This document shows positions 1-64,000 of a DNA stretch of 64,000 bases, one piece after another (position 1 is the stretch's first letter; each line of letters begins with the position of its first letter). Both the position numbers and the translations under genes were made by a program. This DNA comes from an uncultured Spirochaetales bacterium (lineage in GTDB: Bacteria > Spirochaetota > Spirochaetia > Sphaerochaetales > Sphaerochaetaceae). Location: contig CASDPA010000001.1 in assembly GCA_949282255.1 (NCBI GenBank), forward strand, positions 62,001-126,000. Reading direction: 5' to 3'. The notes beneath the pieces were generated by a model. It saw only the letters and a program-made list of their open reading frames with translations. It ran no database searches and was not told the origin of the DNA.

Positions 1-2
1 GC

Positions 3-362
3 GGAAAAGACCCTTCGAAAGTCGATAGGTCCGCAGCTTATGCGCTGCGCAATATCGCAAAAACTATTGTAAAGGCAAAACTCGCAGACGAATGCGAACT
101 GCAGGTATCCTATGCCATCGGAGTGGCAAAACCGTTATCGCTTTATATCAACACCTTCGGCTCTTCAAAAATCGAGGAGCAGCAGATTCTCAACTGCGTT
201 TTGGCAAACGTGGACCTACGGCCTGATGAAATAATAAGGCATTTCGGGCTTAAAGCACCAATTTATCTGCAAACGGCACGATGCGGCCATTTCGGAATCG
301 AGAATTATCCTTGGGAAAAGGTTGACGAGAACCTGTTTAAGGAACTTAAGAAGCTTCTTTAA
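3..362 (+). CDS. metK: S-adenosylmethionine synthetase, C-terminal part (truncated by window edge)
   Basis: Makes S-adenosylmethionine from methionine and ATP. Only the last ~119 codons are inside the window; the frame is open to the left edge. The visible part begins with the family motif [13 protein letters not shown], followed by the C-terminal domain with '[12 protein letters not shown]'-type sequence (here [12 protein letters not shown]) and the conserved C-terminal RCGHFG...YPWE segment, all typical of bacterial MetK. The gene ends at a strong hairpin terminator, so it is probably the last gene of its transcript. Identification is firm; nothing can be said on its start or upstream control. 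Confidence 0.95.
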
Positions 363-367
363 AACAT

Positions 368-392
368 AAAGCGGGGATGTCCCCGCTTTATT
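368..392 (+). terminator. Rho-independent terminator of metK
   Basis: AAAGCGGGG and CCCCGCTTT form a perfect 9-bp stem with a 4-nt loop, followed by ATT-rich sequence, starting 6 nt after the metK stop. Confidence 0.85.
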
Positions 393-431
393 GCTTTAAA
401 GTCTATAAAGAGGAAGAAACCTCCTTTTACC

Positions 432-1427
432 TCAGAATGTGAAGCCCAGCTTCAAAACCACATCGTGAGTCATTTCACTGTTCTTCAAAATATCTTCCTT
501 TGCGAAGGTATATTTGAATTTATACCCAAGACCGATATGGAATACCGATCCGATATATTTATCGAGGCTGAAAGAGGCGGCGGCATATGCATTGGCGGAA
601 TAATCATTGAAAGTGAATAATACCGGGTGGTTCTGGGTCATGAACAAGGCCATTCCACCGCCAAGCGCAATATTGATGTCTGTCGATCCCAGCAGGAAGT
701 CAAAGCCCAACATCGCATCGGCAGAATATCTCTTGCTGTAAGAATTCCACTTATACCATTCAAGACCAGGCTGAGGATTGATGAACATATCCAATAAATT
801 TCCGCCTGCAGGTTCCAGATACATATTGACAGAAAGAAGCAGATCTAGACCAAAGACATTTCCAGAACTTGCAATATTTTCAAAATCGAGGTTGACGGCA
901 GCAAGCAGATTGGCATCCGCCCGTCCTTCATAAGGTATGATTTCAGAACCGAGGCCGATGCCGAAATTGAAATCAAACGACCTTGAAACCTTTACTGGAT
1001 CGGCAAATTCCTCCGGCTCCACGACAACCGGCTCGGCAACTGCATCCTCCTGGATTTCCTCTTCATCAAAAAACAATTCCAATTCATCCTCATCGAGGAT
1101 TAATTCCAGCCCCTCATCATAAACAACGGAAGCGGAAGGAGCCATGAGATTATTGCTCTCAGGCTTGTACATAGCTTTACCTGATGGACTCCAGGATCTT
1201 CCACCATCCAAGGACAACTGCACATAAAGGACCGAATCATCCGGAACATCCAGGGTGACAGAGGTTATCGAGCCGTCCAGATAGGTCCATCTCCCGACCT
1301 CGGAATCCAATTGATAACGATATGTTGTCACATTTTCATATGGGCTGGTCCAATACCAGGTTGCAGCGTAAAGCCCGGTTGCGGCCCAAACAGGAATCAG
1401 CAGCACCAACAAGAACTTTCTTATCAT
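432..1427 (-). CDS. Secreted outer-membrane-type protein, spirochaete-like
   Basis: 331 aa, function unknown. Seen: a signal peptide (about residues 1-21, hydrophobic, ending GLYA), then a WYWTSPYENVTTYRYQ segment of a type I recall at the start of many treponemal envelope proteins. An extremely acidic linker follows (about residues 105-145, runs of D/E with V/P), then a C-terminal region of alternating hydrophobic residues ending in LKLGFTF. A terminal aromatic residue is typical of outer-membrane beta-barrels. Start ATG at 1427 has an AGGAG-type site (GAGGAGAAG) just upstream and overlaps the stop of the upstream membrane-protein gene by 4 nt (ATGA), so the two are translationally coupled. 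The barrel location is an inference from C-terminal pattern; no enzyme motif is visible. Confidence 0.7.
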   Translation of the reverse strand: MIRKFLLVLLIPVWAATGLYAATWYWTSPYENVTTYRYQLDSEVGRWTYLDGSITSVTLDVPDDSVLYVQLSLDGGRSWSPSGKAMYKPESNNLMAPSASVVYDEGLELILDEDELELFFDEEEIQEDAVAEPVVVEPEEFADPVKVSRSFDFNFGIGLGSEIIPYEGRADANLLAAVNLDFENIASSGNVFGLDLLLSVNMYLEPAGGNLLDMFINPQPGLEWYKWNSYSKRYSADAMLGFDFLLGSTDINIALGGGMALFMTQNHPVLFTFNDYSANAYAAASFSLDKYIGSVFHIGLGYKFKYTFAKEDILKNSEMTHDVVLKLGFTF

Positions 1428-2215
1428 AACTTCTCCTCTTCTTTCATCCTTGTAGGAATAAACCTTTTTGCAAATTTGCCTTTGGAATTACCTTTGACAT
1501 AGAAATAGCCGAAGGTGGAGAAGACCACAGCACCGACAAAAGAGACCGCCATATCCTTCATTGTATCTATCAATCCGATATCGAGGTATCCGCCCAAACC
1601 GAGATCAACACCGTTCACAACGACGCTGTCTATATCCTTTATGCTCACTACAGTATTAGTCATTGACTTGTCCAATGCAATAGTGTTTATGGTGTGTATG
1701 ACAAAATCCTTTTGCGTATCCATGCCGAAAAACATGTCCAGGGAAAATTCCAGGAATTCCCACATCACAGCAATGGTCATGGAAAAACAGAAGGCTACGA
1801 ACGAAAGATAGAAAGGAGAAAGACTGATGTTCTTCGAATTGCGGTTCAAAACCTCAACCAAAGAAAAGCCCACAGCGGCGGCAAGGAACCCGGTGATGAC
1901 ATGCAGTGCGGTATCCCAGTGTGTATACCTTTGATAATAGGCACTTATCTCGCCTAGTATCTCAGCTGAGAAAACAAAGATGAGTATGATGACCTCAAGC
2001 GTATTAGGTATGTCTATCTTCAAACGTTTTTCTATCAAAGAAGGCATCATAAATACCAGCAACGTCAACAAACACAGAAAGACATTCTTATAATGCCCAT
2101 TTGCAAACTGGGCAATCATCACAAACACAACAAAAATCCGCAAAATAATATATACAGAAAATAAAATGGGTTCTTTTCTGGCCCTTTCCTCAACTGTCGT
2201 TTTCTTATTTTCCAT
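1424..2215 (-). CDS. Integral membrane protein, unknown function
   Basis: 263 aa with about seven hydrophobic segments. A central motif, YTHWDTALHVITGFLAAAVGF followed by MWEFLEF, has conserved-looking W/D/H/E residues inside membrane segments and resembles the YjdF/DUF2238-type family of predicted membrane proteins (tentative). The start at 2215 has a GAGGGTGG ribosome site. Its last codons overlap the start of the envelope-protein gene, forming a two-gene operon, so the pair may act together at the cell envelope. No transport signature is recognised. Confidence 0.6.
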   Translation of the reverse strand: MENKKTTVEERARKEPILFSVYIILRIFVVFVMIAQFANGHYKNVFLCLLTLLVFMMPSLIEKRLKIDIPNTLEVIILIFVFSAEILGEISAYYQRYTHWDTALHVITGFLAAAVGFSLVEVLNRNSKNISLSPFYLSFVAFCFSMTIAVMWEFLEFSLDMFFGMDTQKDFVIHTINTIALDKSMTNTVVSIKDIDSVVVNGVDLGLGGYLDIGLIDTMKDMAVSFVGAVVFSTFGYFYVKGNSKGKFAKRFIPTRMKEEEKL

Positions 2216-2247
2216 TTATCCACCCTCATATAAATAATAACTGTTTC

Positions 2248-2276
2248 TTGTGTCTCATCCAACTTTTTGTTATATA
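2248..2276 (+). promoter_or_regulatory. Sigma-70-type promoter of the M18 aminopeptidase gene
   Basis: TTGTGT, 17-nt spacer, TATATA preceded by TG (extended -10). The inferred start of transcription is about 10 nt before the AAAGGAG ribosome site. Confidence 0.5.
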
Positions 2277-2293
2277 TTTCGAAAGGAGTACAT

Positions 2294-3604
2294 ATGAAAA
2301 ACACAATTAATGATTATATCTCTTTCATAAGCAATAACAAAACAGAGAGGGAATGTGTCAAAACCGCAGTGAAAATGGCCGAGGCTCTCGGATATAAGAG
2401 GCTTGAAGATACGACAGCCCTCAAATCCGGAGACAAGGTTTACAGTACCGTGTACGACAAATCCATCATCCTCTTCATAATCGGTGATGAGGATATAAGC
2501 AGGGGCATGAACATCTTGGGCGCACATATAGACAGCCCCCGTCTTGATTTGAAAATGAGACCTCTTTACGAAAACAATGGGATTGTCTATATGAACACAC
2601 ATTATTATGGAGGCATCAAAAAATACCAATGGGTCGTACACCCACTTGCAATGCACGGAGTTGTATTCAAAAAAGATGGATCCCGCATAGACCTCAAATT
2701 GGGAGAAGATGAGGATGATTTCACATTCGCCATCTCAGATATCCTTCCACATATCGCACAGGAGCAGATGAAAAAGACCGCAGGGGAATTCATTCCTGGA
2801 GAGAATCTCGATCTTGTCATGGGACTCAACACGACAGAGGACAAGGATGCTGGTAAAAAGGCCATTCTTGACATTTTAGAAAAGAAGTACGACATCAAAG
2901 AGGATGACTTCCTTTCTGCCGAGATAGAAATAGTTCCTGCGGGACGTGCAAAGATGCTCGGGCTCAAAAACGACATGGTGATCGGATACGGACAAGATGA
3001 CAGGGTCTGCTCCTTCACAAGCCTCACAGCCATTCTGGAAACCGAACATGTCAAGAGAACTGCTTGCTGCATCCTCACGGACAAAGAGGAAGTCGGAAGC
3101 ACCGGCGCAACCGGAATGAACAGCCTCATGCTTGAAAATGTTGTTGCGGAGCTGATTGAAAGGCTTGGCCAATACAATGACCTCAAGGTGAAAAGATGTC
3201 TGCAGAATTCCTATATGCTCTCCAGCGATGTCAACAGCGCGCTCGATCCTCTCAATATGGATCTTTATGATGCGGAAAACTCATCCAGGCTTGGACATGG
3301 TGTCGTCTTCAACAAATATACAGGCTCCCGTGGTAAAGCAGGTGCCAGCGATGCAAATCCGGAATTCATTGCAAAACTAAGGAAATGCATGGATGAGGCG
3401 AATGTAAAATTCCAAATGGCGGAAATGGCAAAAGTCGACATAGGAGGAGGCGGCACAATCGCCAAATTCGCAGCCTTCTACGGCATGCAGGTCATCGATG
3501 CGGGTGTTGCCGTGTTAAGCATGCACGCGCCATTCGAAATCACCGCAACCTATGATATAGAATCGGCAAAAGCCTGTTACAAGGCATTTTTGAAAATGGA
3601 ATGA
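2294..3604 (+). CDS. M18 family aminopeptidase
   Basis: Zinc-dependent cytosolic exopeptidase that removes N-terminal residues from peptides. 436 aa from ATG 2294, chosen over an upstream in-frame start because AAAGGAG lies 6 nt before it. M18 signatures in order: GAHIDSPRLDLK (metal-binding His and Asp), GYGQDDRVCSF (bridging Asp), DKEEVGSTGATG (Glu pair, catalytic base and metal ligand) and the C-terminal HAPFEI (metal His). All expected metal ligands are present, so it should be active. It stands alone between its own promoter and a bidirectional terminator. Whether it prefers acidic N-termini (aspartyl aminopeptidase) or is broader cannot be told from sequence. Confidence 0.9.
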   Translation: MKNTINDYISFISNNKTERECVKTAVKMAEALGYKRLEDTTALKSGDKVYSTVYDKSIILFIIGDEDISRGMNILGAHIDSPRLDLKMRPLYENNGIVYMNTHYYGGIKKYQWVVHPLAMHGVVFKKDGSRIDLKLGEDEDDFTFAISDILPHIAQEQMKKTAGEFIPGENLDLVMGLNTTEDKDAGKKAILDILEKKYDIKEDDFLSAEIEIVPAGRAKMLGLKNDMVIGYGQDDRVCSFTSLTAILETEHVKRTACCILTDKEEVGSTGATGMNSLMLENVVAELIERLGQYNDLKVKRCLQNSYMLSSDVNSALDPLNMDLYDAENSSRLGHGVVFNKYTGSRGKAGASDANPEFIAKLRKCMDEANVKFQMAEMAKVDIGGGGTIAKFAAFYGMQVIDAGVAVLSMHAPFEITATYDIESAKACYKAFLKME

Positions 3605-3610
3605 GTCAAG

Positions 3611-3630
3611 GCCCGGGAAACCGGGCTTTA
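3611..3630. terminator. Bidirectional terminator between aminopeptidase and TSUP genes
   Basis: GCCCGG-GAAA-CCGGGC stem with TTTATT on one side, between two convergent genes only 27 nt apart. Confidence 0.75.
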
Positions 3631-3631
3631 T

Positions 3632-4408
3632 TCATAGCGCATATCGGAAACAGTTATATACGGAAATCAATATGATCACGACAAGAAGCCCCATGAAGAG
3701 CTTGTCGACCATTTTGTCATCCATGCGTCTGGAAAGCTTCCGTCCAATCGTGGCTCCGATGACAGCGCAGCAGGCCATGACGGCCATAAGGATCCAATCT
3801 ATATCCGGTATGTCTTTTGAAACGATATTCCCCATGAGGGACACCGTTTGGGAAAAGAAAATTATATACAGGCTTGTAAGAGCCGCGCATTTCGTCTCCA
3901 TGGAAAAGAAATAAGAAAGGACCATGATGTTTATGGGCCCTCCTCCTATCCCTAAGAAAGAGGAGAAAATGCCAAGAAAGAGTCCGCAGACGACAGCAAA
4001 CACCTTGTTCTTCATATCAAGAAGCCTTATGGACGACTTCTTAAGGACATAGACAAAAACAAGGCCGGTCAAAAGAACCATTATGATGTTCTGGACCAAA
4101 CTGACATAAGATGAGCTGACAGATGCCACCAAAGCAGAAAAAACCATTTTCCCCAGCAATCCACCTATAGCTCCGCCGATGGCAAGATAAATCCCTCTGT
4201 AATCTATCCTGGTGCTGTCGTTGCGGCTTCTGAGAAGCGAAGCAATAGTCATTACAAGGACAGTCGTTCCCGACATGAAACTTATCTGGGAGGTCTCCAT
4301 GTTGCAGATCGCATCCATCACAGGCTTTATGAGCACACCTCCACCGATTCCGCTTATGGATCCCAAGATGGTGGCGATCAATACCGTAGCTATAACCACA
4401 ACCTGCAT
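3632..4408 (-). CDS. TSUP family (TauE/SafE) membrane permease
   Basis: 258 aa, about eight transmembrane helices. The N-terminal helix carries the family hallmark GSISGIGGGVLIKPV, repeated in the second half as FSSFLGIGGGPINIM; this internal duplication is typical of TauE/SafE transporters. Family members export sulfite, sulfoacetate or other organosulfur or organic anions; the substrate here is unknown. Start at 4408 is preceded by GGAGGAG at a good distance. It lies downstream of glnN in the same direction but behind a terminator, so it is probably transcribed separately. Confidence 0.85.
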   Translation of the reverse strand: MQVVVIATVLIATILGSISGIGGGVLIKPVMDAICNMETSQISFMSGTTVLVMTIASLLRSRNDSTRIDYRGIYLAIGGAIGGLLGKMVFSALVASVSSSYVSLVQNIIMVLLTGLVFVYVLKKSSIRLLDMKNKVFAVVCGLFLGIFSSFLGIGGGPINIMVLSYFFSMETKCAALTSLYIIFFSQTVSLMGNIVSKDIPDIDWILMAVMACCAVIGATIGRKLSRRMDDKMVDKLFMGLLVVIILISVYNCFRYAL

Positions 4409-4473
4409 AAGAGGCTCCTCCTTCCTTTATGAATGTTACCTAAGAGACATTGAGATGTCAAATCCGATGCAAC

Positions 4474-4501
4474 AAAAAAATTGGACGGGATCGCCGTCCA
4501 A
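4474..4501 (-). terminator. Rho-independent terminator of glnN
   Basis: On the minus strand: TTGGACGG / CCGTCCAA stem, 5-nt loop, then a run of seven T, 7 nt after the glnN stop. Confidence 0.85.
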
Positions 4502-4507
4502 ATCGAT

Positions 4508-6592
4508 TCAGATGTAATAAAGCATTTTCGCATACGTCGGATAAGGCCAACACCCGGATGGCATCAGCAGCTCGATCTCATCTGAAATTCTTCTGACCTC
4601 ATCCATTTCCGGTATTATTATCTTGCACGAATAATGGCTCAATGAAGATCCTGCATACTTCTCGGCTGCAGATGTAACCGAATCCAACTTTGCAACAGCG
4701 GCATCCAGTTCATCTGTAAGGGCTGACAACTTATCAAGAAGCTGCCTCTCGCTCTTGAAAGGAGCCTTGCTGACCTTGAACTTCGCTTCCAACCCCAAAG
4801 CCAAAGAAGAGGTATACTTCTCCACAGCAGGAAGGACCATGCGCCTTATCATGTCAATCATGGTCAGGGCTTCAATATGTATCGTCTTCGAGTATTCCTC
4901 ATTTACGATCTCGTAACGGGAATGGATCTCGATTGCGCTGTAGATATGGAATTTCGCAAAGACATCCATATTCTTTTTCAAGAGGAATGTATCATACGCC
5001 TCAGGGGCTGTGCGCAAATTGAGCAAGCCTCTGTTCTCCGCCTCCTTCACCCAGTCCTCCGAATAGTTGTTGCCATTAAATATTATCCTCTTATGGGCAG
5101 CATACTCCCTCTTTATCAGCTCAAGGACCGCAGCCTTGATATCCTTCTCATCTTTCAGCTCCTCATAAAACTCGGAAAGGGAATTGGCAACAATGGTGTT
5201 GAGTACGATATTCGGTCCAGAAACGCTAAATGAGGAGCCCAGCATCCTGAATTCGAATTTATTTCCCGTGAAAGCCATCGGGCTCGTCCTGTTTCTGTCG
5301 CTTGTATCCCTGGCGATATATGGAAGGGCATGCACTCCGAAGCCCATCTTCTCATTCATCTTTCCAGAGGATTCCTTATCAAAGGAAATTGAATCTAAAA
5401 TATCCTCGAGATCGGAACCTATAAAGATTGAAACGATGGCAGGAGGAGCCTCACTGGCACCAAGCCTATGATCGTTTCCTGCACTTGCGGCACTCAAACG
5501 CAAAAGATCCTGATACTCATCAACTGCTTTTATCACAGCCGTCAGGAACAATAGGAACTGAATGTTTTCCCTAGGATCATCCCCCGGATCAAGAAGGTTT
5601 TCCCCTGTATCTGTGCTCAAGGACCAGTTGTTATGTTTTCCAGATCCATTCACACCCTTGAACGGCTTTTCATGGAGGAGACAGGCAAGGCCATGCTTTT
5701 CCGCAATCTTCTTCATCAGCTCCATCGTAAGCTGGTTATGATCGACTGCGACATTCGTAGTGCAATAGACAGGGGCCATCTCATGCTGGCACGGCGCAAC
5801 CTCGTTATGGCTGGTCTTGCTGTTAATGCCGAGTTTCCAGAGCTCCTTGTCAAGATCATGCATAAAAGCACTGACCCTGGTCCTGATCGCCCCAAAATAA
5901 TGGTCGTTCATCTCCTGCCCTTTAGGGCTTCTGGCTCCAAGAAGGGTCCTGCCGGTCAATACAAGATCCTCCCTCTTGGAATAATCCTCCTTGTCGATAA
6001 GGAAGTATTCCTGTTCAGGGCCGACCGTCGTTCCGACCCGCTTAACATCCTCATTGCCGAATAGATGCAGTATTTTCAACGATTCGTTGGAAATCGCCTC
6101 CATACTCCTCAAAAGCGGGGTCTTCTTATCAAGAACCTCCCCGGAATAGGAACAGAATGCAGTAGGTATGCAAAGCGTATCATCCTTGATGAAAGCATAG
6201 CTGGTGGGGTCCCAGGCTGTGTATCCCCTGGCCTCAAAAGTGGCTCGGAGACCGCCGGAAGGAAATGAGGATGCATCCGGTTCTCCCTTCACAAGCTCTT
6301 TGCCTGAAAATTCCATTATCACCTTTCCCCCCGGAACCGGACGGATGAATGATTCATGCTTTTCCGCAGTTATACCGGTCATGGGCTGGAACCAATGCGT
6401 ATAATAAGAGCAGCCGTTTTCGATGGCCCAGCATTTCATAGCATGAGCAACCGCGTTTGCTATATTCAAATCCAGGTCCTTTCCTTCCTGCACCGTCTGC
6501 ATAAGCTGCCTATATACATCTTTTGGAAGACGCAAGCGCATAGTCTCGTCATTGAAAACCAAGGAACCGAAATAATCTGCAACTGTTTCCAT
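4508..6592 (-). CDS. glnN: Type III glutamine synthetase
   Basis: Condenses glutamate and ammonia to glutamine with ATP; main ammonia-assimilating enzyme, cytosolic dodecamer. 694 aa, as expected for the long GSIII class and far longer than GSI. Visible motifs: an N-terminal domain with YTHWFQPMTG and KHESFI, PEQEYFLID (metal-binding Glu region), NEVAPCQHEMAPVY, and the ATP-site segment NGSGKHNNWS. I place the start at ATG 6592 because GGGAG lies 5 nt upstream and the residues before it are not GSIII-like, although the frame stays open to 6739. It is divergent from cstA across a ~195-nt intergenic region holding a 19-bp inverted repeat inside the glnN promoter. The terminator follows directly, so it is monocistronic. 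Confidence 0.93.
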   Translation of the reverse strand: METVADYFGSLVFNDETMRLRLPKDVYRQLMQTVQEGKDLDLNIANAVAHAMKCWAIENGCSYYTHWFQPMTGITAEKHESFIRPVPGGKVIMEFSGKELVKGEPDASSFPSGGLRATFEARGYTAWDPTSYAFIKDDTLCIPTAFCSYSGEVLDKKTPLLRSMEAISNESLKILHLFGNEDVKRVGTTVGPEQEYFLIDKEDYSKREDLVLTGRTLLGARSPKGQEMNDHYFGAIRTRVSAFMHDLDKELWKLGINSKTSHNEVAPCQHEMAPVYCTTNVAVDHNQLTMELMKKIAEKHGLACLLHEKPFKGVNGSGKHNNWSLSTDTGENLLDPGDDPRENIQFLLFLTAVIKAVDEYQDLLRLSAASAGNDHRLGASEAPPAIVSIFIGSDLEDILDSISFDKESSGKMNEKMGFGVHALPYIARDTSDRNRTSPMAFTGNKFEFRMLGSSFSVSGPNIVLNTIVANSLSEFYEELKDEKDIKAAVLELIKREYAAHKRIIFNGNNYSEDWVKEAENRGLLNLRTAPEAYDTFLLKKNMDVFAKFHIYSAIEIHSRYEIVNEEYSKTIHIEALTMIDMIRRMVLPAVEKYTSSLALGLEAKFKVSKAPFKSERQLLDKLSALTDELDAAVAKLDSVTSAAEKYAGSSLSHYSCKIIIPEMDEVRRISDEIELLMPSGCWPYPTYAKMLYYI

Positions 6593-6627
6593 ATAAACTC
6601 CCATGGATCGACTAGAATATGCTATAC

Positions 6628-6656
6628 ACTCTAAAATGTTTGGCACATTTTGACAA
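6628..6656 (-). promoter_or_regulatory. glnN promoter
   Basis: Minus strand: TTGTCA (6651-6656), 17-nt spacer, TAGAGT (6628-6633). Gives a ~30-nt leader to ATG 6592. The spacer is occupied almost fully by the inverted repeat listed separately. Confidence 0.5.
6633..6651. promoter_or_regulatory. 19-bp inverted repeat, candidate operator in glnN promoter
   Basis: AAAATGT-TTGGC-ACATTTT, perfect 7-bp arms, centred between -35 and -10 of the glnN promoter. A dimeric repressor bound here would block the polymerase. The regulator is unknown. Confidence 0.5.
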
Positions 6657-6725
6657 GAAAAGCCCAAAAGACGGATAAAAAAAACACCAAATCGGGAATT
6701 TTTTTTATACCGACCATGTAAAATA

Positions 6726-6754
6726 TTGTCAAAACACAAAATAAGTCATAAAAT
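6726..6754 (+). promoter_or_regulatory. cstA promoter
   Basis: TTGTCA, 17-nt spacer, TAAAAT; start of transcription expected near 6761, 27 nt before the cstA ATG. Confidence 0.6.
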
Positions 6755-6787
6755 CCGCGGTAAATTAGTATAAACCGGGAGATTAAA

Positions 6788-8467
6788 ATGAGTGGCGTAT
6801 TAGTACTCGTCATCGCCATACTTGCCCTTGGTGCTGGTTACATTTTCTATGGAAAATGGCTTGCCAAGAAGTGGGGTGTGGACAATTCAATCAAGACTCC
6901 TGCCTACGAACTTAGGGATGATATCGACTATGTTCCTACAAAGAAACAGGTCGTATTCGGCCACCAGTTCGCATCAATTGCAGGAGCAGGTCCTATCAAC
7001 GGGCCTATACAGGCAGCTGTATTCGGCTGGGTTCCAGTATTCCTTTGGTGTGTTATTGGAGGCATCTTCTTTGGAGCGGTGCAGGACTTCTCATCGATGT
7101 TCGCATCTGTAAGGAACAAGGGAAGAAGCATTGGATACATTATCGAATGTTACGTAGGAAAAACAGGAAAAAGGCTGTTTCTTCTGTTCGTATACCTTTT
7201 CTCGATTCTTGTTGTAGCGGCATTTGCAGACATCGTTGCAAAGTCATTCGGCGTAACAGATGCACAGACCGAGGCGATAAACCATGCAAACAGCCAGGTT
7301 GCCTGCACATCAACACTTTTCATCGTAGCAGCTGTAGGTTTTGGCTTTTATATCAAGAAATACAACCCATCGTCACTTGTCAACACAATAATTTCCATCG
7401 TACTGCTTGTGCTCTGTGTGACGCTCGGCTGTCTTTTCCCGTTCTCACTTTCCGTGAACACATGGATGTATCTTGTATTTGCTTACATCCTTATTGCATC
7501 CGTAACACCGGTGTGGGCACTTCTGCAGCCTAGGGATTATCTTAACAGCTATCTTTTGATCCTCATGATCCTTGGAGCTGTTGTTGGAATCTTCGTATCC
7601 AATCCTGCAATGCAGCTGCCTGCATTCACAGGCTTCACATCCAGCCTCGGTTCGATGTTCCCGATCTTGTTCGTGACAATCGCCTGCGGTGCCGTTTCAG
7701 GTTTCCATTCGCTTGTGTCCTCGGAAACTGCAAGCAAGCAGGTCGAGAAAGAAACAGACATGCTTCCGATTTCCTATGGTGCCATGCTCATCGAATCCCT
7801 TCTTGGAATCATCAGCCTCATCGCTGTAGGTGCAATCGCCGCAGGAGGAGTGATTCCCGCAGGCACCCCGCAGGTCATATTTGCTGAAGCCGTATCCGGA
7901 TTCCTCACCACAATCGGACTGTCTCATGACATCTCATTCACCCTCATCAGCCTTGCAGTATCGGCATTCGCCCTTACAAGCCTTGACTCGGTTGCCCGTG
8001 TAGGAAGGCTTTCCTGGCAGGAACTGTTCCTTGATGATGAGGATGATGAGCAGAAGCTCACGGGAGCAAAGAAGGTTTTGACAAACCGCTGGGTTGCAAC
8101 AATCTTTGTGCTTGTCCCCTCTTATCTGCTCGGACAGGTCGGATATGCGGAAATCTGGGCGCTCTTCGGATCTGCGAACCAGCTTCTGAGCGTACTTGCC
8201 CTTGCTGCCGTAGCTGTTTATCTCAAGAAAATCAAAAAGAACAACAAGATGATGTTCTTCCCGATGTTCTTCATGCTTGCCGTAACGCTTGTTGCGCTCT
8301 TCCAGCTTGCAATCAACAACATCAGGACTTTTGGAAAAGCTTCGATTTCAGTCATGGGACAGAGCCTCCAGATCATCTTCGCCGTCCTTTTGATCGCACT
8401 TGCCATCATCGTCGTGGTGAAGTGCTGCCAAAAGCTTTTCGGAAAAGAAGAAGAGGCAAAGGCCTGA
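6788..8467 (+). CDS. cstA: CstA family carbon starvation / peptide or pyruvate transporter
   Basis: Multi-pass inner-membrane protein of 559 aa with about 15-16 hydrophobic segments. Family signatures: an N-terminal helix with YFYGKWL-type sequence (here YIFYGKWLAKKWGVD), the strongly conserved FGHQFASIAGAGPINGPIQA, and the segment ACGAVSGFHSLVSSETASKQ. CstA proteins take up peptides under carbon starvation, and some members carry pyruvate; which one applies here cannot be decided. ATG 6788 follows GGGAG. A clear promoter precedes it and a terminator follows, so it is a single-gene unit, divergent from glnN. The pairing of a nitrogen-assimilation gene with a starvation transporter suggests, as inference, shared nutritional control. 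Confidence 0.9.
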   Translation: MSGVLVLVIAILALGAGYIFYGKWLAKKWGVDNSIKTPAYELRDDIDYVPTKKQVVFGHQFASIAGAGPINGPIQAAVFGWVPVFLWCVIGGIFFGAVQDFSSMFASVRNKGRSIGYIIECYVGKTGKRLFLLFVYLFSILVVAAFADIVAKSFGVTDAQTEAINHANSQVACTSTLFIVAAVGFGFYIKKYNPSSLVNTIISIVLLVLCVTLGCLFPFSLSVNTWMYLVFAYILIASVTPVWALLQPRDYLNSYLLILMILGAVVGIFVSNPAMQLPAFTGFTSSLGSMFPILFVTIACGAVSGFHSLVSSETASKQVEKETDMLPISYGAMLIESLLGIISLIAVGAIAAGGVIPAGTPQVIFAEAVSGFLTTIGLSHDISFTLISLAVSAFALTSLDSVARVGRLSWQELFLDDEDDEQKLTGAKKVLTNRWVATIFVLVPSYLLGQVGYAEIWALFGSANQLLSVLALAAVAVYLKKIKKNNKMMFFPMFFMLAVTLVALFQLAINNIRTFGKASISVMGQSLQIIFAVLLIALAIIVVVKCCQKLFGKEEEAKA

Positions 8468-8490
8468 GACCATCAGGGAAAACATATATG

Positions 8491-8518
8491 ACGGGTCGTA
8501 TATCGGCCCGTTTTTTTT
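8491..8518 (+). terminator. Rho-independent terminator of cstA
   Basis: ACGGGTCG / CGGCCCGT stem (one G-T pair) with TATAT loop, then eight T. Confidence 0.9.
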
Positions 8519-8544
8519 GAACATTTTTCCCTTTTGCATGCTAC

Positions 8545-8565
8545 TGTCATAATAGTTTTATGACA
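8545..8565. promoter_or_regulatory. 21-bp palindrome overlapping the promoter of the 101-aa gene
   Basis: Arms TGTCATAA and TTATGACA (perfect, 8 bp) around a 5-nt TAGTT centre. The left arm contains CATAAT preceded by TG-T, an extended -10 element, so an operator-bound protein would occlude the promoter of the gene starting at 8587. Confidence 0.5.
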
Positions 8566-8586
8566 CAACGCAGGTAAAAGACAAAT

Positions 8587-8892
8587 ATGGCATTCAAATA
8601 CGAGCTGTTCATATTGAGCATGGACAGCAGGAAATTCATAAAAGCGGAAGAAAAGACAGAATCCGTGGCCGAAGCTATGTTCAATGTACTGATGAGGGAT
8701 ACGAAACTATGCACCAGGATGCTGCAGATATATTGCAAGCATCCAAATTCAAAGAATCTGAAATACATGGGGCTCTATGACGGAGGCTCAGGCCGCGGGT
8801 TCAAAGGAGAAGTGGTGCAGAACATACTCACCTTGGCCAACGGCGAGGAATATCATCTTACGGATGACGGGTTTCAAAAATGTTATTTTTAA
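8587..8892 (+). CDS. Small cytosolic protein, unknown function
   Basis: 101 aa, not recognised. No signal peptide or membrane segment. Mixed charged sequence with three Cys and a C-terminal half rich in Gly and Tyr (GLYDGGSGRGF). The ribosome site is weak (AGGT about 11 nt before ATG). Support for it being real: it fills the gap after the cstA terminator, has its own palindrome-covered promoter, and ends 5 nt before the stop of the convergent glycosidase-like gene. Codon use looks like that of its neighbours. Confidence 0.6.
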   Translation: MAFKYELFILSMDSRKFIKAEEKTESVAEAMFNVLMRDTKLCTRMLQIYCKHPNSKNLKYMGLYDGGSGRGFKGEVVQNILTLANGEEYHLTDDGFQKCYF

Positions 8893-8897
8893 AAAGC

Positions 8898-9881
8898 TCA
8901 GGGCCTGACCTTGCCCAAAAGCAAGCCCAGCGCCTCTCTCACCGGTAGTTTCAAAATACCCTTTCCCGTCCGGCTGTTGGCACTGTAATAACAGTAAAAG
9001 GAATCCTCCCCCTCCATATACTTTATATCGCAACTGGTTATGGCCCGCGACGACCAGCCTTCATCAGGCTGCGTATGCATAACCTTGGCCACCTGGAAAT
9101 CAAGGCCATCCGAGCTTTTCAAAAGAAGCATTACAGATCTGCTCCTGTCCCCTTTCTTATCATAGTAATAAGCGCATTCCACAGCCGCCACGGCATCCGC
9201 ACAGGGATACACCCTCACAGCCCCTACTGCGAGATTCATATACTTGGAATCCGGTTCTATTGTTAAAAGAGCTTCCTCATTTATCTTGTACGGTCCTTCA
9301 AGATATCGGCTTTCGGCACACATGAGACGGCAGGATGTCTTTTGCCGGGAATCGAACATCCTACACTCTCCCGCACCAAAATACAGACGGTACTTTCCTT
9401 CCCAGCAAATGAGCTGTGGACGGGCAAGCCTGCAAGGACCGCCCCTGTAGGATGAGAGGCTGATCTTTTCTGCCTCCAGGATTATCTTTGGATCTGACCA
9501 GGACTTGAGATCGCCAGAAGACGAGAGAAGGATTCTTGAGCCTTTTTTGGTAACATCTTTGGCCTTTTCAGACCCCCAGTCGCGGTCATGACATTCAAAC
9601 AGCAGATGGTACATGCCACCCTCTTTGAATATGAACGGGGAATGACCTCTGAAAAACAAGAGCCTGCGCCTTGTCCAGTTGAGTCCGCTTGTGGAAATGA
9701 AATGCTCGATGCCGACCCAGGTATGTGAAAAAAGATGCCACATCCCGTCAGGAGATTCCGAGGGCAGCAATATGCTTGGATCACTGAGCCGCGGCATATA
9801 CCACGCAGTGTTCTGCACATAGTTGTCCGTAAAAGAATACCATGAGGCCTTCTCAAATTTCTCCCAGGCGATATATCTCAC
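8898..9881 (-). CDS. Glycoside hydrolase-like five-bladed beta-propeller protein (GH43/GH32-like)
   Basis: 327 aa. The sequence shows repeated beta-propeller blades with 'D.w..f.h' and 'RPQL..WEGKYRLYFGAG' patterns seen in the GH43/GH32/GH68 superfamily: SDPSILLP near residue 33 (candidate catalytic Asp blade), HSPFIFKEGGMYHLLFE near 80, and ARPQLICWEGKYRLYFGAGE near 152. No signal peptide, so cytosolic. Substrate unknown; it could equally be a non-catalytic propeller. The start is GTG at 9881 with AGAGGTG upstream. It is the last gene of the nif3-lspA-membrane protein operon, 9 nt after the preceding stop, and has no visible terminator before the convergent small gene. Confidence 0.65.
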   Translation of the reverse strand: MRYIAWEKFEKASWYSFTDNYVQNTAWYMPRLSDPSILLPSESPDGMWHLFSHTWVGIEHFISTSGLNWTRRRLLFFRGHSPFIFKEGGMYHLLFECHDRDWGSEKAKDVTKKGSRILLSSSGDLKSWSDPKIILEAEKISLSSYRGGPCRLARPQLICWEGKYRLYFGAGECRMFDSRQKTSCRLMCAESRYLEGPYKINEEALLTIEPDSKYMNLAVGAVRVYPCADAVAAVECAYYYDKKGDRSRSVMLLLKSSDGLDFQVAKVMHTQPDEGWSSRAITSCDIKYMEGEDSFYCYYSANSRTGKGILKLPVREALGLLLGKVRP

Positions 9882-9890
9882 AAAACACCT

Positions 9891-10169
9891 CTAGCGCTTT
9901 TTCCCACCCTTTCCAAAAAGTGGATCCATCTTATCCTCAAGATTGAATTTGGCAATGGCCCATTTGACAATCTTTGAGTAAAGCAAAAAGGACAATACAA
10001 TGGACAGAATGAATACGACTGCGATTCCGATCATCAAAAGGCTCTGGTTATCCTGTATCGGCAAAAAGCTCAGGATGATGAATCCAAGCACGAAAAGAAC
10101 GATCAGCAATAGAAGGTTCAGAACAGTGGCGACCAGCATGAACAATAAAGAATTGGTTTTCTTACTCAT
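9891..10169 (-). CDS. Small two-helix membrane protein next to lspA
   Basis: 92 aa with two long transmembrane helices (about residues 8-34 and 42-66) and a basic C-terminal tail ending GKGGKKR. Its start overlaps the lspA stop (ATGA), so the two are translationally coupled. I recall that treponemes also carry a small membrane protein gene beside lspA, which suggests a conserved partnership in lipoprotein maturation or membrane biogenesis; this is inference. No family name is given. Confidence 0.7.
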   Translation of the reverse strand: MSKKTNSLLFMLVATVLNLLLLIVLFVLGFIILSFLPIQDNQSLLMIGIAVVFILSIVLSFLLYSKIVKWAIAKFNLEDKMDPLFGKGGKKR

Positions 10170-10675
10170 TTTTGTTTCTTATCCCCTTTTCTTGAAAATA
10201 ATATTGTAAACAGCAAAAGAATTACAGACACGGTTATGGAGGCATCAGCCACATTATATGTGGGAAACCTGTCCATACCAAACCATCCATAATTATTCGT
10301 ACTTATGAAATCCACAACACTCATACCACGGAATATCCTGTCAATAAGATTACCCAGGCCTCCTCCTAAAAAAGCTGCAAGCAGCCATTTTTGAAGAGAA
10401 GTGAATTCCTTTTCATCCTTGACTATCATGACACACACAGCAGCCATGACCGCAAAAGGAACGATTATGAACAAAACCACCTTTATCGGGAAGGCCAGCC
10501 CGGTTCCCATTGAAAACGCCACAGCGGTATTGCGCACATGTACAATGCGCAGAAAATCTCCGAAGAGCGAGCACAAAATCGTATTTTCCGGAACATAATG
10601 GACGATAAGAGCCTTGGTTATCTGATCGATCACAATGATCAAAAGAGTGAGCAGAAAAGGCTTGAAGCGCTTCAT
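10166..10675 (-). CDS. lspA: Lipoprotein signal peptidase (signal peptidase II)
   Basis: Inner-membrane aspartyl protease that cleaves prolipoprotein signal peptides before the lipidated Cys. 169 aa from ATG 10675, four transmembrane helices. Catalytic Asp motifs: GGLGNLIDRIFRG (first Asp) and TYNVADASITVS (second Asp), plus the conserved VIDQITKALI in helix 1 and RNTAVAFS in the periplasmic loop. The start overlaps the nif3 stop by 4 nt (ATGA), which fixes it; an upstream in-frame start would extend into nif3. The several lipoproteins in this window would be its substrates. Confidence 0.95.
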   Translation of the reverse strand: MKRFKPFLLTLLIIVIDQITKALIVHYVPENTILCSLFGDFLRIVHVRNTAVAFSMGTGLAFPIKVVLFIIVPFAVMAAVCVMIVKDEKEFTSLQKWLLAAFLGGGLGNLIDRIFRGMSVVDFISTNNYGWFGMDRFPTYNVADASITVSVILLLFTILFSRKGDKKQK

Positions 10676-11427
10676 AACCCCGTCTCCGAATCGATGAAGA
10701 ATGCATCGATGCCCCACTCGCCTTTTACATAACGCATTACAGCCTGCACCCCGAAAACTTCGCTGCGATAGTGGCCGCCGGCGATCATGTTCATATTATG
10801 CTCTTTGACAAAATGATAATCCTCATGGCGTGCTTCACCTGTTATGAAAAGATCGAGATTCTCATCGATTGCGACAGCAACATCTTCGCTTGCCCCTCCG
10901 GAAATGATTCCGGCCGTTTCAATCATGTCCTTTCCGAAGGATATGATTTCAAGTCCGCTCTCGGCATCGAAATTAAGAAGGCGGGCAATTTCCATCGCCG
11001 TCATCGGGAAAGGCAATCTGCCTTTGAATCCGACACTCTTGCCCATGAACTCTCCAAACGGGTCATAGCTGGTCATTCCAAGGCGGAGGGCCATCTGTGC
11101 ATTATTCCCATAAAGAGGATGGGCATCAAGCGGAATATGGCAAGCAAAAAGGGCCATATCGTTCTCAAGGCATTTCTTCACCCTCTGATAATGCGAATCC
11201 GCAATCGCAAGCGGCTTGCCCCAAAAGAGGCCATGATGGACAAAAAGCATGTCCGCCCCCTCATCCGCAGCCTGGCAGATCGTATCCATGCATGCATCGA
11301 CGGCAAAAGCGATTTTCCTTATTTCCTTATTCGAAGACTCTATCTGCAATCCGTTCAGGGATATGTCCTGATAGGAACGGATATCTAACAGATCATAGAA
11401 TTTTTCACATGTTTCTTTCAGGTTCAT
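10672..11427 (-). CDS. Nif3-like dinuclear metal-centre protein (DUF34)
   Basis: 251 aa, Nif3/YbgI family: a hexameric ring protein with a two-metal site whose biochemical role is still debated (GTP cyclohydrolase-like activity and metal insertion have been proposed). Seen: VHHGLFWG (metal His pair) near residue 60, HIPLDAHPLYGNN near 97, and the C-terminal GGHYRSEVFGVQA with a further metal His. The start is placed at ATG 11427: no ribosome site is visible, but TATACT sits exactly 6 nt upstream, as for the leaderless genes of this window. A GTG 36 nt further upstream is the alternative. First gene of the operon with lspA. Confidence 0.9.
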   Translation of the reverse strand: MNLKETCEKFYDLLDIRSYQDISLNGLQIESSNKEIRKIAFAVDACMDTICQAADEGADMLFVHHGLFWGKPLAIADSHYQRVKKCLENDMALFACHIPLDAHPLYGNNAQMALRLGMTSYDPFGEFMGKSVGFKGRLPFPMTAMEIARLLNFDAESGLEIISFGKDMIETAGIISGGASEDVAVAIDENLDLFITGEARHEDYHFVKEHNMNMIAGGHYRSEVFGVQAVMRYVKGEWGIDAFFIDSETGL

Positions 11428-11433
11428 AACAGG

Positions 11434-11439
11434 AGTATA
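11434..11439 (-). promoter_or_regulatory. -10 element of the nif3-lspA operon (leaderless-type)
   Basis: Minus strand TATACT followed by 6 nt and ATG 11427; transcription would begin at or next to the A of ATG. The -35 region is poor. Confidence 0.45.
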
Positions 11440-11478
11440 CAATAAATTCAACACGTCTTCCACAGAAGGGCATACAGA

Positions 11479-11507
11479 TTGACAGCAAGCGAGGAGGAAA
11501 ATACACT
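11479..11507 (+). promoter_or_regulatory. Near-consensus sigma-70 promoter of the Lon-like gene, predicted leaderless
   Basis: TTGACA (11479-11484), 17-nt spacer, TACACT (11502-11507), then 6 nt and ATG 11514. By standard geometry +1 is the A of the start codon. A GAGGAGG inside the spacer is 17 nt from ATG and too far to act as ribosome site. Confidence 0.65.
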
Positions 11508-11513
11508 TAAGCC

Positions 11514-13400
11514 ATGCTTAGGGAACTTGGTGGAAAAGACCTGATCCTTGATTTCCAGGATCTGGATATTTCGGAGGCGAAGGAAGGTCGGACGATAATC
11601 GGCCAGGACAAGGCCATGGAAGCCCTGGCCCTCGGTTTTGCCATAGATCGTCCAGGATATAACATATTTGTTTCCGGAGACGAGGGAACTGCCCGCCTTA
11701 CGGCTGTGAAGGAAGAGATAGGACGCATTGAGGATGATGTCTCAAAGCTCAAGGACGTCGCTTATGCATATAATGAAAAGCATGAAAACACACCACTCTG
11801 CCTTATATTTGAGAGAGGAATGGCCCGGATCTTTGCCCAGAGGCTGTCAGATTATGGCAAGAAGGAGATTTCAAAGGAAGAACTGCTCAAAGATTTCCCT
11901 GACAGCGGAATAGAGCGCTTCGTATCTTCGCTTCCTGAAATGGAAGAGGATCCCGAGAGCTATAAGCTCAACATAATCCTCGACAGGACAAGCACCAGAA
12001 GGCGTCCGCTGGTCATAGAAAGCCATCCTTCCCATGATTCTCTGTTCGGATTCATAAACAAGGATAAAAGGCCGCATCTGGCTATAGAAATAGGTTCCTA
12101 TCAGATGGCACTTGGAGGATTTCTGGTCATAAATGCAGAAGAGCTCCTATCGGAAAAAGGGCTTTGGACAACGCTTAAAAGATACATGGACATGAGCGAC
12201 AAGGCCCGCTTCTCGACAGCTGTGGCAGGAGAGCTCATGGGAACTGTAAGGCCGGCAGCCATTCCCCTTTCCACAAAAGTGATCCTCATAGGAAACGATG
12301 CCACATATGACGAGCTTGCAGAAAAGGACGGACAGTTTTTAAAGCTTTTCAAGATTTCCCCGGAATTCGATTACCAAATGCCCAGGAACAAGGAGAACAT
12401 GCTCGCCACGGTCGGCTATCTGAGACGGGTCGCAAAAGAGCTGCTGCCACTCTCCGATCAGGCCTGCAAGGAACTTTTGAGATATTCCTCCTGGTTTGCG
12501 GAAAACCGCAACATGCTTTCAACACAACTTTCGCTTCTTGGTGATGTTGTTGAAGAATCTTATCTGGAAGCAAAAGAGGATAAGGAAAAAGAAATTGGAG
12601 GCGGCCACGTACGCAGGGCCATAAAAAAAAGAAACCGTCTGGCCGCCCTCACCGAGGAAAAGATCAATCTGGAGATAAAGGAAGGAGAGCTCCTGATCAA
12701 CCTCACAGGGGAGAGGATCGGAATGGTGAACGGTCTGGCTGTAATGGACAGAGGGCTTTCCTCCTTTGGAACCCCCACCGTGATAACCGCCACAGTCGCA
12801 CCTGGAACCGAAGGCATAGTCAACATAGAGCATGAGGCGGGGCTTTCCGGAGGAATACACGACAAAGGGCTTTTAATCCTCGAAGGATATCTTAGACACC
12901 GCTATGCCAGAACATTCCCATTGAGTCTTTATGCCGGAATCTGTTTCGAGCAGAGTTATGCCGAGGTGGATGGGGATTCCGCTTCCTCCGCAGAGCTTTA
13001 TGCGCTTCTTTCCGCAATAGGAGAAATCCCGATACGGCAGGATATCGCAATCACGGGAAGCGTAAACCAGATGGGACAGCTCCAGCCTGTCGGTGGGATA
13101 AACGAGAAAATCGAAGGCTTCTACAATGCATGCCTGACAAGCGGACTGACCGGCAAGCAAGGAGTCATAATTCCAAAACAGAACATCTCCAGCCTGATAC
13201 TCCCGTACGAGGTGGAAGATTCCGTGAACGCAGGGTTGTTCCATATTTATTCGATAAGCGAAATAGACGAGGGCTTTGAACTCATTTCAGGGCTCAAGGC
13301 AGGAGAGAGAAACATGAAGGGGCAGTTTCCAGCTGGAAGCTTCAACAGGATGATCGAGGACAGCCTCAAAAGGCTCTGCGCCTCAAGCCAGAAGAATTAG
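11514..13400 (+). CDS. Lon-like AAA protease (LonB/YcbZ-related)
   Basis: 628 aa. N-terminal AAA-like region (about 1-330) and C-terminal Lon protease domain (about 390-600). The protease Ser-Lys dyad is visible: VDGDSASSAELYALLSA (Ser) and GGINEKIEGFY (Lys). The expected Walker A near residue 55 reads SGDEGTARLTAV, without the canonical GK[ST] lysine; substitution of this Lys is known in the YcbZ-type branch, but here the motif is unusually eroded. The middle part has a domain typical of this branch rather than of housekeeping Lon. ATP-independent or weakly ATP-dependent peptidase activity is an inference. Its last 35 nt overlap the 3' end of the convergent methyltransferase gene. Confidence 0.85.
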   Translation: MLRELGGKDLILDFQDLDISEAKEGRTIIGQDKAMEALALGFAIDRPGYNIFVSGDEGTARLTAVKEEIGRIEDDVSKLKDVAYAYNEKHENTPLCLIFERGMARIFAQRLSDYGKKEISKEELLKDFPDSGIERFVSSLPEMEEDPESYKLNIILDRTSTRRRPLVIESHPSHDSLFGFINKDKRPHLAIEIGSYQMALGGFLVINAEELLSEKGLWTTLKRYMDMSDKARFSTAVAGELMGTVRPAAIPLSTKVILIGNDATYDELAEKDGQFLKLFKISPEFDYQMPRNKENMLATVGYLRRVAKELLPLSDQACKELLRYSSWFAENRNMLSTQLSLLGDVVEESYLEAKEDKEKEIGGGHVRRAIKKRNRLAALTEEKINLEIKEGELLINLTGERIGMVNGLAVMDRGLSSFGTPTVITATVAPGTEGIVNIEHEAGLSGGIHDKGLLILEGYLRHRYARTFPLSLYAGICFEQSYAEVDGDSASSAELYALLSAIGEIPIRQDIAITGSVNQMGQLQPVGGINEKIEGFYNACLTSGLTGKQGVIIPKQNISSLILPYEVEDSVNAGLFHIYSISEIDEGFELISGLKAGERNMKGQFPAGSFNRMIEDSLKRLCASSQKN

Positions 13401-14115
13401 CCCAAGCAGAAAGAAGGATGGCCGAGGCCGAGGCGACGTTTATGCTGCCTTTCGCCCCATACTGCCTGATCGAGACACGTCCGAGTGAGTAATCGGATGC
13501 CTCAAGCGCACTTTTGGATACTCCTGTCTCCTCACTTCCGATAATGCAGAGCCCACGTTCGGGAAAGGCAAAAGAGGACACATCCCGTCCGCCAAGCTCG
13601 AGGGCGAAGAGCTGGTAATCCTCCTTGATATCCTCAAGTTCTTTGAATTCCCATAAAACACCGTTGACAGTGCCGCGTGAGGTGCGCTTCGCACGCTCAT
13701 GCAGAGGGCTTGCGGATCCTGGGCGTATGAATATCTTTTCAACCCCGAATGCCTCGGCGTTGCGGAATATCGATCCGAGGTTGTACGGGCTTCTTATGAA
13801 ATCAAGATAAAGGAAATGGGGGAACACCGTCCTTTTTGAATAGTCCACCTTTCCCTCATCAATCACATCCCAATCGGCTACGGCCTCTCCAAGCACGTCA
13901 AGGCTCAGATAATAAAGATCGTCATAGCGCCTCCTTTCAAAGGCATACGAGGCTTCACCCCTCCTTTCCTCCGGAAGAAGTGAATAAAAAAGCGAAAAGT
14001 ATGCATCAATATCCTCCTCAATGAAGGACGAGGTGGATGCGAGATGAAAACACTGTCCGCACTTCCTTAATTGCACACGGGGTTTAAGCGTCCGTATCTT
14101 GCGTATCGTCAGCAT
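13366..14115 (-). CDS. SpoU/TrmH family RNA 2'-O-methyltransferase
   Basis: 249 aa. SAM-dependent methylation of a ribose in tRNA or rRNA; target not determinable. The SPOUT domain occupies the C-terminal ~150 residues with the three family motifs: motif 1 IRSPYNLGSIFRNAEAFG (contains the catalytic Arg region), motif 2 LCIIGSEETGVS, motif 3 NVASASAILLSAW, forming the trefoil knot. The N-terminal ~90 residues include a CGQC pair and no recognised domain. ATG 14115 has GGAGG at a good distance and overlaps the end of rsmI by 32 nt, so it is co-translated with rsmI. It overlaps the Lon-like gene by 35 nt at the 3' end. Confidence 0.85.
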   Translation of the reverse strand: MLTIRKIRTLKPRVQLRKCGQCFHLASTSSFIEEDIDAYFSLFYSLLPEERRGEASYAFERRRYDDLYYLSLDVLGEAVADWDVIDEGKVDYSKRTVFPHFLYLDFIRSPYNLGSIFRNAEAFGVEKIFIRPGSASPLHERAKRTSRGTVNGVLWEFKELEDIKEDYQLFALELGGRDVSSFAFPERGLCIIGSEETGVSKSALEASDYSLGRVSIRQYGAKGSINVASASAILLSAWANSSGLRRRAF

Positions 14116-14803
14116 CCTCTTCCTCCTTTTTTTCAGAGTAGATCAGGACCGCAAATTCTCCTTTCACCGCACCTTTTTTCTCAAGCTTTTCGACAGCTTC
14201 AGAAACAGGGCATGAGAATATCTCCTCGAACTGCTTGGTAAGCTCCCTGCCCACGACACAGCAGGCTTCCGGGGAAAGCTCCGTTATTTCCTTGAGCGTC
14301 TTAACAATGCGGAACGGGGATTCGTATATGATGAAAGGCTCGTTTCTTGAAAGAAGCTCCGAAAGCCTCTTAGTTCTCCTTCCTTTTTTCGGAGATAGAA
14401 AGCCCTCGAAGAAAAACCCCTTCCCGACCATGCCTGCGGCGCTGACAAGCGTGACGGAGGCGCTCGCGCCTGGAAGCGGCACGATGTCGTGACTGCTGTT
14501 TTTCCTCACATAATCGACCACCCTGGCCCCAGGATCCGACACTCCGGGAGTGCCTGCATCGGAGCAGAAGGCAACATTCTTGCCCTCGTCAAGCAGCATG
14601 AGTATACCCCTGCTGCTGTTTTCCTCGTTATGCGCATGGCATGCAATGAGTTTCTTCGATATTCCGTAGTGGGAAAGCAGGATTGCTGTATGCCTCGTGT
14701 CCTCACAGGCGATGATATCGACGCTTTTCAAAACCGAAAGTGCCCTCAGGGTTATATCCTCGAGGTTGCCTATAGGGGTGGCTATCATGTAAAGGGTACT
14801 CAT
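14084..14803 (-). CDS. rsmI: 16S rRNA (cytidine1402-2'-O)-methyltransferase
   Basis: 239 aa. RsmI modifies the ribose of C1402 in the decoding centre of 16S rRNA with SAM. Signatures: YMIATPIGNLEDITLRAL at the start, ACEDTRHTAILL, the SDAGTPGVSDPG motif of the tetrapyrrole-methylase fold, and PLPGASASVTLVSAAG. The C-terminal tail is very acidic (EEEDADD). Starts at ATG 14803 with no ribosome site; TAGAAT lies 8 nt upstream, predicting a leader of about 2 nt. It forms an operon with the following SpoU methyltransferase gene. Confidence 0.93.
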   Translation of the reverse strand: MSTLYMIATPIGNLEDITLRALSVLKSVDIIACEDTRHTAILLSHYGISKKLIACHAHNEENSSRGILMLLDEGKNVAFCSDAGTPGVSDPGARVVDYVRKNSSHDIVPLPGASASVTLVSAAGMVGKGFFFEGFLSPKKGRRTKRLSELLSRNEPFIIYESPFRIVKTLKEITELSPEACCVVGRELTKQFEEIFSCPVSEAVEKLEKKGAVKGEFAVLIYSEKKEEEDADDTQDTDA

Positions 14804-14811
14804 AGCTTATG

Positions 14812-14817
14812 ATTCTA
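14812..14817 (-). promoter_or_regulatory. -10 element of rsmI (near-leaderless type)
   Basis: Minus strand TAGAAT, 8 nt before ATG 14803; no Shine-Dalgarno in between. Confidence 0.4.
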
Positions 14818-14852
14818 TTCCCGCAACCGGATATCTTCAAGCCGGAGCAAGT

Positions 14853-14886
14853 GGTAAAAAATACCTCTTTGTTGGCAAAAACAGCC
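14853..14886. promoter_or_regulatory. Paired GGYA-N5-TRCC-type boxes, candidate PspF enhancer of first psp operon
   Basis: Two 13-bp boxes: GGTAAAAAATACC (14853-14865) and GGCAAAAACAGCC (14874-14886), centres 21 bp apart and 72 and 51 bp upstream of the -24 GG. The same type of pair lies upstream of the second psp operon. An unrelated inverted repeat AAAGCC-N8-GGCTTT (14890-14909) follows. Confidence 0.55.
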
Positions 14887-14928
14887 ATTAAAGCCTTAAA
14901 AACGGCTTTTTTAAAGGTAAAAACCCAC

Positions 14929-14945
14929 TTGGCACGTACTTTGCA
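14929..14945 (+). promoter_or_regulatory. Sigma-54 promoter of pspA1-pspC1
   Basis: TTGGCACGTACTTTGCA, a full match to the -24/-12 consensus (GG and GC 10 nt apart). Expected start of transcription about 14956, 28 nt before ATG 14984. Confidence 0.9.
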
Positions 14946-14983
14946 ATCATATCAGTAAGGCAACCAGCCTATAGGAGAAAACG

Positions 14984-15664
14984 ATGAACGTATTCAAAAG
15001 AATTGGAGACATAATCTCGTCAAACGTCAACTCGGCACTGGACAAGATGGAAGATCCGGAAAAGATGATAGACCTTTCGATAAGGGAGCTTGAGGATGCG
15101 ATTGCTGAAATGAGATCCACTCTTGCAGAAAAAAGGGTGGAACTCACAAAATGCGGCAACATGGTTAAAGATCTGGAAGAGAGCGTGCAGCGCTGGGAGG
15201 AAAGATCCCGCATGGCGCTTGAAAAGGGCCTTGACGACATGGCCAGGGAGGCCATAAAAGAAAAGCTTGCCGCAAAGGAGCGTCTTACCGGAGCAAAGGA
15301 GGCGGAAAGCACCCTTTCAGAGATGATCAAAAGCGTTGAGGAAAGCCTTGATAAGGCAAATGACAAGCTCGCTTCGCTAAAGGAGACCAGTTTAAGCCTC
15401 AAAGCCAGGGCGAAGCTTGCAAAGGTCCGTCTCAAGGTCGAAAAACAGGCGAAAACTGACGAAAGCGCATCTTATGCACGCAGAATCGAGGAGATGAAGG
15501 CGAAAATCGAGCGTTGGGAGGCCTTGGCCGACATACATCACGACAGCGTGAGAACGGAAGCGGACAAGCCTAGCTTCAACGACCTGGAGAAGGCTGCAGC
15601 AGTCGAAAAGGAACTCGAGGAGCTCAAGAGCAAAATAAAAGACGACAACAAGGAGAACATCTGA
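14984..15664 (+). CDS. pspA: PspA/IM30 (Vipp1) family envelope-stress protein, copy 1
   Basis: 226 aa, nearly all alpha-helical coiled coil, like E. coli PspA (about 222 aa). Starts MNVFKRIGDIISSNVNSALD with an amphipathic first helix and the family 'KMEDPEKMI' motif. PspA is an ESCRT-III-like protein that polymerises on damaged inner membranes and, in enterobacteria, restrains the activator PspF. AGGAG lies 6 nt before ATG. Transcribed from a sigma-54 promoter and overlapping the downstream pspC gene by 1 nt (TGATG). It is one of two pspA paralogues flanking pspF in this window. Confidence 0.93.
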   Translation: MNVFKRIGDIISSNVNSALDKMEDPEKMIDLSIRELEDAIAEMRSTLAEKRVELTKCGNMVKDLEESVQRWEERSRMALEKGLDDMAREAIKEKLAAKERLTGAKEAESTLSEMIKSVEESLDKANDKLASLKETSLSLKARAKLAKVRLKVEKQAKTDESASYARRIEEMKAKIERWEALADIHHDSVRTEADKPSFNDLEKAAAVEKELEELKSKIKDDNKENI

Positions 15665-15879
15665 TGAGGGACTGTTACGATGATTACCCTTATTGCGAAA
15701 GGCCACGATTAAAAAGGAGCCGGTGCGGACTTCTCGCCGGCGTATGCCAGGGCATTTCCAATTGGAGCGGGATATCCGTGGGAATAATCAGGATCGCGGC
15801 AATCGTATCTCTCGTCATCTCGGGCTTTTTCCCAATCGGACTGATATATATTATACTTGCAATAATACTCCCTTCATAA
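15664..15879 (+). CDS. pspC: PspC-domain membrane protein, short form
   Basis: 71 aa. Minimal PspC domain: RSRCGLLAGVCQGISNWSGIS followed by a single membrane helix (about residues 42-68, VIRIAAIV to ILAIILP). PspC proteins sense membrane disturbance and recruit PspA. Coupled to pspA1 by a TGATG junction. Short compared with E. coli PspC (about 119 aa); it lacks the long C-terminal cytoplasmic or periplasmic part, which the second copy at 18542 has. Confidence 0.88.
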   Translation: MRDCYDDYPYCERPRLKRSRCGLLAGVCQGISNWSGISVGIIRIAAIVSLVISGFFPIGLIYIILAIILPS

Positions 15880-15882
15880 AGC

Positions 15883-15905
15883 AGGGCAGCCTTGTGGCTG
15901 CCTTT
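15883..15905 (+). terminator. Terminator of the first psp operon
   Basis: GGCAGCC-TTGT-GGCTGCC stem followed by TTTG; short T tract. Confidence 0.7.
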
Positions 15906-16337
15906 GTCCTGTGGTCCATGATTTTCTCCGTCACAAAGGTATGGACAAAAATGTCCGCCCTTTTCAAAGTGGAAATACATAGAACCTTTTTGATGACGTA
16001 ATTCAAATCATGCTGTCGGAGGACCTTCGCTCCACGATCGGCTTATTGCATAAAAAAGCATCAGAAAAGAACCTGACAGACCTTACACCTGTCCTCATAA
16101 AAGGGACAGGTTTTTACTTAATTCAGGCCGTCGACGTGTTTCGGAAAATATCGGGTATTCATGAAAAGTCGGGCGATGGCGGGAGAAGGAAAAGAAGCAC
16201 GAGAGATTAAAAAACCCTTAAGGACGGGCACATGCCCTTTGGAAATGATATGGCAGAATACGTATCCGGCCCGGAACGCCGGGATCTTGATTTCCTTTCG
16301 TCAAAAGCAAAACATGATTTTTCCGATCGAAGAAAAA
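15906..16337. other. 432-nt gene-poor stretch with orphan hairpins
   Basis: No convincing gene. It holds a small GGACA-N4-TGTCC repeat (near 15943), a GGAG-N8-CTCC hairpin (near 16018) and a strong orphan terminator (16087-16115, listed separately). A GGGCA/TGCCC and a CCCGG/CCGGG repeat (16225-16290) may help end the pspF transcript. An open frame at 16010-16210 has no ribosome site and unconvincing composition. Confidence 0.4.
16087..16115 (+). terminator. Orphan terminator hairpin
   Basis: ACCTGTCC / GGACAGGT perfect 8-bp stem followed by TTTT, about 180 nt after the psp terminator and with no gene immediately upstream. It may end a small RNA beginning around 15990-16010; no clear promoter was found. 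Confidence 0.5.
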
Positions 16338-17345
16338 TCATTTCAACCGGTCCCTGTATTTCCTGTACATCCCGCGGAACTGGTCATAGGTGATCCCGAG
16401 TATCTCGGATGCGGCCTTCTGCGAGCCCCTGCCCATATCAAGTGCACGGGACAAAAACGATATGTCAATGTCCTCGTGGGCCTTCTCCATATCCTTTATC
16501 CCATATTCTGAAAACGAAACCCTTTTTTCGGACAAAGAAGGGCTGTGCTCCTCTTCTTCTGCAAACGGATTTGCAAACGGATCGAAATCTATGTGCGAGA
16601 TGATGCTTCCATCGCTCCTGTATACGGCTCGTTCGACGACGTTCTTCAATTCCCTGACGTTCCCCGGCCACGGATAAGAAAGGAGAAGAGCCTCGACTTC
16701 AGGTGTGAACGACGGAATCGTCTCCATGTTGCATTCATAGGCCATCTTGGAGGCAAAATAGTTTGCAAGCAGCAGTATGTCCCCTTCCCGCTTCCTCAGC
16801 GGAGGCAGGAACAGGACCTCGAAAGAAAGGCGGTCGAGAAGATCCTCCTTGAAACGTCCCTGGATGCAGAGCTTCTTGAGATCTGCGTTCGTAGCGCCCA
16901 CGATCCTCACGTCCGATTCATGGGTCACGGACGACCCGACCCTCTCGTAGGTTCCGTATTCGACGACCCTCAGTATCTTCTCCTGGACCTCGAGAGGGAT
17001 GAGCCCTATCTCATCAAGGAAAAGTGTGCCGCCCTCGGCCTCCTCGAAACGTCCCTTGCGGTTCGAATAGGCTCCGGTGAACGCCCCCTTCTCGTATCCA
17101 AAAAGCTCGCTTTCTATGAGTGACGAAGGAAGGGAGGCGCAGTTGACGGTCACAAGCGGTTTATCCCACCTTTGGGAAAGATAATGGATGCGTCTTGCGC
17201 TTATCTCCTTTCCGGTGCCGCGTTCCCCTATTATGAGTACAGGCCGGTCTATGCGTGCGACCAGGCTGAGCCTGCTGAGGAAATCCAGATATACTTCGCT
17301 TTCCCCTATCCCAGCGTTCTGGGGATCGATGATTCTTTTGGACAT
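16338..17345 (-). CDS. pspF: PspF-type sigma-54 activator (AAA+ enhancer-binding protein)
   Basis: 335 aa. Lacks any N-terminal receiver or sensor domain, like PspF. AAA+ domain from about residue 10 to 240: Walker A GERGTGKE, the sigma-54 contact loop GAFTGA (in YEKGAFTGAYSNRKGRFEEA), Walker B GGTLFLDEIG, and arginine-finger region FKEDLLDRLSFE. The C-terminal Fis-type helix-turn-helix (last ~45 residues, GSQKAASEILGITYDQFRG) binds DNA. Placed between two psp operons, both with sigma-54 promoters, so it is very probably their activator. The start at ATG 17345 has no ribosome site; TGG-TATTAT lies 10 nt upstream. That -10 lies inside an enhancer-like box, which predicts autorepression as described for E. 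coli pspF. Confidence 0.9.
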   Translation of the reverse strand: MSKRIIDPQNAGIGESEVYLDFLSRLSLVARIDRPVLIIGERGTGKEISARRIHYLSQRWDKPLVTVNCASLPSSLIESELFGYEKGAFTGAYSNRKGRFEEAEGGTLFLDEIGLIPLEVQEKILRVVEYGTYERVGSSVTHESDVRIVGATNADLKKLCIQGRFKEDLLDRLSFEVLFLPPLRKREGDILLLANYFASKMAYECNMETIPSFTPEVEALLLSYPWPGNVRELKNVVERAVYRSDGSIISHIDFDPFANPFAEEEEHSPSLSEKRVSFSEYGIKDMEKAHEDIDISFLSRALDMGRGSQKAASEILGITYDQFRGMYRKYRDRLK

Positions 17346-17350
17346 ACTTG

Positions 17351-17382
17351 GGTAAATAATACCACTATTGGCAATATTTACC
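17351..17382. promoter_or_regulatory. Paired GGYA-N5-TRCC-type boxes, candidate PspF enhancer of second psp operon and pspF operator
   Basis: GGTAAATAATACC (17351-17363) and GGCAATATTTACC (17370-17382), centres 19 bp apart, 104 and 85 bp upstream of the -24 GG at 17461. Box 1 covers the pspF -10. Confidence 0.55.
17356..17361 (-). promoter_or_regulatory. pspF -10 element
   Basis: Minus strand TATTAT preceded by TGG (extended -10), 10 nt before ATG 17345; lies within enhancer box 1. Confidence 0.5.
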
Positions 17383-17458
17383 AATAGAAAACATATGCTG
17401 TATCTTGGGCACTCCGCCTATTTTCCTGATTGGAAAGGAATTGCAATATCTGAAAAAC

Positions 17459-17475
17459 TTGGCACGTTTTTTTCA
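17459..17475 (+). promoter_or_regulatory. Sigma-54 promoter of second psp operon
   Basis: TTGGCACGTTTTTTTCA: perfect -24, while the -12 has TC in place of GC. This probably gives a weaker promoter than that at 14929. Confidence 0.7.
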
Positions 17476-17511
17476 TCGTATTATTCAGAGACGAAGGTGA
17501 AGGAGAATACA

Positions 17512-18156
17512 ATGGGTATTTTTTCGAGATTCAAAGACATAGTCAATTCCAACATAAACGCCATCCTGGACAAGGCTGAGGATCCGGAGAAGATGCTCAA
17601 GCTCATGATACAGGAGATGGAGGACACCCTTATCGAGCTAAAGAGCAACTGCGCGGCAAAGCTCGCATACGGAATCAAGCTTGAGAGAAAACTTGAGGAT
17701 AGTCTCAAAACCTTTACAAGATGGGAGAACCGTGCTGTACTTGCCATCGGAAAGGGACGAGAGGATCTTGCCCGCGAGGCTCTTGTAGAAAAGAGAAATG
17801 TTCAGACTGAAATCGATTCTCTCAAAAGCCAGATTGAAGAAAACCACATCACCATAGAAGAGGCCAAGAGGGAGATATCCACGCTGGAAGAAAAGCTCGT
17901 ACAGGCCAAGGGCAAGCTGAAGATCCTCAAGCAGAAGGAAGAAAGGGCAAGAAACGAAAGGATGGCCCAGGATGCGATGAGCAAAGATGTTGCCGGCCAT
18001 TTTGAGCAGATGGAGGAAAAGATCGACAGGATGAACGCTTTCAACGACCTTGAGAAGGGGCGTACCGTGGCCGAGGATAAATTCTCCGAGCTGGAAAAGG
18101 ACGAGGAGATAGAAAAAGAACTCAACGAGCTTAAAAACAGGATGGAAGGCAAATGA
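17512..18156 (+). CDS. pspA: PspA/IM30 family protein, copy 2
   Basis: 214 aa from ATG 17512, which has AAGGAG 6 nt upstream; the frame is open further left, but those residues are not PspA-like. Opens MGIFSRFKDIVNSNINAILD with the amphipathic helix, then KAEDPEKMLKLMIQEMEDTL and long coiled coil to the end. Diverged from copy 1 but clearly paralogous (same first-helix and EDPEKM motifs). First gene of a five-gene chain with ATGA overlaps, driven by a sigma-54 promoter. Two different PspA copies imply division of labour, for example one regulating and one repairing; this is inference. Confidence 0.92.
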   Translation: MGIFSRFKDIVNSNINAILDKAEDPEKMLKLMIQEMEDTLIELKSNCAAKLAYGIKLERKLEDSLKTFTRWENRAVLAIGKGREDLAREALVEKRNVQTEIDSLKSQIEENHITIEEAKREISTLEEKLVQAKGKLKILKQKEERARNERMAQDAMSKDVAGHFEQMEEKIDRMNAFNDLEKGRTVAEDKFSELEKDEEIEKELNELKNRMEGK

Positions 18157-18545
18157 GCGCCGTAATACCTATTCTTGCAATAATATTCCCATTCATAGTG
18201 GTAATCGTCATCGCAGACAACATACACGAGGAAAAGATAAAGAAGATGAAGATAGAGGCCGCACTAAGGGAGGCGGAGATGGAAAAGGGATATGCACCCG
18301 GAACATACTCCAGGAGCTTTTCAAGCAAAGCGGCATACAAGGAATTCGAGCGCCAGGCGAAAAGGGACAGGAAGAACAGGAAAAGGAATCCTGAGGCTTT
18401 CGAAAAAAGTCCCTTCAATGAGAAAGAGGAACGCGAAGCGCTCGAAAAAGGTATAAAAAACCTTCAGGAAAGGATAGACAATATAGAGACCATCATGAAG
18501 GACAAGGCCAGAAGGAATAAAGAAGGCGAAGGAGAGAGGATATGA
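18153..18545 (+). CDS. PspB-like membrane protein (one helix plus coiled coil)
   Basis: 130 aa. N-terminal membrane helix (about residues 2-22, VIPILAIIFPFIVVIVIAD) followed by a highly charged cytoplasmic helix region and a C-terminal coiled coil (EREALEKGIKNLQERIDNIETIM). The C-terminal heptad segment resembles the leucine-zipper end of PspB, but the protein is nearly twice as long as E. coli PspB (74 aa), so the name is only by analogy. Position between pspA2 and pspC2, with 4-nt overlaps on both sides, supports a role as PspC partner in stress sensing. Confidence 0.65.
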   Translation: MSAVIPILAIIFPFIVVIVIADNIHEEKIKKMKIEAALREAEMEKGYAPGTYSRSFSSKAAYKEFERQAKRDRKNRKRNPEAFEKSPFNEKEEREALEKGIKNLQERIDNIETIMKDKARRNKEGEGERI

Positions 18546-18940
18546 CAAGAAGATGGACCAGATCCCCCAGGGGAAAGATATATGGCGTTGTGACCGGGTT
18601 TGCCGAATGGAGGGACCTGCCTGCAGAGCCGACGAGATGGATCGCATTTTTTCTCATCCTGTTCACCTCTGTTTTCCCCGGCCTTATCATCTATGTGCTG
18701 TTGGCGCTTGTCTTGCCGATGCAGAGGCCGGAGGATGTGATAAGCCCGTATCATGAAAGAAGCTGGAGCGAAAGAAGAAACAGTCGGCACGAGGCCGCAT
18801 ACGAGGATGCGAAGTGGGAGGAAAAGAGCACCGAGGATCTCAGGAAAGAATACGAGGATCTGAAAAAGAAAGTCGAAGAAATGGAGAGCGAGATGTTCGA
18901 CAAGGAAAAGGACTGGGATGAAAGATTCAACAGGCAATGA
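18542..18940 (+). CDS. pspC: PspC-domain protein with C-terminal coiled coil
   Basis: 132 aa. PspC domain at the N-terminus (RSPRGKIYGVVTGFAEWRDL, then membrane helix about residues 34-59), followed by a cytoplasmic region and coiled coil (STEDLRKEYEDLKKKVEEMESEM). This is the long form; the copy at 15664 is short. Both neighbours overlap it, by 4 nt upstream and 23 nt downstream. Expected to sense membrane stress and dock PspA2 through the coiled coil (inference). Confidence 0.88.
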   Translation: MTRRWTRSPRGKIYGVVTGFAEWRDLPAEPTRWIAFFLILFTSVFPGLIIYVLLALVLPMQRPEDVISPYHERSWSERRNSRHEAAYEDAKWEEKSTEDLRKEYEDLKKKVEEMESEMFDKEKDWDERFNRQ

Positions 18941-19772
18941 AGACAAAAAGGATATTTTCAATCCTGAAGACGGGAGTTTCTTCCGTTTCAGGCTGTCCAA
19001 CAAAAAACTTGCCATGGGCTGTGCAGCATTCTTACTTATTGTTCTTATCGTCTCAGCCGTGCTCGACATTTATCTCAGGCTCAGCAGCACGGAAGGCTGC
19101 CTCGATGTTACAGGAAAGGATCTGGAGATCTACATTGCAAAAGGGGAGCTCCACATAAATGGGAATGGGAATGCTGAAAAAATTTCCTATGTTCTTAATA
19201 AATCGTCGAAGATAAGCCTGGAGGAGCAGGAAGATAGCCTCACATTGGCTGTGGCAAGCGGCGTGCTGACACTCACCCTGCCCCGCTATGAAATTCCGTC
19301 TGTGACCATAGATGCGGGAAACGCATCCGTGATGCTTTATGACATGGATGTACAGGAACTCAATGTAAAAGCATCATCTTCGGTGGATGCGGACAGAATC
19401 GGCGCAGAAGAAATATCCATCATATCAAATGGCAGCCTCATACTGACCAACAGCACCGCAGAAAAAGCTTTTCTGAAAACCTTCGGCAGCCTGACCACAT
19501 CAGAGAGCTCGTTCTCCACACTACAGATAGAGACCTTGGATAATGATGCATCCATTCTTGGAGGGGAGATAACAATATTCAAAGCCGAGAGCAAAAATGC
19601 CAATGTATATTTTTATCCGGAAAACGGGATTTCAGAAGCCTCTGCAACAGGAAATCTTGCTGCAATCAATTTCGACGGAAACAAAGATACCATGCTGCAA
19701 AGTTACTCGACAGACAATGAAGACGGAGCCGAAGTGACTTTCAAAAGCGTACAAGGGGTGCTCGAAATATGA
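18918..19772 (+). CDS. Membrane-anchored DUF4097/Toastrack-type beta-repeat protein
   Basis: 284 aa. Cytoplasmic N-terminus, one membrane helix (about residues 32-54, MGCAAFLLIVLIVSAVLDIY), then an extracytoplasmic region made of short beta-strand repeats (patterns such as 'LEIYIAKGELHING', 'VTIDAGNASVMLYD', 'ISIISNGSLILTN') as in DUF4097/DUF2807-type proteins. The Toastrack fold of this superfamily is known as a partner of PspC/LiaF in envelope-stress systems. The start at 18918 lies inside the pspC2 gene. The downstream gene encodes a related lipoprotein, so two such proteins would sit on opposite membrane anchors. Confidence 0.7.
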   Translation: MKDSTGNEDKKDIFNPEDGSFFRFRLSNKKLAMGCAAFLLIVLIVSAVLDIYLRLSSTEGCLDVTGKDLEIYIAKGELHINGNGNAEKISYVLNKSSKISLEEQEDSLTLAVASGVLTLTLPRYEIPSVTIDAGNASVMLYDMDVQELNVKASSSVDADRIGAEEISIISNGSLILTNSTAEKAFLKTFGSLTTSESSFSTLQIETLDNDASILGGEITIFKAESKNANVYFYPENGISEASATGNLAAINFDGNKDTMLQSYSTDNEDGAEVTFKSVQGVLEI

Positions 19773-20554
19773 TCAGGGATGACAGGCGTTTCAAAGTATT
19801 GCTGCTGGCAATATGCATGGCATTTTTTCTTTTCGGGTCTGCAAGATGCTCGAATCCTTTGTTTTCAAATAACGAAAATGTCTCAGAAAATTTCAGTGAT
19901 GTAAACAGTATCGAAATATCGGTACAGACGGGAAGCATCACTTTTGAATCAGAAGAAAGAAATGATGTGCTCGTGATGGCAAAGGGTATCGAAACGGCTT
20001 GTATTTCCGGCAATCTGCAGATCAAGGGCAGAAACGGGGATGTGAAACTGATATTGCCTTCAACCATGCTTGAAAAGATTGCAATACAGAGCGCTACGGG
20101 AAACATAAGCATCAGCAAAACTTCTGCAAAAAAGATACGGATCGATACAAATTACGGAGACATAACAATATCGGGCAGCAGGGCAGAAACGATTGAGGCC
20201 TCGAGCTTTTCAGGCGACATCAGCCTTATCGGCAACAGCCTCTCAAGCATAATCATAGAAAATACAAGCGGGCGCACAACAATAGAAGATGGCAGCGCAA
20301 GGGATGTGAAAATAGAAACGGTATCCGGTAATATCGACTTGTCCGTTCCTCAGGCAAGAAATATCTCAATAGACTCGATAAGTGCCGATGCAAAGGTGAA
20401 AGTCAATCAGAAACCCTACTCCTTCAGCCTTGAAACCGCAAGCGGAAAGGCGGAAGTCTTCGGCAATCATACCCTTGCCTCCAATATGGATGATCCCGAG
20501 CTTTTCATCACATTTGAAAGTGTGAGCGGGGATTTGGCTGTAAGTGCATATTGA
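19769..20554 (+). CDS. DUF4097/Toastrack-type putative lipoprotein
   Basis: 261 aa. N-terminal signal with a possible relaxed lipobox (FGSARC, Arg at -1 is unusual; Cys about residue 27). The rest is a regular series of ~20-residue beta-repeats with 'S.SGDI.I', such as SATGNISISK, NYGDITISG, SFSGDISLIG, TVSGNIDLSV and SVSGDLAVSAY at the end, the hallmark of DUF4097. Start overlaps the previous gene by 4 nt (ATGA). Last gene of the second psp operon. Probably periplasmic and membrane-tethered; ligand unknown. Confidence 0.75.
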   Translation: MIRDDRRFKVLLLAICMAFFLFGSARCSNPLFSNNENVSENFSDVNSIEISVQTGSITFESEERNDVLVMAKGIETACISGNLQIKGRNGDVKLILPSTMLEKIAIQSATGNISISKTSAKKIRIDTNYGDITISGSRAETIEASSFSGDISLIGNSLSSIIIENTSGRTTIEDGSARDVKIETVSGNIDLSVPQARNISIDSISADAKVKVNQKPYSFSLETASGKAEVFGNHTLASNMDDPELFITFESVSGDLAVSAY

Positions 20555-20587
20555 ATGCAACATTTTTGTTGCATAGTGGTGTTTTTT
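20555..20587 (+). terminator. Terminator of the second psp operon
   Basis: ATGCAAC-ATTTTT-GTTGCAT stem right at the stop codon of the last psp gene, then AGTGGTG and six T. Confidence 0.6.
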
Positions 20588-20597
20588 ATCAAACTTG

Positions 20598-20627
20598 GTT
20601 GCAACAAAGATTGCTTTTCCTTAAAAT
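20598..20627 (+). promoter_or_regulatory. carAB promoter with GTTGCAAC palindrome on the -35
   Basis: TTGCAA (20599-20604), 17-nt spacer, TAAAAT (20622-20627); start expected near 20634, 12 nt before ATG. The -35 is part of the 8-bp palindrome GTTGCAAC (20598-20605), which repeats the TGCAAC/GTTGCA arms of the hairpin upstream. Confidence 0.6.
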
Positions 20628-20645
20628 TCAGACAATTTGGAACCT

Positions 20646-21743
20646 ATGGAAAAAGCGATACTTAAACTCAAAGACGGAAAGGAATTTTCCGGCATTGCAT
20701 TTGGAGCCCCGCTCAATCTCGAAGTGGGCGAAGTCGTTTTCAATACCGGAATCCCCGGCTATCAGGAAATTCTCACAGATCCATCTTACAAGGGGCAGAT
20801 CACACTGCTTACAAGTCCGATGATCGGAAATTATGGAATAGAAGAAGCGGATAGCGAGAGCAGTGGTGCAAAGCCCACTGCTCTTGTTGTGAAGAAGCTG
20901 TACAGGGGACCTGTCATGGAAGGACGCCTCACATTGGACGAATATCTCAAAAGGGAAAGGATACCAGCCATCGAGGATGTGGATACCAGAGCCCTCACGA
21001 TACACTTGAGAAACAATGGAAGCCAGAACGGAATAATCTTTTACGAAAAGGACCGTGCGGAAGCGGAAAAGCGCCTCTCCTCCTACCCCGACATCACAGA
21101 AATCGACCTTATAGACAAGGTCTCGGTCAAGAAAAAGATCCATAACCCCGACCTCGGAAAAGGCCGCACGGCTCCTCCTGAAAATCCCGACAGGCACTTT
21201 GTATTGGTCGATTACGGGATAAAAAGAAGTATCATTGAAAATTTTTATAAATGCAACATCGCGGTGACACTTCTTCCTTCCACTGCAAAAATGGAAGACG
21301 TTTTAAAAGAGAACCCTGACAGCCTGTTTTTATCCAACGGCCCGGGAGATCCCGACAGGCTCAAGGATGCGGTGACGCTTGCAAAATCCCTCATCGGGAA
21401 AATTCCCGTATGCGGCATTTGTCTCGGACACCAGATAATCACGCTTGCCCTCGGAGGAAGAACGGTTAAGATGAAATTCGGACACCATGGGTCAAACCAG
21501 CCTGTCAAGGATTTGAGAACCGGAAAGACATTCGTCACAGCACAGAACCACGGCTTCATGAGTCAGAAGGATAGCCTTCCGGAAAACGTGGAGATCTGGA
21601 TGGTGAATGCAAATGACCAGACTGTGGAAGGGATCAGGGACGACGAAAAAAGGGTAATGAGTGTGCAATTCCATCCGGAGGCCGCTCCAGGACCGGAGGA
21701 TGCGCTCTGGATATTCGAAGCATTCAAGGAAAACGCAAGATGA
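20646..21743 (+). CDS. carA: Carbamoyl-phosphate synthase, small (glutaminase) subunit
   Basis: Releases ammonia from glutamine for carbamoyl phosphate synthesis (pyrimidines and arginine). 365 aa. N-terminal CarA domain with [21 protein letters not shown], then the class I amidotransferase with the nucleophile motif [12 protein letters not shown] and the catalytic His/Glu pair [13 protein letters not shown] place the start at ATG 20646 rather than a TTG three codons earlier; the ribosome site is weak. Translationally coupled to carB by a 4-nt overlap. Confidence 0.95.
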
Positions 21744-24700
21744 AAAGAGATGATATCAGACATATACTCGTTATCGGATCAGGCCCGATCGTGATTGGCC
21801 AGGCCTGCGAATTCGACTACTCCGGAGTCCAGGCGGTAAGGGCCCTCAAAGAGGAAGGCTACGAGGTCTCCCTGATAAACCCAAACCCGGCCACGGTGAT
21901 GACAACCCCGGGACTTGCAGACCATATATTCATGGAACCGTTGACAGTGGAATATGTGGAAAAGGTTTTCGAACAGGCAGGGCCCGATGCGATCCTTTCG
22001 ACCATGGGTGGACAGACCGCGCTTAATCTGACGATGCAGCTGGAAAAGCAGGGAATCCTTGAAAAATACGGGGTTAAGGTCATAGGAGCCTCGGCAGAGG
22101 CGATCGAAAGGGCCGAGGACAGGGGAAAGTTCAAAGACATAATGACCTCTCTCGGGCTTGAGAGCGCGAAATCCGGGATCGCACACACAGTGGATGAGGC
22201 CCTCAAGGTCAAAAAGGAAATAGGACTTCCGATAATCATCCGTCCCTCGTTCACATTGGGCGGCATGGGCGGGGCGATTGCCAAAACAGAGGATGAGTTC
22301 ATCCCGCTCGTCGAGAATGCGCTTGCAATCTCCCCTGTATCCGAAATACTTCTTGAAGAATCCCTCATAGGTTGGAGGGAATTCGAGATGGAGGTCATGA
22401 GGGACCGCATGGACAATGCAATCATCGTCTGCTCCATAGAGAACATCGATCCGATGGGAGTGCATACGGGAGATAGCATCACGGTGGCCCCTATACAGAC
22501 GCTTACCGATGACGAATATCAGAAGATGAGAACCGCATCGATAGATATCCTCAGGGCGGTCGGGGTCGACTGCGGCGGATCAAACGTCCAGTTTGCAATC
22601 TCCCCGGATCACAAAAGGATGATCGTGATAGAGATGAATCCGAGGGTCTCGCGCTCATCCGCCCTGGCAAGCAAGGCCACGGGATATCCGATTGCACGCA
22701 TCAGCGCCAAACTTGCGGTAGGCTACACATTAAGCGAGATAATGAATGAGATAACAGGGGAAAGCGTCTCCTGCTTCGAGCCCGCGCTCGATTATGTCGC
22801 CGTCAAGGTTCCACGGTTTGAACTTGAAAAGTTCCCATTGCCCGCCTCTGCGCTTGGAACGCAGATGAGGAGCGTCGGAGAGGCGCTGGCGCTTGGGCGT
22901 ACACTCTCTGAATCCTTGAACAAGGCCTTCCGAAGCAGCGAACAGAAAATTGAAGGGATTGTAGAGCTCGACAGGAACAAATACGATGTCGAAACGCTTT
23001 CAAGATGTGCCCATCCTATGAGACTGCTTGCACTCTACACCCTGATAAAGGAAGGCGAAGAGAACCTTGAGCAAATGAGCAGGGAGACCGGATATGATGT
23101 TTATTTTTTGAGCATTCTGAAGGAACAGGCGGCTCTTGATAAGAAAATAGGATCAGGCCTTACTGGCGAACTTTACCTGGAAGCAAAGAAAGCCGGAATG
23201 TCCGACAAGAGGATCAAGGAGCTGTCTGGGCTTGCCGAACTTCCTTTCCACATCGATGCATCCGCCCATTTTGTAGATACCTGCGCGGGAGAGACTAAGG
23301 CACTCACCCCCTACTCTTATCTCACCTATGCAGAAGAGGATGAAGGAAAAGGGCTTGGAAAGGATTCCGTGATAATCCTCGCATCCGGGCCTAACCGTAT
23401 CGGACAGGGTCTTGAATTCGACACCTGCTGCACCTTATCCAGCCTCGCATACCGGAAGCTGGGTAAAAAGACCATAATGGTCAACAGCAACCCCGAAACC
23501 GTATCCACCGATTATAACACTTCCGACAGGCTATATGTGGAGCCTCTGACTCCAGAAAGTGTTTTGGAAATAATGAGAAAGGAAGGCACGCGGGATGTTG
23601 TGGTACAGCTCGGAGGTCAGACTCCTTTGAACATGGCCGAGGAGCTTGAAAAGCATGGTGCCCATATAATCGGCACCAGCCTTGATTCGATAAACCGTAC
23701 CGAGGACAGGGAGCTTTTTTCCAATCTTGTGCGCCAGCTGGGACTCAGACAGCCGGAAAACAGGATGGGACACAGCAGGGATGAGGTGTTCGAAAAAGCC
23801 AAAGAGATCGGATTTCCTGTTCTTCTGAGGCCCTCATTCGTGCTAGGCGGAAGAAGCATGTTCATAGCCTACAGCGAGGAAAGCCTTGAGGAATTCTTCG
23901 ATAAGATGGGTGTGCAGGTCTCCCAGAGCCATCCTATCCTTGTCGATCAGTTTCTTGAAGATGCGTTTGAATACGATCTTGATGCCGTTTCAGATGGAAA
24001 GAGGATATACATCGGCGGAATCCTGCAGCATATAGAAGCGGCGGGCATCCACTCAGGCGACAGCGCTGCAGTCTTTCCTCCATATAAGTCCAAGCCCGAG
24101 ATACTCGACGAGATGAGAAGATGGACGCTCAAGCTTGCCAAGGAGCTTGATGTGCGCGGGCTTATGAACATCCAGTTTGCGGAAAAAGATGGAAAGCTTT
24201 ACATAATAGAAGTGAACCCGAGAGCCAGCCGCACAGTTCCCTTCATATCCAAATCCAGCGGAGTGAACCTCATTGAGGCCGCGGTTAACGTGTTTGAAGG
24301 AAAGGATCTTATGTCTCAAGGGCTTGTGCCGGAGGGAAAGGAAATTGCTGAAGGGCACTGCATTACCGGATGGGCGATCAAGGAAGCCGTATTCAGCTTC
24401 AACCGTTTCAACAATGTGGATCCGGCACTGGGTCCGGAAATGAGGAGCACAGGAGAGGTGGTAGGCATGGGCCGCACATTCGGGGAAGCTTATGCCAAGA
24501 GCCAGGCGGGAGCGGACAATATCCTTCCGATCAAAGGCCGGGTGATAATCAGCGTGAACAACCGCGACAGGGTTACGATCGCACCGATTGCAAAAGCGCT
24601 TCAGGACATGGGTTTTGAGATCCTTTGCACCAAGGGTACGGCAAGGGACCTCTTCAATCTCGGAATACTTACCGATGTGGTGCTCAAGGTGCACGAGGGA

Positions 24701-24925
24701 CATCCGAACATCGTGGACTACATCAGGGCCAAGAAGGTGGATCTCATCATCAACACCCCGATGGGCTTCCATGCAAGAAGAAGCGATGATGATATCCGCA
24801 CCGAGGCCATAAGGGCCCATGTGCCATATACGACCACCACGAGCGCCGCCTCAGCCGCGCTTGAGGCGATAAGATACCTGCAGCAGGACAGGCATACGGT
24901 GAGGGAACTTCCCTCAAGAAGATGA
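21740..24925 (+). CDS. carB: Carbamoyl-phosphate synthase, large subunit
   Basis: 1061 aa, standard length. Two homologous ATP-grasp halves: the first begins [21 protein letters not shown], the second [18 protein letters not shown]. Each half carries [23 protein letters not shown]- or [20 protein letters not shown]-type motifs. The C-terminal MGS-like domain (last ~130 residues, [12 protein letters not shown] onward to NTPMG) is the usual allosteric site for UMP or ornithine. Glutamine made by GlnN would feed this complex. Confidence 0.96.
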
Positions 24926-24930
24926 TCAAT

Positions 24931-24953
24931 AAGGCGGGAAATCCGCCTTTTTT
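24931..24953 (+). terminator. Terminator of carAB
   Basis: AAGGCGG-GAAAT-CCGCCTT stem followed by TTTT; its T tract reaches the stop codon of convergent cutC. Confidence 0.9.
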
Positions 24954-25687
24954 CATCGGCAGTACTTCTCGACCCCGCCCACCGGAGTCAGAACGTTCCC
25001 ATACTCGCTCTGCCTGAGGAGGCCGCCCATGTATATATGGCTTGGGCGGTACTCCATTCTGGAAGCTATCGTGCAGGAAGGATGCACATGGTACTCCTTT
25101 GCGCCTATATTGCTTTTGATGTATTCGAAATTACGGTGGTTTATTCCACAGCCCGGCATGACGATTATCCTGTCTCCTGCCTGTTTGACAAGATCCTTGA
25201 GGGTGAACATGCCTTCCAGCACAGTGGGCTCCAATCCGCTTGTAAGCACCCTGTCAAAGCCGAGTCTTATAAGCGTCTCAAGGCTTTCGGAAGCATCTCT
25301 TGTCATATCAAAGGCACGATGGAATGTGGCCTTCATCGGGCGGGCAAGCTCCAAAAGCTCCGCATTCCTCTCCTCGTCCACCGTCCCATCCGGGTTCAGG
25401 ATGCCGAACACAACCGAATATATGCCCTCCTCGCGGAAGATCCTAATCTCCTCCTTCATAACCTCGAAGTCTGTGTCGCTGTAGCAGAAATCACCACCGC
25501 GGGGACGGATCATCGCGCTTATATCGATCGATGAAATCTTCTTCGCCATACGAAGCGTCGCAAGCGACGGAGTCAGTCCTCCTTCGAAAAGATCGCTGCA
25601 AAGCTCGACCCTATCGGCTCCACCCTTTTCGGCATTCACCACCGACTCCACATTCTCAAGGCATACTTCGATCCTGTAATCCCTCAT
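24953..25687 (-). CDS. cutC: CutC family protein
   Basis: 244 aa, TIM-barrel of the CutC family (usual length about 248). Seen: the N-terminal YRIEVCLENVESVVNAEKGGADRVELC, LFEGGLTPS, MIRPRGGDFCYSD, FHRAFDMT and LTSGLEPTVLEG, all family hallmarks. Historically tied to copper homeostasis, but its biochemical role is uncertain. ATG 25687 follows CGGAGG at a good distance, which favours it over an upstream in-frame start. Stands alone and convergent to carAB. Confidence 0.92.
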   Translation of the reverse strand: MRDYRIEVCLENVESVVNAEKGGADRVELCSDLFEGGLTPSLATLRMAKKISSIDISAMIRPRGGDFCYSDTDFEVMKEEIRIFREEGIYSVVFGILNPDGTVDEERNAELLELARPMKATFHRAFDMTRDASESLETLIRLGFDRVLTSGLEPTVLEGMFTLKDLVKQAGDRIIVMPGCGINHRNFEYIKSNIGAKEYHVHPSCTIASRMEYRPSHIYMGGLLRQSEYGNVLTPVGGVEKYCR

Positions 25688-25786
25688 ACAACCTCCGGAT
25701 AAACAACGTATTTTACAAATTATAGCAGAACGGATGGACAAGGAAAGACAAATCTGATGTCCCTATCATGTATGGCAAAAACGGTG

Positions 25787-25815
25787 TTATCATTTTCCCT
25801 CTTCTTTGTTAATAT
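25787..25815 (+). promoter_or_regulatory. aspS promoter
   Basis: TTATCA, 17-nt spacer, TAATAT preceded by TGT (extended -10). Confidence 0.55.
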
Positions 25816-25846
25816 ATGAGTACCAAATCATATTGGAGAAAATAAC

Positions 25847-27640
25847 ATGGAAGAAGCATTCATGCAGCGCACGGTCACATGCGGCTCTCTCAGGGCATCG
25901 GATGAAGGAAAGACCGTGATTCTCAACGGATGGGTGCACCGTAACAGGGATCACGGGGCACTGCACTTCATCAACCTGCGCGACCGTTATGGCATCACAC
26001 AGGTCGTTGTGGACGATGATGCAGACGAGGAGCTTGAGAAGACCGCCGGTTCCCTCAAGATGGAATACTGCATCGCGGTAAAGGGCACCGTCCGCAAAAG
26101 ACCGGACGACATGATAAACAGCGAGATGGAAACGGGGGAAATAGAGGTCAAGGCTGAAAAGATCGAGATACTCAGCCAATGCGCCGTACTCCCGTTCATG
26201 ATAGAAGATGAAAACAATGCACGCGAGGACCTGCGCCTGAAATATCGTTTTCTGGACTTGAGAACCAAGGGCATGCAGGATAGGATCAGACTCCGCCACC
26301 AGATTGTCAAGGCCATCAGGGAATTCTTCTATAAGACCGATTTCTATGAAATAGAAACCCCTACCCTCGTCAAGAGCACGCCGGAGGGAGCGCGTGACTT
26401 CCTTGTCCCTTCAAGGATATACCCCGGCAAGTTTTTCGCACTTCCCCAATCCCCCCAGCTGTATAAGCAGATCCTCATGGTCTCCGGATTCGACAAATAC
26501 TTCCAGATTGCAAGGTGCTACAGGGATGAGGATCCAAGGGGTGACAGGCAGCTTGAATTCACACAGCTTGACATAGAAATGAGCTTTGTGAAAAGGGATG
26601 ATGTGCTTCTTCTTATTGAAGACATGTTCAACGACGTCTTCAAGAAAGTGCTCGGCATAGACATACCGGCACATTTCAGAAGGCTTACATACCATGACGC
26701 GATGAACACCTATGGCTCGGACAAGCCGGATCTCAGATTCGGTCTTGAAATAAAAGATGCCTCATCATGGGCCGCAAAGAGCACATTCAACGCCTTTACC
26801 GAGACGCTTGCAAACGGCGGTGTGGTAAGGTATATCAAAGCACCCAAGACCGAGGGACATGATTATACGAGAAAGTATCTTGCAGAGCTTGAAGCTGCTG
26901 CAAAAATCTACGGAGCGCACGGCTTGGCATGGATGAAGGTGGAAGCAGGAAAGCTTTCAGGAGGAGTATCCAAGTTCTTCCAGGGCATGGAAGACGAGGT
27001 CATCTCATCAACAGGAGCGCAGGATGGGGATGTCATCCTTATCGTCGCACACCAGGATTGGAAGAAATGCTGCAACAGCCTCGGGGCTGTGAGAAACAGG
27101 CTTGGAGCGGATTTGAAGCTGATCAAGCCAGGCTATGAATTCTGCTGGATCATAGACTTCCCGCTTTTCGAATATAACGAGGATGAAGGGCATTGGGAAG
27201 CTGCGCATCATATGTTCAGCATGCCGCAGGCCGAGTACATCGATACTCTTGAACAGGATCCGGGAGCTGTTAAGGGAGACCTTTACGATCTTGTATTGAA
27301 CGGCTATGAGCTTGCCTCCGGTTCGATAAGAATCCATGATATAGAACTTCAGAAGAGAGTATTCAGGATCTGCAACTTCCCTGATGATGTTGCTCAGGAG
27401 CGCTTCGGATTCCTGCTCGACTGCTTCAAATACGGACCACCTCCGCACGGAGGAATCGCCCCCGGTATCGACAGGCTCTGCATGATAATCGCAGGACAGT
27501 CCTCGATAAAGGAGGTCATCGCATTCCCAAAGAATACAGCGGCGCTCTCACCGATGGACGACTGTCCGTCGGAAGTGGAGCAGAAGCAGCTTGACGAGCT
27601 TCATCTGGCAATAGTTGCCCCGGAAAAGAAAAATGACTGA
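25847..27640 (+). CDS. aspS: Aspartyl-tRNA synthetase (bacterial type)
   Basis: 597 aa, standard length for the bacterial enzyme with its GAD insertion. Order: N-terminal OB-fold anticodon-binding domain (VILNGWVHRNRDHGALHFINLRDRYG), class II catalytic core with FLVPSRIYPGKFFALPQSPQLYKQ split by motif 2 CYRDEDPRGDRQLEF, GAD domain in the middle, and motif 3 GGIAPGIDRL near the C-terminus. GGAG lies before ATG 25847. Whether it is discriminating (Asp only) cannot be told here. The downstream flavoprotein gene starts inside its last codons. Confidence 0.96.
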   Translation: MEEAFMQRTVTCGSLRASDEGKTVILNGWVHRNRDHGALHFINLRDRYGITQVVVDDDADEELEKTAGSLKMEYCIAVKGTVRKRPDDMINSEMETGEIEVKAEKIEILSQCAVLPFMIEDENNAREDLRLKYRFLDLRTKGMQDRIRLRHQIVKAIREFFYKTDFYEIETPTLVKSTPEGARDFLVPSRIYPGKFFALPQSPQLYKQILMVSGFDKYFQIARCYRDEDPRGDRQLEFTQLDIEMSFVKRDDVLLLIEDMFNDVFKKVLGIDIPAHFRRLTYHDAMNTYGSDKPDLRFGLEIKDASSWAAKSTFNAFTETLANGGVVRYIKAPKTEGHDYTRKYLAELEAAAKIYGAHGLAWMKVEAGKLSGGVSKFFQGMEDEVISSTGAQDGDVILIVAHQDWKKCCNSLGAVRNRLGADLKLIKPGYEFCWIIDFPLFEYNEDEGHWEAAHHMFSMPQAEYIDTLEQDPGAVKGDLYDLVLNGYELASGSIRIHDIELQKRVFRICNFPDDVAQERFGFLLDCFKYGPPPHGGIAPGIDRLCMIIAGQSSIKEVIAFPKNTAALSPMDDCPSEVEQKQLDELHLAIVAPEKKND

Positions 27641-28784
27641 TTCCATTGCCATAATCGGCATGGGTGCATCGGGCCTCATGGCCGGGAGTATTCTCGGCTT
27701 GGAGGCCTTTTGCATCGAAAAAAACAGCATTGAAGGAAAAAAACTCCTTTCCACAGGACAGGGAAAATGCAATTTCACCCATGCAATGGATGAAAAAGAT
27801 CTGATAGAACACTATTACGAGGCATCACGCTTTGTAAAAAACGCGATATATGCATTCCCGCCCAAGAAAATCATCTCCTATTTTGACAGCCTCGGAGTGC
27901 CTTCCGTCACTCTTGAAAACGGAAAGGTATTTCCCAAAAGCATGAATGCAAGCGATATCCGCAATGCCTTAAGCGGCAGGTGCGGCAAGATATTCTATTG
28001 CCAGGAGGTGGTGTCTCTTGAGAAAAATGATGGGATCTTTTTCATAAAAACCGATAAAGACCTATTCAAGGCGCGATATGTAATCGTTGCGACAGGAGGA
28101 GTCAGCGCACCACGTACAGGAAGCGACGGCAGGATGCTCAGCCTGCTTTCATCCATGGGACATTCCATAACTCCGCTCTATCCGACGCTATGTCCGATAA
28201 GGCTGGAAAGGCCTTTTTCAAAAGCGGAAGGAATCAGCCTTCCGATTAAAATCAAAGCAGGAAAGAGGGAAATGACCGACAGCGCCGTCATAACAAAGGA
28301 TGGCATAAGCGGACCTCTTGCCGAGAACTTTTCCCATTTTCTGACTCCAGGCATGACAGTAAGCCTTTCATTCATCGAAATCGATGCCCAAGGGATAAAA
28401 AAATTGAAGCAAAGGGAAATGCTTAAGAACGCACTTGCCCTTCCCGACCGTCTTGTATCGGCACTTTTCGGGCTTCTTGCTGAAAAAAGGGTTGCAGACC
28501 TCAATAAAGAGGAGCTTCAGCTGATAGCCAATACGCTTTCAAGCCATACCACCAAGGCATGGGCAATGAAGGAAAGAGCCATGAGCAACCGCGGAGGAGT
28601 CGACCGCAGGGAAATCGATCCGGCGACGATGGAATCCAAAATCGTTGAAAACCTTTTCATAACAGGAGAGGCGGCGGATGTGGATGCCATGTGCGGAGGC
28701 TATTCGCTGACCTGGGCGTTTTCATCGGCTTTCCTGGCGGCAAAAGCAATAAGGGAAAAGAAAGAAAAGCAAAGAAAAAACTGA
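27633..28784 (+). CDS. HI0933/BaiN-type FAD-dependent oxidoreductase
   Basis: 383 aa. N-terminal FAD-binding Rossmann motif IIGMGASGLMAG, then KLLSTGQGKCNFTH (the characteristic 'SG.GRCN.TN' region of HI0933-like proteins), VIVATGGVSAPRTGSDG in the middle, and the C-terminal LFITGEAADVDAMCGGYSLTWAFSSAFLAAKA, which closes the FAD site. Family members are uncharacterised or reductases (for example BaiN in bile-acid metabolism); substrate unknown. ATG 27633 overlaps the aspS end by 8 nt and has GGAAAAG before it. Confidence 0.88.
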   Translation: MTDSIAIIGMGASGLMAGSILGLEAFCIEKNSIEGKKLLSTGQGKCNFTHAMDEKDLIEHYYEASRFVKNAIYAFPPKKIISYFDSLGVPSVTLENGKVFPKSMNASDIRNALSGRCGKIFYCQEVVSLEKNDGIFFIKTDKDLFKARYVIVATGGVSAPRTGSDGRMLSLLSSMGHSITPLYPTLCPIRLERPFSKAEGISLPIKIKAGKREMTDSAVITKDGISGPLAENFSHFLTPGMTVSLSFIEIDAQGIKKLKQREMLKNALALPDRLVSALFGLLAEKRVADLNKEELQLIANTLSSHTTKAWAMKERAMSNRGGVDRREIDPATMESKIVENLFITGEAADVDAMCGGYSLTWAFSSAFLAAKAIREKKEKQRKN

Positions 28785-28791
28785 TCAGCTG

Positions 28792-28800
28792 TGCTATACT
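28792..28800 (+). promoter_or_regulatory. Extended -10 of the osmC gene (leaderless-type)
   Basis: TGC-TATACT, 7 nt before ATG 28808; no ribosome site. Lies just after the stop of the flavoprotein gene. Confidence 0.5.
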
Positions 28801-28807
28801 CCACCAT

Positions 28808-29197
28808 ATGGAAGAATATAGAAAGATCAAAGCACATTTTGACAACAATGATTGGTACTTCAAGACCACGGATGATTTGAGATACGATTTCATAGACGGG
28901 AAAAGCGGCCCGTACGAATTCCTCCTCGGAGCCCTTTCAGGCTGCTTCTTCTCCACCGTGGAGGATTTTATTCCCGAGGGCGTGGTATATGAAAGCGCAG
29001 ATGTGACAGTCAAAGGCAGAAAGCGCAGTGAGGTTCCCACCACTTTGGAGGAGACGGTCATCGAAATAGAAGCAAAAGGTGTAAGCAATAAGAAAGCCTT
29101 CGAGGAAGCTGTAACCAAAGCAACAGAATGTTGTTCGATTTTTCAGACAATAAAATGTGTAAGCAGCATGTCTGTCAAAATCGGATACGAGGACTGA
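28808..29197 (+). CDS. OsmC family protein (peroxiredoxin-like)
   Basis: 129 aa. OsmC/Ohr family proteins reduce organic hydroperoxides with a Cys pair. Here the first Cys is in GALSGCFFSTVEDF (about residue 43) and the second in ATECCSIFQTIKC (about 106-107), at the usual relative distance. An upstream in-frame extension to 28691 overlaps the previous gene and is not OsmC-like, so I use ATG 28808. No Shine-Dalgarno; a TGC-TATACT element sits 7 nt ahead, predicting a leaderless mRNA. Followed 4 nt later by an unknown gene. Confidence 0.82.
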   Translation: MEEYRKIKAHFDNNDWYFKTTDDLRYDFIDGKSGPYEFLLGALSGCFFSTVEDFIPEGVVYESADVTVKGRKRSEVPTTLEETVIEIEAKGVSNKKAFEEAVTKATECCSIFQTIKCVSSMSVKIGYED

Positions 29198-29201
29198 GGT
29201 T

Positions 29202-29726
29202 ATGAGAAAAGTTGAGCGGGAAGAGAACATCGACACCTATTCCAGCTTCAAAAAAGCTTTGAAGCTCCTCTTCAAATATGACAGAAAACTCTTTTTAAAA
29301 AAGACAAAAAAGGAAACCCTGGCATCGCGCATGGCAATATATCTGACAACCTTTTTCGGAAAGGAATGGTTTGTCGATGTCGCAGTCGATGGTGCGGACC
29401 TGCTCGTATGGGATAGAAATGAAAATATTGCTCTCGCGCTTTTCTTATCAAAAGACTACATATCCGCTCTGGGAAAAGAGAAGGCAAGAAATTTTCATGA
29501 AACCCGGAACAGTGCGCTCACTTTGGCTTTCAGCCTGCTGAGCGAGAAGGACTACATACTCATATACAGGTTTGAAACCGAGTTTGTCGATTATATGCAT
29601 CTGTTTTTCAATACAGGATTCGAAGAGAAGGTTCTTAAGCGTTGCCTCATCAAGGACGACAAGGATGAAGCTCTTTTGTTCAAAGTAAGGAAACGCAAGG
29701 AAAAGACTGAAGAAAAAAACGATTGA
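29202..29726 (+). CDS. Unknown cytosolic protein downstream of osmC
   Basis: 174 aa, not recognised. Basic N-terminus (FKKALKLLFKYDRKLFLKKTKKET), central hydrophobic beta-type segment (WFVDVAVDGADLLVWDRNENIALALFLS) and very basic C-terminal tail (KVRKRKEKTEEKND). No signal peptide or membrane helix. The basic ends could bind nucleic acid, but nothing proves this. ATG 29202 follows GAGG closely and the gene begins 4 nt after the osmC stop, so the two form an operon closed by a terminator. Confidence 0.7.
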   Translation: MRKVEREENIDTYSSFKKALKLLFKYDRKLFLKKTKKETLASRMAIYLTTFFGKEWFVDVAVDGADLLVWDRNENIALALFLSKDYISALGKEKARNFHETRNSALTLAFSLLSEKDYILIYRFETEFVDYMHLFFNTGFEEKVLKRCLIKDDKDEALLFKVRKRKEKTEEKND

Positions 29727-29728
29727 AA

Positions 29729-29750
29729 CAGGCCGCTTTTGCGGCCTGAA
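29729..29750. terminator. Bidirectional terminator
   Basis: CAGGCCGC-TTTT-GCGGCCTG perfect 8-bp stem between two convergent genes; weak T/A tracts on both sides. Confidence 0.75.
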
Positions 29751-29756
29751 TCATTA

Positions 29757-31559
29757 TCAGAAAAGCTTGAAAACCTTTCCGTTTATAATAACCGAATCAT
29801 TTGCCTCTCCCATGACCACCTTCGGTGCGGATGACAACATTTCAGGATCATTTCCCGATCCCACCACCGCAGCAATATAAGTCGTACCTTTTTCCACCTG
29901 ACAACGCAAGGCGGGAACAAATACGGAAGGATACATGAGATTCGTATTTGACATTGGAGCATGGATAAAGCCTTTCCTACCCTCTGTTATTGAGAATATC
30001 GCTGAATACCCCCATGGATAGGATATCGACATATCCCCAAATACCTCAGGCTCGCATTCCGGCCCATTTCCCTCATATTTTCTTATTGCGAAACCGCCCT
30101 CCACACAATCAAGCTTTCTGGGAGAATCTATACGGTGGATCCTCACATGCCAATCCCCTGCAGGAATCATCCATGTTGTGACATCCACATCCTTAAACGG
30201 GCGCCAGGTGTTTTTCAGCATATCCGGCCTGCACCACTTCTTTAAAGTCACATCCTTGGGACGGAAATAGTCTTCTCCGACTTCACTGAACATCAGGGTA
30301 TTGTCCCCTCCCTGGTTCTGCAGATCGTGCCCTCCGACGGTCGTCGTGAACCCCGAATGGATGCTGTAGGCGAATTTTGCATACTTGTCCACCAGCTGGC
30401 AGGATCTGGAAGTCGGATTCTGTCCATTGTTCAAGAAAACGACATCATCATCGTCCGTATGGACAAGAATACCGGAAAGGACAGGAAGACATGTGCTCTT
30501 GCTGTTATTCAACGACCGCTCTTCGCTGGTCCAGAATGGATGCTCCTCTCCAAGTGCCAATACGAGGAAAATCTTAAAAGCCCAATAAGGGGATCCCGGA
30601 GAGTTGTACTGATCGGCCATTATGTTCGTTTGGTATCTGTAACCGACCGTGAGTATCCCAGCATTGTCGAAAATGGGCTGGGACAGCCACCACCGGAGGT
30701 TGCCTAGGACAATTCTCTTCATCGCGCCCCATGGAAGCACCTCGATACCGGCATACGCGGCAGCAGAGAAATAACCTGCCTGTGCAAAACGGTATGTCAG
30801 GCTTCTGCCATAGGGAACACATCCGCCAGATTCGTTGAAAAAGCAGGCATACTGCTTGGCAAAAAGAAGAGTACGTTCCCTTATCCTCTCACACCTCTGC
30901 CTACCCTTATCCTTTCTCAACTTATAGTAAATCAGGGTATAGTACTGTATGGCCCAAGGATTATACATATCATACGGTACGACATCCCTGTACCAGCCGT
31001 CTGAAGAATAAAAACTGTCGACAAGGTCCATATCCTGTCTGATCAGATCTTCCCTGAACGGAAGACCAAGATATTCGAAAGCAAGATTCACCATCACACG
31101 GAAGCAAACCCAGTTGTTCTGACAGAAATTCCTGTTGTTGATGTGATCCAGCCACTCGTACATGTTCTTGCGCTCACGTTCATCAAGCATATCCCAGGTG
31201 CGTTCCCTGCAGAGTATGAATGAGAATGCTATCGCCGCCATCTCAACAAACCGCTGATCCCAATCCTTAGGTTCTCCCCAAAAATATCCATCATCCTTAT
31301 CCGGGCCTGTCTTAAGACCTTCCAGAAATTCCCCGATATGCTCCCAATCGAAGCCTCCTGCCAAAAACGGCCCAACACCCCAGAGTATACGGCTCCAGCC
31401 CTCCAAGAAGGTCGCCTGAGGTGAATACTGGGCGCTGAAAGACCCGAAAGAAAATCCAGACCGTTTTCCAACGAAGAAATTTCTTGTCGGCTCAAGCATA
31501 TCCACAAGGGCTCTGGCCATCCCGGAACGATCATAAATCCGATTGTCGATTTCAAACAT
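29757..31559 (-). CDS. DUF2264 domain protein
   Basis: 600 aa. Matches the DUF2264 family by FLEGWSRILWGVGPFLAG near residue 53, WVCFRVMVNLAFEYLG near 148, and SSDGWYRDVVPYDMYNPWAIQYY near 185. These proteins have an alpha/alpha toroid like glycoside hydrolases and polysaccharide lyases and occur in saccharide-use regions; the activity is not established here. No signal peptide, so cytosolic. The C-terminal half (from about 370) is beta-rich. Start at ATG 31559 has AGGAG; TATAAT (minus, 31603-31608) is the likely -10. Stands next to, but apart from, the aldolase-transketolase operon. Confidence 0.78.
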   Translation of the reverse strand: MFEIDNRIYDRSGMARALVDMLEPTRNFFVGKRSGFSFGSFSAQYSPQATFLEGWSRILWGVGPFLAGGFDWEHIGEFLEGLKTGPDKDDGYFWGEPKDWDQRFVEMAAIAFSFILCRERTWDMLDERERKNMYEWLDHINNRNFCQNNWVCFRVMVNLAFEYLGLPFREDLIRQDMDLVDSFYSSDGWYRDVVPYDMYNPWAIQYYTLIYYKLRKDKGRQRCERIRERTLLFAKQYACFFNESGGCVPYGRSLTYRFAQAGYFSAAAYAGIEVLPWGAMKRIVLGNLRWWLSQPIFDNAGILTVGYRYQTNIMADQYNSPGSPYWAFKIFLVLALGEEHPFWTSEERSLNNSKSTCLPVLSGILVHTDDDDVVFLNNGQNPTSRSCQLVDKYAKFAYSIHSGFTTTVGGHDLQNQGGDNTLMFSEVGEDYFRPKDVTLKKWCRPDMLKNTWRPFKDVDVTTWMIPAGDWHVRIHRIDSPRKLDCVEGGFAIRKYEGNGPECEPEVFGDMSISYPWGYSAIFSITEGRKGFIHAPMSNTNLMYPSVFVPALRCQVEKGTTYIAAVVGSGNDPEMLSSAPKVVMGEANDSVIINGKVFKLF

Positions 31560-31645
31560 AGCCTTCTCCTGTCCGATGGTAATGTTTCATATTCATTAGG
31601 ATATTATACTTGCTATCTTACGAGAATACGGAAACCTCTTTAAGC

Positions 31646-32380
31646 TCACTTTTTTACAGGATCCAGAACCCTTGCCTGCCCCGTGAACTTATACACCGCG
31701 CGTTTTGCGGCATCCTCGCATCCGTTCCAAGGCTTATCCCTGTTCTCGCTCTTATACTTTTGAGTAAGCCACCAGTCATCCTGACGCACGCGCTCAAGAT
31801 TTGTCTTCAAAAGAGTTGCAAGAGTTTTATAAAAACTCAGGAGCATTTCCGAAGAGAGGGCTTCAGGAGCCATCTTGAAAAGGGCTTCGCTATGGTGAAT
31901 GCAAAAGCCTTTGCTCTTTTCAAGGGCCTGCCTGAATTCAGGATCCTCTCCGTAAAGGGATGCAACAGTGAAGGTGTATCTATCCAAGCGGTCCTTCATT
32001 CTCGAACAGATCAGGCATCCGTTTTCCCTTTCATGGTAGCTGTCAAAAAAAGAGGAAAAAAGCTTCTGTGCCTTTCTAGGGGAAGATGAAGAGGAAACCC
32101 TGTCCAAAAGAGGATCGAAGATTCCGGAATTCTGCTGGTAATAGGTATCCATGACCAACCCAAGGCTCTGGGCCTTGTTGGCTTCCGCCAGCATCGAGAA
32201 ATGCTTGAAGCAGAAGCCGTTTTCGTTTGTCGTCACCCTCACCTCGGGAGTCATTATCGCAGAGGACAGATAATATCTGACACCATCCTCCTCCGCCTCT
32301 TTCATCAAAGAGCAGATGAAGCACTCATCCCCGCTTTTCACCCCATCCCATACAGGAATCGTTTCAAGCTGAATCTTCAT
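31646..32380 (-). CDS. DUF6062-type protein with two CxxC/FCxH modules
   Basis: 244 aa. Two similar halves: the first has DECFICSLMKEAEEDGVRYY and, ~35 residues later, NGFCFKHF; the second has NGCLICSRMKDRLDRYTFTV and KGFCIHHSE. Each half thus has CxxC plus CxxH in the geometry of a zinc or metal site, pointing to an internal duplication. I believe this is the family called DUF6062, function unknown. It overlaps the end of the transketolase C-terminal subunit gene by 4 nt (ATGA) and so belongs to the sugar operon. Confidence 0.65.
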   Translation of the reverse strand: MKIQLETIPVWDGVKSGDECFICSLMKEAEEDGVRYYLSSAIMTPEVRVTTNENGFCFKHFSMLAEANKAQSLGLVMDTYYQQNSGIFDPLLDRVSSSSSPRKAQKLFSSFFDSYHERENGCLICSRMKDRLDRYTFTVASLYGEDPEFRQALEKSKGFCIHHSEALFKMAPEALSSEMLLSFYKTLATLLKTNLERVRQDDWWLTQKYKSENRDKPWNGCEDAAKRAVYKFTGQARVLDPVKK

Positions 32381-33321
32381 GCAAGAAGTCCCTTGACCTT
32401 ATCTGCAAGAATCTCTGGAGTAAAGCCGAATGCGTTCTTCAGATAATCCAGGGGACCGACCTCTCCAAAGCGCTCTCCGACATTCATGAAGGCCATGCGG
32501 ACAGGACACCTCTGAGCGAGAAGACCTGCAATCATCTCCCCTGTCCCACCTGCATACCTGCCATTCTCGCAGACAACGACGCGCCCTGTCTTTTTTGCGA
32601 CATCCAGAATAAGCTCTTCATCAAGAGGACGGATCGTATGCAGATCCACGACAGTCACATGTATGCCATCCTTCTTCAAGGCTTCCGCAGCCTTCAATGC
32701 GTTATCCACCATGATCGCACCCGTTGCGATTATAGCCGCATCACCGCCTTCCATAAGCACGATGCCCTTTCCAAGCGTTATTTCATCATCGGGTGAATAA
32801 CGGAAATTTATTCCCTTTCTGGGAGTCCTTATATAAGAGCTCTTTCCATTGCTGTAAATCTGCTGGACAAGTGAATAAAGTGATTGTCCGTCGGAAGGCT
32901 CCACAATAACGAAGCCTGGGATCTGCCTGAACAACGCTATATCTTCAAACGGCATATGCGTACCGCCGTTGTATTGTGCTGTGATTCCCGGATCGCTTCC
33001 GATTACATGCACAGTCCTATGGGCATAGCCCACAGACAGAAAAAGCTGGTCATATGCACGACGGGAAGAAAAACAGCCGAAGCTATGGATGAAAGGAGTG
33101 AGGCCGACGGAAGATAGTCCTCCTGCGACCGCAGCCATGTTGGCCTCGGCTATGCCGCAGTTGAAAAACCTGTTTGGGAACTCCTTCTCAAACGAGGTGG
33201 AACCTATGCAGGAGGAAAGATCGGCATCAAGAAAGACGATATCCTCATGCTCCCGTGCCAGATCAACGATCGAACCTATGAGTGCTTCCTTATAATGGCT
33301 GAAACATCTTGCATCCTTCAT
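32377..33321 (-). CDS. Transketolase, C-terminal subunit (split form)
   Basis: 314 aa. Contains the pyrimidine-binding (PYR) domain of thiamine-diphosphate enzymes with RFFNCGIAEANMAAVAGGLSS (conserved catalytic Glu in 'GIAEANM') and the transketolase C-terminal domain (from about residue 195, VTVVDLHTIRPLDEEL). Together with the N-terminal subunit upstream (4-nt overlap) it would make a full heteromeric enzyme. Split transketolases often sit in pentose or unusual sugar-phosphate routes; the neighbouring class II aldolase supports this. Confidence 0.9.
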   Translation of the reverse strand: MKDARCFSHYKEALIGSIVDLAREHEDIVFLDADLSSCIGSTSFEKEFPNRFFNCGIAEANMAAVAGGLSSVGLTPFIHSFGCFSSRRAYDQLFLSVGYAHRTVHVIGSDPGITAQYNGGTHMPFEDIALFRQIPGFVIVEPSDGQSLYSLVQQIYSNGKSSYIRTPRKGINFRYSPDDEITLGKGIVLMEGGDAAIIATGAIMVDNALKAAEALKKDGIHVTVVDLHTIRPLDEELILDVAKKTGRVVVCENGRYAGGTGEMIAGLLAQRCPVRMAFMNVGERFGEVGPLDYLKNAFGFTPEILADKVKGLLA

Positions 33322-34154
33322 TTTGCCTCCTCCCTCTCTTCCAAAGCCTTGATAGCCTCAGCTGCTTTCGCACTGTCGATCGGCATGCTGTGATTGGCCT
33401 TTATTCCCTCGCCCGGAATATAGCCGCGGCTTTTCTGGGTGTGCATTATAATCATGTGGGGCTTTCCCTTGACATCCTTCGCAGCCCTTATAGCCTGCTC
33501 AATCTGTTTGAAATCGTGGCCGTCTATCTCATAGGCATCCCAGCCGAAGGTCTCATACCTTTGTTTGAGATGGTGCATGGGTATTATGTCCTCGGTGTAA
33601 CCATCGAGCTGCTGGCCGTTCAGATCCGTAAAAGCAATCAGATTGTCCAGCTTCCATGCCCCTGCAGTTTCCGCCGCTTCCCAAACCTCGCCCTCCTGGC
33701 TTTCTCCGTCTCCGACTACGGCATAGGTCCAAGCATCAATCTTTTTAATCTTCTGGCCCAATGCTATTCCAACAGCCGCGCTGATTCCCTGGCCGAGAGA
33801 GCCTGCTGTGAAATCAACGCCGGGAGTCTTTGTCATATCCACATGGCTTGGGAGCTTTGTTCCTCCCCTGTTAAGGGTTGTCAGCATTTGAGGATCGAAA
33901 AATCCTTTTTTGGCAAGCATCGCATAAAGAGCGGGTCCGCTATGGCCTTTGCTGATCACCAGACGGTCCCTCTCCGGCCACAAGGGATTGGAAGGATCGA
34001 TATTCATACCACCGTAATAAAGATAAGTGAGAAGCTCTATGATCGACATGGAGCCCCCGATATGCCCGCTTCCAAAAGAGGCGATGCATCTTATCGTCTC
34101 CTTTCTGGCATCAAGCGCATGTTTCTTCAACATGCCCAGTGTCTTATCATCCAC
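33318..34154 (-). CDS. Transketolase, N-terminal subunit (split form)
   Basis: 278 aa. Binds the diphosphate of thiamine diphosphate: the motif GDGESQEGEVWEAAETAGAWKLDN is the full GDG...N signature. Also GSGHIGGSMSIIELLTYLY and SKGHSGPALYAML (His residues of the active site). GTG start at 34154 with GGAGG 7 nt upstream, 11 nt after the aldolase stop. Works with the C-terminal subunit encoded next. Confidence 0.9.
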   Translation of the reverse strand: MDDKTLGMLKKHALDARKETIRCIASFGSGHIGGSMSIIELLTYLYYGGMNIDPSNPLWPERDRLVISKGHSGPALYAMLAKKGFFDPQMLTTLNRGGTKLPSHVDMTKTPGVDFTAGSLGQGISAAVGIALGQKIKKIDAWTYAVVGDGESQEGEVWEAAETAGAWKLDNLIAFTDLNGQQLDGYTEDIIPMHHLKQRYETFGWDAYEIDGHDFKQIEQAIRAAKDVKGKPHMIIMHTQKSRGYIPGEGIKANHSMPIDSAKAAEAIKALEEREEAK

Positions 34155-34165
34155 GCAATAACCTC

Positions 34166-34789
34166 CTATTTTTTCATTCCATCTATTTCCAAAAGCTTAG
34201 GATAATCCATTGCTTTTATTGTCAGGCCCTTGGAAAACACGGTCATCTTCGCAGCCTGCTCCAAACATTCAATACGGTCAAAGGCGTTCAGAAGTGTCTT
34301 TCCAACCGCAATCGCACCATGATTTTCCAACAACGCCGCATCCGAGGTGCGCATATGCTCGGAAACAGCCTCGGCAAGAGCGGAGGTCCCCATCAGGGCA
34401 TAGGGAATCTTTTCCACGGTGTTAAGAAGATAATAGCTCTCGGTTATCAAATCGGTACGGATCTTCTCCTCTGCTGATGAAAAAAGACAGGAGAAAACCG
34501 GATGGCAATGCACCACCGCCCCTATATCCTCCCTCTTGAGATATATCATCCTATGCATAAGGCTTTCAATACTTAATTTAAGATGCATAGTCAGGTTCTT
34601 TCCTGTTTTGATATCCACCTCCGCGATATCCGACACCCTCAATGAGGCCTTATCAAGCCCGGACGGGGTTATCAGCATCACATCATCAAATCTTACGGAA
34701 ATATTTCCCCCGGTGCTGGTGGTGAGGCCGCGATCGTAAACACGTTTCATGAATACGGCGACAAGGCGTTTCAATTCTTCCTTTTCCAT
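34166..34789 (-). CDS. Class II aldolase/adducin family (fuculose-phosphate-aldolase-like)
   Basis: 207 aa. Zinc aldolase that cleaves a sugar-1-phosphate into DHAP and an aldehyde in characterised members. Motifs: TSTGGNISVRFDDVMLITPSG near residue 20, then HCHPVFSCLFS (first zinc His pair) near 95, and LLENHGAIAVGKTL with a further zinc His near 155. Substrate unknown: L-fuculose-, L-rhamnulose- or ribulose-phosphate are possible. First gene of the aldolase-tktN-tktC-DUF6062 operon. Start at 34789 has a -10-like TAGAAT 9 nt upstream and no ribosome site (leader of about 3 nt). Confidence 0.85.
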   Translation of the reverse strand: MEKEELKRLVAVFMKRVYDRGLTTSTGGNISVRFDDVMLITPSGLDKASLRVSDIAEVDIKTGKNLTMHLKLSIESLMHRMIYLKREDIGAVVHCHPVFSCLFSSAEEKIRTDLITESYYLLNTVEKIPYALMGTSALAEAVSEHMRTSDAALLENHGAIAVGKTLLNAFDRIECLEQAAKMTVFSKGLTIKAMDYPKLLEIDGMKK

Positions 34790-34798
34790 ATCTATGGT

Positions 34799-34807
34799 AT
34801 TCTAACA
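34799..34807 (-). promoter_or_regulatory. Extended -10 of the aldolase operon (near-leaderless type)
   Basis: Minus strand TGT-TAGAAT ending 9 nt before ATG 34789. Confidence 0.4.
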
Positions 34808-34820
34808 TACCTGGCTGCAG

Positions 34821-34849
34821 TTGAGAAGAAAAGGTATTTGTGATTTAAT
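34821..34849 (+). promoter_or_regulatory. proS promoter
   Basis: TTGAGA, 17-nt spacer, TTTAAT preceded by TGA (extended -10). Confidence 0.55.
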
Positions 34850-34873
34850 TCTCATAAGTTGGAGAAAAGAAAA

Positions 34874-36628
34874 ATGAGAATGTCCAGTATGTTTTCACGC
34901 ACACTGAGGGAGGCCCCGGCAGGTGCGGATTGCAAAGGGTATGAATATCTGCTCAGAGCAGGATATATAAAGCAAATGGGAGCAGGAATATTCTCCCTTC
35001 TGCCCTTGGGATTCAGAAGCATCACCAAGATACAGGAGATAGTCAGACAGGAGATGAACAGGATAGGCGGACAGGAGATACTCATGCCGCTTGTAAACCC
35101 TGCCGACATCTGGAAGGAAACAGGAAGGTACTATTCCATAGATAAGGAAATGGCCAGATTCAAAGACCGTGTCGGAAGGGACATGGTTCTTGCAATGACC
35201 CATGAGGAAGCTGTTACTGATATCGCAAGAGGCGAAATAGACTCATATAAGAGACTTCCGCTGACAGTATACCAGATCCAGACAAAGTTCCGCGACGATC
35301 CGCGTCCCAGGGCTGGACTGATAAGGGTAAGGGAATTCACAATGAAGGATTCCTACTCCTTCGATCGTGACCAGGCCGGGCTTGAGAAGATTTACAACGA
35401 GCATTACAACGCTTACTTCAGGATATTTTCCCGCTGCGGACTTCCCTGCATCTCAGTAGCCTCCGATTCAGGCATGATGGGCGGAAAGATCGCACACGAA
35501 TACATGTACCTCTCCCCGATAGGCGAGGATACGATCATCACCTGCAAAAAATGCGGTTATACGGCAAACAAGCAGGTTGCAGCCTTCAAGAAGGACTATT
35601 ACCCAGAGGACATGAAGGAGATCGAGAAGGTAGAAACTCCAGAGGCTAAGACTATAGAGAGCCTTGCTTCATATCTGAACATACAACCGGAAAAGACATG
35701 CAAGGCTGTATTCATGGTCGGCAGCTTCATCAGCGACAAGACAGGAGAAGAAGAGGACAAGCTCATCGTCGCTCTCATCCGGGGAGATATGGAAGTCGAA
35801 GAGAACAAGCTTCAGCATGCGGCTAGGGCAAACGAGCTGAGGCCTGCGCACGAAGAGGAAATAACAGCCTGCGGCATGGTGCCTGGATTTGCCTCCCCGA
35901 TCGGAGCAAAGGGAAATTTCATCTGCATTGTGGACGACAGCGTTGCAAAATCCAATAATCTTGTAGCGGGAGCCAATGAAGCAGGATACCATTTCCTCAA
36001 CACCAATTTTGGCAGGGATTTCCAGGGAACCGTCGCAGACATAGCAAGTGCGAAAAGCGGATACAAATGCCCACATTGCGGAGCCCCCCTCGAATCCTCG
36101 AAAGGTGTCGAGATAGGAAACATCTTCCAGCTTGGAACGAAATACAGTGAAGCGATGAATTGTTATTTCCAGGATGAAGACGGCAAGCAGAAGCCAGTCA
36201 TCATGGGATGCTATGGAATAGGTATCGGACGTCTTCTCGCCTGTCTTGCGGAAGAGTATAATGATGAGAACGGTCTCAAACTTCCAATCGCGGTAGCTCC
36301 TTACCAGGTACATCTGGTATCTCTCCTGAAGGACAACAGCATTGCGGACGGGATTTATGAGGAGCTCCAAAGCGAAGGCATCGAGGTTTTGTATGAAGAT
36401 AGGAAGGAATCGGCAGGCGTCAAATTCGCCGATGCCGACCTCATCGGAATTCCTATCAGAATCACCTTGGGCAACAGAAGCCTGAAAGACGGCAACGTGG
36501 AAGTAAAGCTCAGAGGCACAGGGGAAACCACAAGCTACTCCATCGAAGGGCTTGGAAAACAGATAAGACAGGAGATAGCAAAGGAACAGAAGAAGATGGA
36601 CGATGCCATAGTCGAAAAGTATCTCTGA
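34874..36628 (+). CDS. proS: Prolyl-tRNA synthetase (bacterial type with editing domain)
   Basis: 584 aa, length of the bacterial type with the INS editing domain between motifs 2 and 3. Seen: class II motif 1 region KQMGAGIFSLLPLGFR, motif 2 FRDDPRPRAGLIRVREFTMKD, INS domain (about residues 225-410, with the TVADIASAKSG end), and motif 3 GCYGIGIGRLLACLAEE. Two CxxC pairs (ITCKKCGY, YKCPHCGAP) flank the insert. ATG 34874 has TTGGAG 11 nt upstream. Followed by a terminator. Confidence 0.95.
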   Translation: MRMSSMFSRTLREAPAGADCKGYEYLLRAGYIKQMGAGIFSLLPLGFRSITKIQEIVRQEMNRIGGQEILMPLVNPADIWKETGRYYSIDKEMARFKDRVGRDMVLAMTHEEAVTDIARGEIDSYKRLPLTVYQIQTKFRDDPRPRAGLIRVREFTMKDSYSFDRDQAGLEKIYNEHYNAYFRIFSRCGLPCISVASDSGMMGGKIAHEYMYLSPIGEDTIITCKKCGYTANKQVAAFKKDYYPEDMKEIEKVETPEAKTIESLASYLNIQPEKTCKAVFMVGSFISDKTGEEEDKLIVALIRGDMEVEENKLQHAARANELRPAHEEEITACGMVPGFASPIGAKGNFICIVDDSVAKSNNLVAGANEAGYHFLNTNFGRDFQGTVADIASAKSGYKCPHCGAPLESSKGVEIGNIFQLGTKYSEAMNCYFQDEDGKQKPVIMGCYGIGIGRLLACLAEEYNDENGLKLPIAVAPYQVHLVSLLKDNSIADGIYEELQSEGIEVLYEDRKESAGVKFADADLIGIPIRITLGNRSLKDGNVEVKLRGTGETTSYSIEGLGKQIRQEIAKEQKKMDDAIVEKYL

Positions 36629-36653
36629 TCTTCGCATGCTCATTTTGATAATG

Positions 36654-36683
36654 ATCCTTTCCGGATTACGGGAAGGATTTTTT
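36654..36683 (+). terminator. Terminator of proS
   Basis: ATCCTTTCC / GGGAAGGAT stem (one G-T pair), then six T. Confidence 0.85.
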
Positions 36684-36772
36684 ATACCCCTTCATCCCAA
36701 AATAAAAAGGATTTCCGTTTCTGAAACTTGACTTTAAGATGAAAAACCTTACTTTTAGACAAAGGAACATTT

Positions 36773-37171
36773 ATGGGAAAGTCTTATGCTTTTCTCGTTT
36801 TAGCCATTTGCTTATCCTCAACAATAACCTCATGTGCAAAGACGGAAAATAACAAAACGGAAGAAGATTTCTTTGCACAGGAAAACACTGGCAATGAAAA
36901 TAATAAAGCAGAATCGGGAAGGGATTTCACCGAGGATTTCTTATATGCCATCAAAGGTATGGATAATGGCGGATCCATAAAGGCAGAAGAGGAAACGTAT
37001 GAACAAAACCTGGAGACAGGTGAAACCGAGCCTTACCAAGAAGAGGCACAGGAAAAAACAACAGGCCGGACATCCATGTTACAGCAGGAAAAAGAAAGTG
37101 GGAAAATCCTCTTTGCCCAGCAAGCTCTGACAAGTCTTGAAGTGGTCATAACCGGTTCTGCGAATATGTAA
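36773..37171 (+). CDS. Small acidic lipoprotein, unknown function
   Basis: 132 aa. Signal peptide with lipobox-like STITSC (Cys at residue 21), then a low-complexity, Glu/Asn/Thr-rich mature part (NNKTEEDFFAQENTGNENN), without recognised domain. AAAGGA before ATG 36773. Located between proS and the TAXI-TRAP operon; own weak promoter (TTGACT near 36729). A GGTAT-AAAC-ATACC hairpin follows the stop. Likely membrane-tethered; role unknown. Confidence 0.6.
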   Translation: MGKSYAFLVLAICLSSTITSCAKTENNKTEEDFFAQENTGNENNKAESGRDFTEDFLYAIKGMDNGGSIKAEEETYEQNLETGETEPYQEEAQEKTTGRTSMLQQEKESGKILFAQQALTSLEVVITGSANM

Positions 37172-37248
37172 GACCGGTATAAACATACCATTTAGCAGAT
37201 TTTTTATGCGATTTTTTTGAAAATAATATGCATATTTATTCAGACCTA

Positions 37249-37254
37249 TTGACA
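37249..37254 (+). promoter_or_regulatory. -35 of the TAXI-TRAP operon
   Basis: Perfect TTGACA; the -10 is poor (TAGAAA at 15-nt spacing). Start expected near 37282, just before the structured leader. Confidence 0.4.
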
Positions 37255-37288
37255 TTTAGCCCTTATCTATAGAAAAACTAAACCATAG

Positions 37289-37345
37289 GCCGGACTTTAG
37301 ACGACCGCATGGGAGATGCAATTATCTAAATCACAAGGGTCCGGC
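37289..37345 (+). ncRNA. Structured leader of the TAXI-TRAP operon, riboswitch candidate
   Basis: Nested pairings: GCCGGAC (37289-37295) with GTCCGGC (37339-37345); TTTAGA (37296-37301) with TCTAAA (37325-37330); GCAT (37307-37310) with ATGC (37316-37319) closing a GGGAG loop. The strand between outer and inner 3' arms (TCACAAGG) is an asymmetric bulge. It ends 20 nt before the ATG, near the ribosome site AAAGGGG. It fits no riboswitch class that I recognise. Confidence 0.5.
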
Positions 37346-37365
37346 TCCAGATCAAAGGGGTAAAC

Positions 37366-38394
37366 ATGAAAAAGGCCTTAAAACTCATGATGCCGGTTCT
37401 CATCATCGTACTTTTGCTTTCCGGATGTGCCAAGAACAATGACAGCAATACCGCCACAGCTGCCACAACAGCTTCGACAACTGAGACAAAGACAGAAAGC
37501 GCTCCGGCAAAAAGCGTAGAGCTCAAGTTTGGAACAGGCGGGGATCAGGGAACCTATTACGGCTTTGGAAATGTTCTGGCACAGAGGGTGACCAGTTCCA
37601 CACCGACAAGGATCACAGCCGTAACAAGCGGTGGTTCCCAGGATAATATCGAGCAGCTAGATATGAACTTCTACCAGCTTGGATTTGTACAGTCCGATGT
37701 GATGAGCTATGCATACGAAGGAATCAATCTCTTCGAAGATTTTCCTGTGAACAACTTCTCAACTGTAGCCGCGCTCTACATGGAGCAGGTGCAGATCGTG
37801 ACCTTGGATCCGAATATCAAGACTGTAGGGGATCTAAAGGGAAAGACCGTATCAATCGGTTCTGCAGGATCAGGGGTGTATTATAATGCAATCGACTGCC
37901 TTAAAGCCTACGGACTTACAGAAAATGATATCAAACCGACATACCAAAGCTTCGGAGACAGTGTAGACTCCCTTCAGGATGGAAAGATCGATGCCGCATT
38001 CGTCGTGGCAGGAGCTCCGACTGTAGCGGTCTCAACACTTGCAAGCACACAGGATGTCCATCTTGTAAGCATAGACCAGGAGCACATCGATGCCTTAATT
38101 GAATCTTCACCGTATTACAGCCCCTACACCATCGATGCATCCGTATACGGAACTGATGAAGATTGCCAGACTGTTGCAGTCCTTGCAGTGGTGATCGCCC
38201 GCGATGATGTTTCACAAGACGATGTTTATAATTTCGTTTCCACCATCTTCGAAAACAAGGATGCCATTGCAGCCAGCCATGACAAGGGCAATGAGCTGGA
38301 TCTCAATTTCGCCTCTTCCATCACAAATATTCCGTACCATCCGGGTGCGGCAAAATATTTTGCGGAAAAAGGAATCACGGTTCCTGTCAAATAA
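37366..38394 (+). CDS. TAXI family TRAP transporter solute-binding lipoprotein
   Basis: 342 aa. Lipoprotein signal with lipobox LLSGC (Cys 22), Thr/Ala-rich linker, then the TAXI binding domain: LKFGTGGDQGTYYGFGNVLAQR, AVTSGGSQDNIEQL, LGFVQSDVMSYAYEG and KTVSIGSAGSGVYYNA, all typical of TRAP-associated extracytoplasmic immunogenic proteins. Some TAXI proteins bind glutamate or glutamine; the ligand here is not known. Ahead of it lies a structured leader; after it, a hairpin and then the fused permease gene. Anchored on the periplasmic face of the inner membrane. Confidence 0.9.
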   Translation: MKKALKLMMPVLIIVLLLSGCAKNNDSNTATAATTASTTETKTESAPAKSVELKFGTGGDQGTYYGFGNVLAQRVTSSTPTRITAVTSGGSQDNIEQLDMNFYQLGFVQSDVMSYAYEGINLFEDFPVNNFSTVAALYMEQVQIVTLDPNIKTVGDLKGKTVSIGSAGSGVYYNAIDCLKAYGLTENDIKPTYQSFGDSVDSLQDGKIDAAFVVAGAPTVAVSTLASTQDVHLVSIDQEHIDALIESSPYYSPYTIDASVYGTDEDCQTVAVLAVVIARDDVSQDDVYNFVSTIFENKDAIAASHDKGNELDLNFASSITNIPYHPGAAKYFAEKGITVPVK

Positions 38395-38417
38395 TCAAAG
38401 AGGTCCTGGATATGAAG

Positions 38418-38443
38418 CTGCGGCAAAATCCTGCCGCAGTTTC
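38418..38443 (+). terminator. Hairpin between binding protein and permease genes
   Basis: CTGCGGCA-AAATCC-TGCCGCAG perfect 8-bp stem followed by TTTCG. Weak T tract suggests partial termination or RNA stabilisation that gives more binding protein than permease. Confidence 0.55.
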
Positions 38444-38496
38444 GTCCTATCAATATAGAGTCAATTTTTTTATTCAACATAGGAGAAGCTCCGATT

Positions 38497-40476
38497 TTGA
38501 ACAAAGAACATAAGTTTTCAAAGCATCAGCACAATCCTGAAGAAATGATCGCGGATGTCGACTGCGGATCGGCACAAGATGTTGAAGCGGTCATGCGGAA
38601 ATATGACAGGGAATCAAACACCAGGATATGGGAAGGTGTTCCACGAACCCTGATACGGATATTGATGGCCGTATTCGCATTCTATTGCATAATTGATGCA
38701 ATATTCTTAACAACACTTCCTGAAATCAGGCTTTCGGTATTCGTTGGAATGATACTCTTTTTGGGGTTCCTCACCTTCCCTGCCAAAAAAGGGCATGTAA
38801 GGGTCAATCACATGCCGTGGTACGACTACATACTCCTTATCGCCGGGCCTGGAGCATACTTCTTTTATGCGGCGAACGCAATGACCGTCATAAGGCTTTC
38901 CGCACGCATAATGCAGCAGCCGCTTTTCATGGTCGTAGGAGTGATTGCGATAATCGCATTGATCGAGCTGTGCCGGCGCTGCGTAGGTCTGCCCATACTC
39001 TGTGTGGCAGGCATCCTTCTGATATATACGTTCTCTCAGGGACTTAACATCCAACAGGTGATCAGAACACTGTTTTATACCACCAACGGTATTTTTTCCG
39101 CTCCGGTGCAGGTCTGCGTCAAATTCATTGCAATCTTCATAATTTTCGGAGCCTTTTTGGAAAAAACAGGAGTTGCGGATTTCTTCATACGTTTTGCAAA
39201 CCGAGCGGTAGGACGTTTTACCGGAGGACCGGCAAAAGTTGCAGTTGTGGCCAGCGCTTTGGAGGGCATGGCATCCGGCTCGTCGGTTGCAAACACAGTC
39301 GGGTCTGGCTCTGTCACGATTCCGATGATGAAAAAGATGGGCTACAAGCCGGAATTCGCAGCAGCAGTCGAAGCCGCGGCCTCGACAGGAGGACAGATCA
39401 TGCCCCCGATAATGGGAGCTGCGGCATTTTTGATGGCGGAATTCACAGGAGAACCATATGCGAAGATAGCAATGAGGGCCATTCTTCCTGCAGTTCTCTA
39501 CTTCACCGGAATCTACATCGCAGTACACCTCGAAGCAAAAAAAATGGGAATTAAAGGAATCCCTAAGGAGGAGCTTCCGAAAGTAAAGGAGCTTGTGAAG
39601 GATCTTTATCTTCTTCTTCCAATAATCACATTGGTCTATCTTGTATCCTCCAATACGTTTACGATGGCCTACAGCGCAACCATATCGATAATCGTGGCAA
39701 TCGTTGTAGGAATAATAAATAAAAAGCAGAGGCTCACCTTCTCCCGTTTCATGGATGCCCTTGAAAGCGGTGCAAAAGGTTCCATCACAGTCGTCGTTGC
39801 ATGCGGAATCGCCGGTGTCATCTCAGGCTGCATCACAGTGACAGGCTTGGCCTCAAAACTTCTTGGAGCCATCGTCGCCCTGTCAGGAGGATATGTGATT
39901 GTGGCACTTGTTTTGACGATGCTATGCTGCATAGTCCTAGGAATGGGGGTACCCACTACCGCAAACTACTGCATCATGGCTGCAACATGCGCACCCATAC
40001 TCATGGATCCATCCCTTGGAGTGACAAAGATGGCCGCACATTTTTTTGTGTTCTATTACGGAATTGTCGCGGATATAACCCCGCCTGTGGCTCTGGCTGC
40101 ATATGCAGGGGCGGCGATTGCGAAATCGAACCCGATGAAAACAGGTTTTGCAGCAACCAAGCTGGCAATTGCCGCATTTGTCGTTCCATATGTCTTCGCG
40201 CTGAGCCCTCAGATGCTTTTCATAAATGTTTCCAGTCCGCTGAGCGTTGTACAGATCTGCATCACCTCATTGATAGGAATATTCGGAGTCGCTGCAGCAT
40301 TGAACGGATATCTGATGAAACAGATTCATCCTCTTTTACGCATTCTGCTCGCAATCGGAGGTCTCGCGCTCATCTTCCCTGGAACAATCACCGACATAGC
40401 CGGATTGATATTGATCGTCCTGCCGGTCATTTGGCAGTATCTCACATCGAATTCCAGAAAAACCATAGCCGTATAA
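38497..40476 (+). CDS. TAXI-type TRAP transporter fused permease
   Basis: 659 aa with about 16-18 membrane helices: the small (DctQ-like, 4 helices) and large (DctM-like) TRAP subunits fused into one chain, as is normal for TAXI systems. Conserved segment ASGSSVANTVGSGSVTIPMMKKMGYKPEFAAAVEAAASTGGQIMPPIMGAAAF lies near residue 250 (positions 39277-39420). Secondary, Na+- or H+-driven uptake with the lipoprotein encoded upstream. The start is probably TTG 38497 (AGGAG 11 nt upstream); ATG 38545 is an alternative. Followed by a strong terminator. Confidence 0.9.
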   Translation: MNKEHKFSKHQHNPEEMIADVDCGSAQDVEAVMRKYDRESNTRIWEGVPRTLIRILMAVFAFYCIIDAIFLTTLPEIRLSVFVGMILFLGFLTFPAKKGHVRVNHMPWYDYILLIAGPGAYFFYAANAMTVIRLSARIMQQPLFMVVGVIAIIALIELCRRCVGLPILCVAGILLIYTFSQGLNIQQVIRTLFYTTNGIFSAPVQVCVKFIAIFIIFGAFLEKTGVADFFIRFANRAVGRFTGGPAKVAVVASALEGMASGSSVANTVGSGSVTIPMMKKMGYKPEFAAAVEAAASTGGQIMPPIMGAAAFLMAEFTGEPYAKIAMRAILPAVLYFTGIYIAVHLEAKKMGIKGIPKEELPKVKELVKDLYLLLPIITLVYLVSSNTFTMAYSATISIIVAIVVGIINKKQRLTFSRFMDALESGAKGSITVVVACGIAGVISGCITVTGLASKLLGAIVALSGGYVIVALVLTMLCCIVLGMGVPTTANYCIMAATCAPILMDPSLGVTKMAAHFFVFYYGIVADITPPVALAAYAGAAIAKSNPMKTGFAATKLAIAAFVVPYVFALSPQMLFINVSSPLSVVQICITSLIGIFGVAAALNGYLMKQIHPLLRILLAIGGLALIFPGTITDIAGLILIVLPVIWQYLTSNSRKTIAV

Positions 40477-40499
40477 AATAAAACGGATAAAAGGAAAAG

Positions 40500-40528
40500 G
40501 CCGTTGCCACAGCAGGCAACGGCTTTTT
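40500..40528 (+). terminator. Terminator of the TAXI-TRAP operon
   Basis: GCCGTTGCC-ACAGCA-GGCAACGGC perfect 9-bp stem, five T. Confidence 0.92.
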
Positions 40529-40532
40529 GGGC

Positions 40533-40573
40533 AAAAAAAAGGTGCCTCCCGACGGTAATCCGTCCTTGGCACC
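40533..40573 (-). terminator. Terminator of the ankyrin gene
   Basis: Minus strand: GGTGCC / GGCACC outer stem with inner GACGG-ATTA-CCGTC, then eight T. Confidence 0.8.
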
Positions 40574-40593
40574 TTCATAAATACTTGGCCCTC

Positions 40594-41106
40594 TCAGTTG
40601 GCACCATGCTCCTTGAGCAGGTTGATGACATATGTCCTCTTTGCGTTGCGGGCATAATCAAGAACAGAATGCCCCTGATAGTCGCAAGCATTGACATCCG
40701 CGCCGCTCTTGATGAGCTGGGTGGTCATCTTTGTCTCTGGATTGCTGTTGACAGCCATGATGAGAGCCGTCTCGCCAAGGTAGTTCCTTGCATCGATATT
40801 GGCACCAGCGGCAAGAAGAGCCTCGATAACCTTCGGGTTCTTGGAGCTGTTGGCTGCAAGATGGAGGGAATTGGAGCGGTACTTGGGCTCTGCTTCGTGG
40901 ATATCAGCGCCAGCCTGGATGAGTGCGTTAAGAACAGCAACTGAGTGATTATACTGTGCTGCGAGCATCACAGGAGTGAGGCCCCATTCGTTATGTGCGT
41001 TTACATCAGCTCCGGCATCGATGAGGTCTTTGATATCGCGTGCCTTTGTGGCGCTGATTGCTGCTGCAAGCAGCTTCTTGTTCAGTGATTCAGTGGTCTT
41101 AGCCAT
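40594..41106 (-). CDS. Ankyrin-repeat protein
   Basis: 170 aa, about four to five ankyrin repeats: LIDAGADVNAHNEWGLTPVMLAAQYNHS-type units, then AGADIHEAEPKYRSNSLHLAA, AGANIDARNYLGETALIMAV, and SGADVNACDYQGHSVLDYA. No signal peptide, so a cytosolic protein-protein scaffold. ATG 41106 with AGGAG 10 nt upstream. Single-gene unit with its own terminator; partner unknown. Confidence 0.9.
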   Translation of the reverse strand: MAKTTESLNKKLLAAAISATKARDIKDLIDAGADVNAHNEWGLTPVMLAAQYNHSVAVLNALIQAGADIHEAEPKYRSNSLHLAANSSKNPKVIEALLAAGANIDARNYLGETALIMAVNSNPETKMTTQLIKSGADVNACDYQGHSVLDYARNAKRTYVINLLKEHGAN

Positions 41107-41344
41107 AATTTTTGTCTCCTTACACTCTTACCAATAATACTTTATCGTTTTTATGTAAATATTAAAAGTAACAAAAAGTACGATTTTTCTACTGAATAAC
41201 TCTTTATTTTCATAGAATTTAAGATATAGGTTCTTAAAATTTTTGAAACTTCAGGGTTTTTATGGAAGGGATAAAACCAACATACAAAGCGGCAACTCAC
41301 GGGCCTTGGTAAAACTTACACTTTTTCCGAGTGTCTTTTCCAGC
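41107..41344. other. AT-rich intergenic region between ankyrin and adenosine deaminase genes
   Basis: About 240 nt, very AT-rich, holding the ankyrin promoter (TATTAT on the minus strand near 41142) and the region before the adenosine deaminase -10. No other feature recognised. Confidence 0.3.
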
Positions 41345-41350
41345 TATAAT
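41345..41350 (+). promoter_or_regulatory. -10 of the adenosine deaminase gene (leaderless-type)
   Basis: Perfect TATAAT, then 6 nt and ATG 41357; +1 would be the start codon A. No ribosome site. Confidence 0.6.
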
Positions 41351-41356
41351 GTATAC

Positions 41357-42439
41357 ATGATTACACATGATATGATCAGGCGATGCCCCAAGGTGGAATT
41401 GCACGACCATCTGGACGGGGGATTGCGTCCTAAAACGATTATTGAGCTTGCAGAAAAATATGACATCAGCCTGCCTGAAAAAAACCCGGAAGATCTTAGA
41501 CAATGGTTTTCACGTGGATGCAGGCAGAAATCCCTATCCCTCTACCTTGAGACATTCGGCATCACAACCGCGGTCATGCAGACAAAAGAAGCCTTGACCA
41601 GGGTTGCGAAAGAAGCCATGGAGGATCTTGCGGCAGAAAATGTTGTATATGCAGAAATACGGTTCGCACCTGCCCTCCACATGCAAAGAGGTCTCAATCT
41701 GGAAGAGGTTGTTACAGCCGTTTTGAAGGGACTTGACATAGGTGGCCGCGAAAACGGGATACAATTCGGATTGATATTATGCGCCATGAGGCATGAGAAG
41801 CCGGAAAGCACATTGGAGATAGCGGAGCTTGCTGTGGCATTCAGGGAAAAAGGTGTTGTGGGATTCGATATCGCAGGAGACGAATACGGGCATCCCCCCA
41901 AAAAGCATATAGAAGCCTTCCAATACATCAGAAGCAAAAACTTCAACATAACAATCCATGCAGGAGAAGCCTTTGGTATCGAATCGATATGGCAGGCCAT
42001 ACAGATATGCGGAGCCCACAGGATCGGGCATGGAGTAAGACTTGTGGAAGACATGGTGACAGAGGGGATGGCGGTAAAGAAGATGGGAAGCCTGTCTCAT
42101 TTCATCCAAGACAGGAGAATCCCGATGGAGTTCTGTCTCAGCTCCAATGTGGGAACAGGAGCTGTGGAATCCCTCAAAGACCATCCATTCCCATTATTTT
42201 TCAAAAACAGCTTCCGTGTATTCCTTTGCTCCGACAACAGGCTGATGAGCGATACCACCCTTACAAAGGAATTCGAGATAGCGGTGCGTGAATACGGATT
42301 GGATTTCAAAGACATAGAGAAGATAACCATCAACGCCATGAAGAGCGCATTCATCCACCATGATCGGAAAATAAAGCTCATCTATGACGTCATAAAGAAA
42401 GGATATGCGGATTTAAGAAGGGAATATGGCCTTGATTGA
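41357..42439 (+). CDS. add: Adenosine deaminase
   Basis: Deaminates adenosine and deoxyadenosine to inosine forms; purine salvage. 360 aa. Zinc and active-site motifs: VELHDHLDGGLRP (metal His pair), NITIHAGEAFG (metal His and catalytic Glu), HRIGHGVRL (His), and LCSDNRLMSDTTLTKEF (metal Asp). The DNRLMS variant of the last motif is common in many bacterial adenosine deaminases. The start at ATG 41357 is chosen because the motif-bearing domain begins there and TATAAT sits 6 nt before. Inosine produced would feed the nucleoside phosphorylase at 58152. Confidence 0.92.
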   Translation: MITHDMIRRCPKVELHDHLDGGLRPKTIIELAEKYDISLPEKNPEDLRQWFSRGCRQKSLSLYLETFGITTAVMQTKEALTRVAKEAMEDLAAENVVYAEIRFAPALHMQRGLNLEEVVTAVLKGLDIGGRENGIQFGLILCAMRHEKPESTLEIAELAVAFREKGVVGFDIAGDEYGHPPKKHIEAFQYIRSKNFNITIHAGEAFGIESIWQAIQICGAHRIGHGVRLVEDMVTEGMAVKKMGSLSHFIQDRRIPMEFCLSSNVGTGAVESLKDHPFPLFFKNSFRVFLCSDNRLMSDTTLTKEFEIAVREYGLDFKDIEKITINAMKSAFIHHDRKIKLIYDVIKKGYADLRREYGLD

Positions 42440-42476
42440 GTGAGTGCCCTATTTGGTGTTAAACTGGGTTTAATCC

Positions 42477-42505
42477 TTGTTTGCCAGAAGCGATTACTGT
42501 AAGAT
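42477..42505 (+). promoter_or_regulatory. Pullulanase gene promoter
   Basis: TTGTTT, 17-nt spacer, TAAGAT; leader about 27 nt with a GGGGG ribosome site. Confidence 0.5.
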
Positions 42506-42538
42506 TGTTCCTGTAACATCAGGACGGGGGAAAAAAGA

Positions 42539-44458
42539 ATGTCCCAGGACGATAGCGGCAAGTTCGATAATTTTCCTTACTACGAAGGAAAGCTCGGATT
42601 CGAGCTTGCTGAAGAAAAAACAATATTCCGCCTATGGGCTCCGAGTGCATCAAGCGTGCTCATAAGGCTTTACGAAGATGGGCTGTTTCTGCCCTCATAT
42701 ATGGATAGATATCTCGAAAAATACCAGGATGGACATTTTGAGACAGTATTTGAAGAGAATCTGAACGGAAAGTACTACGACTATCTCATAACAACCAATG
42801 GCAGAAGCTATGAAAGCGCCGATCCATATGCAAGAAGCTGTGGCGCAAACGGGCTTAGAAGCATGGTTATCAATCTCAAAAGCACCGATCCTGAAGGTTG
42901 GGAAAATGACAAGGCCCCAAAGAGGCAGAAGGAAGACATAATCTATGAAGTTCATGTGAAAGACTTCACTTTCCAGCGTTTCAGCGGGATCTCTGCAGAG
43001 CACAGGGGAAAATATCTGGGCCTTGCAGAGCGTGGAACCCGCCTTCTGTTCGATAAGCAATACAGGACCGGACTTGATTATATAGCTGAATTAGGTGTGA
43101 CACATGTGCAGCTGATGCCGATATTCGACTTCGGCTCCATAGATGAAATGGGCTCGGACCAGAAATTCAACTGGGGTTACGATCCCCAGAATTACAACGT
43201 GCCCGAGGGATCCTACTCCACGGATCCGGAGCATGGGGAAGTGCGCATCAGAGAGCTCAAGATGATGGTGAAGGCCATGCATGAGGCGGGGCTGCGCGTC
43301 GTAATGGATGTCGTATACAACCATACCTACCATCTCGATTCCTGCCTGTTCAGAACAGAGCCCTGGTATTTTTACAGGCAGAACGCAGACGGAAGCTCCA
43401 GCAACGGCTCCGGATGCGGGAACGATATCGCATCAGAGCGGCCGATGGTGCACCGATACATTTTGGATTCGATAATCTATTGGGCGGAGGAATACCATAT
43501 CGACGGATTCAGATTCGATCTGATGGGATTAATCGACACTGGGCTGATGAACGATATACGCGAGAAGCTCGACCAAAAATATGGGAAGGGTGAAAAGCTG
43601 ATATACGGCGAGCCCTGGGCCGCGGGAGGGACTGCGGTGAAGGCGGGTTATCAGCTTGCAGACAAAAACGCGTTGGCTTTGCTGGATAAGAACATAGGAG
43701 CTTTCTGCGACTCCACACGTGATTTGGTGAAGGGCAGCAATTTCGATGCTTCCTCACTTGGATTTGCAAATGGCGGGACTGTTGATATGAACCTAATAAA
43801 ACACGCCGTACTCGGCTGGAATCCTGGAGATTGGCATTTCAGCACAAAATCCCCCAGCCAAACCATCACATATCTTTCAAGCCATGATGATTGGACGCTT
43901 TGGGACAAGCTTGTGCTGACGATGGATGAAAATGAGGAGTTCCTCAAGCTCAGCCCCCAGGTATTGGAAGCAAACCGACTCGCCGCAGCCATGTACTTTA
44001 CCATGCAAGGTCGACCTTTCATGCTCTCGGGAGAGGAAATGGCAAGGACGAAAGCAGGGGTGAAAAACTCCTACTGCTCCCCTCTTTTCATAAACCGCTT
44101 TGATTGGATAAGGACAAAGGAGGCTCATTCGCTTGTTGAATATTACAAGGGGCTCATACGGTTGAGAAAAAGCATCCCCGCATTGACAGACAAAAGCTCG
44201 GGAGCAAAAAACCGGCTTCTTGAATTCAAGATAATCGGGAAGCATACCGTCAAGATCCGTCTCGACAACAAGGGGGATGAGAAATACAAAGAGATCCAGC
44301 TGATATACACCCAAGAAAAGGAAATGCAGCGCCTGCAGCTTGACGGGAAATGGGATGTCCTTATGGACGGAGAGATTTCTGACAGAAGGGATGCACCCAT
44401 AAAGGTCGAGGGTTATATCAACACACGCGGACCGGAGGCGATCCTGCTTGCCCGCTAA
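42539..44458 (+). CDS. Type I pullulanase (GH13 debranching enzyme)
   Basis: 639 aa. Hydrolyses alpha-1,6 bonds of pullulan or branched alpha-glucans. N-terminal CBM48 region (YEGKLGFELAEEKTIFRLWAPSA), then GH13 catalytic domain with the pullulanase-specific NWGYDP (in KFNWGYDPQNYN) and the four conserved regions: VVMDVVYNHT, GFRFDLMGL (nucleophile Asp), IYGEPW (acid/base Glu) and YLSSHDDWTLWDK. No signal peptide, so it acts on intracellular glycogen or imported maltodextrins. ATG 42539 follows GGGGG. Stop codon overlaps the stop of convergent rhomboid gene by 3 nt. Confidence 0.92.
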   Translation: MSQDDSGKFDNFPYYEGKLGFELAEEKTIFRLWAPSASSVLIRLYEDGLFLPSYMDRYLEKYQDGHFETVFEENLNGKYYDYLITTNGRSYESADPYARSCGANGLRSMVINLKSTDPEGWENDKAPKRQKEDIIYEVHVKDFTFQRFSGISAEHRGKYLGLAERGTRLLFDKQYRTGLDYIAELGVTHVQLMPIFDFGSIDEMGSDQKFNWGYDPQNYNVPEGSYSTDPEHGEVRIRELKMMVKAMHEAGLRVVMDVVYNHTYHLDSCLFRTEPWYFYRQNADGSSSNGSGCGNDIASERPMVHRYILDSIIYWAEEYHIDGFRFDLMGLIDTGLMNDIREKLDQKYGKGEKLIYGEPWAAGGTAVKAGYQLADKNALALLDKNIGAFCDSTRDLVKGSNFDASSLGFANGGTVDMNLIKHAVLGWNPGDWHFSTKSPSQTITYLSSHDDWTLWDKLVLTMDENEEFLKLSPQVLEANRLAAAMYFTMQGRPFMLSGEEMARTKAGVKNSYCSPLFINRFDWIRTKEAHSLVEYYKGLIRLRKSIPALTDKSSGAKNRLLEFKIIGKHTVKIRLDNKGDEKYKEIQLIYTQEKEMQRLQLDGKWDVLMDGEISDRRDAPIKVEGYINTRGPEAILLAR

Positions 44459-45078
44459 CGTATCCTTCTGAACGGATTTATGTTCATCCTCACCACGACA
44501 TATAAAAGGCCCACCACAAGCCCGAAAAGATGGGTTATGTGGGCTATGCCGTCATAGGAGAACTGCAGGAAGAACTCGATTAGGAAATATACGATGACAA
44601 GCACATAAGCCTTCACAGGAAGAAGGCCCATCACATATACGACAGAATTAGGGAAGAACACCGCAAAAAGAAACATTACCGCATATACGGCTCCCGATGC
44701 CCCCATAAGGAAATAAAAATACTGACCGGTGAAATAATAGTAGAAGAATGTCAGTACAGAGGACAGAATTCCTGTGACAAAATAATAAAGCAGGAATTCC
44801 TTGCTCCCAATATACTTTTCAACTATTGTGCCGAATATGAAAAGCCCCAGCATATTTGAAAAAAGATGCATCAGGCCGCCATGGACAAACATATATGTGA
44901 CAAACTGGTAATAGCTGTGGCTTGAAAGTATCATGAATGGACTCATCGCCATTCGGAATCCAAGACTTGGATAAACATAATAAGATAAAAAGAAGACAAA
45001 AATGTTGATGGCTATCAACAACAATGTGACATTATGAAACGAATAGCTGAATTTCCTGTTTATTATGGAGTCCCTCAT
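44455..45078 (-). CDS. Rhomboid family intramembrane serine protease
   Basis: 207 aa, six predicted membrane helices. Catalytic Ser in GASGAVYAVMF (helix 4) and His in GIAHITHLFGLVVG (helix 6); HLFSNMLGL in helix 2 gives the conserved His/Asn oxyanion-hole residues. All key residues are present. Cleaves membrane-anchored substrates within the bilayer; substrate unknown. ATG 45078 is preferred to an upstream TTG. No ribosome site, and TATTAC lies 10 nt upstream, so the leader may be very short. The sRNA locus lies just upstream, on the opposite strand. Confidence 0.9.
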   Translation of the reverse strand: MRDSIINRKFSYSFHNVTLLLIAINIFVFFLSYYVYPSLGFRMAMSPFMILSSHSYYQFVTYMFVHGGLMHLFSNMLGLFIFGTIVEKYIGSKEFLLYYFVTGILSSVLTFFYYYFTGQYFYFLMGASGAVYAVMFLFAVFFPNSVVYVMGLLPVKAYVLVIVYFLIEFFLQFSYDGIAHITHLFGLVVGLLYVVVRMNINPFRRIR

Positions 45079-45133
45079 AAAAAACAAGGTAATACGTAAA
45101 AAGAGCAAGGGTCAAGTTCGAAAAAAAATTACA

Positions 45134-45150
45134 GTGTGAAAAAATTTCAC
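45134..45150. promoter_or_regulatory. Upstream activator palindrome of sRNA 1
   Basis: TGTGAAAAAATTTCACA, perfect 7-bp arms. Its centre lies 66 bp before the -24 GG of the sRNA 1 promoter, the placing of a sigma-54 activator site. A matching palindrome stands before sRNA 2. Confidence 0.7.
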
Positions 45151-45205
45151 ATAGCAAAAGGCAGAAAAAAGAGTTGAAAACCATAAAAATAGGCTTTTTC
45201 CATAG

Positions 45206-45222
45206 TTGGCACGCTATTTGCT
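45206..45222 (+). promoter_or_regulatory. Sigma-54 promoter of sRNA 1
   Basis: TTGGCACGCTATTTGCT, full consensus, GG and GC 10 nt apart; +1 near 45233. Confidence 0.9.
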
Positions 45223-45232
45223 TATTTTCAAG

Positions 45233-45305
45233 TACAGAGCAAACAGTTTTTTTCAACCTCCTTTTTTTAGCATGTGTGGCACCTCAGCAGGGTGCCCGTT
45301 TTTTT
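45233..45305 (+). ncRNA. Putative sigma-54-dependent small RNA 1 (about 73 nt)
   Basis: Begins ACAGAGCAAACAG, then a U tract, CAACCUCCUUUUUUU (anti-Shine-Dalgarno CCUCC), and ends in the terminator GGCACC-N7-GGTGCC (45278-45296) plus seven T. No open reading frame with a ribosome site. Shares its 5' block with sRNA 2, 430 nt downstream. Expected to base-pair with ribosome-binding sites of target mRNAs (inference). Confidence 0.7.
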
Positions 45306-45562
45306 GAAAAGGTGAAATTGGTTCATTTCATAAGCATGAGGTTTTATTACAGGGAAAATACATCAAGGGCATTACATGCAGGCAGGATCAGGATGTTTTG
45401 GAAACAATAAAGGAATATCTTATGGCAAAAAAATAAGATTATGCTTCTTTTTTAGCCATCAAATAGCCTTGTTTTATCGTAATTCCTTCAAAACAGAATT
45501 CATGGCAAAAGACTGAACCAAATATCCAATGCTATATTTTTTACAGTGCAAATTTTTCCATG
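45306..45562. other. Spacer between the two sRNA units
   Basis: About 257 nt with no recognised gene. A 46-codon open frame (45376-45516) is possible but has only a weak AAGGG site. Runs resembling CTTTTTTAGC recur here (near 45450) and in both sRNA units, which hints at old duplications of the unit. Confidence 0.3.
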
Positions 45563-45579
45563 TGTGCAATTATTTCACA
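45563..45579. promoter_or_regulatory. Upstream activator palindrome of sRNA 2
   Basis: TGTGCAATTATTTCACA, same TGTGNAA-N3-TTTCACA layout as at 45134 (one arm mismatch); centre 67 bp before the -24 GG of sRNA 2, against 66 bp for sRNA 1. Confidence 0.65.
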
Positions 45580-45635
45580 TACAAATTTATCATGAATAAT
45601 GGCAATAAGCATGTATTTAACACTTTTTAGCATAC

Positions 45636-45652
45636 TTGGTACGGCTTTTGCA
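45636..45652 (+). promoter_or_regulatory. Sigma-54 promoter of sRNA 2
   Basis: TTGGTACGGCTTTTGCA; GG and GC 10 nt apart, T for C at one -24 position. +1 near 45663. Confidence 0.85.
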
Positions 45653-45662
45653 TACTCATTTG

Positions 45663-45770
45663 TAACAGAGCAACAGTTTTTTCACCTCCTTTGATCGAGT
45701 GAAAAAAAGTATCCAGAAGCATCGTCGGCCCTCTCTCCCACCCCATTTATGCCGGCGATGCTTTCTTTTT
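45663..45770 (+). ncRNA. Putative sigma-54-dependent small RNA 2 (about 108 nt)
   Basis: Begins AACAGAGCAACAG, nearly identical to sRNA 1. Hairpin TTTTTTCAC / GTGAAAAAA (9 bp) holds CUCCUUUGAUCGA in its loop, so the anti-Shine-Dalgarno is displayed. The terminator is AGCATCGTCGGC / GCCGGCGATGCT (45718-45762) with a 21-nt C-rich loop containing CUCUCUCCCACCCC, then TTCTTTTT. Two C-rich loops suggest two targeting surfaces. Confidence 0.75.
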
Positions 45771-45780
45771 GCCGGTTTTC

Positions 45781-45789
45781 TGCTATTAT
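45781..45789 (+). promoter_or_regulatory. Extended -10 of rlmE (leaderless)
   Basis: TGC-TATTAT, then 6 nt and ATG 45796; +1 coincides with the start codon. No ribosome site. Confidence 0.55.
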
Positions 45790-45795
45790 TTTTCC

Positions 45796-46395
45796 ATGGC
45801 AAATTCAAGAAGGGACAAGGCTGATTCATATACGCAAAGGGCGCATAAGGAAGGATATCCTGCACGCAGCGTCTATAAGCTGGAAGAAATCAATTCTTCG
45901 CATAGGATAATAAAACCTGGAGACAGCGTATTGGATGTAGGGGCGGCGCCTGGAAGCTGGACGCTTTATACACACCGCGAGCTGATAAAAGGAAAAGGGA
46001 GTATTGTAGCTGTCGATCTCAATCCCCTGAACCTCGATCCGGTGCCACCGACAGTGACGGCATTCGTTGGAGATGCCTTTTCAAGGGAAATAAGAAAAAG
46101 ACTGACGGACCTGGGGCCGTATGATGCGATAATAAGCGATGCCGCGCCCATGACCACGGGAAACAGGACCGTCGACACATCAAGGAGCGAAGCCCTCGCT
46201 GAAAATGTCGTACTGCTGGCAGAAGAGCAGCTTAAGGCCGGCGGAAATCTTGTGATAAAAATCTTCCAGGGCGGCGGGCAGGAAGAGATATTGAAAAAAA
46301 TGCGGACCCTTTTCAAAAAAGCAAAGGCCTTCAAACCGAAGGCCAGCAGAGATGACAGTTTTGAAATCTTTTTGATCGGACTGGAAAAGAAATGA
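45796..46395 (+). CDS. rlmE: 23S rRNA (uridine2552-2'-O)-methyltransferase, FtsJ/RlmE family
   Basis: 199 aa. SAM-dependent 2'-O-methylation of the A-loop uridine of 23S rRNA; late step in large-subunit assembly and linked to heat stress. Rossmann methyltransferase with RSVYKLEEI (first catalytic Lys), VLDVGAAPGSWTLY (SAM site), AIISDAAPMTTGNR (catalytic Asp) and NLVIKIFQGGG (second Lys); the final Glu (SFEIFLIG) completes the K-D-K-E tetrad. ATG 45796 is chosen because the -10 at 45784 leaves it leaderless and the family start matches. The stop abuts the stop of convergent mscS with no gap. Confidence 0.92.
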   Translation: MANSRRDKADSYTQRAHKEGYPARSVYKLEEINSSHRIIKPGDSVLDVGAAPGSWTLYTHRELIKGKGSIVAVDLNPLNLDPVPPTVTAFVGDAFSREIRKRLTDLGPYDAIISDAAPMTTGNRTVDTSRSEALAENVVLLAEEQLKAGGNLVIKIFQGGGQEEILKKMRTLFKKAKAFKPKASRDDSFEIFLIGLEKK

Positions 46396-47256
46396 TCAGC
46401 TCTTCTTGATGTTGACGTCAAGCTGGCTGAACGGAATTTCGATCCCTTCGCTGCGGAACTTTTCCACAATATCCTTCTGGAATCTCCAATATACGCTCCA
46501 GAAATCCGCAGGACGCACCCAGGGTCTTGCGACAAAATCGATCGAAGAAGCTGAAAGCTTGTTCACCTCGATTACGGGAGCCGGATCTGCAAGCACCTCG
46601 GGATACGAGGCTATCACCTCGGAAATCGCCCTCTTCGCCTTCTCAAGATCCGTACCATATCCGACGGAAACAAGGAAATCCTCCCTCCTTCTGTCCATGG
46701 AGGAATAATTCACGATTACGGAGCCCCAAACGTTCTTATTGCTCAGCACGATCTTCCTGTTATCCGGCGCAGTAAGGTTCACGCACATCAGGTCCATCGA
46801 GGTGACGGTGCCTCCTATGCTGTCGATTTCAACATAATCTCCGATTGTAAACGGATTGTTGATGGCGATGAGGAAGCCGCTGAAAAAATTGCTTATGCTT
46901 TCCTGCAGCGCAAAGCCTAGTACAATACCGGATACCCCGAGGCCGGCGATAACGGGTGTCAGGTTGATACCGAAGGTCTGAAGGATGGCTATTATGCCAA
47001 CTATCCATAAAAGCACGTTCGAGCATTTCCTGATAAGCGAGCACACCATCGGCGTGAATTTCACGCTATGCGAAGCAAGACGACGGAAAAATCTCGTGAT
47101 CAGCTTCGTAAGAACCATGCATACGATGAAAATGACGACGGATATGATCACACGCAGTAGCATCGTGCGTGGATCGAAATAATCGGCGATCCTCTCGAGC
47201 AGTGTCTTTACGTGCGTGATTTCCTCTTCAGGGACAACTGTTGATAGAATAAACAT
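46396..47256 (-). CDS. mscS: MscS-type small mechanosensitive channel
   Basis: 286 aa, same size as E. coli MscS. N-terminal helices, then the pore helix and beta domain signature GLGVSGIVLGFALQESISNFFSGF and GDYVEIDSIGGTVTSMDL, followed by the mixed C-terminal domain. Releases solutes on osmotic downshock from the inner membrane. Two adjacent ATG codons (47259 and 47256); I use the second, as GGAGG is then 4 nt rather than 1 nt away. That ribosome site directly follows the T tract of the htpG terminator. Confidence 0.92.
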   Translation of the reverse strand: MFILSTVVPEEEITHVKTLLERIADYFDPRTMLLRVIISVVIFIVCMVLTKLITRFFRRLASHSVKFTPMVCSLIRKCSNVLLWIVGIIAILQTFGINLTPVIAGLGVSGIVLGFALQESISNFFSGFLIAINNPFTIGDYVEIDSIGGTVTSMDLMCVNLTAPDNRKIVLSNKNVWGSVIVNYSSMDRRREDFLVSVGYGTDLEKAKRAISEVIASYPEVLADPAPVIEVNKLSASSIDFVARPWVRPADFWSVYWRFQKDIVEKFRSEGIEIPFSQLDVNIKKS

Positions 47257-47265
47257 CATGCCTCC

Positions 47266-47293
47266 AAAAAAAAGGGAGACCCGAAGATCTCCC
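47266..47293 (-). terminator. Terminator of htpG
   Basis: Minus strand: GGGAGA / TCTCCC stem, 8-nt loop, then eight T that run into the mscS ribosome site. Confidence 0.85.
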
Positions 47294-47315
47294 AGGGTAA
47301 GATAAGAATAACCTT

Positions 47316-49196
47316 TTATCTCTCAAGCAGTCTAGTGAGATTCTTGGCAAAAGCCACAGGATCGGAGGGCATAAGCCCCTCCTGAAGCAGTGCTTGGTCA
47401 AGAAGTACGGAACTTGCAAGAGAGACATATTCATCATCCCCGCTCTCTCCGATTTTGGATATGATCGGAGAATCGGGGTTGATTTCCAACATCGGCTTCT
47501 CCTCAGGAAGGCTGTCGTTGCCCATCTGGCGGAGCATCCTCTGCATCTGCACGCTCGGGGCATCGTCGCTTATGACGACACAGGCAGGGGTCTCGGTAAG
47601 GCGGGAAGAGATGACGACATCCTTGACCTTGTCGCCAAGAGCCTTCTTGATCTTGTCGGCAACCGGTTGCTTGTCCTTTTCACCCTCCTTCTCCCCTTCT
47701 TCCTTGAGATCATCAAGGGATCCGGCCTTGTTTATCGCCTTAAGGGGTATCTTGTCGTATTCATAGACGCTTGAAATCACAATCTCATCTATATCGTCAT
47801 CCAAAAGAAGAACCTCATACCCCTTCTTCCTGTATGCCTCGATAAGAGGAGAAGATTTGAGGACCGATTCCTTACCTCCTGCAAGATAATAGATGGCCTT
47901 CTGACCTTCCTTCATTCCTTCCTTATATTGCTTGAGCGACACATAACCTTCCTTTTCAGAGCTATGGTACCTCACAAGCTCCAACAAGGCCTCCCTGTTG
48001 GCATAATCGCCATACAGCCCTTCTTTGAGCGGGCGGTTGTACTGGCTGATGAACTTATCATAAAGCTCAGGATTGTTCTCAGCTATCTTCTTGAATTCAG
48101 ACAACAGCTTCTTGACAGAACCGTTCCTGATTGCAGTCATTACACGATTTTCCTGCAAGATCTCCCTTGACACATTCAAAGGCAGGTCTTCGCTGTCGAT
48201 CACGCCTCTGACAAATCTCAGGTATGTCGGAAGGAGAGTCTTGTCATCATCTGTGATATACACCCTCTTCACATAAAGCTTCACACCAGGGGTGTAATCG
48301 GCGTAATTCATATCAAAAGGAGCTTTGGATGGAATATAAAAGAGCGTGGTGTATTCGGTAGCACCCTCCACTTTCGTATGCAGATAGAAAAGAGGATCCT
48401 CGTTATCATAATAATTGTTCTTATAGAACTGCTTGTAATCCTCATCCTTCAGATCGCTCTTGTTCCTTCTCCAAAGGGCGGAAGAGGAATTGATCTTCTC
48501 TATCTTATGCTCAACAGTCTTCTTCGGATCGCCCTTCTCATCCTTGTTCTCATAATCGTAATTGGTCTGGTCATACTCAAGATAGATCGGATATGCGATA
48601 TGGTCCGAATATTTCTTGATGAGCGTCTCAATCTCATAGCGGTTTGCATACATCGCACCATCCTCGTTCAGGTGGAGGATGATCGTGGTGCCTTGGCTTT
48701 CACGTTCTGCAGGCTCGATCGTATAAGAGCTCTTTCCGTCGCTCTCCCATTTGTAAGCCTGAGCCTGTCCCGCTTTCTTGGAAACCACTTCTATTTTTGA
48801 ACTCACCATGAAGGCTGAATAGAAGCCAACCCCGAACTGTCCGATAAGATTGCTGTCTTTCTTATCCTCATCTTTCAGGCTCTCGAGAAACTTTTTTGTT
48901 CCGCTGGAAGCGATGGTACCGAGGTTGTTGTTCAAATCCTCCTCATCCATACCGATTCCATTGTCTTTGATCGTAAGCGTCTTCTCCCCGTTTTCAGAGA
49001 AGGTCACATCTATCCTCGGATCGAAGGAATAATCCTTCAGTTCCCCGTCCACCATTGACAGATATTTGAGCTTATCCAACGCGTCAGATGCGTTTGAAAT
49101 GAGCTCTCTTAAGAAAATCTCCCTGTTTGAATAGAGGGAATGAATAATAAGCTGTAACAGATCGGTTACTTCCGTCTTGAATTTCTTGCTTGCCAT
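47316..49196 (-). CDS. htpG: Chaperone HtpG (Hsp90)
   Basis: 626 aa. ATP-dependent cytosolic chaperone. GHKL ATPase N-domain: LFLRELISNASDALDKLKY-type motif (here REIFLRELISNASDALDKL), TIKDNGIGM, and GQFGVGFYSAFMV; middle domain with the Hsp90 Arg segment (LNVSREILQENR), and C-terminal dimer domain. The start at ATG 49196 follows GAGGT 6 nt upstream; residues encoded further upstream in frame are not conserved. Promoter TTGCCG-N17-TATTTT; no CIRCE element was seen. Confidence 0.95.
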   Translation of the reverse strand: MASKKFKTEVTDLLQLIIHSLYSNREIFLRELISNASDALDKLKYLSMVDGELKDYSFDPRIDVTFSENGEKTLTIKDNGIGMDEEDLNNNLGTIASSGTKKFLESLKDEDKKDSNLIGQFGVGFYSAFMVSSKIEVVSKKAGQAQAYKWESDGKSSYTIEPAERESQGTTIILHLNEDGAMYANRYEIETLIKKYSDHIAYPIYLEYDQTNYDYENKDEKGDPKKTVEHKIEKINSSSALWRRNKSDLKDEDYKQFYKNNYYDNEDPLFYLHTKVEGATEYTTLFYIPSKAPFDMNYADYTPGVKLYVKRVYITDDDKTLLPTYLRFVRGVIDSEDLPLNVSREILQENRVMTAIRNGSVKKLLSEFKKIAENNPELYDKFISQYNRPLKEGLYGDYANREALLELVRYHSSEKEGYVSLKQYKEGMKEGQKAIYYLAGGKESVLKSSPLIEAYRKKGYEVLLLDDDIDEIVISSVYEYDKIPLKAINKAGSLDDLKEEGEKEGEKDKQPVADKIKKALGDKVKDVVISSRLTETPACVVISDDAPSVQMQRMLRQMGNDSLPEEKPMLEINPDSPIISKIGESGDDEYVSLASSVLLDQALLQEGLMPSDPVAFAKNLTRLLER

Positions 49197-49217
49197 TATA
49201 ATACCTCTCAATAAGGA

Positions 49218-49246
49218 AAAATATTCACAAAATACAAATTCGGCAA
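49218..49246 (-). promoter_or_regulatory. htpG promoter
   Basis: Minus strand TTGCCG (49241-49246), 17-nt spacer, TATTTT (49218-49223). Confidence 0.45.
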
Positions 49247-49273
49247 CTCTTTGTGGAAAAAGAAATGAGAGTC

Positions 49274-49282
49274 TGCTATGCT
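49274..49282 (+). promoter_or_regulatory. Extended -10 of the ROK gene (leaderless-type)
   Basis: TGC-TATGCT, then 7 nt and ATG 49290; no ribosome site. Confidence 0.45.
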
Positions 49283-49289
49283 TTTTCTT

Positions 49290-50366
49290 ATGGATTTTTC
49301 TAGACCTGACAATGCAAGGGCCATAAACAGGCTCAAAGTGCTTTCTGCAATCAGGGAGCATGAAGTTATGACCAGAGCGGAACTTTCCAGACTGCTGCTG
49401 ATCAACAAGGTTTCCATTTCGGAAATCGTCGATAATCTTATCAAACAGGACCTTGTGAAGGAGGGTGATAAGGTATTTCCCGATTCAGGACGCCCTGCCA
49501 CCACGCTTAAGATCAATGCAGAAAGAGGACGGGTCATAGGTCTATATATCAGGGCAACAGGATGCCTTATCGCATCAAGCAATCTGGATGGCAAGATCCT
49601 GCGCCTGGAAAGGTTTCCAAGAGGATCTGGGAAAGAGGAGCTGGAAGAGAACCTGCGCATGAGCCTTGAGAGGATCCTCAAAAACGATGGCATAAAAGTT
49701 TATGGATGTGTGATTGCATGCGATGAGGATGTGAAATTCTTGCAGGAATCGGTTCCTTTCGACTGCAAATTCGTTCCCTCTCTCGAGGCCCAGGTGGTAT
49801 CGGAGCTGAGACATGGCGCCGACACTTTGAACAACATACTGTTTGTCAATCTCTCAGAGGCAATCAGCGCGGCCTTCTTTGATGGAAGAATCCGTCAGAT
49901 AAAAGATTTTGCACACTTGAGAATCGCAAACGGGAAAACCTGCAGTTGCGGGAAAAACGGATGTCTGGAAACATTTTTTTCCGGCAAATATTTGAAAGAT
50001 GGGTTTAAAGAGAAGACAGGAATCAACTTGGACACAAAATCCATGCTGCAAGACCCAAAAGCGTTGGAATACATAAGGGAGAATCTGAAAATGCTGGCAT
50101 TGGCCCTGGGCATGGCGGTACAGGCCATAGGAGCCGAAAGCGTAATGCTTATAGGAGAATATGCAGCTCTCCCCGATGAGTTTTACGCACAACTCAATTC
50201 GAACGTACTGTCAATACTACCTGAAAACAGGAACAACCTCGTCATCTTCAAATCACTTTCCTCAGGCAATGGCGCAATCGAAGGTGCCTGCCATATGGCT
50301 TTGGACGAATTCTTCTATTCCAAGGGCCTGCTGGATGCACTTGCAAAACTTGAAAACTACCGGTAA
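49290..50366 (+). CDS. ROK family transcriptional regulator (NagC/XylR type)
   Basis: 358 aa. N-terminal winged helix-turn-helix (about residues 10-65: RLKVLSAIREHEVMTRAELSRLL...ISEIVDNLIKQDLV), followed by a ROK sugar-kinase-like domain with the zinc motif CSCGKNGCLETFFSG (near 215). The usual kinase ATP-site and catalytic GHD-type residues are not evident, so it acts as a sugar-responsive DNA-binding protein rather than a kinase. An ATG four codons earlier is possible; 49290 suits the leaderless pattern. Divergent from htpG. Target genes unknown. Its 3' end overlaps the convergent lipoprotein gene by 10 nt. Confidence 0.85.
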   Translation: MDFSRPDNARAINRLKVLSAIREHEVMTRAELSRLLLINKVSISEIVDNLIKQDLVKEGDKVFPDSGRPATTLKINAERGRVIGLYIRATGCLIASSNLDGKILRLERFPRGSGKEELEENLRMSLERILKNDGIKVYGCVIACDEDVKFLQESVPFDCKFVPSLEAQVVSELRHGADTLNNILFVNLSEAISAAFFDGRIRQIKDFAHLRIANGKTCSCGKNGCLETFFSGKYLKDGFKEKTGINLDTKSMLQDPKALEYIRENLKMLALALGMAVQAIGAESVMLIGEYAALPDEFYAQLNSNVLSILPENRNNLVIFKSLSSGNGAIEGACHMALDEFFYSKGLLDALAKLENYR

Positions 50367-51097
50367 TTGATGCTGCTGGCTTTGGATCTGAAAACAAAAT
50401 AGCAGGAAAGAAGCAGCAAGAACAAAAGATAGATCGGGTTCCATCCTGTGATGATGGTACCGATCAACATGGGTATGGCGGTAAAAAGAATCGCCAGAAC
50501 CGCGCTTATCGACTTTGCCAGCGGCTGGAAAAACCTGTTGCGGATTATGGAGGCGATCGTAAAAAGAAGAATGATAGAAATTACGACCGTTATTGTCCTT
50601 ATATAGTTGAAATCGAGCTTTTCCTCCAGCACATCCTGTGCTGCGATATGCGGTATGCTTTGCTCAACAACAGGCAGGTCTTCGACATTCTCATCGCCAG
50701 ACATAACCTCTTCTTTTATTTGTTCCGTCTCCTCAAAAGTCTCCGGGGCCACCTCGATTATCGGGATATCCTTAACCATCATGTCCTGTGGTGCATCAGG
50801 CAGGAGGATGGAGCCGCTTATCTGGTCTACAAGATCGCGCGCAGTCAGATTCTCCTGGACAACAGTTTCCACGTCCTCTTGGACAACAGCTTCCTCCAAA
50901 GGGAGAGCTTCCTGGACCGGGATTTCTGTTTCCTCTTCAACAACCTCATCGGATATGCTCTCAGGAATCTCTACCGCAGCCACCTCCGGCTGCTCGATTT
51001 CAACGGTTTCAGGCATATCCTTTACAATCTCTTCCGTTGTAGAACAGGATGCAAAAAGAAAAATAACGAGTATGAAAAGGATGAAATACTTCTTCAT
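50357..51097 (-). CDS. Acidic lipoprotein with C-terminal membrane helices
   Basis: 246 aa. Lipoprotein signal with lipobox FLFASC (Cys 18), a very acidic Glu/Val/Pro-rich stretch (about residues 19-160) without recognised fold, then hydrophobic helices near the C-terminus (about 170-195 and 205-238). A lipid anchor plus C-terminal membrane spans is unusual: the acidic part would be a periplasmic arm held at both ends. Function unknown. An apparent sRNA/terminator unit lies upstream on the same strand. Confidence 0.65.
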   Translation of the reverse strand: MKKYFILFILVIFLFASCSTTEEIVKDMPETVEIEQPEVAAVEIPESISDEVVEEETEIPVQEALPLEEAVVQEDVETVVQENLTARDLVDQISGSILLPDAPQDMMVKDIPIIEVAPETFEETEQIKEEVMSGDENVEDLPVVEQSIPHIAAQDVLEEKLDFNYIRTITVVISIILLFTIASIIRNRFFQPLAKSISAVLAILFTAIPMLIGTIITGWNPIYLLFLLLLSCYFVFRSKASSINYR

Positions 51098-51184
51098 ATG
51101 AGCCGCTCACAAAACCTTTAACATGATTATCCCCATAAATCAACCTAGCTAAAATAAAAATACACAAACTCAACACAAGGTGAC

Positions 51185-51277
51185 AAAAAAAACCGCTGGA
51201 AACCAGCGGCAACCTCCTTGTCCCGAATCAACGGGGTGCTCTAATTCTGCATGCAAGAACAATCAGTACAGCTTTTG
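51185..51277 (-). ncRNA. Candidate small RNA or leader with strong terminator
   Basis: Minus strand: promoter-like TTTAGA-N17-CATAAT (51283-51311), then about 85-90 nt ending in CCGCTGG-AAA/TTT-CCAGCGG hairpin (51193-51209) and eight T. It contains a CCCG-TTGATT-CGGG hairpin and GACAAGGAGG. It does not belong to the phosphohexomutase gene, which has its own terminator at 51415. May be a free sRNA or an attenuator of the lipoprotein gene at 50357. Confidence 0.45.
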
Positions 51278-51414
51278 AACATTATGATTTTCGCATGGTT
51301 TTTTCTAAAATGCAAATTAATTTTTAAATATAATTGAAATTTGTTCTCTAATTTTTCTTTTTTTTACTCCTCATCCATCATAAATATGTCCAATAACATG
51401 CTGCCGGAGATCAT
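51210..51414. other. AT-rich intergenic remainder
   Basis: No gene recognised besides the sRNA candidate; long A/T runs between 51300 and 51365. Confidence 0.3.
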
Positions 51415-51442
51415 AAAAAGCCGGGAGAACCAGCCCCCGGCT
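51415..51442 (-). terminator. Terminator of the phosphohexomutase gene
   Basis: Minus strand AGCCGGG / CCCGGCT stem, then TTTT. Confidence 0.8.
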
Positions 51443-51455
51443 TAGAAAAAGATAA

Positions 51456-53249
51456 TCAGGAACAGATCATCTGATCGGCACGCATGACCATGGAACGCTG
51501 CCAAGCAAGGAGCTTGTCGTGAAGGGCCTCGTTGTCCCCTTTCACATCCGCCATCACTCGCATTACAGGTTCTGTCCTGGATTTGCTCAGCCATATATAA
51601 GCAACAAAATTGCCATTCTTATCATTAAAAACCACCTTGTAGCCGCCGGTAGAAGGCCTGCTCCTAAAATCAGGGCCAAAGCCCACCGTCTCCACAATAC
51701 CCTCCATCTGCCTTACCTGCCAGGATGCGATTCCATCGGTAAGATATCCTTCCACTTCCTTTTCCAAGATGCTTTCATATGCAAGTTTGAGCTCGTCAAA
51801 ATCCTTGCTTTTGATTTTCAGCACCGCATCCTTGCTGAAAGCAGGCGTCGTGGTGTATTTGGGCAATGCATCGATCAGGCTCTCAAGCGAAACCTCATCC
51901 GTATGACTTATTCCCAGCTTGGATAAAAGGAAATCATAGAGTCCAGGAATGGAATAAAGCTTGGCGATGCTCATGATCGAATTCATCGGATCGCGGACCT
52001 TTGCCGGATGGGTGATGTTTCCTCCATTGCTACCCTCGCCGCAGATATGGACCTGGTAACCTTCTTCATCGCGTAGCTTCTGCGCAAGGGTGACGACATT
52101 CGCCTCCCCCACATCGGAACGGAACACCCTGACATTGAATTTTTCCGCCACCTCATCGATCATCGAGCTGGTGGGGCCATTTACCGCTATGGCAGGACGC
52201 TTGTCGCCGGCCATCACCTGATGCGCGATGTCGATCGTGGCAACCAACGCAAAAACTTTCTGGGCATTCAGGATCTGCGCCTTTCCTGTTTTCTTTTCCA
52301 AGTAAACAAAATTGCCACGATCCCCGTCATTGTCTGGAACATAGCCGAGGATATAGCTCGGATCCTTCTTATGCACCTCCTCAAGGGTTTTTCTGCAAAG
52401 CTCGAGATTCTCACCTTCAGGAACAATGGCATGGGCTATCTGCCGCGGCTGAGCGTTCACAGCCCACACCTTTGCACCCATCTTGTTTAAATACGGGATA
52501 TCGATCGAGGCGCTGCGTGCAGAGCCGTTCATTTCGGCAACGATACCGAATGGAATACGGAAAAGCTTATGTGCTGTTGCGATCCTGAGCACAAACTGCC
52601 TGTAATAATCAAAAGCCCTCAGCTTATCATCATCATGCTTCATGAGCGTCTCGGAATATATATCCTCATCGCACTTGCAGGAAAGCTCCATTGCTGTTCT
52701 CACAACGCCAGCAGATTCTATCTTCTTTTTGAACACAGGGATTATCTTATCGATGATATCCTTGTTATAGACTCCTCCATTGGAGCCGAATTTGAAGCCG
52801 TTGTGTCCAACCGGGTTATGGGAAGCGGAAATATAGAAAAAGCCATCATATCCGGCATTCGAATATGCCATGATCTCTGGAGCGGATGCAAAGAAAAGAT
52901 GGGTCACCTCCGCATTTAAGGCAATCATCGTCCTAACCACGACATCGCAAAGAGCCTCTCCTGTGGGACGGGCGTCGATTCCAACAAGGATCCTGGGCCG
53001 CGGACAACCAAGATACTCGATGAAGGTTCTGGCGACGGTGGAGGCTATAACCAGATCGGCATCCGAAACCTCTCCTGAAAAATCCTCCTCATCCATGCTT
53101 TTTGCAAATACGGCTCTCCAGCCTGAAGCGGAAAGTATATACTTTTGAATCGTGATGCGAACATCCTCATCGGTTGCGGCACATCCTTTCAGCGGATCTT
53201 TTGAAGGATCGGCAATAAAGAAACCTGTTAATCTGTCAAAGTATTTCAT
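51456..53249 (-). CDS. Phosphoglucomutase/phosphomannomutase family
   Basis: 597 aa, alpha-D-phosphohexomutase. Interconverts hexose 1- and 6-phosphates. The phosphoserine loop ISASHNPVGHNGFK (near residue 140), metal-binding loop PDNDGDRGNF (near 300), and C-terminal phosphate-binding region (RTEPVMRVMADV, near 560). Sugar specificity not determinable; longer than the typical ~460-aa enzyme, in the range of the large PGM type. With pullulanase it could channel glucose-1-phosphate. ATG 53249 has no ribosome site; TGA-TAGAAT lies 7 nt upstream (leaderless-type). Divergent from gntR. Confidence 0.88.
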   Translation of the reverse strand: MKYFDRLTGFFIADPSKDPLKGCAATDEDVRITIQKYILSASGWRAVFAKSMDEEDFSGEVSDADLVIASTVARTFIEYLGCPRPRILVGIDARPTGEALCDVVVRTMIALNAEVTHLFFASAPEIMAYSNAGYDGFFYISASHNPVGHNGFKFGSNGGVYNKDIIDKIIPVFKKKIESAGVVRTAMELSCKCDEDIYSETLMKHDDDKLRAFDYYRQFVLRIATAHKLFRIPFGIVAEMNGSARSASIDIPYLNKMGAKVWAVNAQPRQIAHAIVPEGENLELCRKTLEEVHKKDPSYILGYVPDNDGDRGNFVYLEKKTGKAQILNAQKVFALVATIDIAHQVMAGDKRPAIAVNGPTSSMIDEVAEKFNVRVFRSDVGEANVVTLAQKLRDEEGYQVHICGEGSNGGNITHPAKVRDPMNSIMSIAKLYSIPGLYDFLLSKLGISHTDEVSLESLIDALPKYTTTPAFSKDAVLKIKSKDFDELKLAYESILEKEVEGYLTDGIASWQVRQMEGIVETVGFGPDFRSRPSTGGYKVVFNDKNGNFVAYIWLSKSRTEPVMRVMADVKGDNEALHDKLLAWQRSMVMRADQMICS

Positions 53250-53256
53250 ATATATG

Positions 53257-53265
53257 ATTCTATCA
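53257..53265 (-). promoter_or_regulatory. Extended -10 of the phosphohexomutase gene (leaderless-type)
   Basis: Minus strand TGA-TAGAAT, then 7 nt and ATG 53249. Confidence 0.45.
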
Positions 53266-53348
53266 CAAAGGACAGGATGTTAGAAAAAAGTTTTACGCGC
53301 AAAAACAAAATCGAGAAAGCATCCGATTCAAAGCCTCCGGCCATAGTA

Positions 53349-53365
53349 AATACTTTCAAAGTATT
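53349..53365. promoter_or_regulatory. 17-bp palindrome, candidate GntR operator
   Basis: AATACTTTCAAAGTATT, perfect palindrome about an odd central C, 13 bp before the gntR start; a further AAAGTATA half-site follows at 53368-53375 and overlaps the -10 region. It suggests autoregulation. Confidence 0.55.
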
Positions 53366-53378
53366 ATAAAGTATAGCC

Positions 53379-54155
53379 ATGGATGTAAATATGCAAACAG
53401 TGCTGAGAAAAAAGCCAAAGAACAAAACCATACAGGTATCCAACAGCCTCGAACAGAAGATACTTGACCATGAATATGGAATCGGAGAGCTGTTGCCGAG
53501 CCAGCATGCACTTGCAGAAGAATACAACGTATCTCCAAGATGCATAAGGGAAGCCTTCAAAACCTTGGAGACGAAAGGCCTGATAGGTGTCAGCCAAGGG
53601 AAGAAAGCTATTGTCAATTCGGATAACCTGAATGCAATAGTGGAGAATCTTTCGGCCTCCATGTTCAGCCAATACAAGCTGAGCAAAAAGCTTCTGCAGG
53701 ATTTGTTGGAAGTCAGGACGAACCTGGAGGTATCTGCGGCAAGAAACCTTTCCAGAGATGATAAGCGAAGTATAACAGTAAAGCATCTATATCAGAAAAT
53801 CGAAAAGATGGAACAGCTGGTCAGTCAGCTGGAAAAAGACTTTTCCCAGGATGCATGCAATGAATTCAAGCGTATCGACTACGAATTCCATAACCTGATA
53901 ATGCAATCAAACAACAATATCATCCTCAATACGATCATGAAGAACATGGAGCCCCATCTCCTATTCATCCTGATGAAGATCGATGAAAGCGTTCCGGAGC
54001 TGAAAAGAAAGACAAACGACTACCGTTATCTCACAGAATCGATAGACAGTGGGAATACCGATCTTGTTGTCGCATTGACACTGACCAGCACCACAAAACT
54101 CAATAATGAATTCAATAAATTGAACCTGCCAGATGAAAACCATCCTCTCTCTTGA
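53379..54155 (+). CDS. GntR family regulator, FadR/FCD subfamily
   Basis: 258 aa. Winged helix N-domain (about residues 12-80: LEQKILDHEYGIGELLPSQHALAEEYNVSPRCIREAFKTLETKGLI), then an all-helical FCD effector domain (DLLEVRTNLEVSAARN, RIDYEFHNLIMQSNNN and HLLFILMK). FCD regulators typically respond to small organic acids or sugar acids. The start is ATG 53379, with little room for a ribosome site. Its last 23 nt overlap the ABC ATPase gene, so both are one unit; the regulator may respond to, or control, that transporter or the divergent phosphohexomutase gene. Confidence 0.88.
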   Translation: MDVNMQTVLRKKPKNKTIQVSNSLEQKILDHEYGIGELLPSQHALAEEYNVSPRCIREAFKTLETKGLIGVSQGKKAIVNSDNLNAIVENLSASMFSQYKLSKKLLQDLLEVRTNLEVSAARNLSRDDKRSITVKHLYQKIEKMEQLVSQLEKDFSQDACNEFKRIDYEFHNLIMQSNNNIILNTIMKNMEPHLLFILMKIDESVPELKRKTNDYRYLTESIDSGNTDLVVALTLTSTTKLNNEFNKLNLPDENHPLS

Positions 54156-54909
54156 ACATGCCTTTGTGAGGAGGGATGGAAAATATATCCTCACCGATGC
54201 AAGCCTTAAAATAGAAAAAGGCGGCCACATTGCAATCGTAGGACCGAACGGGGCCGGAAAATCCACACTTATCGATGTGCTTTCCCGAAGCATATATCCA
54301 CTTGCGCTTGATGAATATGTCCACGAGGCTTTTGGTGAAAGGAAATGGATCGCTTCCGAGCTGAAAAAGCTTATCGGGGTCGTCAGCGAGAGGAATGCCA
54401 ATTTTCTAGATACTCCCTATACGGTGCGGGAAATCGTATGCTCTGCGCTCTATTCTTCCCTCGGGTTCGATTTTCACCACAAGGTGGATGATGCGGATTG
54501 GGACAAAGCGGATGAACAGATACGAAAGGTCGGGTTGCAGGCTAAAGCTGATATGCCGATGAAAGTGCTTTCGTCCGGAGAGAAACGAAGAGCGCTGCTG
54601 GCGAGAACGAATATGACGGATCCTCCTCTTCTGCTTCTTGATGAGGCATCTTCCGCCCTCGATTTCCCATCAAGGGCGGATTTAAGGGAGCTTGTCAGCT
54701 CATATGCAAAAGACAGAACGATAGTCATGGTGACACATGAGCTGAGTGAAATCATTCCGGAAATAAACCGTATCATACTCATGAAGGATTCAAAAATCGT
54801 AATGGATGGCAAGAAAGAGGAGGTACTGACGGAATACAATCTCAGCAAGCTGTACGGACGTAAGGTTTTCTTGTCTGTGAACGATGGGATATATACTGCC
54901 TGGTGCTGA
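54133..54909 (+). CDS. Stand-alone ABC transporter ATP-binding protein
   Basis: 258 aa. Single ABC domain: Walker A GPNGAGKST, Q-loop replaced by VVSERNANFLD, signature LSSGEKRRALLART, Walker B LLLLDEASSALD and H-loop VTHELSE. Resembles the YlmA/ModF-like class of ATPases. No permease gene is adjacent, so it may serve a distant permease or act in a non-transport role. It starts inside the end of gntR. Confidence 0.85.
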   Translation: MKTILSLEHAFVRRDGKYILTDASLKIEKGGHIAIVGPNGAGKSTLIDVLSRSIYPLALDEYVHEAFGERKWIASELKKLIGVVSERNANFLDTPYTVREIVCSALYSSLGFDFHHKVDDADWDKADEQIRKVGLQAKADMPMKVLSSGEKRRALLARTNMTDPPLLLLDEASSALDFPSRADLRELVSSYAKDRTIVMVTHELSEIIPEINRIILMKDSKIVMDGKKEEVLTEYNLSKLYGRKVFLSVNDGIYTAWC

Positions 54910-54930
54910 TATTTCCATACAAAAAATATC

Positions 54931-54957
54931 CAAAACACATGGTTTTGATAATATAAT
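54931..54957. promoter_or_regulatory. Inverted repeat and -10 before the flavodoxin-like gene
   Basis: CAAAAC-ACATG-GTTTTG (54931-54947) immediately followed by TATAAT (54952-54957); candidate operator over the spacer of the promoter. Confidence 0.4.
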
Positions 54958-54975
54958 ATCCAAAAGGAGGACTGG

Positions 54976-55518
54976 ATGAGAGCCAATATTATTTTCCACT
55001 CCATTTCCGGCAATCTTTACATCATGGCGGAAACCTTCAAGGAAAAGCTTACAAAAAACGGAATCGATGCGCGTATCTATAAGATAGAGGACCCAGACCT
55101 TCACGTGCTTGCCAATGAAAGGAACGACGTGAACGAATATTACGAAGAGATAATGGAACTGCCGAAGGCTACAAACGAGAAGCTTTTGAGCGCGGATTTG
55201 ATCATGCTCGGCATACCAAGCCGTTTCGGCATGCCCACTGGGGAAATGAAGGAATTTCTGGACAGGACCTGGCCGCTTTTCCAGTCATCAAGCCTGAAAG
55301 GCAAGAAATTCTACCCATTCTCCACCTCCACCATCAGCTACAAGGATGCATTGGATGCGATAGAGGCAGTTGAGAACTGGGCCGATCTCATGGGGCTTGA
55401 GTGCATAGACTTCCCTCCATATACCCATAAGGATGGAGATATGATGCCGAGAAGACCGGGCGAGGAGATGGAAAAGGAAGCTGAACGTTTCGCCTCCCTG
55501 GTGAAATCACTTCTTTGA
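54976..55518 (+). CDS. Flavodoxin/WrbA-like FMN oxidoreductase
   Basis: 180 aa. Flavodoxin fold: the FMN phosphate loop FHSISGNLYIMAETF near residue 8 and the second loop GIPSRFGMPTGEMKEFLDRTW near 78 (as in WrbA 'GTPTRFG.M...M..F.D'). Probably an NAD(P)H:quinone or iron reductase; the electron donor is unknown. AAAGGAGG lies before ATG 54976. Its last 12 nt overlap the 3' end of the convergent ParB-like gene. Confidence 0.85.
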   Translation: MRANIIFHSISGNLYIMAETFKEKLTKNGIDARIYKIEDPDLHVLANERNDVNEYYEEIMELPKATNEKLLSADLIMLGIPSRFGMPTGEMKEFLDRTWPLFQSSSLKGKKFYPFSTSTISYKDALDAIEAVENWADLMGLECIDFPPYTHKDGDMMPRRPGEEMEKEAERFASLVKSLL

Positions 55519-56409
55519 GAATTTTCCCCAAATGAACTGAAAATATCTTCTGATCATGCTGTGCCGGCTTTCCTTTTTCATAGCCGTTGCAGCATCTTTT
55601 ACAGACAGATCATTATTTTTCAGATTTCTTTTCATATCATCCCAATAACGTACAAGCCACATATAAAGGTCGCCCTCGGTCTGCCCGGGAAATTGAAATA
55701 GTATGTGTTCGCACCTTATCGCATCCACGATCGGCCGATATACGTTCTTATACCAGGATACGGCAGCATCCTCAAAAGGAATCTCCTCTTTTTTACCCTG
55801 ATTGATGTAATACTTATGTACAAGTATATGGTTCACCATTTCAGGATAAGATCCGGGAGCTGTGAATACGATCTCGCCCATAGGAAGATAGGAAGGCTTA
55901 TATTGCTGGATGAACTGATTGCGCTCATAATTGACGACCCTGCGTTTGAGAGTCTTCATCGTCATCCCTTCCTCCAACGGTATCTGGCTGTCAAGCTCGA
56001 CGACCTCTGCATCTATGAATTCGACACCTTGCGACTTTGCAACAGAAACACGGTGGTTACCGTCTCTGACAAAATACCAGCCCCCAAGCGAGAATACGGA
56101 AATCGGGGGAAGAATTATATCGTTGACAAGCGCCCTGTCAACGCTTTCCCAGCGGTTTCTCAGCATTTCCCTCTTCGGATAGAAGGCAGAGGAGAAATCA
56201 TGGTAACGTCCCTCTGAACCGATTATCTTGTTGACAGGAATGCATTGCATCCCTTTATAGGTCTCGCTTTTCGGCTTGATTATGCTCGTCACCTCATAAA
56301 AGGAAAGAAGGTCGGAATTCTTCCAGGTAAGATGGGCCATGAGGCTCTGTATCCTCGCCCGCGATTTTGCTTTGGAAAAATCCTCAGCTGTTGAATCCAT
56401 GGCACTCAT
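55507..56409 (-). CDS. ParB-like/DUF4032-type protein
   Basis: 300 aa. N-terminal ParB/sulfiredoxin-like module with the active-site-type motif WYFVRDGNHRVSVAKSQG (near residue 115), then a C-terminal part of about 150 residues typical, as I recall, of DUF4032 proteins, ending basic (IRRYFQFIWGKFSKK). 'GNHRV' is the family hallmark, suggesting nucleotide or phosphate chemistry rather than chromosome partition. Unknown role. Last gene of a five-gene operon starting at the PNP gene; 4-nt overlap with the phosphoesterase gene. Confidence 0.65.
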   Translation of the reverse strand: MSAMDSTAEDFSKAKSRARIQSLMAHLTWKNSDLLSFYEVTSIIKPKSETYKGMQCIPVNKIIGSEGRYHDFSSAFYPKREMLRNRWESVDRALVNDIILPPISVFSLGGWYFVRDGNHRVSVAKSQGVEFIDAEVVELDSQIPLEEGMTMKTLKRRVVNYERNQFIQQYKPSYLPMGEIVFTAPGSYPEMVNHILVHKYYINQGKKEEIPFEDAAVSWYKNVYRPIVDAIRCEHILFQFPGQTEGDLYMWLVRYWDDMKRNLKNNDLSVKDAATAMKKESRHSMIRRYFQFIWGKFSKK

Positions 56410-57074
56410 AATCCGCCTCCCAAAAACTCGTCCTCGATAATATGGTTTTTATAAACATTCACAACTTTTGTCTCGTTATATAGGATTTCACGGGGTGCAT
56501 TCATATCATCAAGATGCACATGTCCATGCAGAAGATACCTTGGCTTGTACTTGTCCATGAATGATAAAAAACATTCGAATCCCCTGTGGCAGAGATCCTC
56601 CCCATCTCCCAATCCCCGCGGAGGAGCGTGGGTTACAAGTATATCGAGATATCTGCCGTATTTTTTCTTATTGTAGATAAGGAAAGGAACCAACTTCCTG
56701 ATTCTCCTTCTCATCTGGCTCTCCGTATATTGGCTGTCCCCATAATTGTAGAGCATGGATCCACCAAGACCGGCGATAAGCAGATTGTGGCGTTTCAGGT
56801 TCATCACCCTGTTCTCCAAAAGGGTACCACCGCCTATTGGCAGTGACAGGGAATAGATATCGGTCTTTTTTTGGACGTTCCTCGCAAAGTTGTCCAGATT
56901 ATGGTTTCCATAGACATAATAGACGTCTTTTTTCAATATGGTCTCGATATAATCATAATAACGGAGCGGAAGATCTCCTGCGGATATGACGAAATCCACA
57001 TCCTTATAGCGTAGCGGCGCCTGCAAGGAATAGATCAATGTATCGGTCGCATCAGAAACACATAGGATTTTCAT
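56406..57074 (-). CDS. Metallophosphoesterase
   Basis: 222 aa, calcineurin-like phosphoesterase fold. Motifs: VISAGDLPLRYYDY (GD), VYGNHNLDNF (GNHN), LVTHAPPRGLGDG and LLHGHVHLDD (GHxH). The first D-x-H motif reads SDATD, so the usual His is replaced by Thr, a point that may alter metal binding. Substrate unknown. Overlaps both neighbours by 4 nt in the PNP operon. Confidence 0.82.
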   Translation of the reverse strand: MKILCVSDATDTLIYSLQAPLRYKDVDFVISAGDLPLRYYDYIETILKKDVYYVYGNHNLDNFARNVQKKTDIYSLSLPIGGGTLLENRVMNLKRHNLLIAGLGGSMLYNYGDSQYTESQMRRRIRKLVPFLIYNKKKYGRYLDILVTHAPPRGLGDGEDLCHRGFECFLSFMDKYKPRYLLHGHVHLDDMNAPREILYNETKVVNVYKNHIIEDEFLGGGL

Positions 57075-57736
57075 TTCAGCAAATACCCGTTGTCCACAAC
57101 CAGAGTCTGTCCGTAAATCCCCTTGCTTGAAGCAAGAAACAGCACAGCGGAGGCAATATCCTCCGCTTCTACCATACCACTAAAGACCGAATGTTGTGAA
57201 TACATGGTCTCAAGAGGGGTCGAAAAAAGCCTCTCTGCTTTTATAAGGCCTGGAGCGACGGCATTGACCCTCAAGCCCGTCTCCATGGCAAGGCTCCTTG
57301 TATAGGCGCTGACAAAACCCTTGGAGCCGTCGTAATGGGCTGTCGAACCAAATCCTGGATGAAGTGCATTGATGCTTGAGATGTTCACAATGGCACCAGA
57401 GCTTTTCTTCAACAGAGGAAGAACAGTCTGAGTCATTTTAAACAATCCGGTGATATTGACATCGATCACCGCCTGAAAATCCCCATCACAAAGGGTTTCT
57501 TGGCTTCCTTCGGTAAAAATCCCTGCATTGTTCACCAAAAGATCCAATTCATCGATAGAGGAAAGAAAAGAGTAATCACCTTTTTTAAAATCGAAACGAA
57601 AAAGCCGACCGAAAGGAAAATCCTTTTTCAAAGGATCCCTTGCCGTCCCATAGACGGCATAGCCATTGCTATGAAGCTTTTCCGAAATTGCATAGCCCAA
57701 TGTGCTCAAGGCTCCGGTGACAAGCGCGTACATCAC
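57071..57736 (-). CDS. Short-chain dehydrogenase/reductase
   Basis: 221 aa, classical SDR. NAD(P) motif VTGALSTLGYAIS, LLVNNAGIF, catalytic Ser in IVNISSINA and YxxxK in HYDGSKGFVSAY. Substrate unknown. 4-nt overlaps with both neighbours. Confidence 0.88.
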   Translation of the reverse strand: MMYALVTGALSTLGYAISEKLHSNGYAVYGTARDPLKKDFPFGRLFRFDFKKGDYSFLSSIDELDLLVNNAGIFTEGSQETLCDGDFQAVIDVNITGLFKMTQTVLPLLKKSSGAIVNISSINALHPGFGSTAHYDGSKGFVSAYTRSLAMETGLRVNAVAPGLIKAERLFSTPLETMYSQHSVFSGMVEAEDIASAVLFLASSKGIYGQTLVVDNGYLLK

Positions 57737-58158
57737 ACATGCTCCTTCAAAATGGGAAAACGTTTGATAATATCATCTGCAACCTCATGATAATCCTCAT
57801 CTCTGTATCTTGGACTCATGACAGTGGAAAAGAGGGCATAAGAGCCGGAGAGCAGGAACGTGGTCTGCACCATCCCCTTCCTTACAAGGGAGAACCTATG
57901 CTCTTCATCCAAAATCCTCTGCTCATGAGTTCCTGTATCCGGATCGCAAATAATCTGCATGGCACGCCCTCCCTCCAAGAAGAACCAAGCCTCATCGTTA
58001 TCAAGGATATGAGCCTTGGAATAGCTTGAGGAAGTTATCAGGTAATAGATACAGCCGCTGTTTGCCCCAAAAGTGGAAAGAAAGCGAAAATATCCGCCTT
58101 CCCCATGCAAGGGGGAAAGGCAGTATTTTTTTATGAGGCTCTCCGCTTCGCCTACCAT
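57733..58158 (-). CDS. Cupin, DUF985 family
   Basis: 141 aa. Double-stranded beta-helix of the DUF985 type: CLSPLHGEGGYFRFLST, SGCIYYLITSSSYSKAHILDNDEAWFFLEGG, VRKGMVQTTFLLSGSYALFSTVMSPRYRDEDYHEVA. The His and Glu of the usual metal site are partly visible. Function of the family is not settled (sugar or nucleotide epimerase-like folds). Its start overlaps the PNP stop by 7 nt. Confidence 0.8.
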   Translation of the reverse strand: MVGEAESLIKKYCLSPLHGEGGYFRFLSTFGANSGCIYYLITSSSYSKAHILDNDEAWFFLEGGRAMQIICDPDTGTHEQRILDEEHRFSLVRKGMVQTTFLLSGSYALFSTVMSPRYRDEDYHEVADDIIKRFPILKEHV

Positions 58159-58973
58159 CTGCGTATGATCTCCCTGACAAGGGTCTGGAAAGTATGCTTG
58201 ACCCTTTCTCCCGTCTCAAGAACCTCTTCATGGTTCAAGCTCTGGGCAAGGATGCCGGCTGCCATGTTTGTAAGGCAACTGATTCCTATCGTCCTCATCT
58301 TCATATGCGATGCGGCAATGGCCTCCGGGACGGTCGACATTCCGACTGCATCGGCTCCGGCAATACGTGCAAACCGCACCTCTGCCGGTGTTTCAAACGA
58401 CGGCCCGGCAAACAGCATGTACACTCCTTCCCTAACATCGATATTCTTATCTTTTGCACATTCCTTCGCCAAAGCGATAAGATCCTTATCATATGCCGAG
58501 CACATATCAAAGAACCGGGGACCAAGCTCATCGATATTTGCTCCCCTGTTGGGACTGTCCGCGATCAGCTTGATATGGTCGTTTATTATCATAAGATCTC
58601 CAGGCTTCCAATCCTTATTGACACACCCTGCGGCATTCGTAAGGAACAAATTGTTTATTCCCATAAGCTTGAAAGTCCTGATAGGATACACAACCTGCTC
58701 CATGCTCCAGCCCTCGTAATAATGGAAGCGGCCCTGCATGCAAATCACGTTTTTTCCTTCAAGCTGTCCTATCACAAGCCGACCCTTATGCCCGGGCACG
58801 GTTGAAACCGGGAAATACGGTATATCATGATAATCGATGATGACCGGATCCTTAAGCTGATCAGCCATATCTCCTAACCCGGAACCCAAAACAAGCGCGA
58901 TGTCGATTTTCATTCCGCCTATCTTATTTAATATATAAGCGGCGCTTTCCTGTAAATTATCAAGCATTTTCAT
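58152..58973 (-). CDS. Purine nucleoside phosphorylase (trimeric type)
   Basis: 273 aa. Cleaves inosine and guanosine with phosphate. Trimeric-type PNP motifs: VLGSGLGD, TVPGHKGRLVIG, MQGRFHYYEGW, NAAGCVNKDWKPGDLMIINDHI and DAVGMSTVPEAIAA (Met of the base site). ATG 58973 follows GAGG; a second ATG two codons later is possible. First gene of the operon with cupin, SDR, phosphoesterase and ParB-like genes. It would take substrates brought in by the neighbouring nucleoside ABC transporter and inosine from adenosine deaminase. Confidence 0.93.
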   Translation of the reverse strand: MKMLDNLQESAAYILNKIGGMKIDIALVLGSGLGDMADQLKDPVIIDYHDIPYFPVSTVPGHKGRLVIGQLEGKNVICMQGRFHYYEGWSMEQVVYPIRTFKLMGINNLFLTNAAGCVNKDWKPGDLMIINDHIKLIADSPNRGANIDELGPRFFDMCSAYDKDLIALAKECAKDKNIDVREGVYMLFAGPSFETPAEVRFARIAGADAVGMSTVPEAIAASHMKMRTIGISCLTNMAAGILAQSLNHEEVLETGERVKHTFQTLVREIIRRW

Positions 58974-59056
58974 AAGTCATACCTCGTAACTATTGTCGAC
59001 AGTTTCCTGCCTCTTTTGATTTTACACAAAAAAACATCATCAGGCCACAGAATATG

Positions 59057-59086
59057 AAAAAAGCGGGAGCACCGCGATGTTCCCGC
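59057..59086 (-). terminator. Terminator of the nucleoside ABC transporter operon
   Basis: Minus strand GCGGGA / TCCCGC stem with inner partial pairs, then six T. Confidence 0.8.
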
Positions 59087-59094
59087 CAAAATTT

Positions 59095-60048
59095 CTAAAA
59101 AGGCTCACCGGAGGCAAGTGGTGCGGCACTTTTTTTACTTGAGAATACAAGCGCCACAAGAGTTGCCACATATGGGAATAATCCAAGATATCCGATTGGA
59201 ATCCCTTGGAACACCGGAATGACGCGTCCCATGTTCGCAATAGTCATGCACAGCCCGAAAAAGAACGTGGATCCAAGTATTCCCAGAGGTTTCCACTGTC
59301 CAAAGATCAATGCGGCGATCGCTAAGAACCCAAGGCCATTTATACCGCTGGTTGAATTATACTCTCCAGCATATGTTGCAAGTATACAGGCTCCACCTAG
59401 GCCGGAAAGCAAACCGGAAAGGATAACTCCGATATACCTCATTTTATGAACATTTATTCCCGCAGAGGCAACAGCCGAAGGGTGCTCGCCACAGGCCCTC
59501 AGCCTAAGTCCGAAGCTTGTCTTATAGAGCATGAAATAAGATACGCCCCAGATTATAAGGCAGATCCATGTAGTCCAATAGGTATTGGAAAAGAACAAAG
59601 GACCGATCACAGGGATATGCGACAACACGGGAACACTCTTTCTTACAATGCCTCTCAAAACGGTCACATTTCCGCTTCCCGTTATTGTTTGGGCCAGAAA
59701 AAGCGTCAAGGCTGTTGCCAACATATTGATCGCTGTTCCGGATATGACCTGGTTGCTCTTGAGATTGATTGCGGCAAAAGCATGCAGGATGGACAACAAC
59801 CCACCAGCAAGCATTGCAGCTATAATGCCACAGACTATCGCAAGATTATATGGCACTGCTCCCGAGGACTGAAGCAGATATGTGACAGTCGCCGAGGCGA
59901 AACATCCGGTAAGCATCAGCCCCTCTATACAAAGGTTCGTCACACCGCTGCGTTCCGAAAAAAGACCTCCAAGGGCCCCCATCAGAAGGGGCATGGTATA
60001 TGCAATCGATGCAGGAATGATACTTGTTATAACCGACCAGACTCCCAT
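59095..60048 (-). CDS. Nucleoside ABC transporter permease (second subunit)
   Basis: 317 aa, about nine membrane helices. Branched-chain amino acid/ribose-like permease superfamily. Segment MGALGGLFSERSGVTNLCIEGLMLTGCF (near 23) is the marker of the BmpA/PnrA-associated permeases. ATG 60048 overlaps the stop of the first permease by one base (TAATG) and has AGGTGAG upstream. Last gene of the operon. Confidence 0.9.
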   Translation of the reverse strand: MGVWSVITSIIPASIAYTMPLLMGALGGLFSERSGVTNLCIEGLMLTGCFASATVTYLLQSSGAVPYNLAIVCGIIAAMLAGGLLSILHAFAAINLKSNQVISGTAINMLATALTLFLAQTITGSGNVTVLRGIVRKSVPVLSHIPVIGPLFFSNTYWTTWICLIIWGVSYFMLYKTSFGLRLRACGEHPSAVASAGINVHKMRYIGVILSGLLSGLGGACILATYAGEYNSTSGINGLGFLAIAALIFGQWKPLGILGSTFFFGLCMTIANMGRVIPVFQGIPIGYLGLFPYVATLVALVFSSKKSAAPLASGEPF

Positions 60049-61280
60049 TATCTCACCTCCTTGTCTTTCTTTTTCCTTTCCTTTAGCATAGCTGATCCTT
60101 CTTTCAAAAGCACTTTCCTTTCCTCGGGAGAAATAGAAGAAAGGTCCTCTCCTTTCCTTCCTTTGCTCTCCAAGCTCAACATGAGAGCCTCCTCCTTCTT
60201 TTCAAAGTTCTTCTTGAAAAGACCGTTCCAGAAATTAGCTATGATCACATTGGTCGCCGTGAAGTAAATTATCGTTGCAATGATGGTGTCAGCGATCTCT
60301 GTCGGAATTCCTGTTGCAGCAAGAGAGCCCCTGCCCATCTTCAGGATACCGAAGAACACAGCAGAGAAGAACACACCAATTGGAGAACAATTTCCCAAAA
60401 GAGCCACAGCGATACCATCAAAGCCCTCGTTAGGCATCTTGCCCATCTCCATTATGTTTGAATACCCACAGTAGTAGGTCAATCCGGCAAGACCGGCAAG
60501 CGCGCCTGCAACAGCCATGGAAATCATTATCGAACGGTTTACCTTTATGCCGGCATACTCTGCACAAAACCTATTTGATCCTACGGCTTTCAGCCTAAAC
60601 CCAAGAGTGGTCTTCTCCAATATGAACCAAATTACGAAGCAGGCGATTATTGCGATAATAAAACCGTAATTAAGGGTTGAGAATTTCGTCAGTCCAGTAA
60701 TCCAATCCGCTCTCAAGGTATGCACCGTCTCTATAGGCTTTGATTTGACAACTATGGTGGGATCAACAATAAAACGCTGAATCCAGTCATACACAAGCCA
60801 ATATGCAGTCCAGTTCAGCATGATTGTCGATACAACCTCATGCACATTGAATTTAGCCTTGAGAAATCCTGATATGAATCCCCAAAAGGCTCCGGCACAA
60901 GCAGAAGAGACCACCACGATGAGCAGATACAACACTCTTGGCATTTCAAGAGGGAGATAATAGGCAAGAATGCTTCCGGTGATACCGCCCATCAGCATCT
61001 GCCCGGATGCTCCGATATTGAAAAGTCCGGTCTTGAAAGCAAAAGCAACCGACAAACCGATCAGAATGAGCTGTGTGGACATTCCAAGGGTATTACCTAT
61101 CCTTCTTACATTGGACAAAGCTCCAAAAAGAATCTTATCAAACCCTGTGATAGGATTTTTCCCTATCAGGCAGATCAACAACGCCCCGGCCAGGACACCA
61201 AGCACAACCGCAGACAGGCTGACAAGGAACGGAGAGGCCTTTCTCGCCTCAAGAGGCTTATTTATAACTTTACTTTTCAC
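60048..61280 (-). CDS. Nucleoside ABC transporter permease (first subunit)
   Basis: 410 aa. About eight to nine membrane helices with TGLFNIGASGQMLMGG and SPIGVFFSAVFFGILKMG signatures typical of the YufP/PnrC-type permease. Long cytoplasmic charged C-terminal tail (about residues 365-410, EKKEEALMLSLESKG...) not needed for the core fold. Starts 11 nt inside the end of the ATPase gene. Confidence 0.9.
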   Translation of the reverse strand: MKSKVINKPLEARKASPFLVSLSAVVLGVLAGALLICLIGKNPITGFDKILFGALSNVRRIGNTLGMSTQLILIGLSVAFAFKTGLFNIGASGQMLMGGITGSILAYYLPLEMPRVLYLLIVVVSSACAGAFWGFISGFLKAKFNVHEVVSTIMLNWTAYWLVYDWIQRFIVDPTIVVKSKPIETVHTLRADWITGLTKFSTLNYGFIIAIIACFVIWFILEKTTLGFRLKAVGSNRFCAEYAGIKVNRSIMISMAVAGALAGLAGLTYYCGYSNIMEMGKMPNEGFDGIAVALLGNCSPIGVFFSAVFFGILKMGRGSLAATGIPTEIADTIIATIIYFTATNVIIANFWNGLFKKNFEKKEEALMLSLESKGRKGEDLSSISPEERKVLLKEGSAMLKERKKKDKEVR

Positions 61281-62796
61281 TTGAATCCCCCTCCTTCCTG
61301 ATTCCGGCCATCATCAATCCAACCTCATGCTCATCGGTATCCTTCGTATCGACTATATCTATTAGGCGTCCGGAATTCATAACCGCTATCCTATCGGAAA
61401 GATTAAAGATTTCATCCAGTTCAAAAGAAACCAAAAGTACGGCTTTATTATTATCGCGCTCTTTCACCAACTCCTTATGAATGAATTCTATCGCACCCAC
61501 ATCCAAGCCCCTGGTTGGCTGGACTGCAATCAGAAGTTCGGGATCCGCTTCTATTTCCCTGCCTATGATAGCCTTCTGCTGATTTCCTCCAGAAAGCTTT
61601 CCAGCAAGGGAATATATACCTTCTCCACTTCTGACATCGAACTTGCCGATTATCTTGCTGCTATACTCTTCAATCTTATCTTTATTCAATATTCCTTTAG
61701 AAGAATAAGGCTTCTTGTAAAATTCCTTGATGACAAAATTGGTCGTAAGAGGAGAGGATAATATCAAGCCCCTCTTTTGCCTATCCTCCGGTATATGGCC
61801 AAGCCCCAGTTCGTTGCGCTCTTGTATGGACATTGTTGTTATATCCTGCCCACAGAATTCAATGCTGCCGCTTTCAACCTTCCGAAGTCCACTTATCGCC
61901 TCTACAAGTTCGCTCTGGCCATTGCCGTCCACACCTGCAATGCCAACAATTTCGCCCCTTCTCACAGAAAGAGAAAAATCTTTCACGCCTAGTACTTTCT
62001 TGTTATTAAGAACATTAAGGTTTTTTATCTGCAAAACGACATCTGAGGGCTTAGACTCTTCTTTCTCCACTTTAAAGTTCACAGGACGACCGACCATGAG
62101 GGCGGCCATGTCGGAAGCCGAGGTGGATTTCACATCCACAACATCTATAAGTTTTCCGCGTCTGATTATAGAACAACGTTCGGCGACCGCCTTTATCTCC
62201 TCAAGCTTATGCGTTATGAGAATGATCGATTTTCCTTCCTTTGCAAGATTACGCATGATCTGCATCAGTTCATCGATTTCCTGAGGAGTCAAAACTGCGG
62301 TGGGTTCATCAAAAATAAGGATATCCGCATCCCTGTAGAGCATCTTGAGTATTTCCACTCTCTGCTGCATGCCTACGGTTATCTCTTCGATGACCATATC
62401 CGGATCGATGGACAATCCGTAACGGTCTGATATATCTTTGATCTTTTTACTTGCTTTTTTTATATCGTATACAAAGCCGCCTTCCTTTCCTAATATGATG
62501 TTCTCGACGACCGTGAAATTATGTACAAGTTGAAAATGCTGATGCACCATACCGATACCCAGGTCGAATGCATCATTCGGGCTTGTTATATGAACCTCCT
62601 TTCCTCGGACCTTTATGATGCCTTTATCTGCATGATAAAGACCAAAAAGGATGCTCATAAGAGTACTTTTACCAGCTCCGTTCTCACCCAGCAGAGCATG
62701 GATTTCTCCCTCCTCCACCTGTAGGGTGATATCGTCATTGGCAACAATTCCAGGAAATTCCTTACGGATTCCAATCATTTCAATTACATGACTCAT
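61270..62796 (-). CDS. Nucleoside ABC transporter ATP-binding protein (two ABC domains)
   Basis: 508 aa, two ABC domains in tandem as in YufO/RbsA. N-domain: Walker A GENGAGKST, signature ITVGMQQRVEI, Walker B ILIFDEPTAVLT. C-domain: degenerate Walker A GVDGNGQSE, signature LSGGNQQKAI, and VQPTRGLDVG where the usual Walker B is weakened. Asymmetry of the two sites is normal for this family. ATG 62796 with AGGAGATG upstream; the frame extends further upstream, but the region is taken up by a hairpin and not conserved. Confidence 0.92.
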   Translation of the reverse strand: MSHVIEMIGIRKEFPGIVANDDITLQVEEGEIHALLGENGAGKSTLMSILFGLYHADKGIIKVRGKEVHITSPNDAFDLGIGMVHQHFQLVHNFTVVENIILGKEGGFVYDIKKASKKIKDISDRYGLSIDPDMVIEEITVGMQQRVEILKMLYRDADILIFDEPTAVLTPQEIDELMQIMRNLAKEGKSIILITHKLEEIKAVAERCSIIRRGKLIDVVDVKSTSASDMAALMVGRPVNFKVEKEESKPSDVVLQIKNLNVLNNKKVLGVKDFSLSVRRGEIVGIAGVDGNGQSELVEAISGLRKVESGSIEFCGQDITTMSIQERNELGLGHIPEDRQKRGLILSSPLTTNFVIKEFYKKPYSSKGILNKDKIEEYSSKIIGKFDVRSGEGIYSLAGKLSGGNQQKAIIGREIEADPELLIAVQPTRGLDVGAIEFIHKELVKERDNNKAVLLVSFELDEIFNLSDRIAVMNSGRLIDIVDTKDTDEHEVGLMMAGIRKEGDSSEK

Positions 62797-62840
62797 TACA
62801 TCTCCTAATGAGGGTGCATCACTGCACAGTAATAACAGCA

Positions 62841-62865
62841 AATGGCCGCCTGTTGGCGGCCATTT
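62841..62865 (-). terminator. Intergenic hairpin between binding-protein and ATPase genes
   Basis: Minus strand AATGGCCGCC-AACA-GGCGGCCATT (10-bp stem) followed by only weak T-rich sequence, 18 nt after the binding-protein stop. Likely partial termination or 3' stabilisation that yields excess binding protein. Confidence 0.6.
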
Positions 62866-62882
62866 CATAAGATCACATCATC

Positions 62883-64000
62883 TTATTTGATAAGGCCATC
62901 GCCAGTTGCCTGAACAACAACGGCGCCGGACCTGACAAGCTCTGCAACCTCTGCAACCTTTGCTTCAATCTCTGGGGTGAGGTTAGGATTGGAAACAGGA
63001 ATTCCTGCTCTTCCCTCTGCAACACCAAGTTCGATATGCCTTCCACCCTGGAATGTCCCATTTGCGGCGGCAACAGCCTGGTCGTATGCCACACCGGCAA
63101 CGTCCTTCATCGCACTTGTCAAGATACAGGACTCGCCATTACCCATGTCGCCAACGGAATACTGGTCAACATCAACACCGATCGCCCAGACATCCTCTCC
63201 GGAAAGCCTTCTATTCTTTGCTTCGTTGATCACTCCCACACCTGTACCACCGGCAGCTGCGAAAACCGCATCGACGCCTGAATCATACATAGCAGTGGCA
63301 AGTTGCTGGCCAAGAGCAAGATCGGCAAAAGAGCCTGAATATACAAAATTGTTAGCATTCATTGCGATGTTCGTGCCGAGATTTGCATTTGCATAGGCAA
63401 CACCCTGCTGGAATCCCCAATTGAACTTCTGTACTGCTGGAATCTCAAGACCACCAACAAATCCAACTTCTCCTTCAACAAGCTTGAGAGCTGTTGCGAC
63501 ACCAGCCAGGAATCCTGCCTCGTTCTCGCGGAAAGTGATGGCAACCGTCTTATCGCCAATACCTGTAGCAAGGGCATCGTCGATAATGATGAGCATGAGG
63601 TCGTCATACACCTGCTGGGCCTGTGTGACAGCCTCAACAAAGAGATATCCGGGACATGCGATGAAGCGGAATCCCTGGTCATAAAGGTCGGAAATCGCTG
63701 TGAAGTAATCAGTCGTGGTGGTTCCCGCCGGGCGGAGATAGGTGCATTCAAGCCCGAGCTCCTCGGCAGCACGCATGACACCTTCATACGTTCCCTGGTT
63801 GAACGAACGGTCGTCGATGGTACCGGCATCAGTGACCATGCCCACTTTCAGCTGAGGCTTCATCTCGGCCTTCGGCGCTTCAGCCTGAGCAGCCGCCGTT
63901 GCGGTTGTCGATGTTGTCGTTGTGGTTTTTGCAGACTCTTCCTTCTTAGAGCAGCCGACAAAAACAGAAAATACTACGCAGACCATCAAGATGATTGCAA
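62883..64000 (-). CDS. BMP-family (PnrA/TmpC-like) purine nucleoside-binding lipoprotein, N-terminus beyond edge
   Basis: The mature protein is complete; the start codon is past the right edge. The frame runs into the window edge with a hydrophobic signal (AIILMVCVVFSVFVGC), lipobox FVGC, then a Lys/Glu/Thr-rich linker. The binding domain has VGMVTDAGTIDDRSFNQGTYEG, the usual first motif of PnrA, and WGFQQGVAYANANLG and FAAAGGTGVGVINEA later. PnrA of Treponema pallidum binds purine nucleosides; ligand identity here is inferred. The following ATPase and permease genes complete an uptake system for nucleosides. Confidence 0.9.
   Translation of the reverse strand, partial: AIILMVCVVFSVFVGCSKKEESAKTTTTTSTTATAAAQAEAPKAEMKPQLKVGMVTDAGTIDDRSFNQGTYEGVMRAAEELGLECTYLRPAGTTTTDYFTAISDLYDQGFRFIACPGYLFVEAVTQAQQVYDDLMLIIIDDALATGIGDKTVAITFRENEAGFLAGVATALKLVEGEVGFVGGLEIPAVQKFNWGFQQGVAYANANLGTNIAMNANNFVYSGSFADLALGQQLATAMYDSGVDAVFAAAGGTGVGVINEAKNRRLSGEDVWAIGVDVDQYSVGDMGNGESCILTSAMKDVAGVAYDQAVAAANGTFQGGRHIELGVAEGRAGIPVSNPNLTPEIEAKVAEVAELVRSGAVVVQATGDGLIK

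Follow-up and report, generated by a model that had tools for sequence, protein, structure and literature searches.

We found that the 57-nt hairpin in front of a TAXI-TRAP operon of an uncultured Spirochaetales bacterium is a real structured element which is kept by selection, its unpaired bases included. The reading that we prefer, and to which we give about an even chance, is that it forms the 5'-leader hairpin of an ArgR-controlled TAXI-TRAP mRNA and acts as a structural leader that leaves translation on by default. An earlier note, made from the letters alone, had proposed a riboswitch candidate at this place. The positions of the features within the window (the whole stretch of 64,000 nt that was analysed) are collected in Table 1.

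Table 1: Features of the leader region and its operon, in window positions, and further ARG boxes of the same genome, in positions of their own loci.
Feature	Position	Strand	Remarks
ARG box core TGCATATTTATTCA, predicted ArgR operator	37229-37242	+	exact match to TGMATWWWWATKCA
-35-like TTGACA	37249-37254	+	conserved in three species; upstream of 34/38 spirochaete orthologues
-10-like AAAACT, weak and uncertain, low confidence	37274-37279	+	spacing 19; AATACT there in G003
Leader hairpin P1, GCCGGAC / GTCCGGC	37289-37295 / 37339-37345	+	paired arms read in sequence
Leader hairpin P2, TTTAGA / TCTAAA	37296-37301 / 37325-37330	+	paired arms read in sequence
Leader hairpin P3, GCAT / ATGC	37307-37310 / 37316-37319	+	paired arms read in sequence
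Alternative stem (37344-37361), GCUCC / GGGGU	37344-37348 / 37357-37361	+	covers SD; forms in all three species with the P1 5' arm barred
Shine-Dalgarno (SD) AAAGGGG	37354-37360	+	read in sequence; 5 nt upstream of ATG 37366
TAXI-family TRAP solute-binding lipoprotein-like protein, 342 aa	37366-38394	+	TIGR02122 270.6 bits (cut-off 84.35); PF16868
Fused TRAP transporter permease	38497-40476	+	TIGR02123 633.5 bits (cut-off 320.65); PF06808
ARG boxes of L148, L149, L150	site at 1501		before ABC uptake genes: polar-amino-acid-type permease with GlnQ-like ATPase; family 3 binding protein; TrpX-like binding protein

The three nested stems that had been described within 57 nt (37289-37345) are present, and the hairpin indeed ends 20 nt upstream of the start codon at 37366. 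It folds with a minimum free energy of -19.8 kcal/mol (z -3.34, with 1 of 200 shuffles equally good), and the z values in the three species that carry it are -3.3, -3.3 and -2.4; with flanking sequence z becomes weaker (-1.96 at 91 nt and -1.73 at 80 nt). The complementary strand gives a better fold (-23.2 kcal/mol, z -4.58) and the strand is therefore not identifiable from folding alone. A known RNA class was rejected for the leader, as Rfam returned no match at gathering score in the whole 64-kb window, which agrees with the earlier claim that no known riboswitch class fits. A search of 37150-37450 with E up to 10 gave one unrelated sub-threshold match and nothing else, and tRNAs alone were found in 20 orthologue loci. 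A pseudoknot between the apical loop GGGAG and UCC was dropped by reasoning as sterically unlikely.

Conservation was followed in the window's own genome (G000) and in the two other species carrying the leader (G003 and G034). G034 departs from G000 at 3 of 56 aligned bases and by one gap in the hairpin, and at 92 of 155 fourfold-degenerate positions in the downstream TAXI gene; for G000 and G003 the values are 1/57 in the hairpin versus 37/161 at fourfold sites. Every pair of the structure as drawn, P4 included, is kept in each of the three species (60 pair cells). For 4 changes or fewer among the 38 unpaired positions of 37289-37360, P is ~7e-10 if the fourfold rate is assumed and 0.005 with the noncoding median. 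To set a scale, the window and an 80-kb syntenic region of G034 were aligned, giving 3066 overlapping 57-nt noncoding windows. The median over these is 17 differences, versus 4 for the leader, and 278 of them are equally conserved. Those with at most 6 differences form 14 clusters, the leader being among the three with a fold z below -3, where its z comes from the complementary strand. According to these counts the leader is clearly constrained, though conserved upstream regions are not rare. From the -35 element to the ATG the divergence is 0.10 for G000 and G034 and 0.11 to 0.46 in the other pairs of species compared with a fourfold divergence of about 0.46-0.62.

Other places in the window also drew attention. 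The noncoding region 51149-51332 contains 57 nt identical to G034 and folds strongly (z -4.67); on its - strand a hairpin with a T run, similar to a terminator, sits within a larger foldback before a lipoprotein-like frame (50357-51097), possibly a leader attenuator or an upstream terminator. At 45658-45790, between - and + strand genes, a conserved hairpin (AGCATCG...CGATGCT, z -7.49) resembles a bidirectional terminator, with T-rich and A-rich sequence on its sides. The segment 36747-36803, around the start of a small lipoprotein-like frame (36773-37171, no Pfam match), is likewise identical in G000 and G034 over its 57 nt.

Conservation and folding bear on two further explanations. We regard it as improbable that a regulator reads the inverted repeat as double-stranded DNA, with the RNA fold as a by-product. 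In favour of such a DNA operator, the fold of the complementary strand is no weaker, and conservation in the alignment of G000 and G034 runs from the ARG box through to the SD, but the arms span 57 nt in all and an ArgR-type operator is already present as a separate site. Moreover, a P1 change in G034 from A-U to G-U keeps the pair on the + strand and breaks both the palindrome and the - strand pair, which, albeit as a single event, favours an RNA of the + strand. A second change in G034, G to A in the SD, turns U-G into U-A between UCC and the SD and also keeps pairing. The leader RNA could alternatively be the site at which a protein or a small RNA controls translation or decay, which we consider a minor possibility: its loops and UCCAGAUCAAAGG are conserved in sequence and the strong stem occurs in all three species, yet the distribution is narrow.

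How narrow became evident from a DNA search of 48 genomes of the genus. Strong matches were obtained in three (G000, G003 and G034), each copy preceding the TAXI gene orthologue, and no other match is longer than 28 nt or has an E below 0.003. A covariance model built from these leaders recovered the same three and five weak matches (E 0.05-0.7) in the 48 genomes, and had hits in 2 of 394 genomes in a sample of the class. The search for homologous leaders before other TAXI operons, which had been proposed as a check, thus found them in 3/48 genus genomes only. In the protein tree the three species form one supported clade, and the TAXI orthologues of other subclades have leaders unrelated in sequence to that of the window. 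The leader alignment, of three sequences only, holds 20 pairs, of which 2 vary one-sidedly and 0 on both sides, a set that speaks neither for nor against covariation. A common structure for the leaders of other subclades was rejected, as L072 and L081 are similar in layout by eye but gave no convincing alignment, and homology is not claimed.

The predicted transcription start to which the earlier note refers is weak. The -35-like TTGACA is conserved, but the -10 candidates are weak (the hexamer 17 nt past TTGACA is GAAAAA) and a consensus promoter scan found no + strand promoter, TTGACA not being called. Were AAAACT the -10, the transcript would begin only a few bases away from the hairpin. 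We rejected attenuation, whether through a leader peptide or a leader terminator, and we give it hardly any credence: although a short frame (ATG GGA GAT GCA ATT ATC TAA, 37309-37329) lies inside the hairpin, it contains no run of one amino acid, its stop is lost in G034 and no terminator-like site was found in 37150-37450.

Upstream of the -35 element we identified a core that matches exactly the ARG-box consensus TGMATWWWWATKCA given in the available excerpt of PMC11172107. Exact cores occur 5 times in the window's own genome and once in the reversed control. We kept 80 of 372 TAXI loci and split them by record title into 38 spirochaete loci, with the window not among them, and 42 from other bacteria (L095, L096 and L098 are Treponema-like records). 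An exact core lies upstream of 17/38 spirochaete TAXI genes and one with at most one mismatch upstream of 31/38, where shuffles led us to expect 0.05 and 1.25; in other bacteria the counts are 0/42 and 1/42. Summed over the 48 genomes the pattern has 203 occurrences versus 5 in the reversed control, and 47 of the genomes, own included, encode ArgR (PF01316 over cut-off). G021, G026 and G063 have an ARG box at a distance of 33-39 nt from the domain match of argR, as expected of autoregulation. Of the other exact boxes in the own genome three precede ABC uptake genes (Table 1), whose equivalog matches stay under the cut-off, and the last sits within the frame of an ABC permease. The boxes before ABC uptake genes suggest an ArgR uptake regulon. 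The box inside the permease frame (L147, site at 1501, G000:C1:142568) is perhaps a chance match.

The distances from box to -35 in 29 loci cluster at 20-21, 32-33, 40-46 (about 43) and 54 nt, and a helical phasing drawn from them post hoc (P 0.02) is only suggestive. ArgR activates arc genes in Vibrio according to the excerpt of PMC11172107, and arginine uptake is repressed by ArgR in E. coli according to that of PMC6640053. Arginine deiminase (arcA) was rejected as a catabolic link, as it was sought in the own genome and not found; argininosuccinate synthase was found there. Judged from motif and gene occurrence, ArgR is the likely regulator, be it as activator or as repressor, common to the TAXI operons of the genus. 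Gut Bacillota loci including L063, L097 and L101 carry close TAXI relatives (about 60-72% identity) without an ARG box (1/42 with one mismatch), a hint of operon transfer between gut phyla.

At the other end of the leader, the alternative stem over the SD and the base of P1 are mutually exclusive at their edge (G37344, C37345) in all three species. For the leader only, SD openness in the three species is 0.49, 0.48 and 0.32 when folding is free versus 0.00, 0.01 and 0.00 when the P1 5' arm is barred. After addition of 60 nt of coding sequence the effect of P1 is nearly gone (free/barred 0.26/0.23, 0.17/0.11 and 0.16/0.17). Against shuffles the SD openness of the three species ranks at 0.91, 0.96 and 0.61. 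We extended this to 35 leaders of the genus, namely the orthologues with TTGACA (34/38) and the window, whose counts are not independent because of descent within subclades. In 14 of them the SD is more open than in more than 90% of shuffles and in 2 more closed than in 90%, with a median rank of 0.80; z is below -1.5 in 15 leaders and -1.30 on average, and sequences are unrelated between subclades. I.e., occlusion of the ribosome binding site was rejected as a genus-wide rule, the tendency being the opposite one. We read this as selection for self-folding that leaves the SD free, and the tendency across the genus to an SD that is open by default fits a passive structural role of the hairpin. 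Four TAXI leaders from other subclades (L070, L074, L072 and L079) have z values of -3.7 to -4.4 and sequences unrelated to that of the window, making them candidates for separate lineage-specific leader RNAs.

With the ribosome site in view the riboswitch can be weighed. What stands of the earlier proposal is a structured, selected leader next to the SD; its ligand-sensing part is not supported, given the occurrence in so few genomes, the unrelated leaders of the other subclades and an ArgR operator as genus-wide control. We consider it unlikely that the leader is a narrowly distributed translational riboswitch in which P1 would be stabilised or disrupted by binding of a ligand, perhaps the amino acid that is taken up. 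The operon serves transport, P1 and the anti-SD stem exclude each other and the unpaired bases are conserved too, all of which would suit such a switch. However, aptamers are usually conserved widely, and this leader was found in 3/48 genomes of the genus and 2/394 of the class sample, while the same operon has unrelated leaders in other subclades. In addition, its size is small for an aptamer, a conserved core is not recognisable in it, no double change appears in the alignment of three and amino-acid control is already given by ArgR. We also assign little probability to a combined scheme, a lineage-specific amino-acid translational riboswitch under an ArgR promoter, in which the operon would be gated twice, by DNA-bound ArgR and by the leader RNA, and unrelated leaders would have evolved in related subclades. 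If ligand sensing were true, the class would be too narrow for the usual comparative searches.

The structural leader that we prefer builds on the computed fold, its conservation among the three species that carry it, the motif of an ArgR operator together with the argR gene and the pairing that competes for the SD. ArgR bound just upstream, at the predicted operator, would set transcription. In the RNA, if it starts as drawn, the default fold of the hairpin would tie up the C-rich strand that otherwise pairs with the SD, so that the ribosome site would stay partly open, and the hairpin would do so passively rather than gated by a ligand. Located at or near the 5' end it would probably also protect this end and slow down mRNA decay. 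Several observations speak against this model: the loops are conserved beyond the need of a passive hairpin, the effect of P1 on the SD fades with coding sequence, the complementary strand folds better, the openness rank is only 0.61 in one species and 278 of the 3066 noncoding windows are as conserved.

That the operon is of the TAXI-TRAP type, as claimed before, was confirmed by TIGR02122 and TIGR02123, which both score over their cut-offs (Table 1). Relatives of the TAXI protein with solved structures include 1us4/1us5 and 8s4j, and relatives were present in 39 of 60 related genomes. We compared 42 proteins at the residues that hold glutamate in VcGluP, as defined in the excerpt of PMC11574862. 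All 42 retain Y45, S75, Q93 and E125 but have G, Y, V and V in place of S40, H123, D157 and M201; the position of Y200 is V in 38 proteins and I in the other 4. The proteins therefore differ from the glutamate-type pocket of VcGluP, with backbone contacts kept and side-chain residues replaced. With the residues that contact the amino and alpha-carboxyl groups intact and the side-chain pocket altered, the substrate is probably an alpha-amino acid other than glutamate.

A literature search by title and abstract gave nothing on a TAXI-operon riboswitch or on an ArgR regulon in the genus. The guess of a riboswitch is now replaced by a testable control scheme, in which ArgR would regulate the TAXI-TRAP operon in a gut spirochaete genus, and the scheme adds a hint to the substrate. 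Furthermore, the leaders of one operon change completely between close subclades, where operator and gene stay and the leaders are often still structured. Such a turnover bears on the origin of lineage-specific leader RNAs.

Translational riboswitches combine a compact leader structure with a closing stem that overlaps the anti-SD strand. The closing stem P1 of the window does overlap this strand, but its leader is without a known class, wide conservation or, among three sequences, covariation. In E. coli ompA a stabilising stem-loop in the 5' leader keeps the ribosome site accessible. The stem-loop described here is similar in that it would lie at or near the 5' end and is predicted to leave the ribosome site accessible, yet a stabilising stem-loop would not need loops as conserved as these. 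On the side of transcription, E. coli artJ and artPIQM, as described in the excerpt of PMC6640053, share with the window an ARG box ahead of an uptake operon, in a genome that also carries argR. They differ in having a pair of boxes overlapping the -35, whereas the window has one clear box upstream of it, a predicted ArgR site, and a transporter of the TAXI-TRAP type. The closest comparison for the transporter itself is VcGluPQM, the TAXI-TRAP glutamate transporter of V. cholerae, whose genes lie downstream of argR with co-regulation there unsupported, according to the excerpt of PMC11574862. It is a sequence relative and shares Y45, S75, Q93 and E125, whereas S40, H123, D157, M201 and Y200 are replaced in proteins of the window type, which probably take up another amino acid.

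Follow-up and report, generated by a model that had tools for sequence, protein, structure and literature searches.

Sibling small RNAs (sRNAs) that are transcribed from sigma-54 promoters and controlled by enhancer-binding response regulators are known from Vibrio (the Qrr RNAs) and from enterobacteria (GlmY/GlmZ). To our knowledge, few trans-acting sRNAs have been described in the spirochaete phylum; we also know of no sigma-54 or enhancer control of the LhrC sRNAs of Listeria, and of no transcription of the rhizobial alpha-r14/NfeR1 RNAs from a sigma-54 promoter. LhrC1-5 are anti-Shine-Dalgarno (anti-SD) sRNAs under the two-component system LisRK (PMC4132741). The streptococcal csRNAs comprise several similar sRNAs, each with a response-regulator promoter and a terminator, and contain an unpaired stretch complementary to the Shine-Dalgarno (SD) sequence (PMC3091779). 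In alpha-r14/NfeR1, which is linked to NtrBC, the stems vary and the unpaired anti-SD motif CCUCCUCCC is ultraconserved (PMC10746234).

Here we describe two predicted sRNA genes in a 64,000-nucleotide stretch of DNA from a gut-type spirochaete (the window). The preliminary description had likened them to Qrr and GlmY/GlmZ. This comparison was apt for their control, Qrr and GlmY/GlmZ being likewise siblings with sigma-54 promoters and with response regulators that bind enhancers. It was less so for their action, for which LhrC, csRNA and alpha-r14 are the closer parallels in view of the conserved seeds; Qrr and GlmY/GlmZ have other sequences, targets and partner proteins, and lack an anti-SD CCUCC block of this kind. 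The anti-SD design and the predicted two-component control are shared with LhrC1-5 (PMC4132741), but no sequence relation was established (no Rfam match) and the twin RNAs found here are two different paralogues. Like the csRNAs, each sRNA has its own putative response-regulator promoter, a terminator and an unpaired SD-complementary stretch; the csRNAs differ in being activated by CiaR and not sigma-54, in being complementary also to AUG and in belonging to another phylum (PMC3091779). Variable hairpin stems, a constant unpaired anti-SD motif and a probable link to an NtrBC-type system are features in common with alpha-r14/NfeR1, which differ by their three hairpins and their occurrence in Alphaproteobacteria (PMC10746234).

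Searching the window against the 4227 Rfam families at gathering and permissive thresholds gave no family match, the only hit being Spy779816 at E 0.78; by covariance model, the RNAs do not belong to Qrr, GlmY/GlmZ or any other Rfam family. The preliminary description knew of no such sRNAs in a spirochaete-like genome, and our literature search returned no description of these RNAs and did not find sigma-54/enhancer control of sibling RNAs combined with anti-SD seeds. The kinds themselves are known (sigma-54 sibling sRNAs and anti-SD sRNAs); the family, the host group and the combination appear to be new. If expressed as predicted, the RNAs would constitute a deeply conserved sRNA family outside those represented in Rfam.

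Two tandem units lie between a rhomboid gene and rlmE

Both units are located on the plus strand at positions 45135-45770 of the window, flanked by a rhomboid gene (44455-45108, minus strand) and rlmE (45796-46395). Each is made of an enhancer palindrome, a sigma-54 promoter, a short predicted transcript and an intrinsic terminator (Table 1). The promoters are near-perfect sigma-54 sequences (TGGCACG-N4-TTGC and TGGTACG-N4-TTGC), and their matches are spaced by 430 bp. At the distance of a sigma-54 start, each promoter is followed by a block common to both units and then by the terminator, so that a -24/-12 element is correctly spaced from a transcript predicted to be short, terminated and non-coding. 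With the -12 C as reference, the predicted starts fall at 45233 and 45663, each immediately 5' of (A)ACAGAGCAA.

Table 1. Coordinates of the predicted features in the window.
Feature	Position	Strand	Description
Enhancer (UAS) palindrome 1, TGTGAAAAAATTTCACA	45135..45151		Starts 72 bp upstream of promoter 1; genome pattern count and 62-locus scoring
Sigma-54 promoter 1, TGGCACGCTATTTGCT	45207..45222	+	TGGCACG-CTAT-TTGCT; in relatives 26-32 nt before AGAGCAA block
Predicted sRNA 1 (type A), ~72 nt	45234..45305	+	Predicted start 45233/45234; alignment A2, 39 sequences
Anti-SD core CCUCC, sRNA 1	45257..45261	+	Unpaired 5' region; invariant in A2
Terminator, sRNA 1	45278..45305	+	GGCACCT-CAGCA-GGGTGCC then T7 run
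Enhancer (UAS) palindrome 2, TGTGCAATTATTTCACA	45563..45579		Starts 74 bp upstream of promoter 2
Sigma-54 promoter 2, TGGTACGGCTTTTGCA	45637..45652	+	TGGTACG-GCTT-TTGCA
Predicted sRNA 2 (type B), ~107 nt	45664..45770	+	Predicted start 45663/45664; R1 model match, fold z-score
Hairpin 1, sRNA 2: UUUUUUCAC (CUCCUUUGAUCGA) GUGAAAAAA	45677..45707	+	Anti-SD presented by loop
Anti-SD core CCUCC, sRNA 2	45685..45689	+	Type B alignment, unpaired probability
Terminator, sRNA 2	45718..45770	+	12-bp stem, C-rich loop CCTCTCTCCCACCCC, T run

These positions bear out much of the preliminary description: the starts and the sizes of 73 and 108 nt that it proposed agree with the promoter and terminator positions, the near-identical 5' block is real, and the division into two tandem units, each with its own sigma-54 promoter and terminator, is supported by anatomy, covariation and a conservation that extends beyond the family. 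The anti-SD sense of CCUCCUUU and the enhancer palindromes go further than what it had claimed. It had also found no convincing ORF, and we concur. Although short ORFs overlap the sRNA region, it is highly improbable that the transcripts are short-peptide genes or their remnants: the transcribed parts vary by non-triplet indels and by compensatory changes in paired stems, no start codon with an SD sequence is conserved, and the units themselves are deeply conserved.

Enhancer palindromes accompany the sigma-54 promoters

The strict pattern TGGYAYN5TTGCW had 17 matches in the 2.35-Mb genome and its reversed control had 6; single matches are therefore not significant. Judging from their surroundings, four of the 17 look like promoters, namely the two described here and those ahead of pspA (14930) and of an hsp20-like gene. 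A 17-bp palindromic enhancer, TGTGAAAnnTTTTCACA, was found 72-74 bp upstream of each of the two sRNA promoters. The corresponding pattern, TGTGNANNNNNTNCACA, has four exact matches genome-wide, of which two are at this locus. Across 62 related loci the TGTG..CACA arms are nearly fixed, the best palindrome scoring 10/10 in 37 loci and 9/10 in 9 more (46/62 at a score of at least 9/10). The palindrome sits between the two units in several loci, a position consistent with action at a distance by an enhancer-binding protein, and proteins of this class are encoded in the same genome. Another palindrome, TGTCATTTTGACA, was seen upstream of the sigma-54 promoter of the hsp20-like gene (L120 ~1500; G000:C5:62688).

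The pair is conserved across the family and in sister families

Of 60 relatives searched at the DNA level, 27 gave matches, all within the genus of the source genome. A set of 110 loci was compiled from the surroundings of 80 rlmE loci of named genomes and of the DNA matches in congeners. The AGAGCAA..CCTCC core was present in 91 of them, usually twice and mostly as pairs with a sigma-54 promoter, which was most often 26-32 nt upstream of the core. Most congeners have the units, as do genomes across the family; their usual arrangement is an ordered pair preceding rlmE. Two types can be recognised, A (RNA1) and B (RNA2). Carriers include Sphaerochaeta halotolerans, Pleomorphochaeta, Bullifex porci and Ornithospirochaeta; the source genome belongs to the Sphaerochaetaceae, and its rlmE gene is 98% identical to that of an 'uncultured Spirochaetales' MAG and ~84-86% identical to those of Ornithospirochaeta and Bullifex. 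Absence from close relatives, which the preliminary description had named as evidence against the units, was thus examined and not observed in most congeners. Many of the relatives are MAGs, and some absences may be assembly gaps; in some congeners (L032-L034) the rhomboid gene and rlmE are direct neighbours, with no units between them.

The covariance-type search suggested earlier for both units yielded family-wide matches. Model R1, built for type B, matched 32 of 40 genomes (35 congeners and 5 family members) and 32 of 248 genomes of the class, and the type A model R2 had the same family-wide distribution. The matches in the window itself (R1, 45665-45769 at 1.2e-12; R2, 45234-45308 at 4.7e-9) are not independent evidence, as both models include the window's sequences. 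Diverged copies were detected in at least two sister families (f17 and f4): R1 matches outside the family include four f17 genomes and one of f4 (G038), the latter carrying two tandem units. These copies keep the promoter, the CCTCC block and the C-rich terminator loop, most other letters having changed, and enhancer-like palindromes were seen near those of f17, the sequences of f4 being ambiguous in this respect. Weak R2 matches in family f24 look like chance and were discarded. A search of a plasmid collection returned no match.

The unit 2 terminator ends ~26 nt before the rlmE ATG and in most genomes, including those of f17 and G038, rlmE directly follows the pair. This arrangement would fit a sigma-54 leader or attenuator of rlmE, with unit 1 as a decayed copy. 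We consider this very unlikely. The units do not invariably adjoin rlmE on its 5' side, and a mere rlmE leader is ruled out because copies with a sigma-54 promoter and a terminator exist away from this gene, in L167 (G179), L169 (G087), L271 (G115) and L273 (G060); that of L167 is near a rhomboid gene and that of L271 beside an alaS-like gene. Moreover, the strong RNA2 terminator is maintained by compensatory change, unit 1 has an enhancer of its own and equals unit 2 in conservation, and by reading, an extended -10-like TGCTATTAT belonging to rlmE itself immediately precedes the ATG. As a separate observation, rlmE looks leaderless and devoid of an SD sequence (45780-45798), a layout also seen in L003.

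Several variant arrangements were observed. L162 (G259, 1259-1870) contains three tandem units, not two. Unit B has no sigma-54 promoter in L016, L021, L023, L062, L063 and L064, where it carries another conserved upstream block, GAACTnTATAG..ATCTTGTA; this suggests a promoter swap, and unit A of L063 keeps sigma-54. In L265 (G036) and L268 (G159), matches in families f2 and f11, a CCTCCTTT block and a terminator lie beside a pgi-like gene, and no sigma-54 promoter was found; these matches look like RNAs and are possible distant relatives of the sRNAs.

Fixed unpaired cores are complementary to Shine-Dalgarno sequences

Alignment of the type B units indicated that all ten pairs of the RNA2 terminator stem have two-sided changes; 95.1% of the cells were paired, compared with 28-52% when the partner was slid. 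Hairpin 1 of RNA2 is re-made in relatives with other letters, pairing being kept (for example GUUAACAAAC/GUGUGUUAAU, UUUUUCAUGC/GUAUGAAAAA and UUUUCAGACCU/AGUUUUGAAAA), and its loop begins with CUCCUU in most relatives. Six stem pairs of the RNA1 terminator also have two-sided changes, and five further 5' pairs predicted for type A showed no covariation. Compared with shuffled sequences, the fold of RNA2 had a z-score of -4.84. That of RNA1 (z -0.05) was no better than shuffled, as expected because this RNA is open apart from its terminator.

Two unpaired cores are fixed: CCUCC(UU) near the 5' end of both RNAs and CUCUCCCACCCC in the RNA2 terminator loop, the latter near-invariant among type B relatives. 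The UCUCCC terminator loop of RNA2 had a probability of being unpaired of 1.0. For CCUCC, the mean probability was 0.85 in type A versus 0.64 with shuffled flanks, and 0.68 in type B versus 0.71, indicating that the type B core is only moderately open in the unbound fold. Both cores are conserved, C-rich and complementary to SD sequences, which suggests that the RNAs would block translation initiation on mRNAs. In G021 (L176, ~1675), unit B has no CCUCC block and keeps the promoter and a CUCCCACCC terminator loop, suggesting that this loop may work on its own.

A predicted regulon acting on translation initiation

We hypothesize, with a probability of roughly 0.7, that the locus encodes sibling sRNAs of a new family, which are under sigma-54/enhancer control and act as translational repressors by base-pairing to ribosome-binding sites, their activator most likely being N1, an NtrC-type response regulator with an adjacent histidine kinase. 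A Fis-type enhancer-binding protein, bound to the upstream TGTG-N9-CACA palindromes, would activate both genes, and sigma-54 RNA polymerase would transcribe two paralogous trans-acting RNAs, each ending at its own terminator. CCUCC(UU) would be presented unpaired in RNA1 and in a hairpin loop in RNA2, which would additionally present the CUCUCUCCCACCCC terminator loop. Once the kinase senses its signal, these C-rich sites would pair with the SD region of mRNAs and translation would be blocked. The proposed regulon is concrete (kinase, regulator, enhancer and RNAs) and testable in cultured relatives, as Sphaerochaeta halotolerans and Bullifex porci, both cultured, carry the sRNA pair.

With the exact 14-base extended complement AAAGGAGGTTGAAA as the pattern, no conserved specific target was found in 29 genomes. 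Its matches were mostly antisense of the RNA genes themselves, and the sole plausible mRNA site was in a sulfatase-like gene of the source genome (G000:C9:59103); matches in G020 and G021 were rejected as targets, having no fitting start codon. The RNAs may therefore have a broad effect. This outcome also favours an alternative to which we give a minor share of probability, in which the RNAs are anti-SD decoys that imitate the 16S 3' tail CACCUCCUUU and occupy many strong SD sites, or an SD-binding factor, and not chosen mRNAs. Bacterial 16S rRNAs usually terminate in CACCUCCUUU, taken here as the general 16S tail; the MAG lacks the 3'-tail stretch of its own 16S rRNA. The anti-SD core is also the only part that is constant across families. 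Nevertheless, conservation beyond this core (AGAGCAAACAGU6-7CAA) suggests more specific pairing or protein binding, and two distinct paralogues have been retained side by side. In a genome-wide version of this alternative, likewise improbable, the NtrC-type pair would respond to an envelope or nutrient signal by inducing the two RNAs, which would carry CACCUCCUUU or a near variant and compete with ribosomes for strong SD sites. Spirochaetes would then have a sigma-54-controlled brake on translation initiation.

N1 is the favoured candidate activator

For the predicted mRNA-directed sRNA pair, three full enhancer-binding proteins encoded in the genome are candidate activators: a PspF-like protein (16338-17384 of the window) and the NtrC-type proteins N1 (contig C12, L111:1072-2436) and N2 (contig C6), each of the latter two adjoined by a histidine kinase gene. 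N1 and N2 are each present in almost all genomes of the genus, and N1 was also found where no RNA was detected (G148, G190, G013 and G030). We favour N1, at somewhat better than even odds and from few genomes, because N2 is present in G208 and G231, which have neither the RNAs nor a full-form N1 and encode only a receiver-less N1-like protein in its place. Activation of the same RNAs by N2 or by the PspF-like protein is a less probable option. Both proteins are available in the genome, but N2 is retained in the two genomes devoid of the RNAs, and the examined pspA sigma-54 promoters have no such palindrome; PspF control of the sRNAs was rejected on the latter ground. No enhancer-like palindromes were found near the N1 and N2 genes of the source genome.

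The PspF-like gene, on the minus strand, belongs to a Psp-type envelope-stress locus (14930-20554) that comprises the sigma-54 promoter at 14930 before pspA (14984-15664), a second pspA (17368-18156), a PspC-domain gene and DUF4097-like genes. In G231 (L199, 2890-3023), a palindrome of the same kind as those of the sRNA locus and a sigma-54 promoter precede a gene for a sigma-70-family sigma factor, ~400 bp from the receiver-less N1-like gene, a layout that recalls the RpoN-RpoS cascade of Borrelia.
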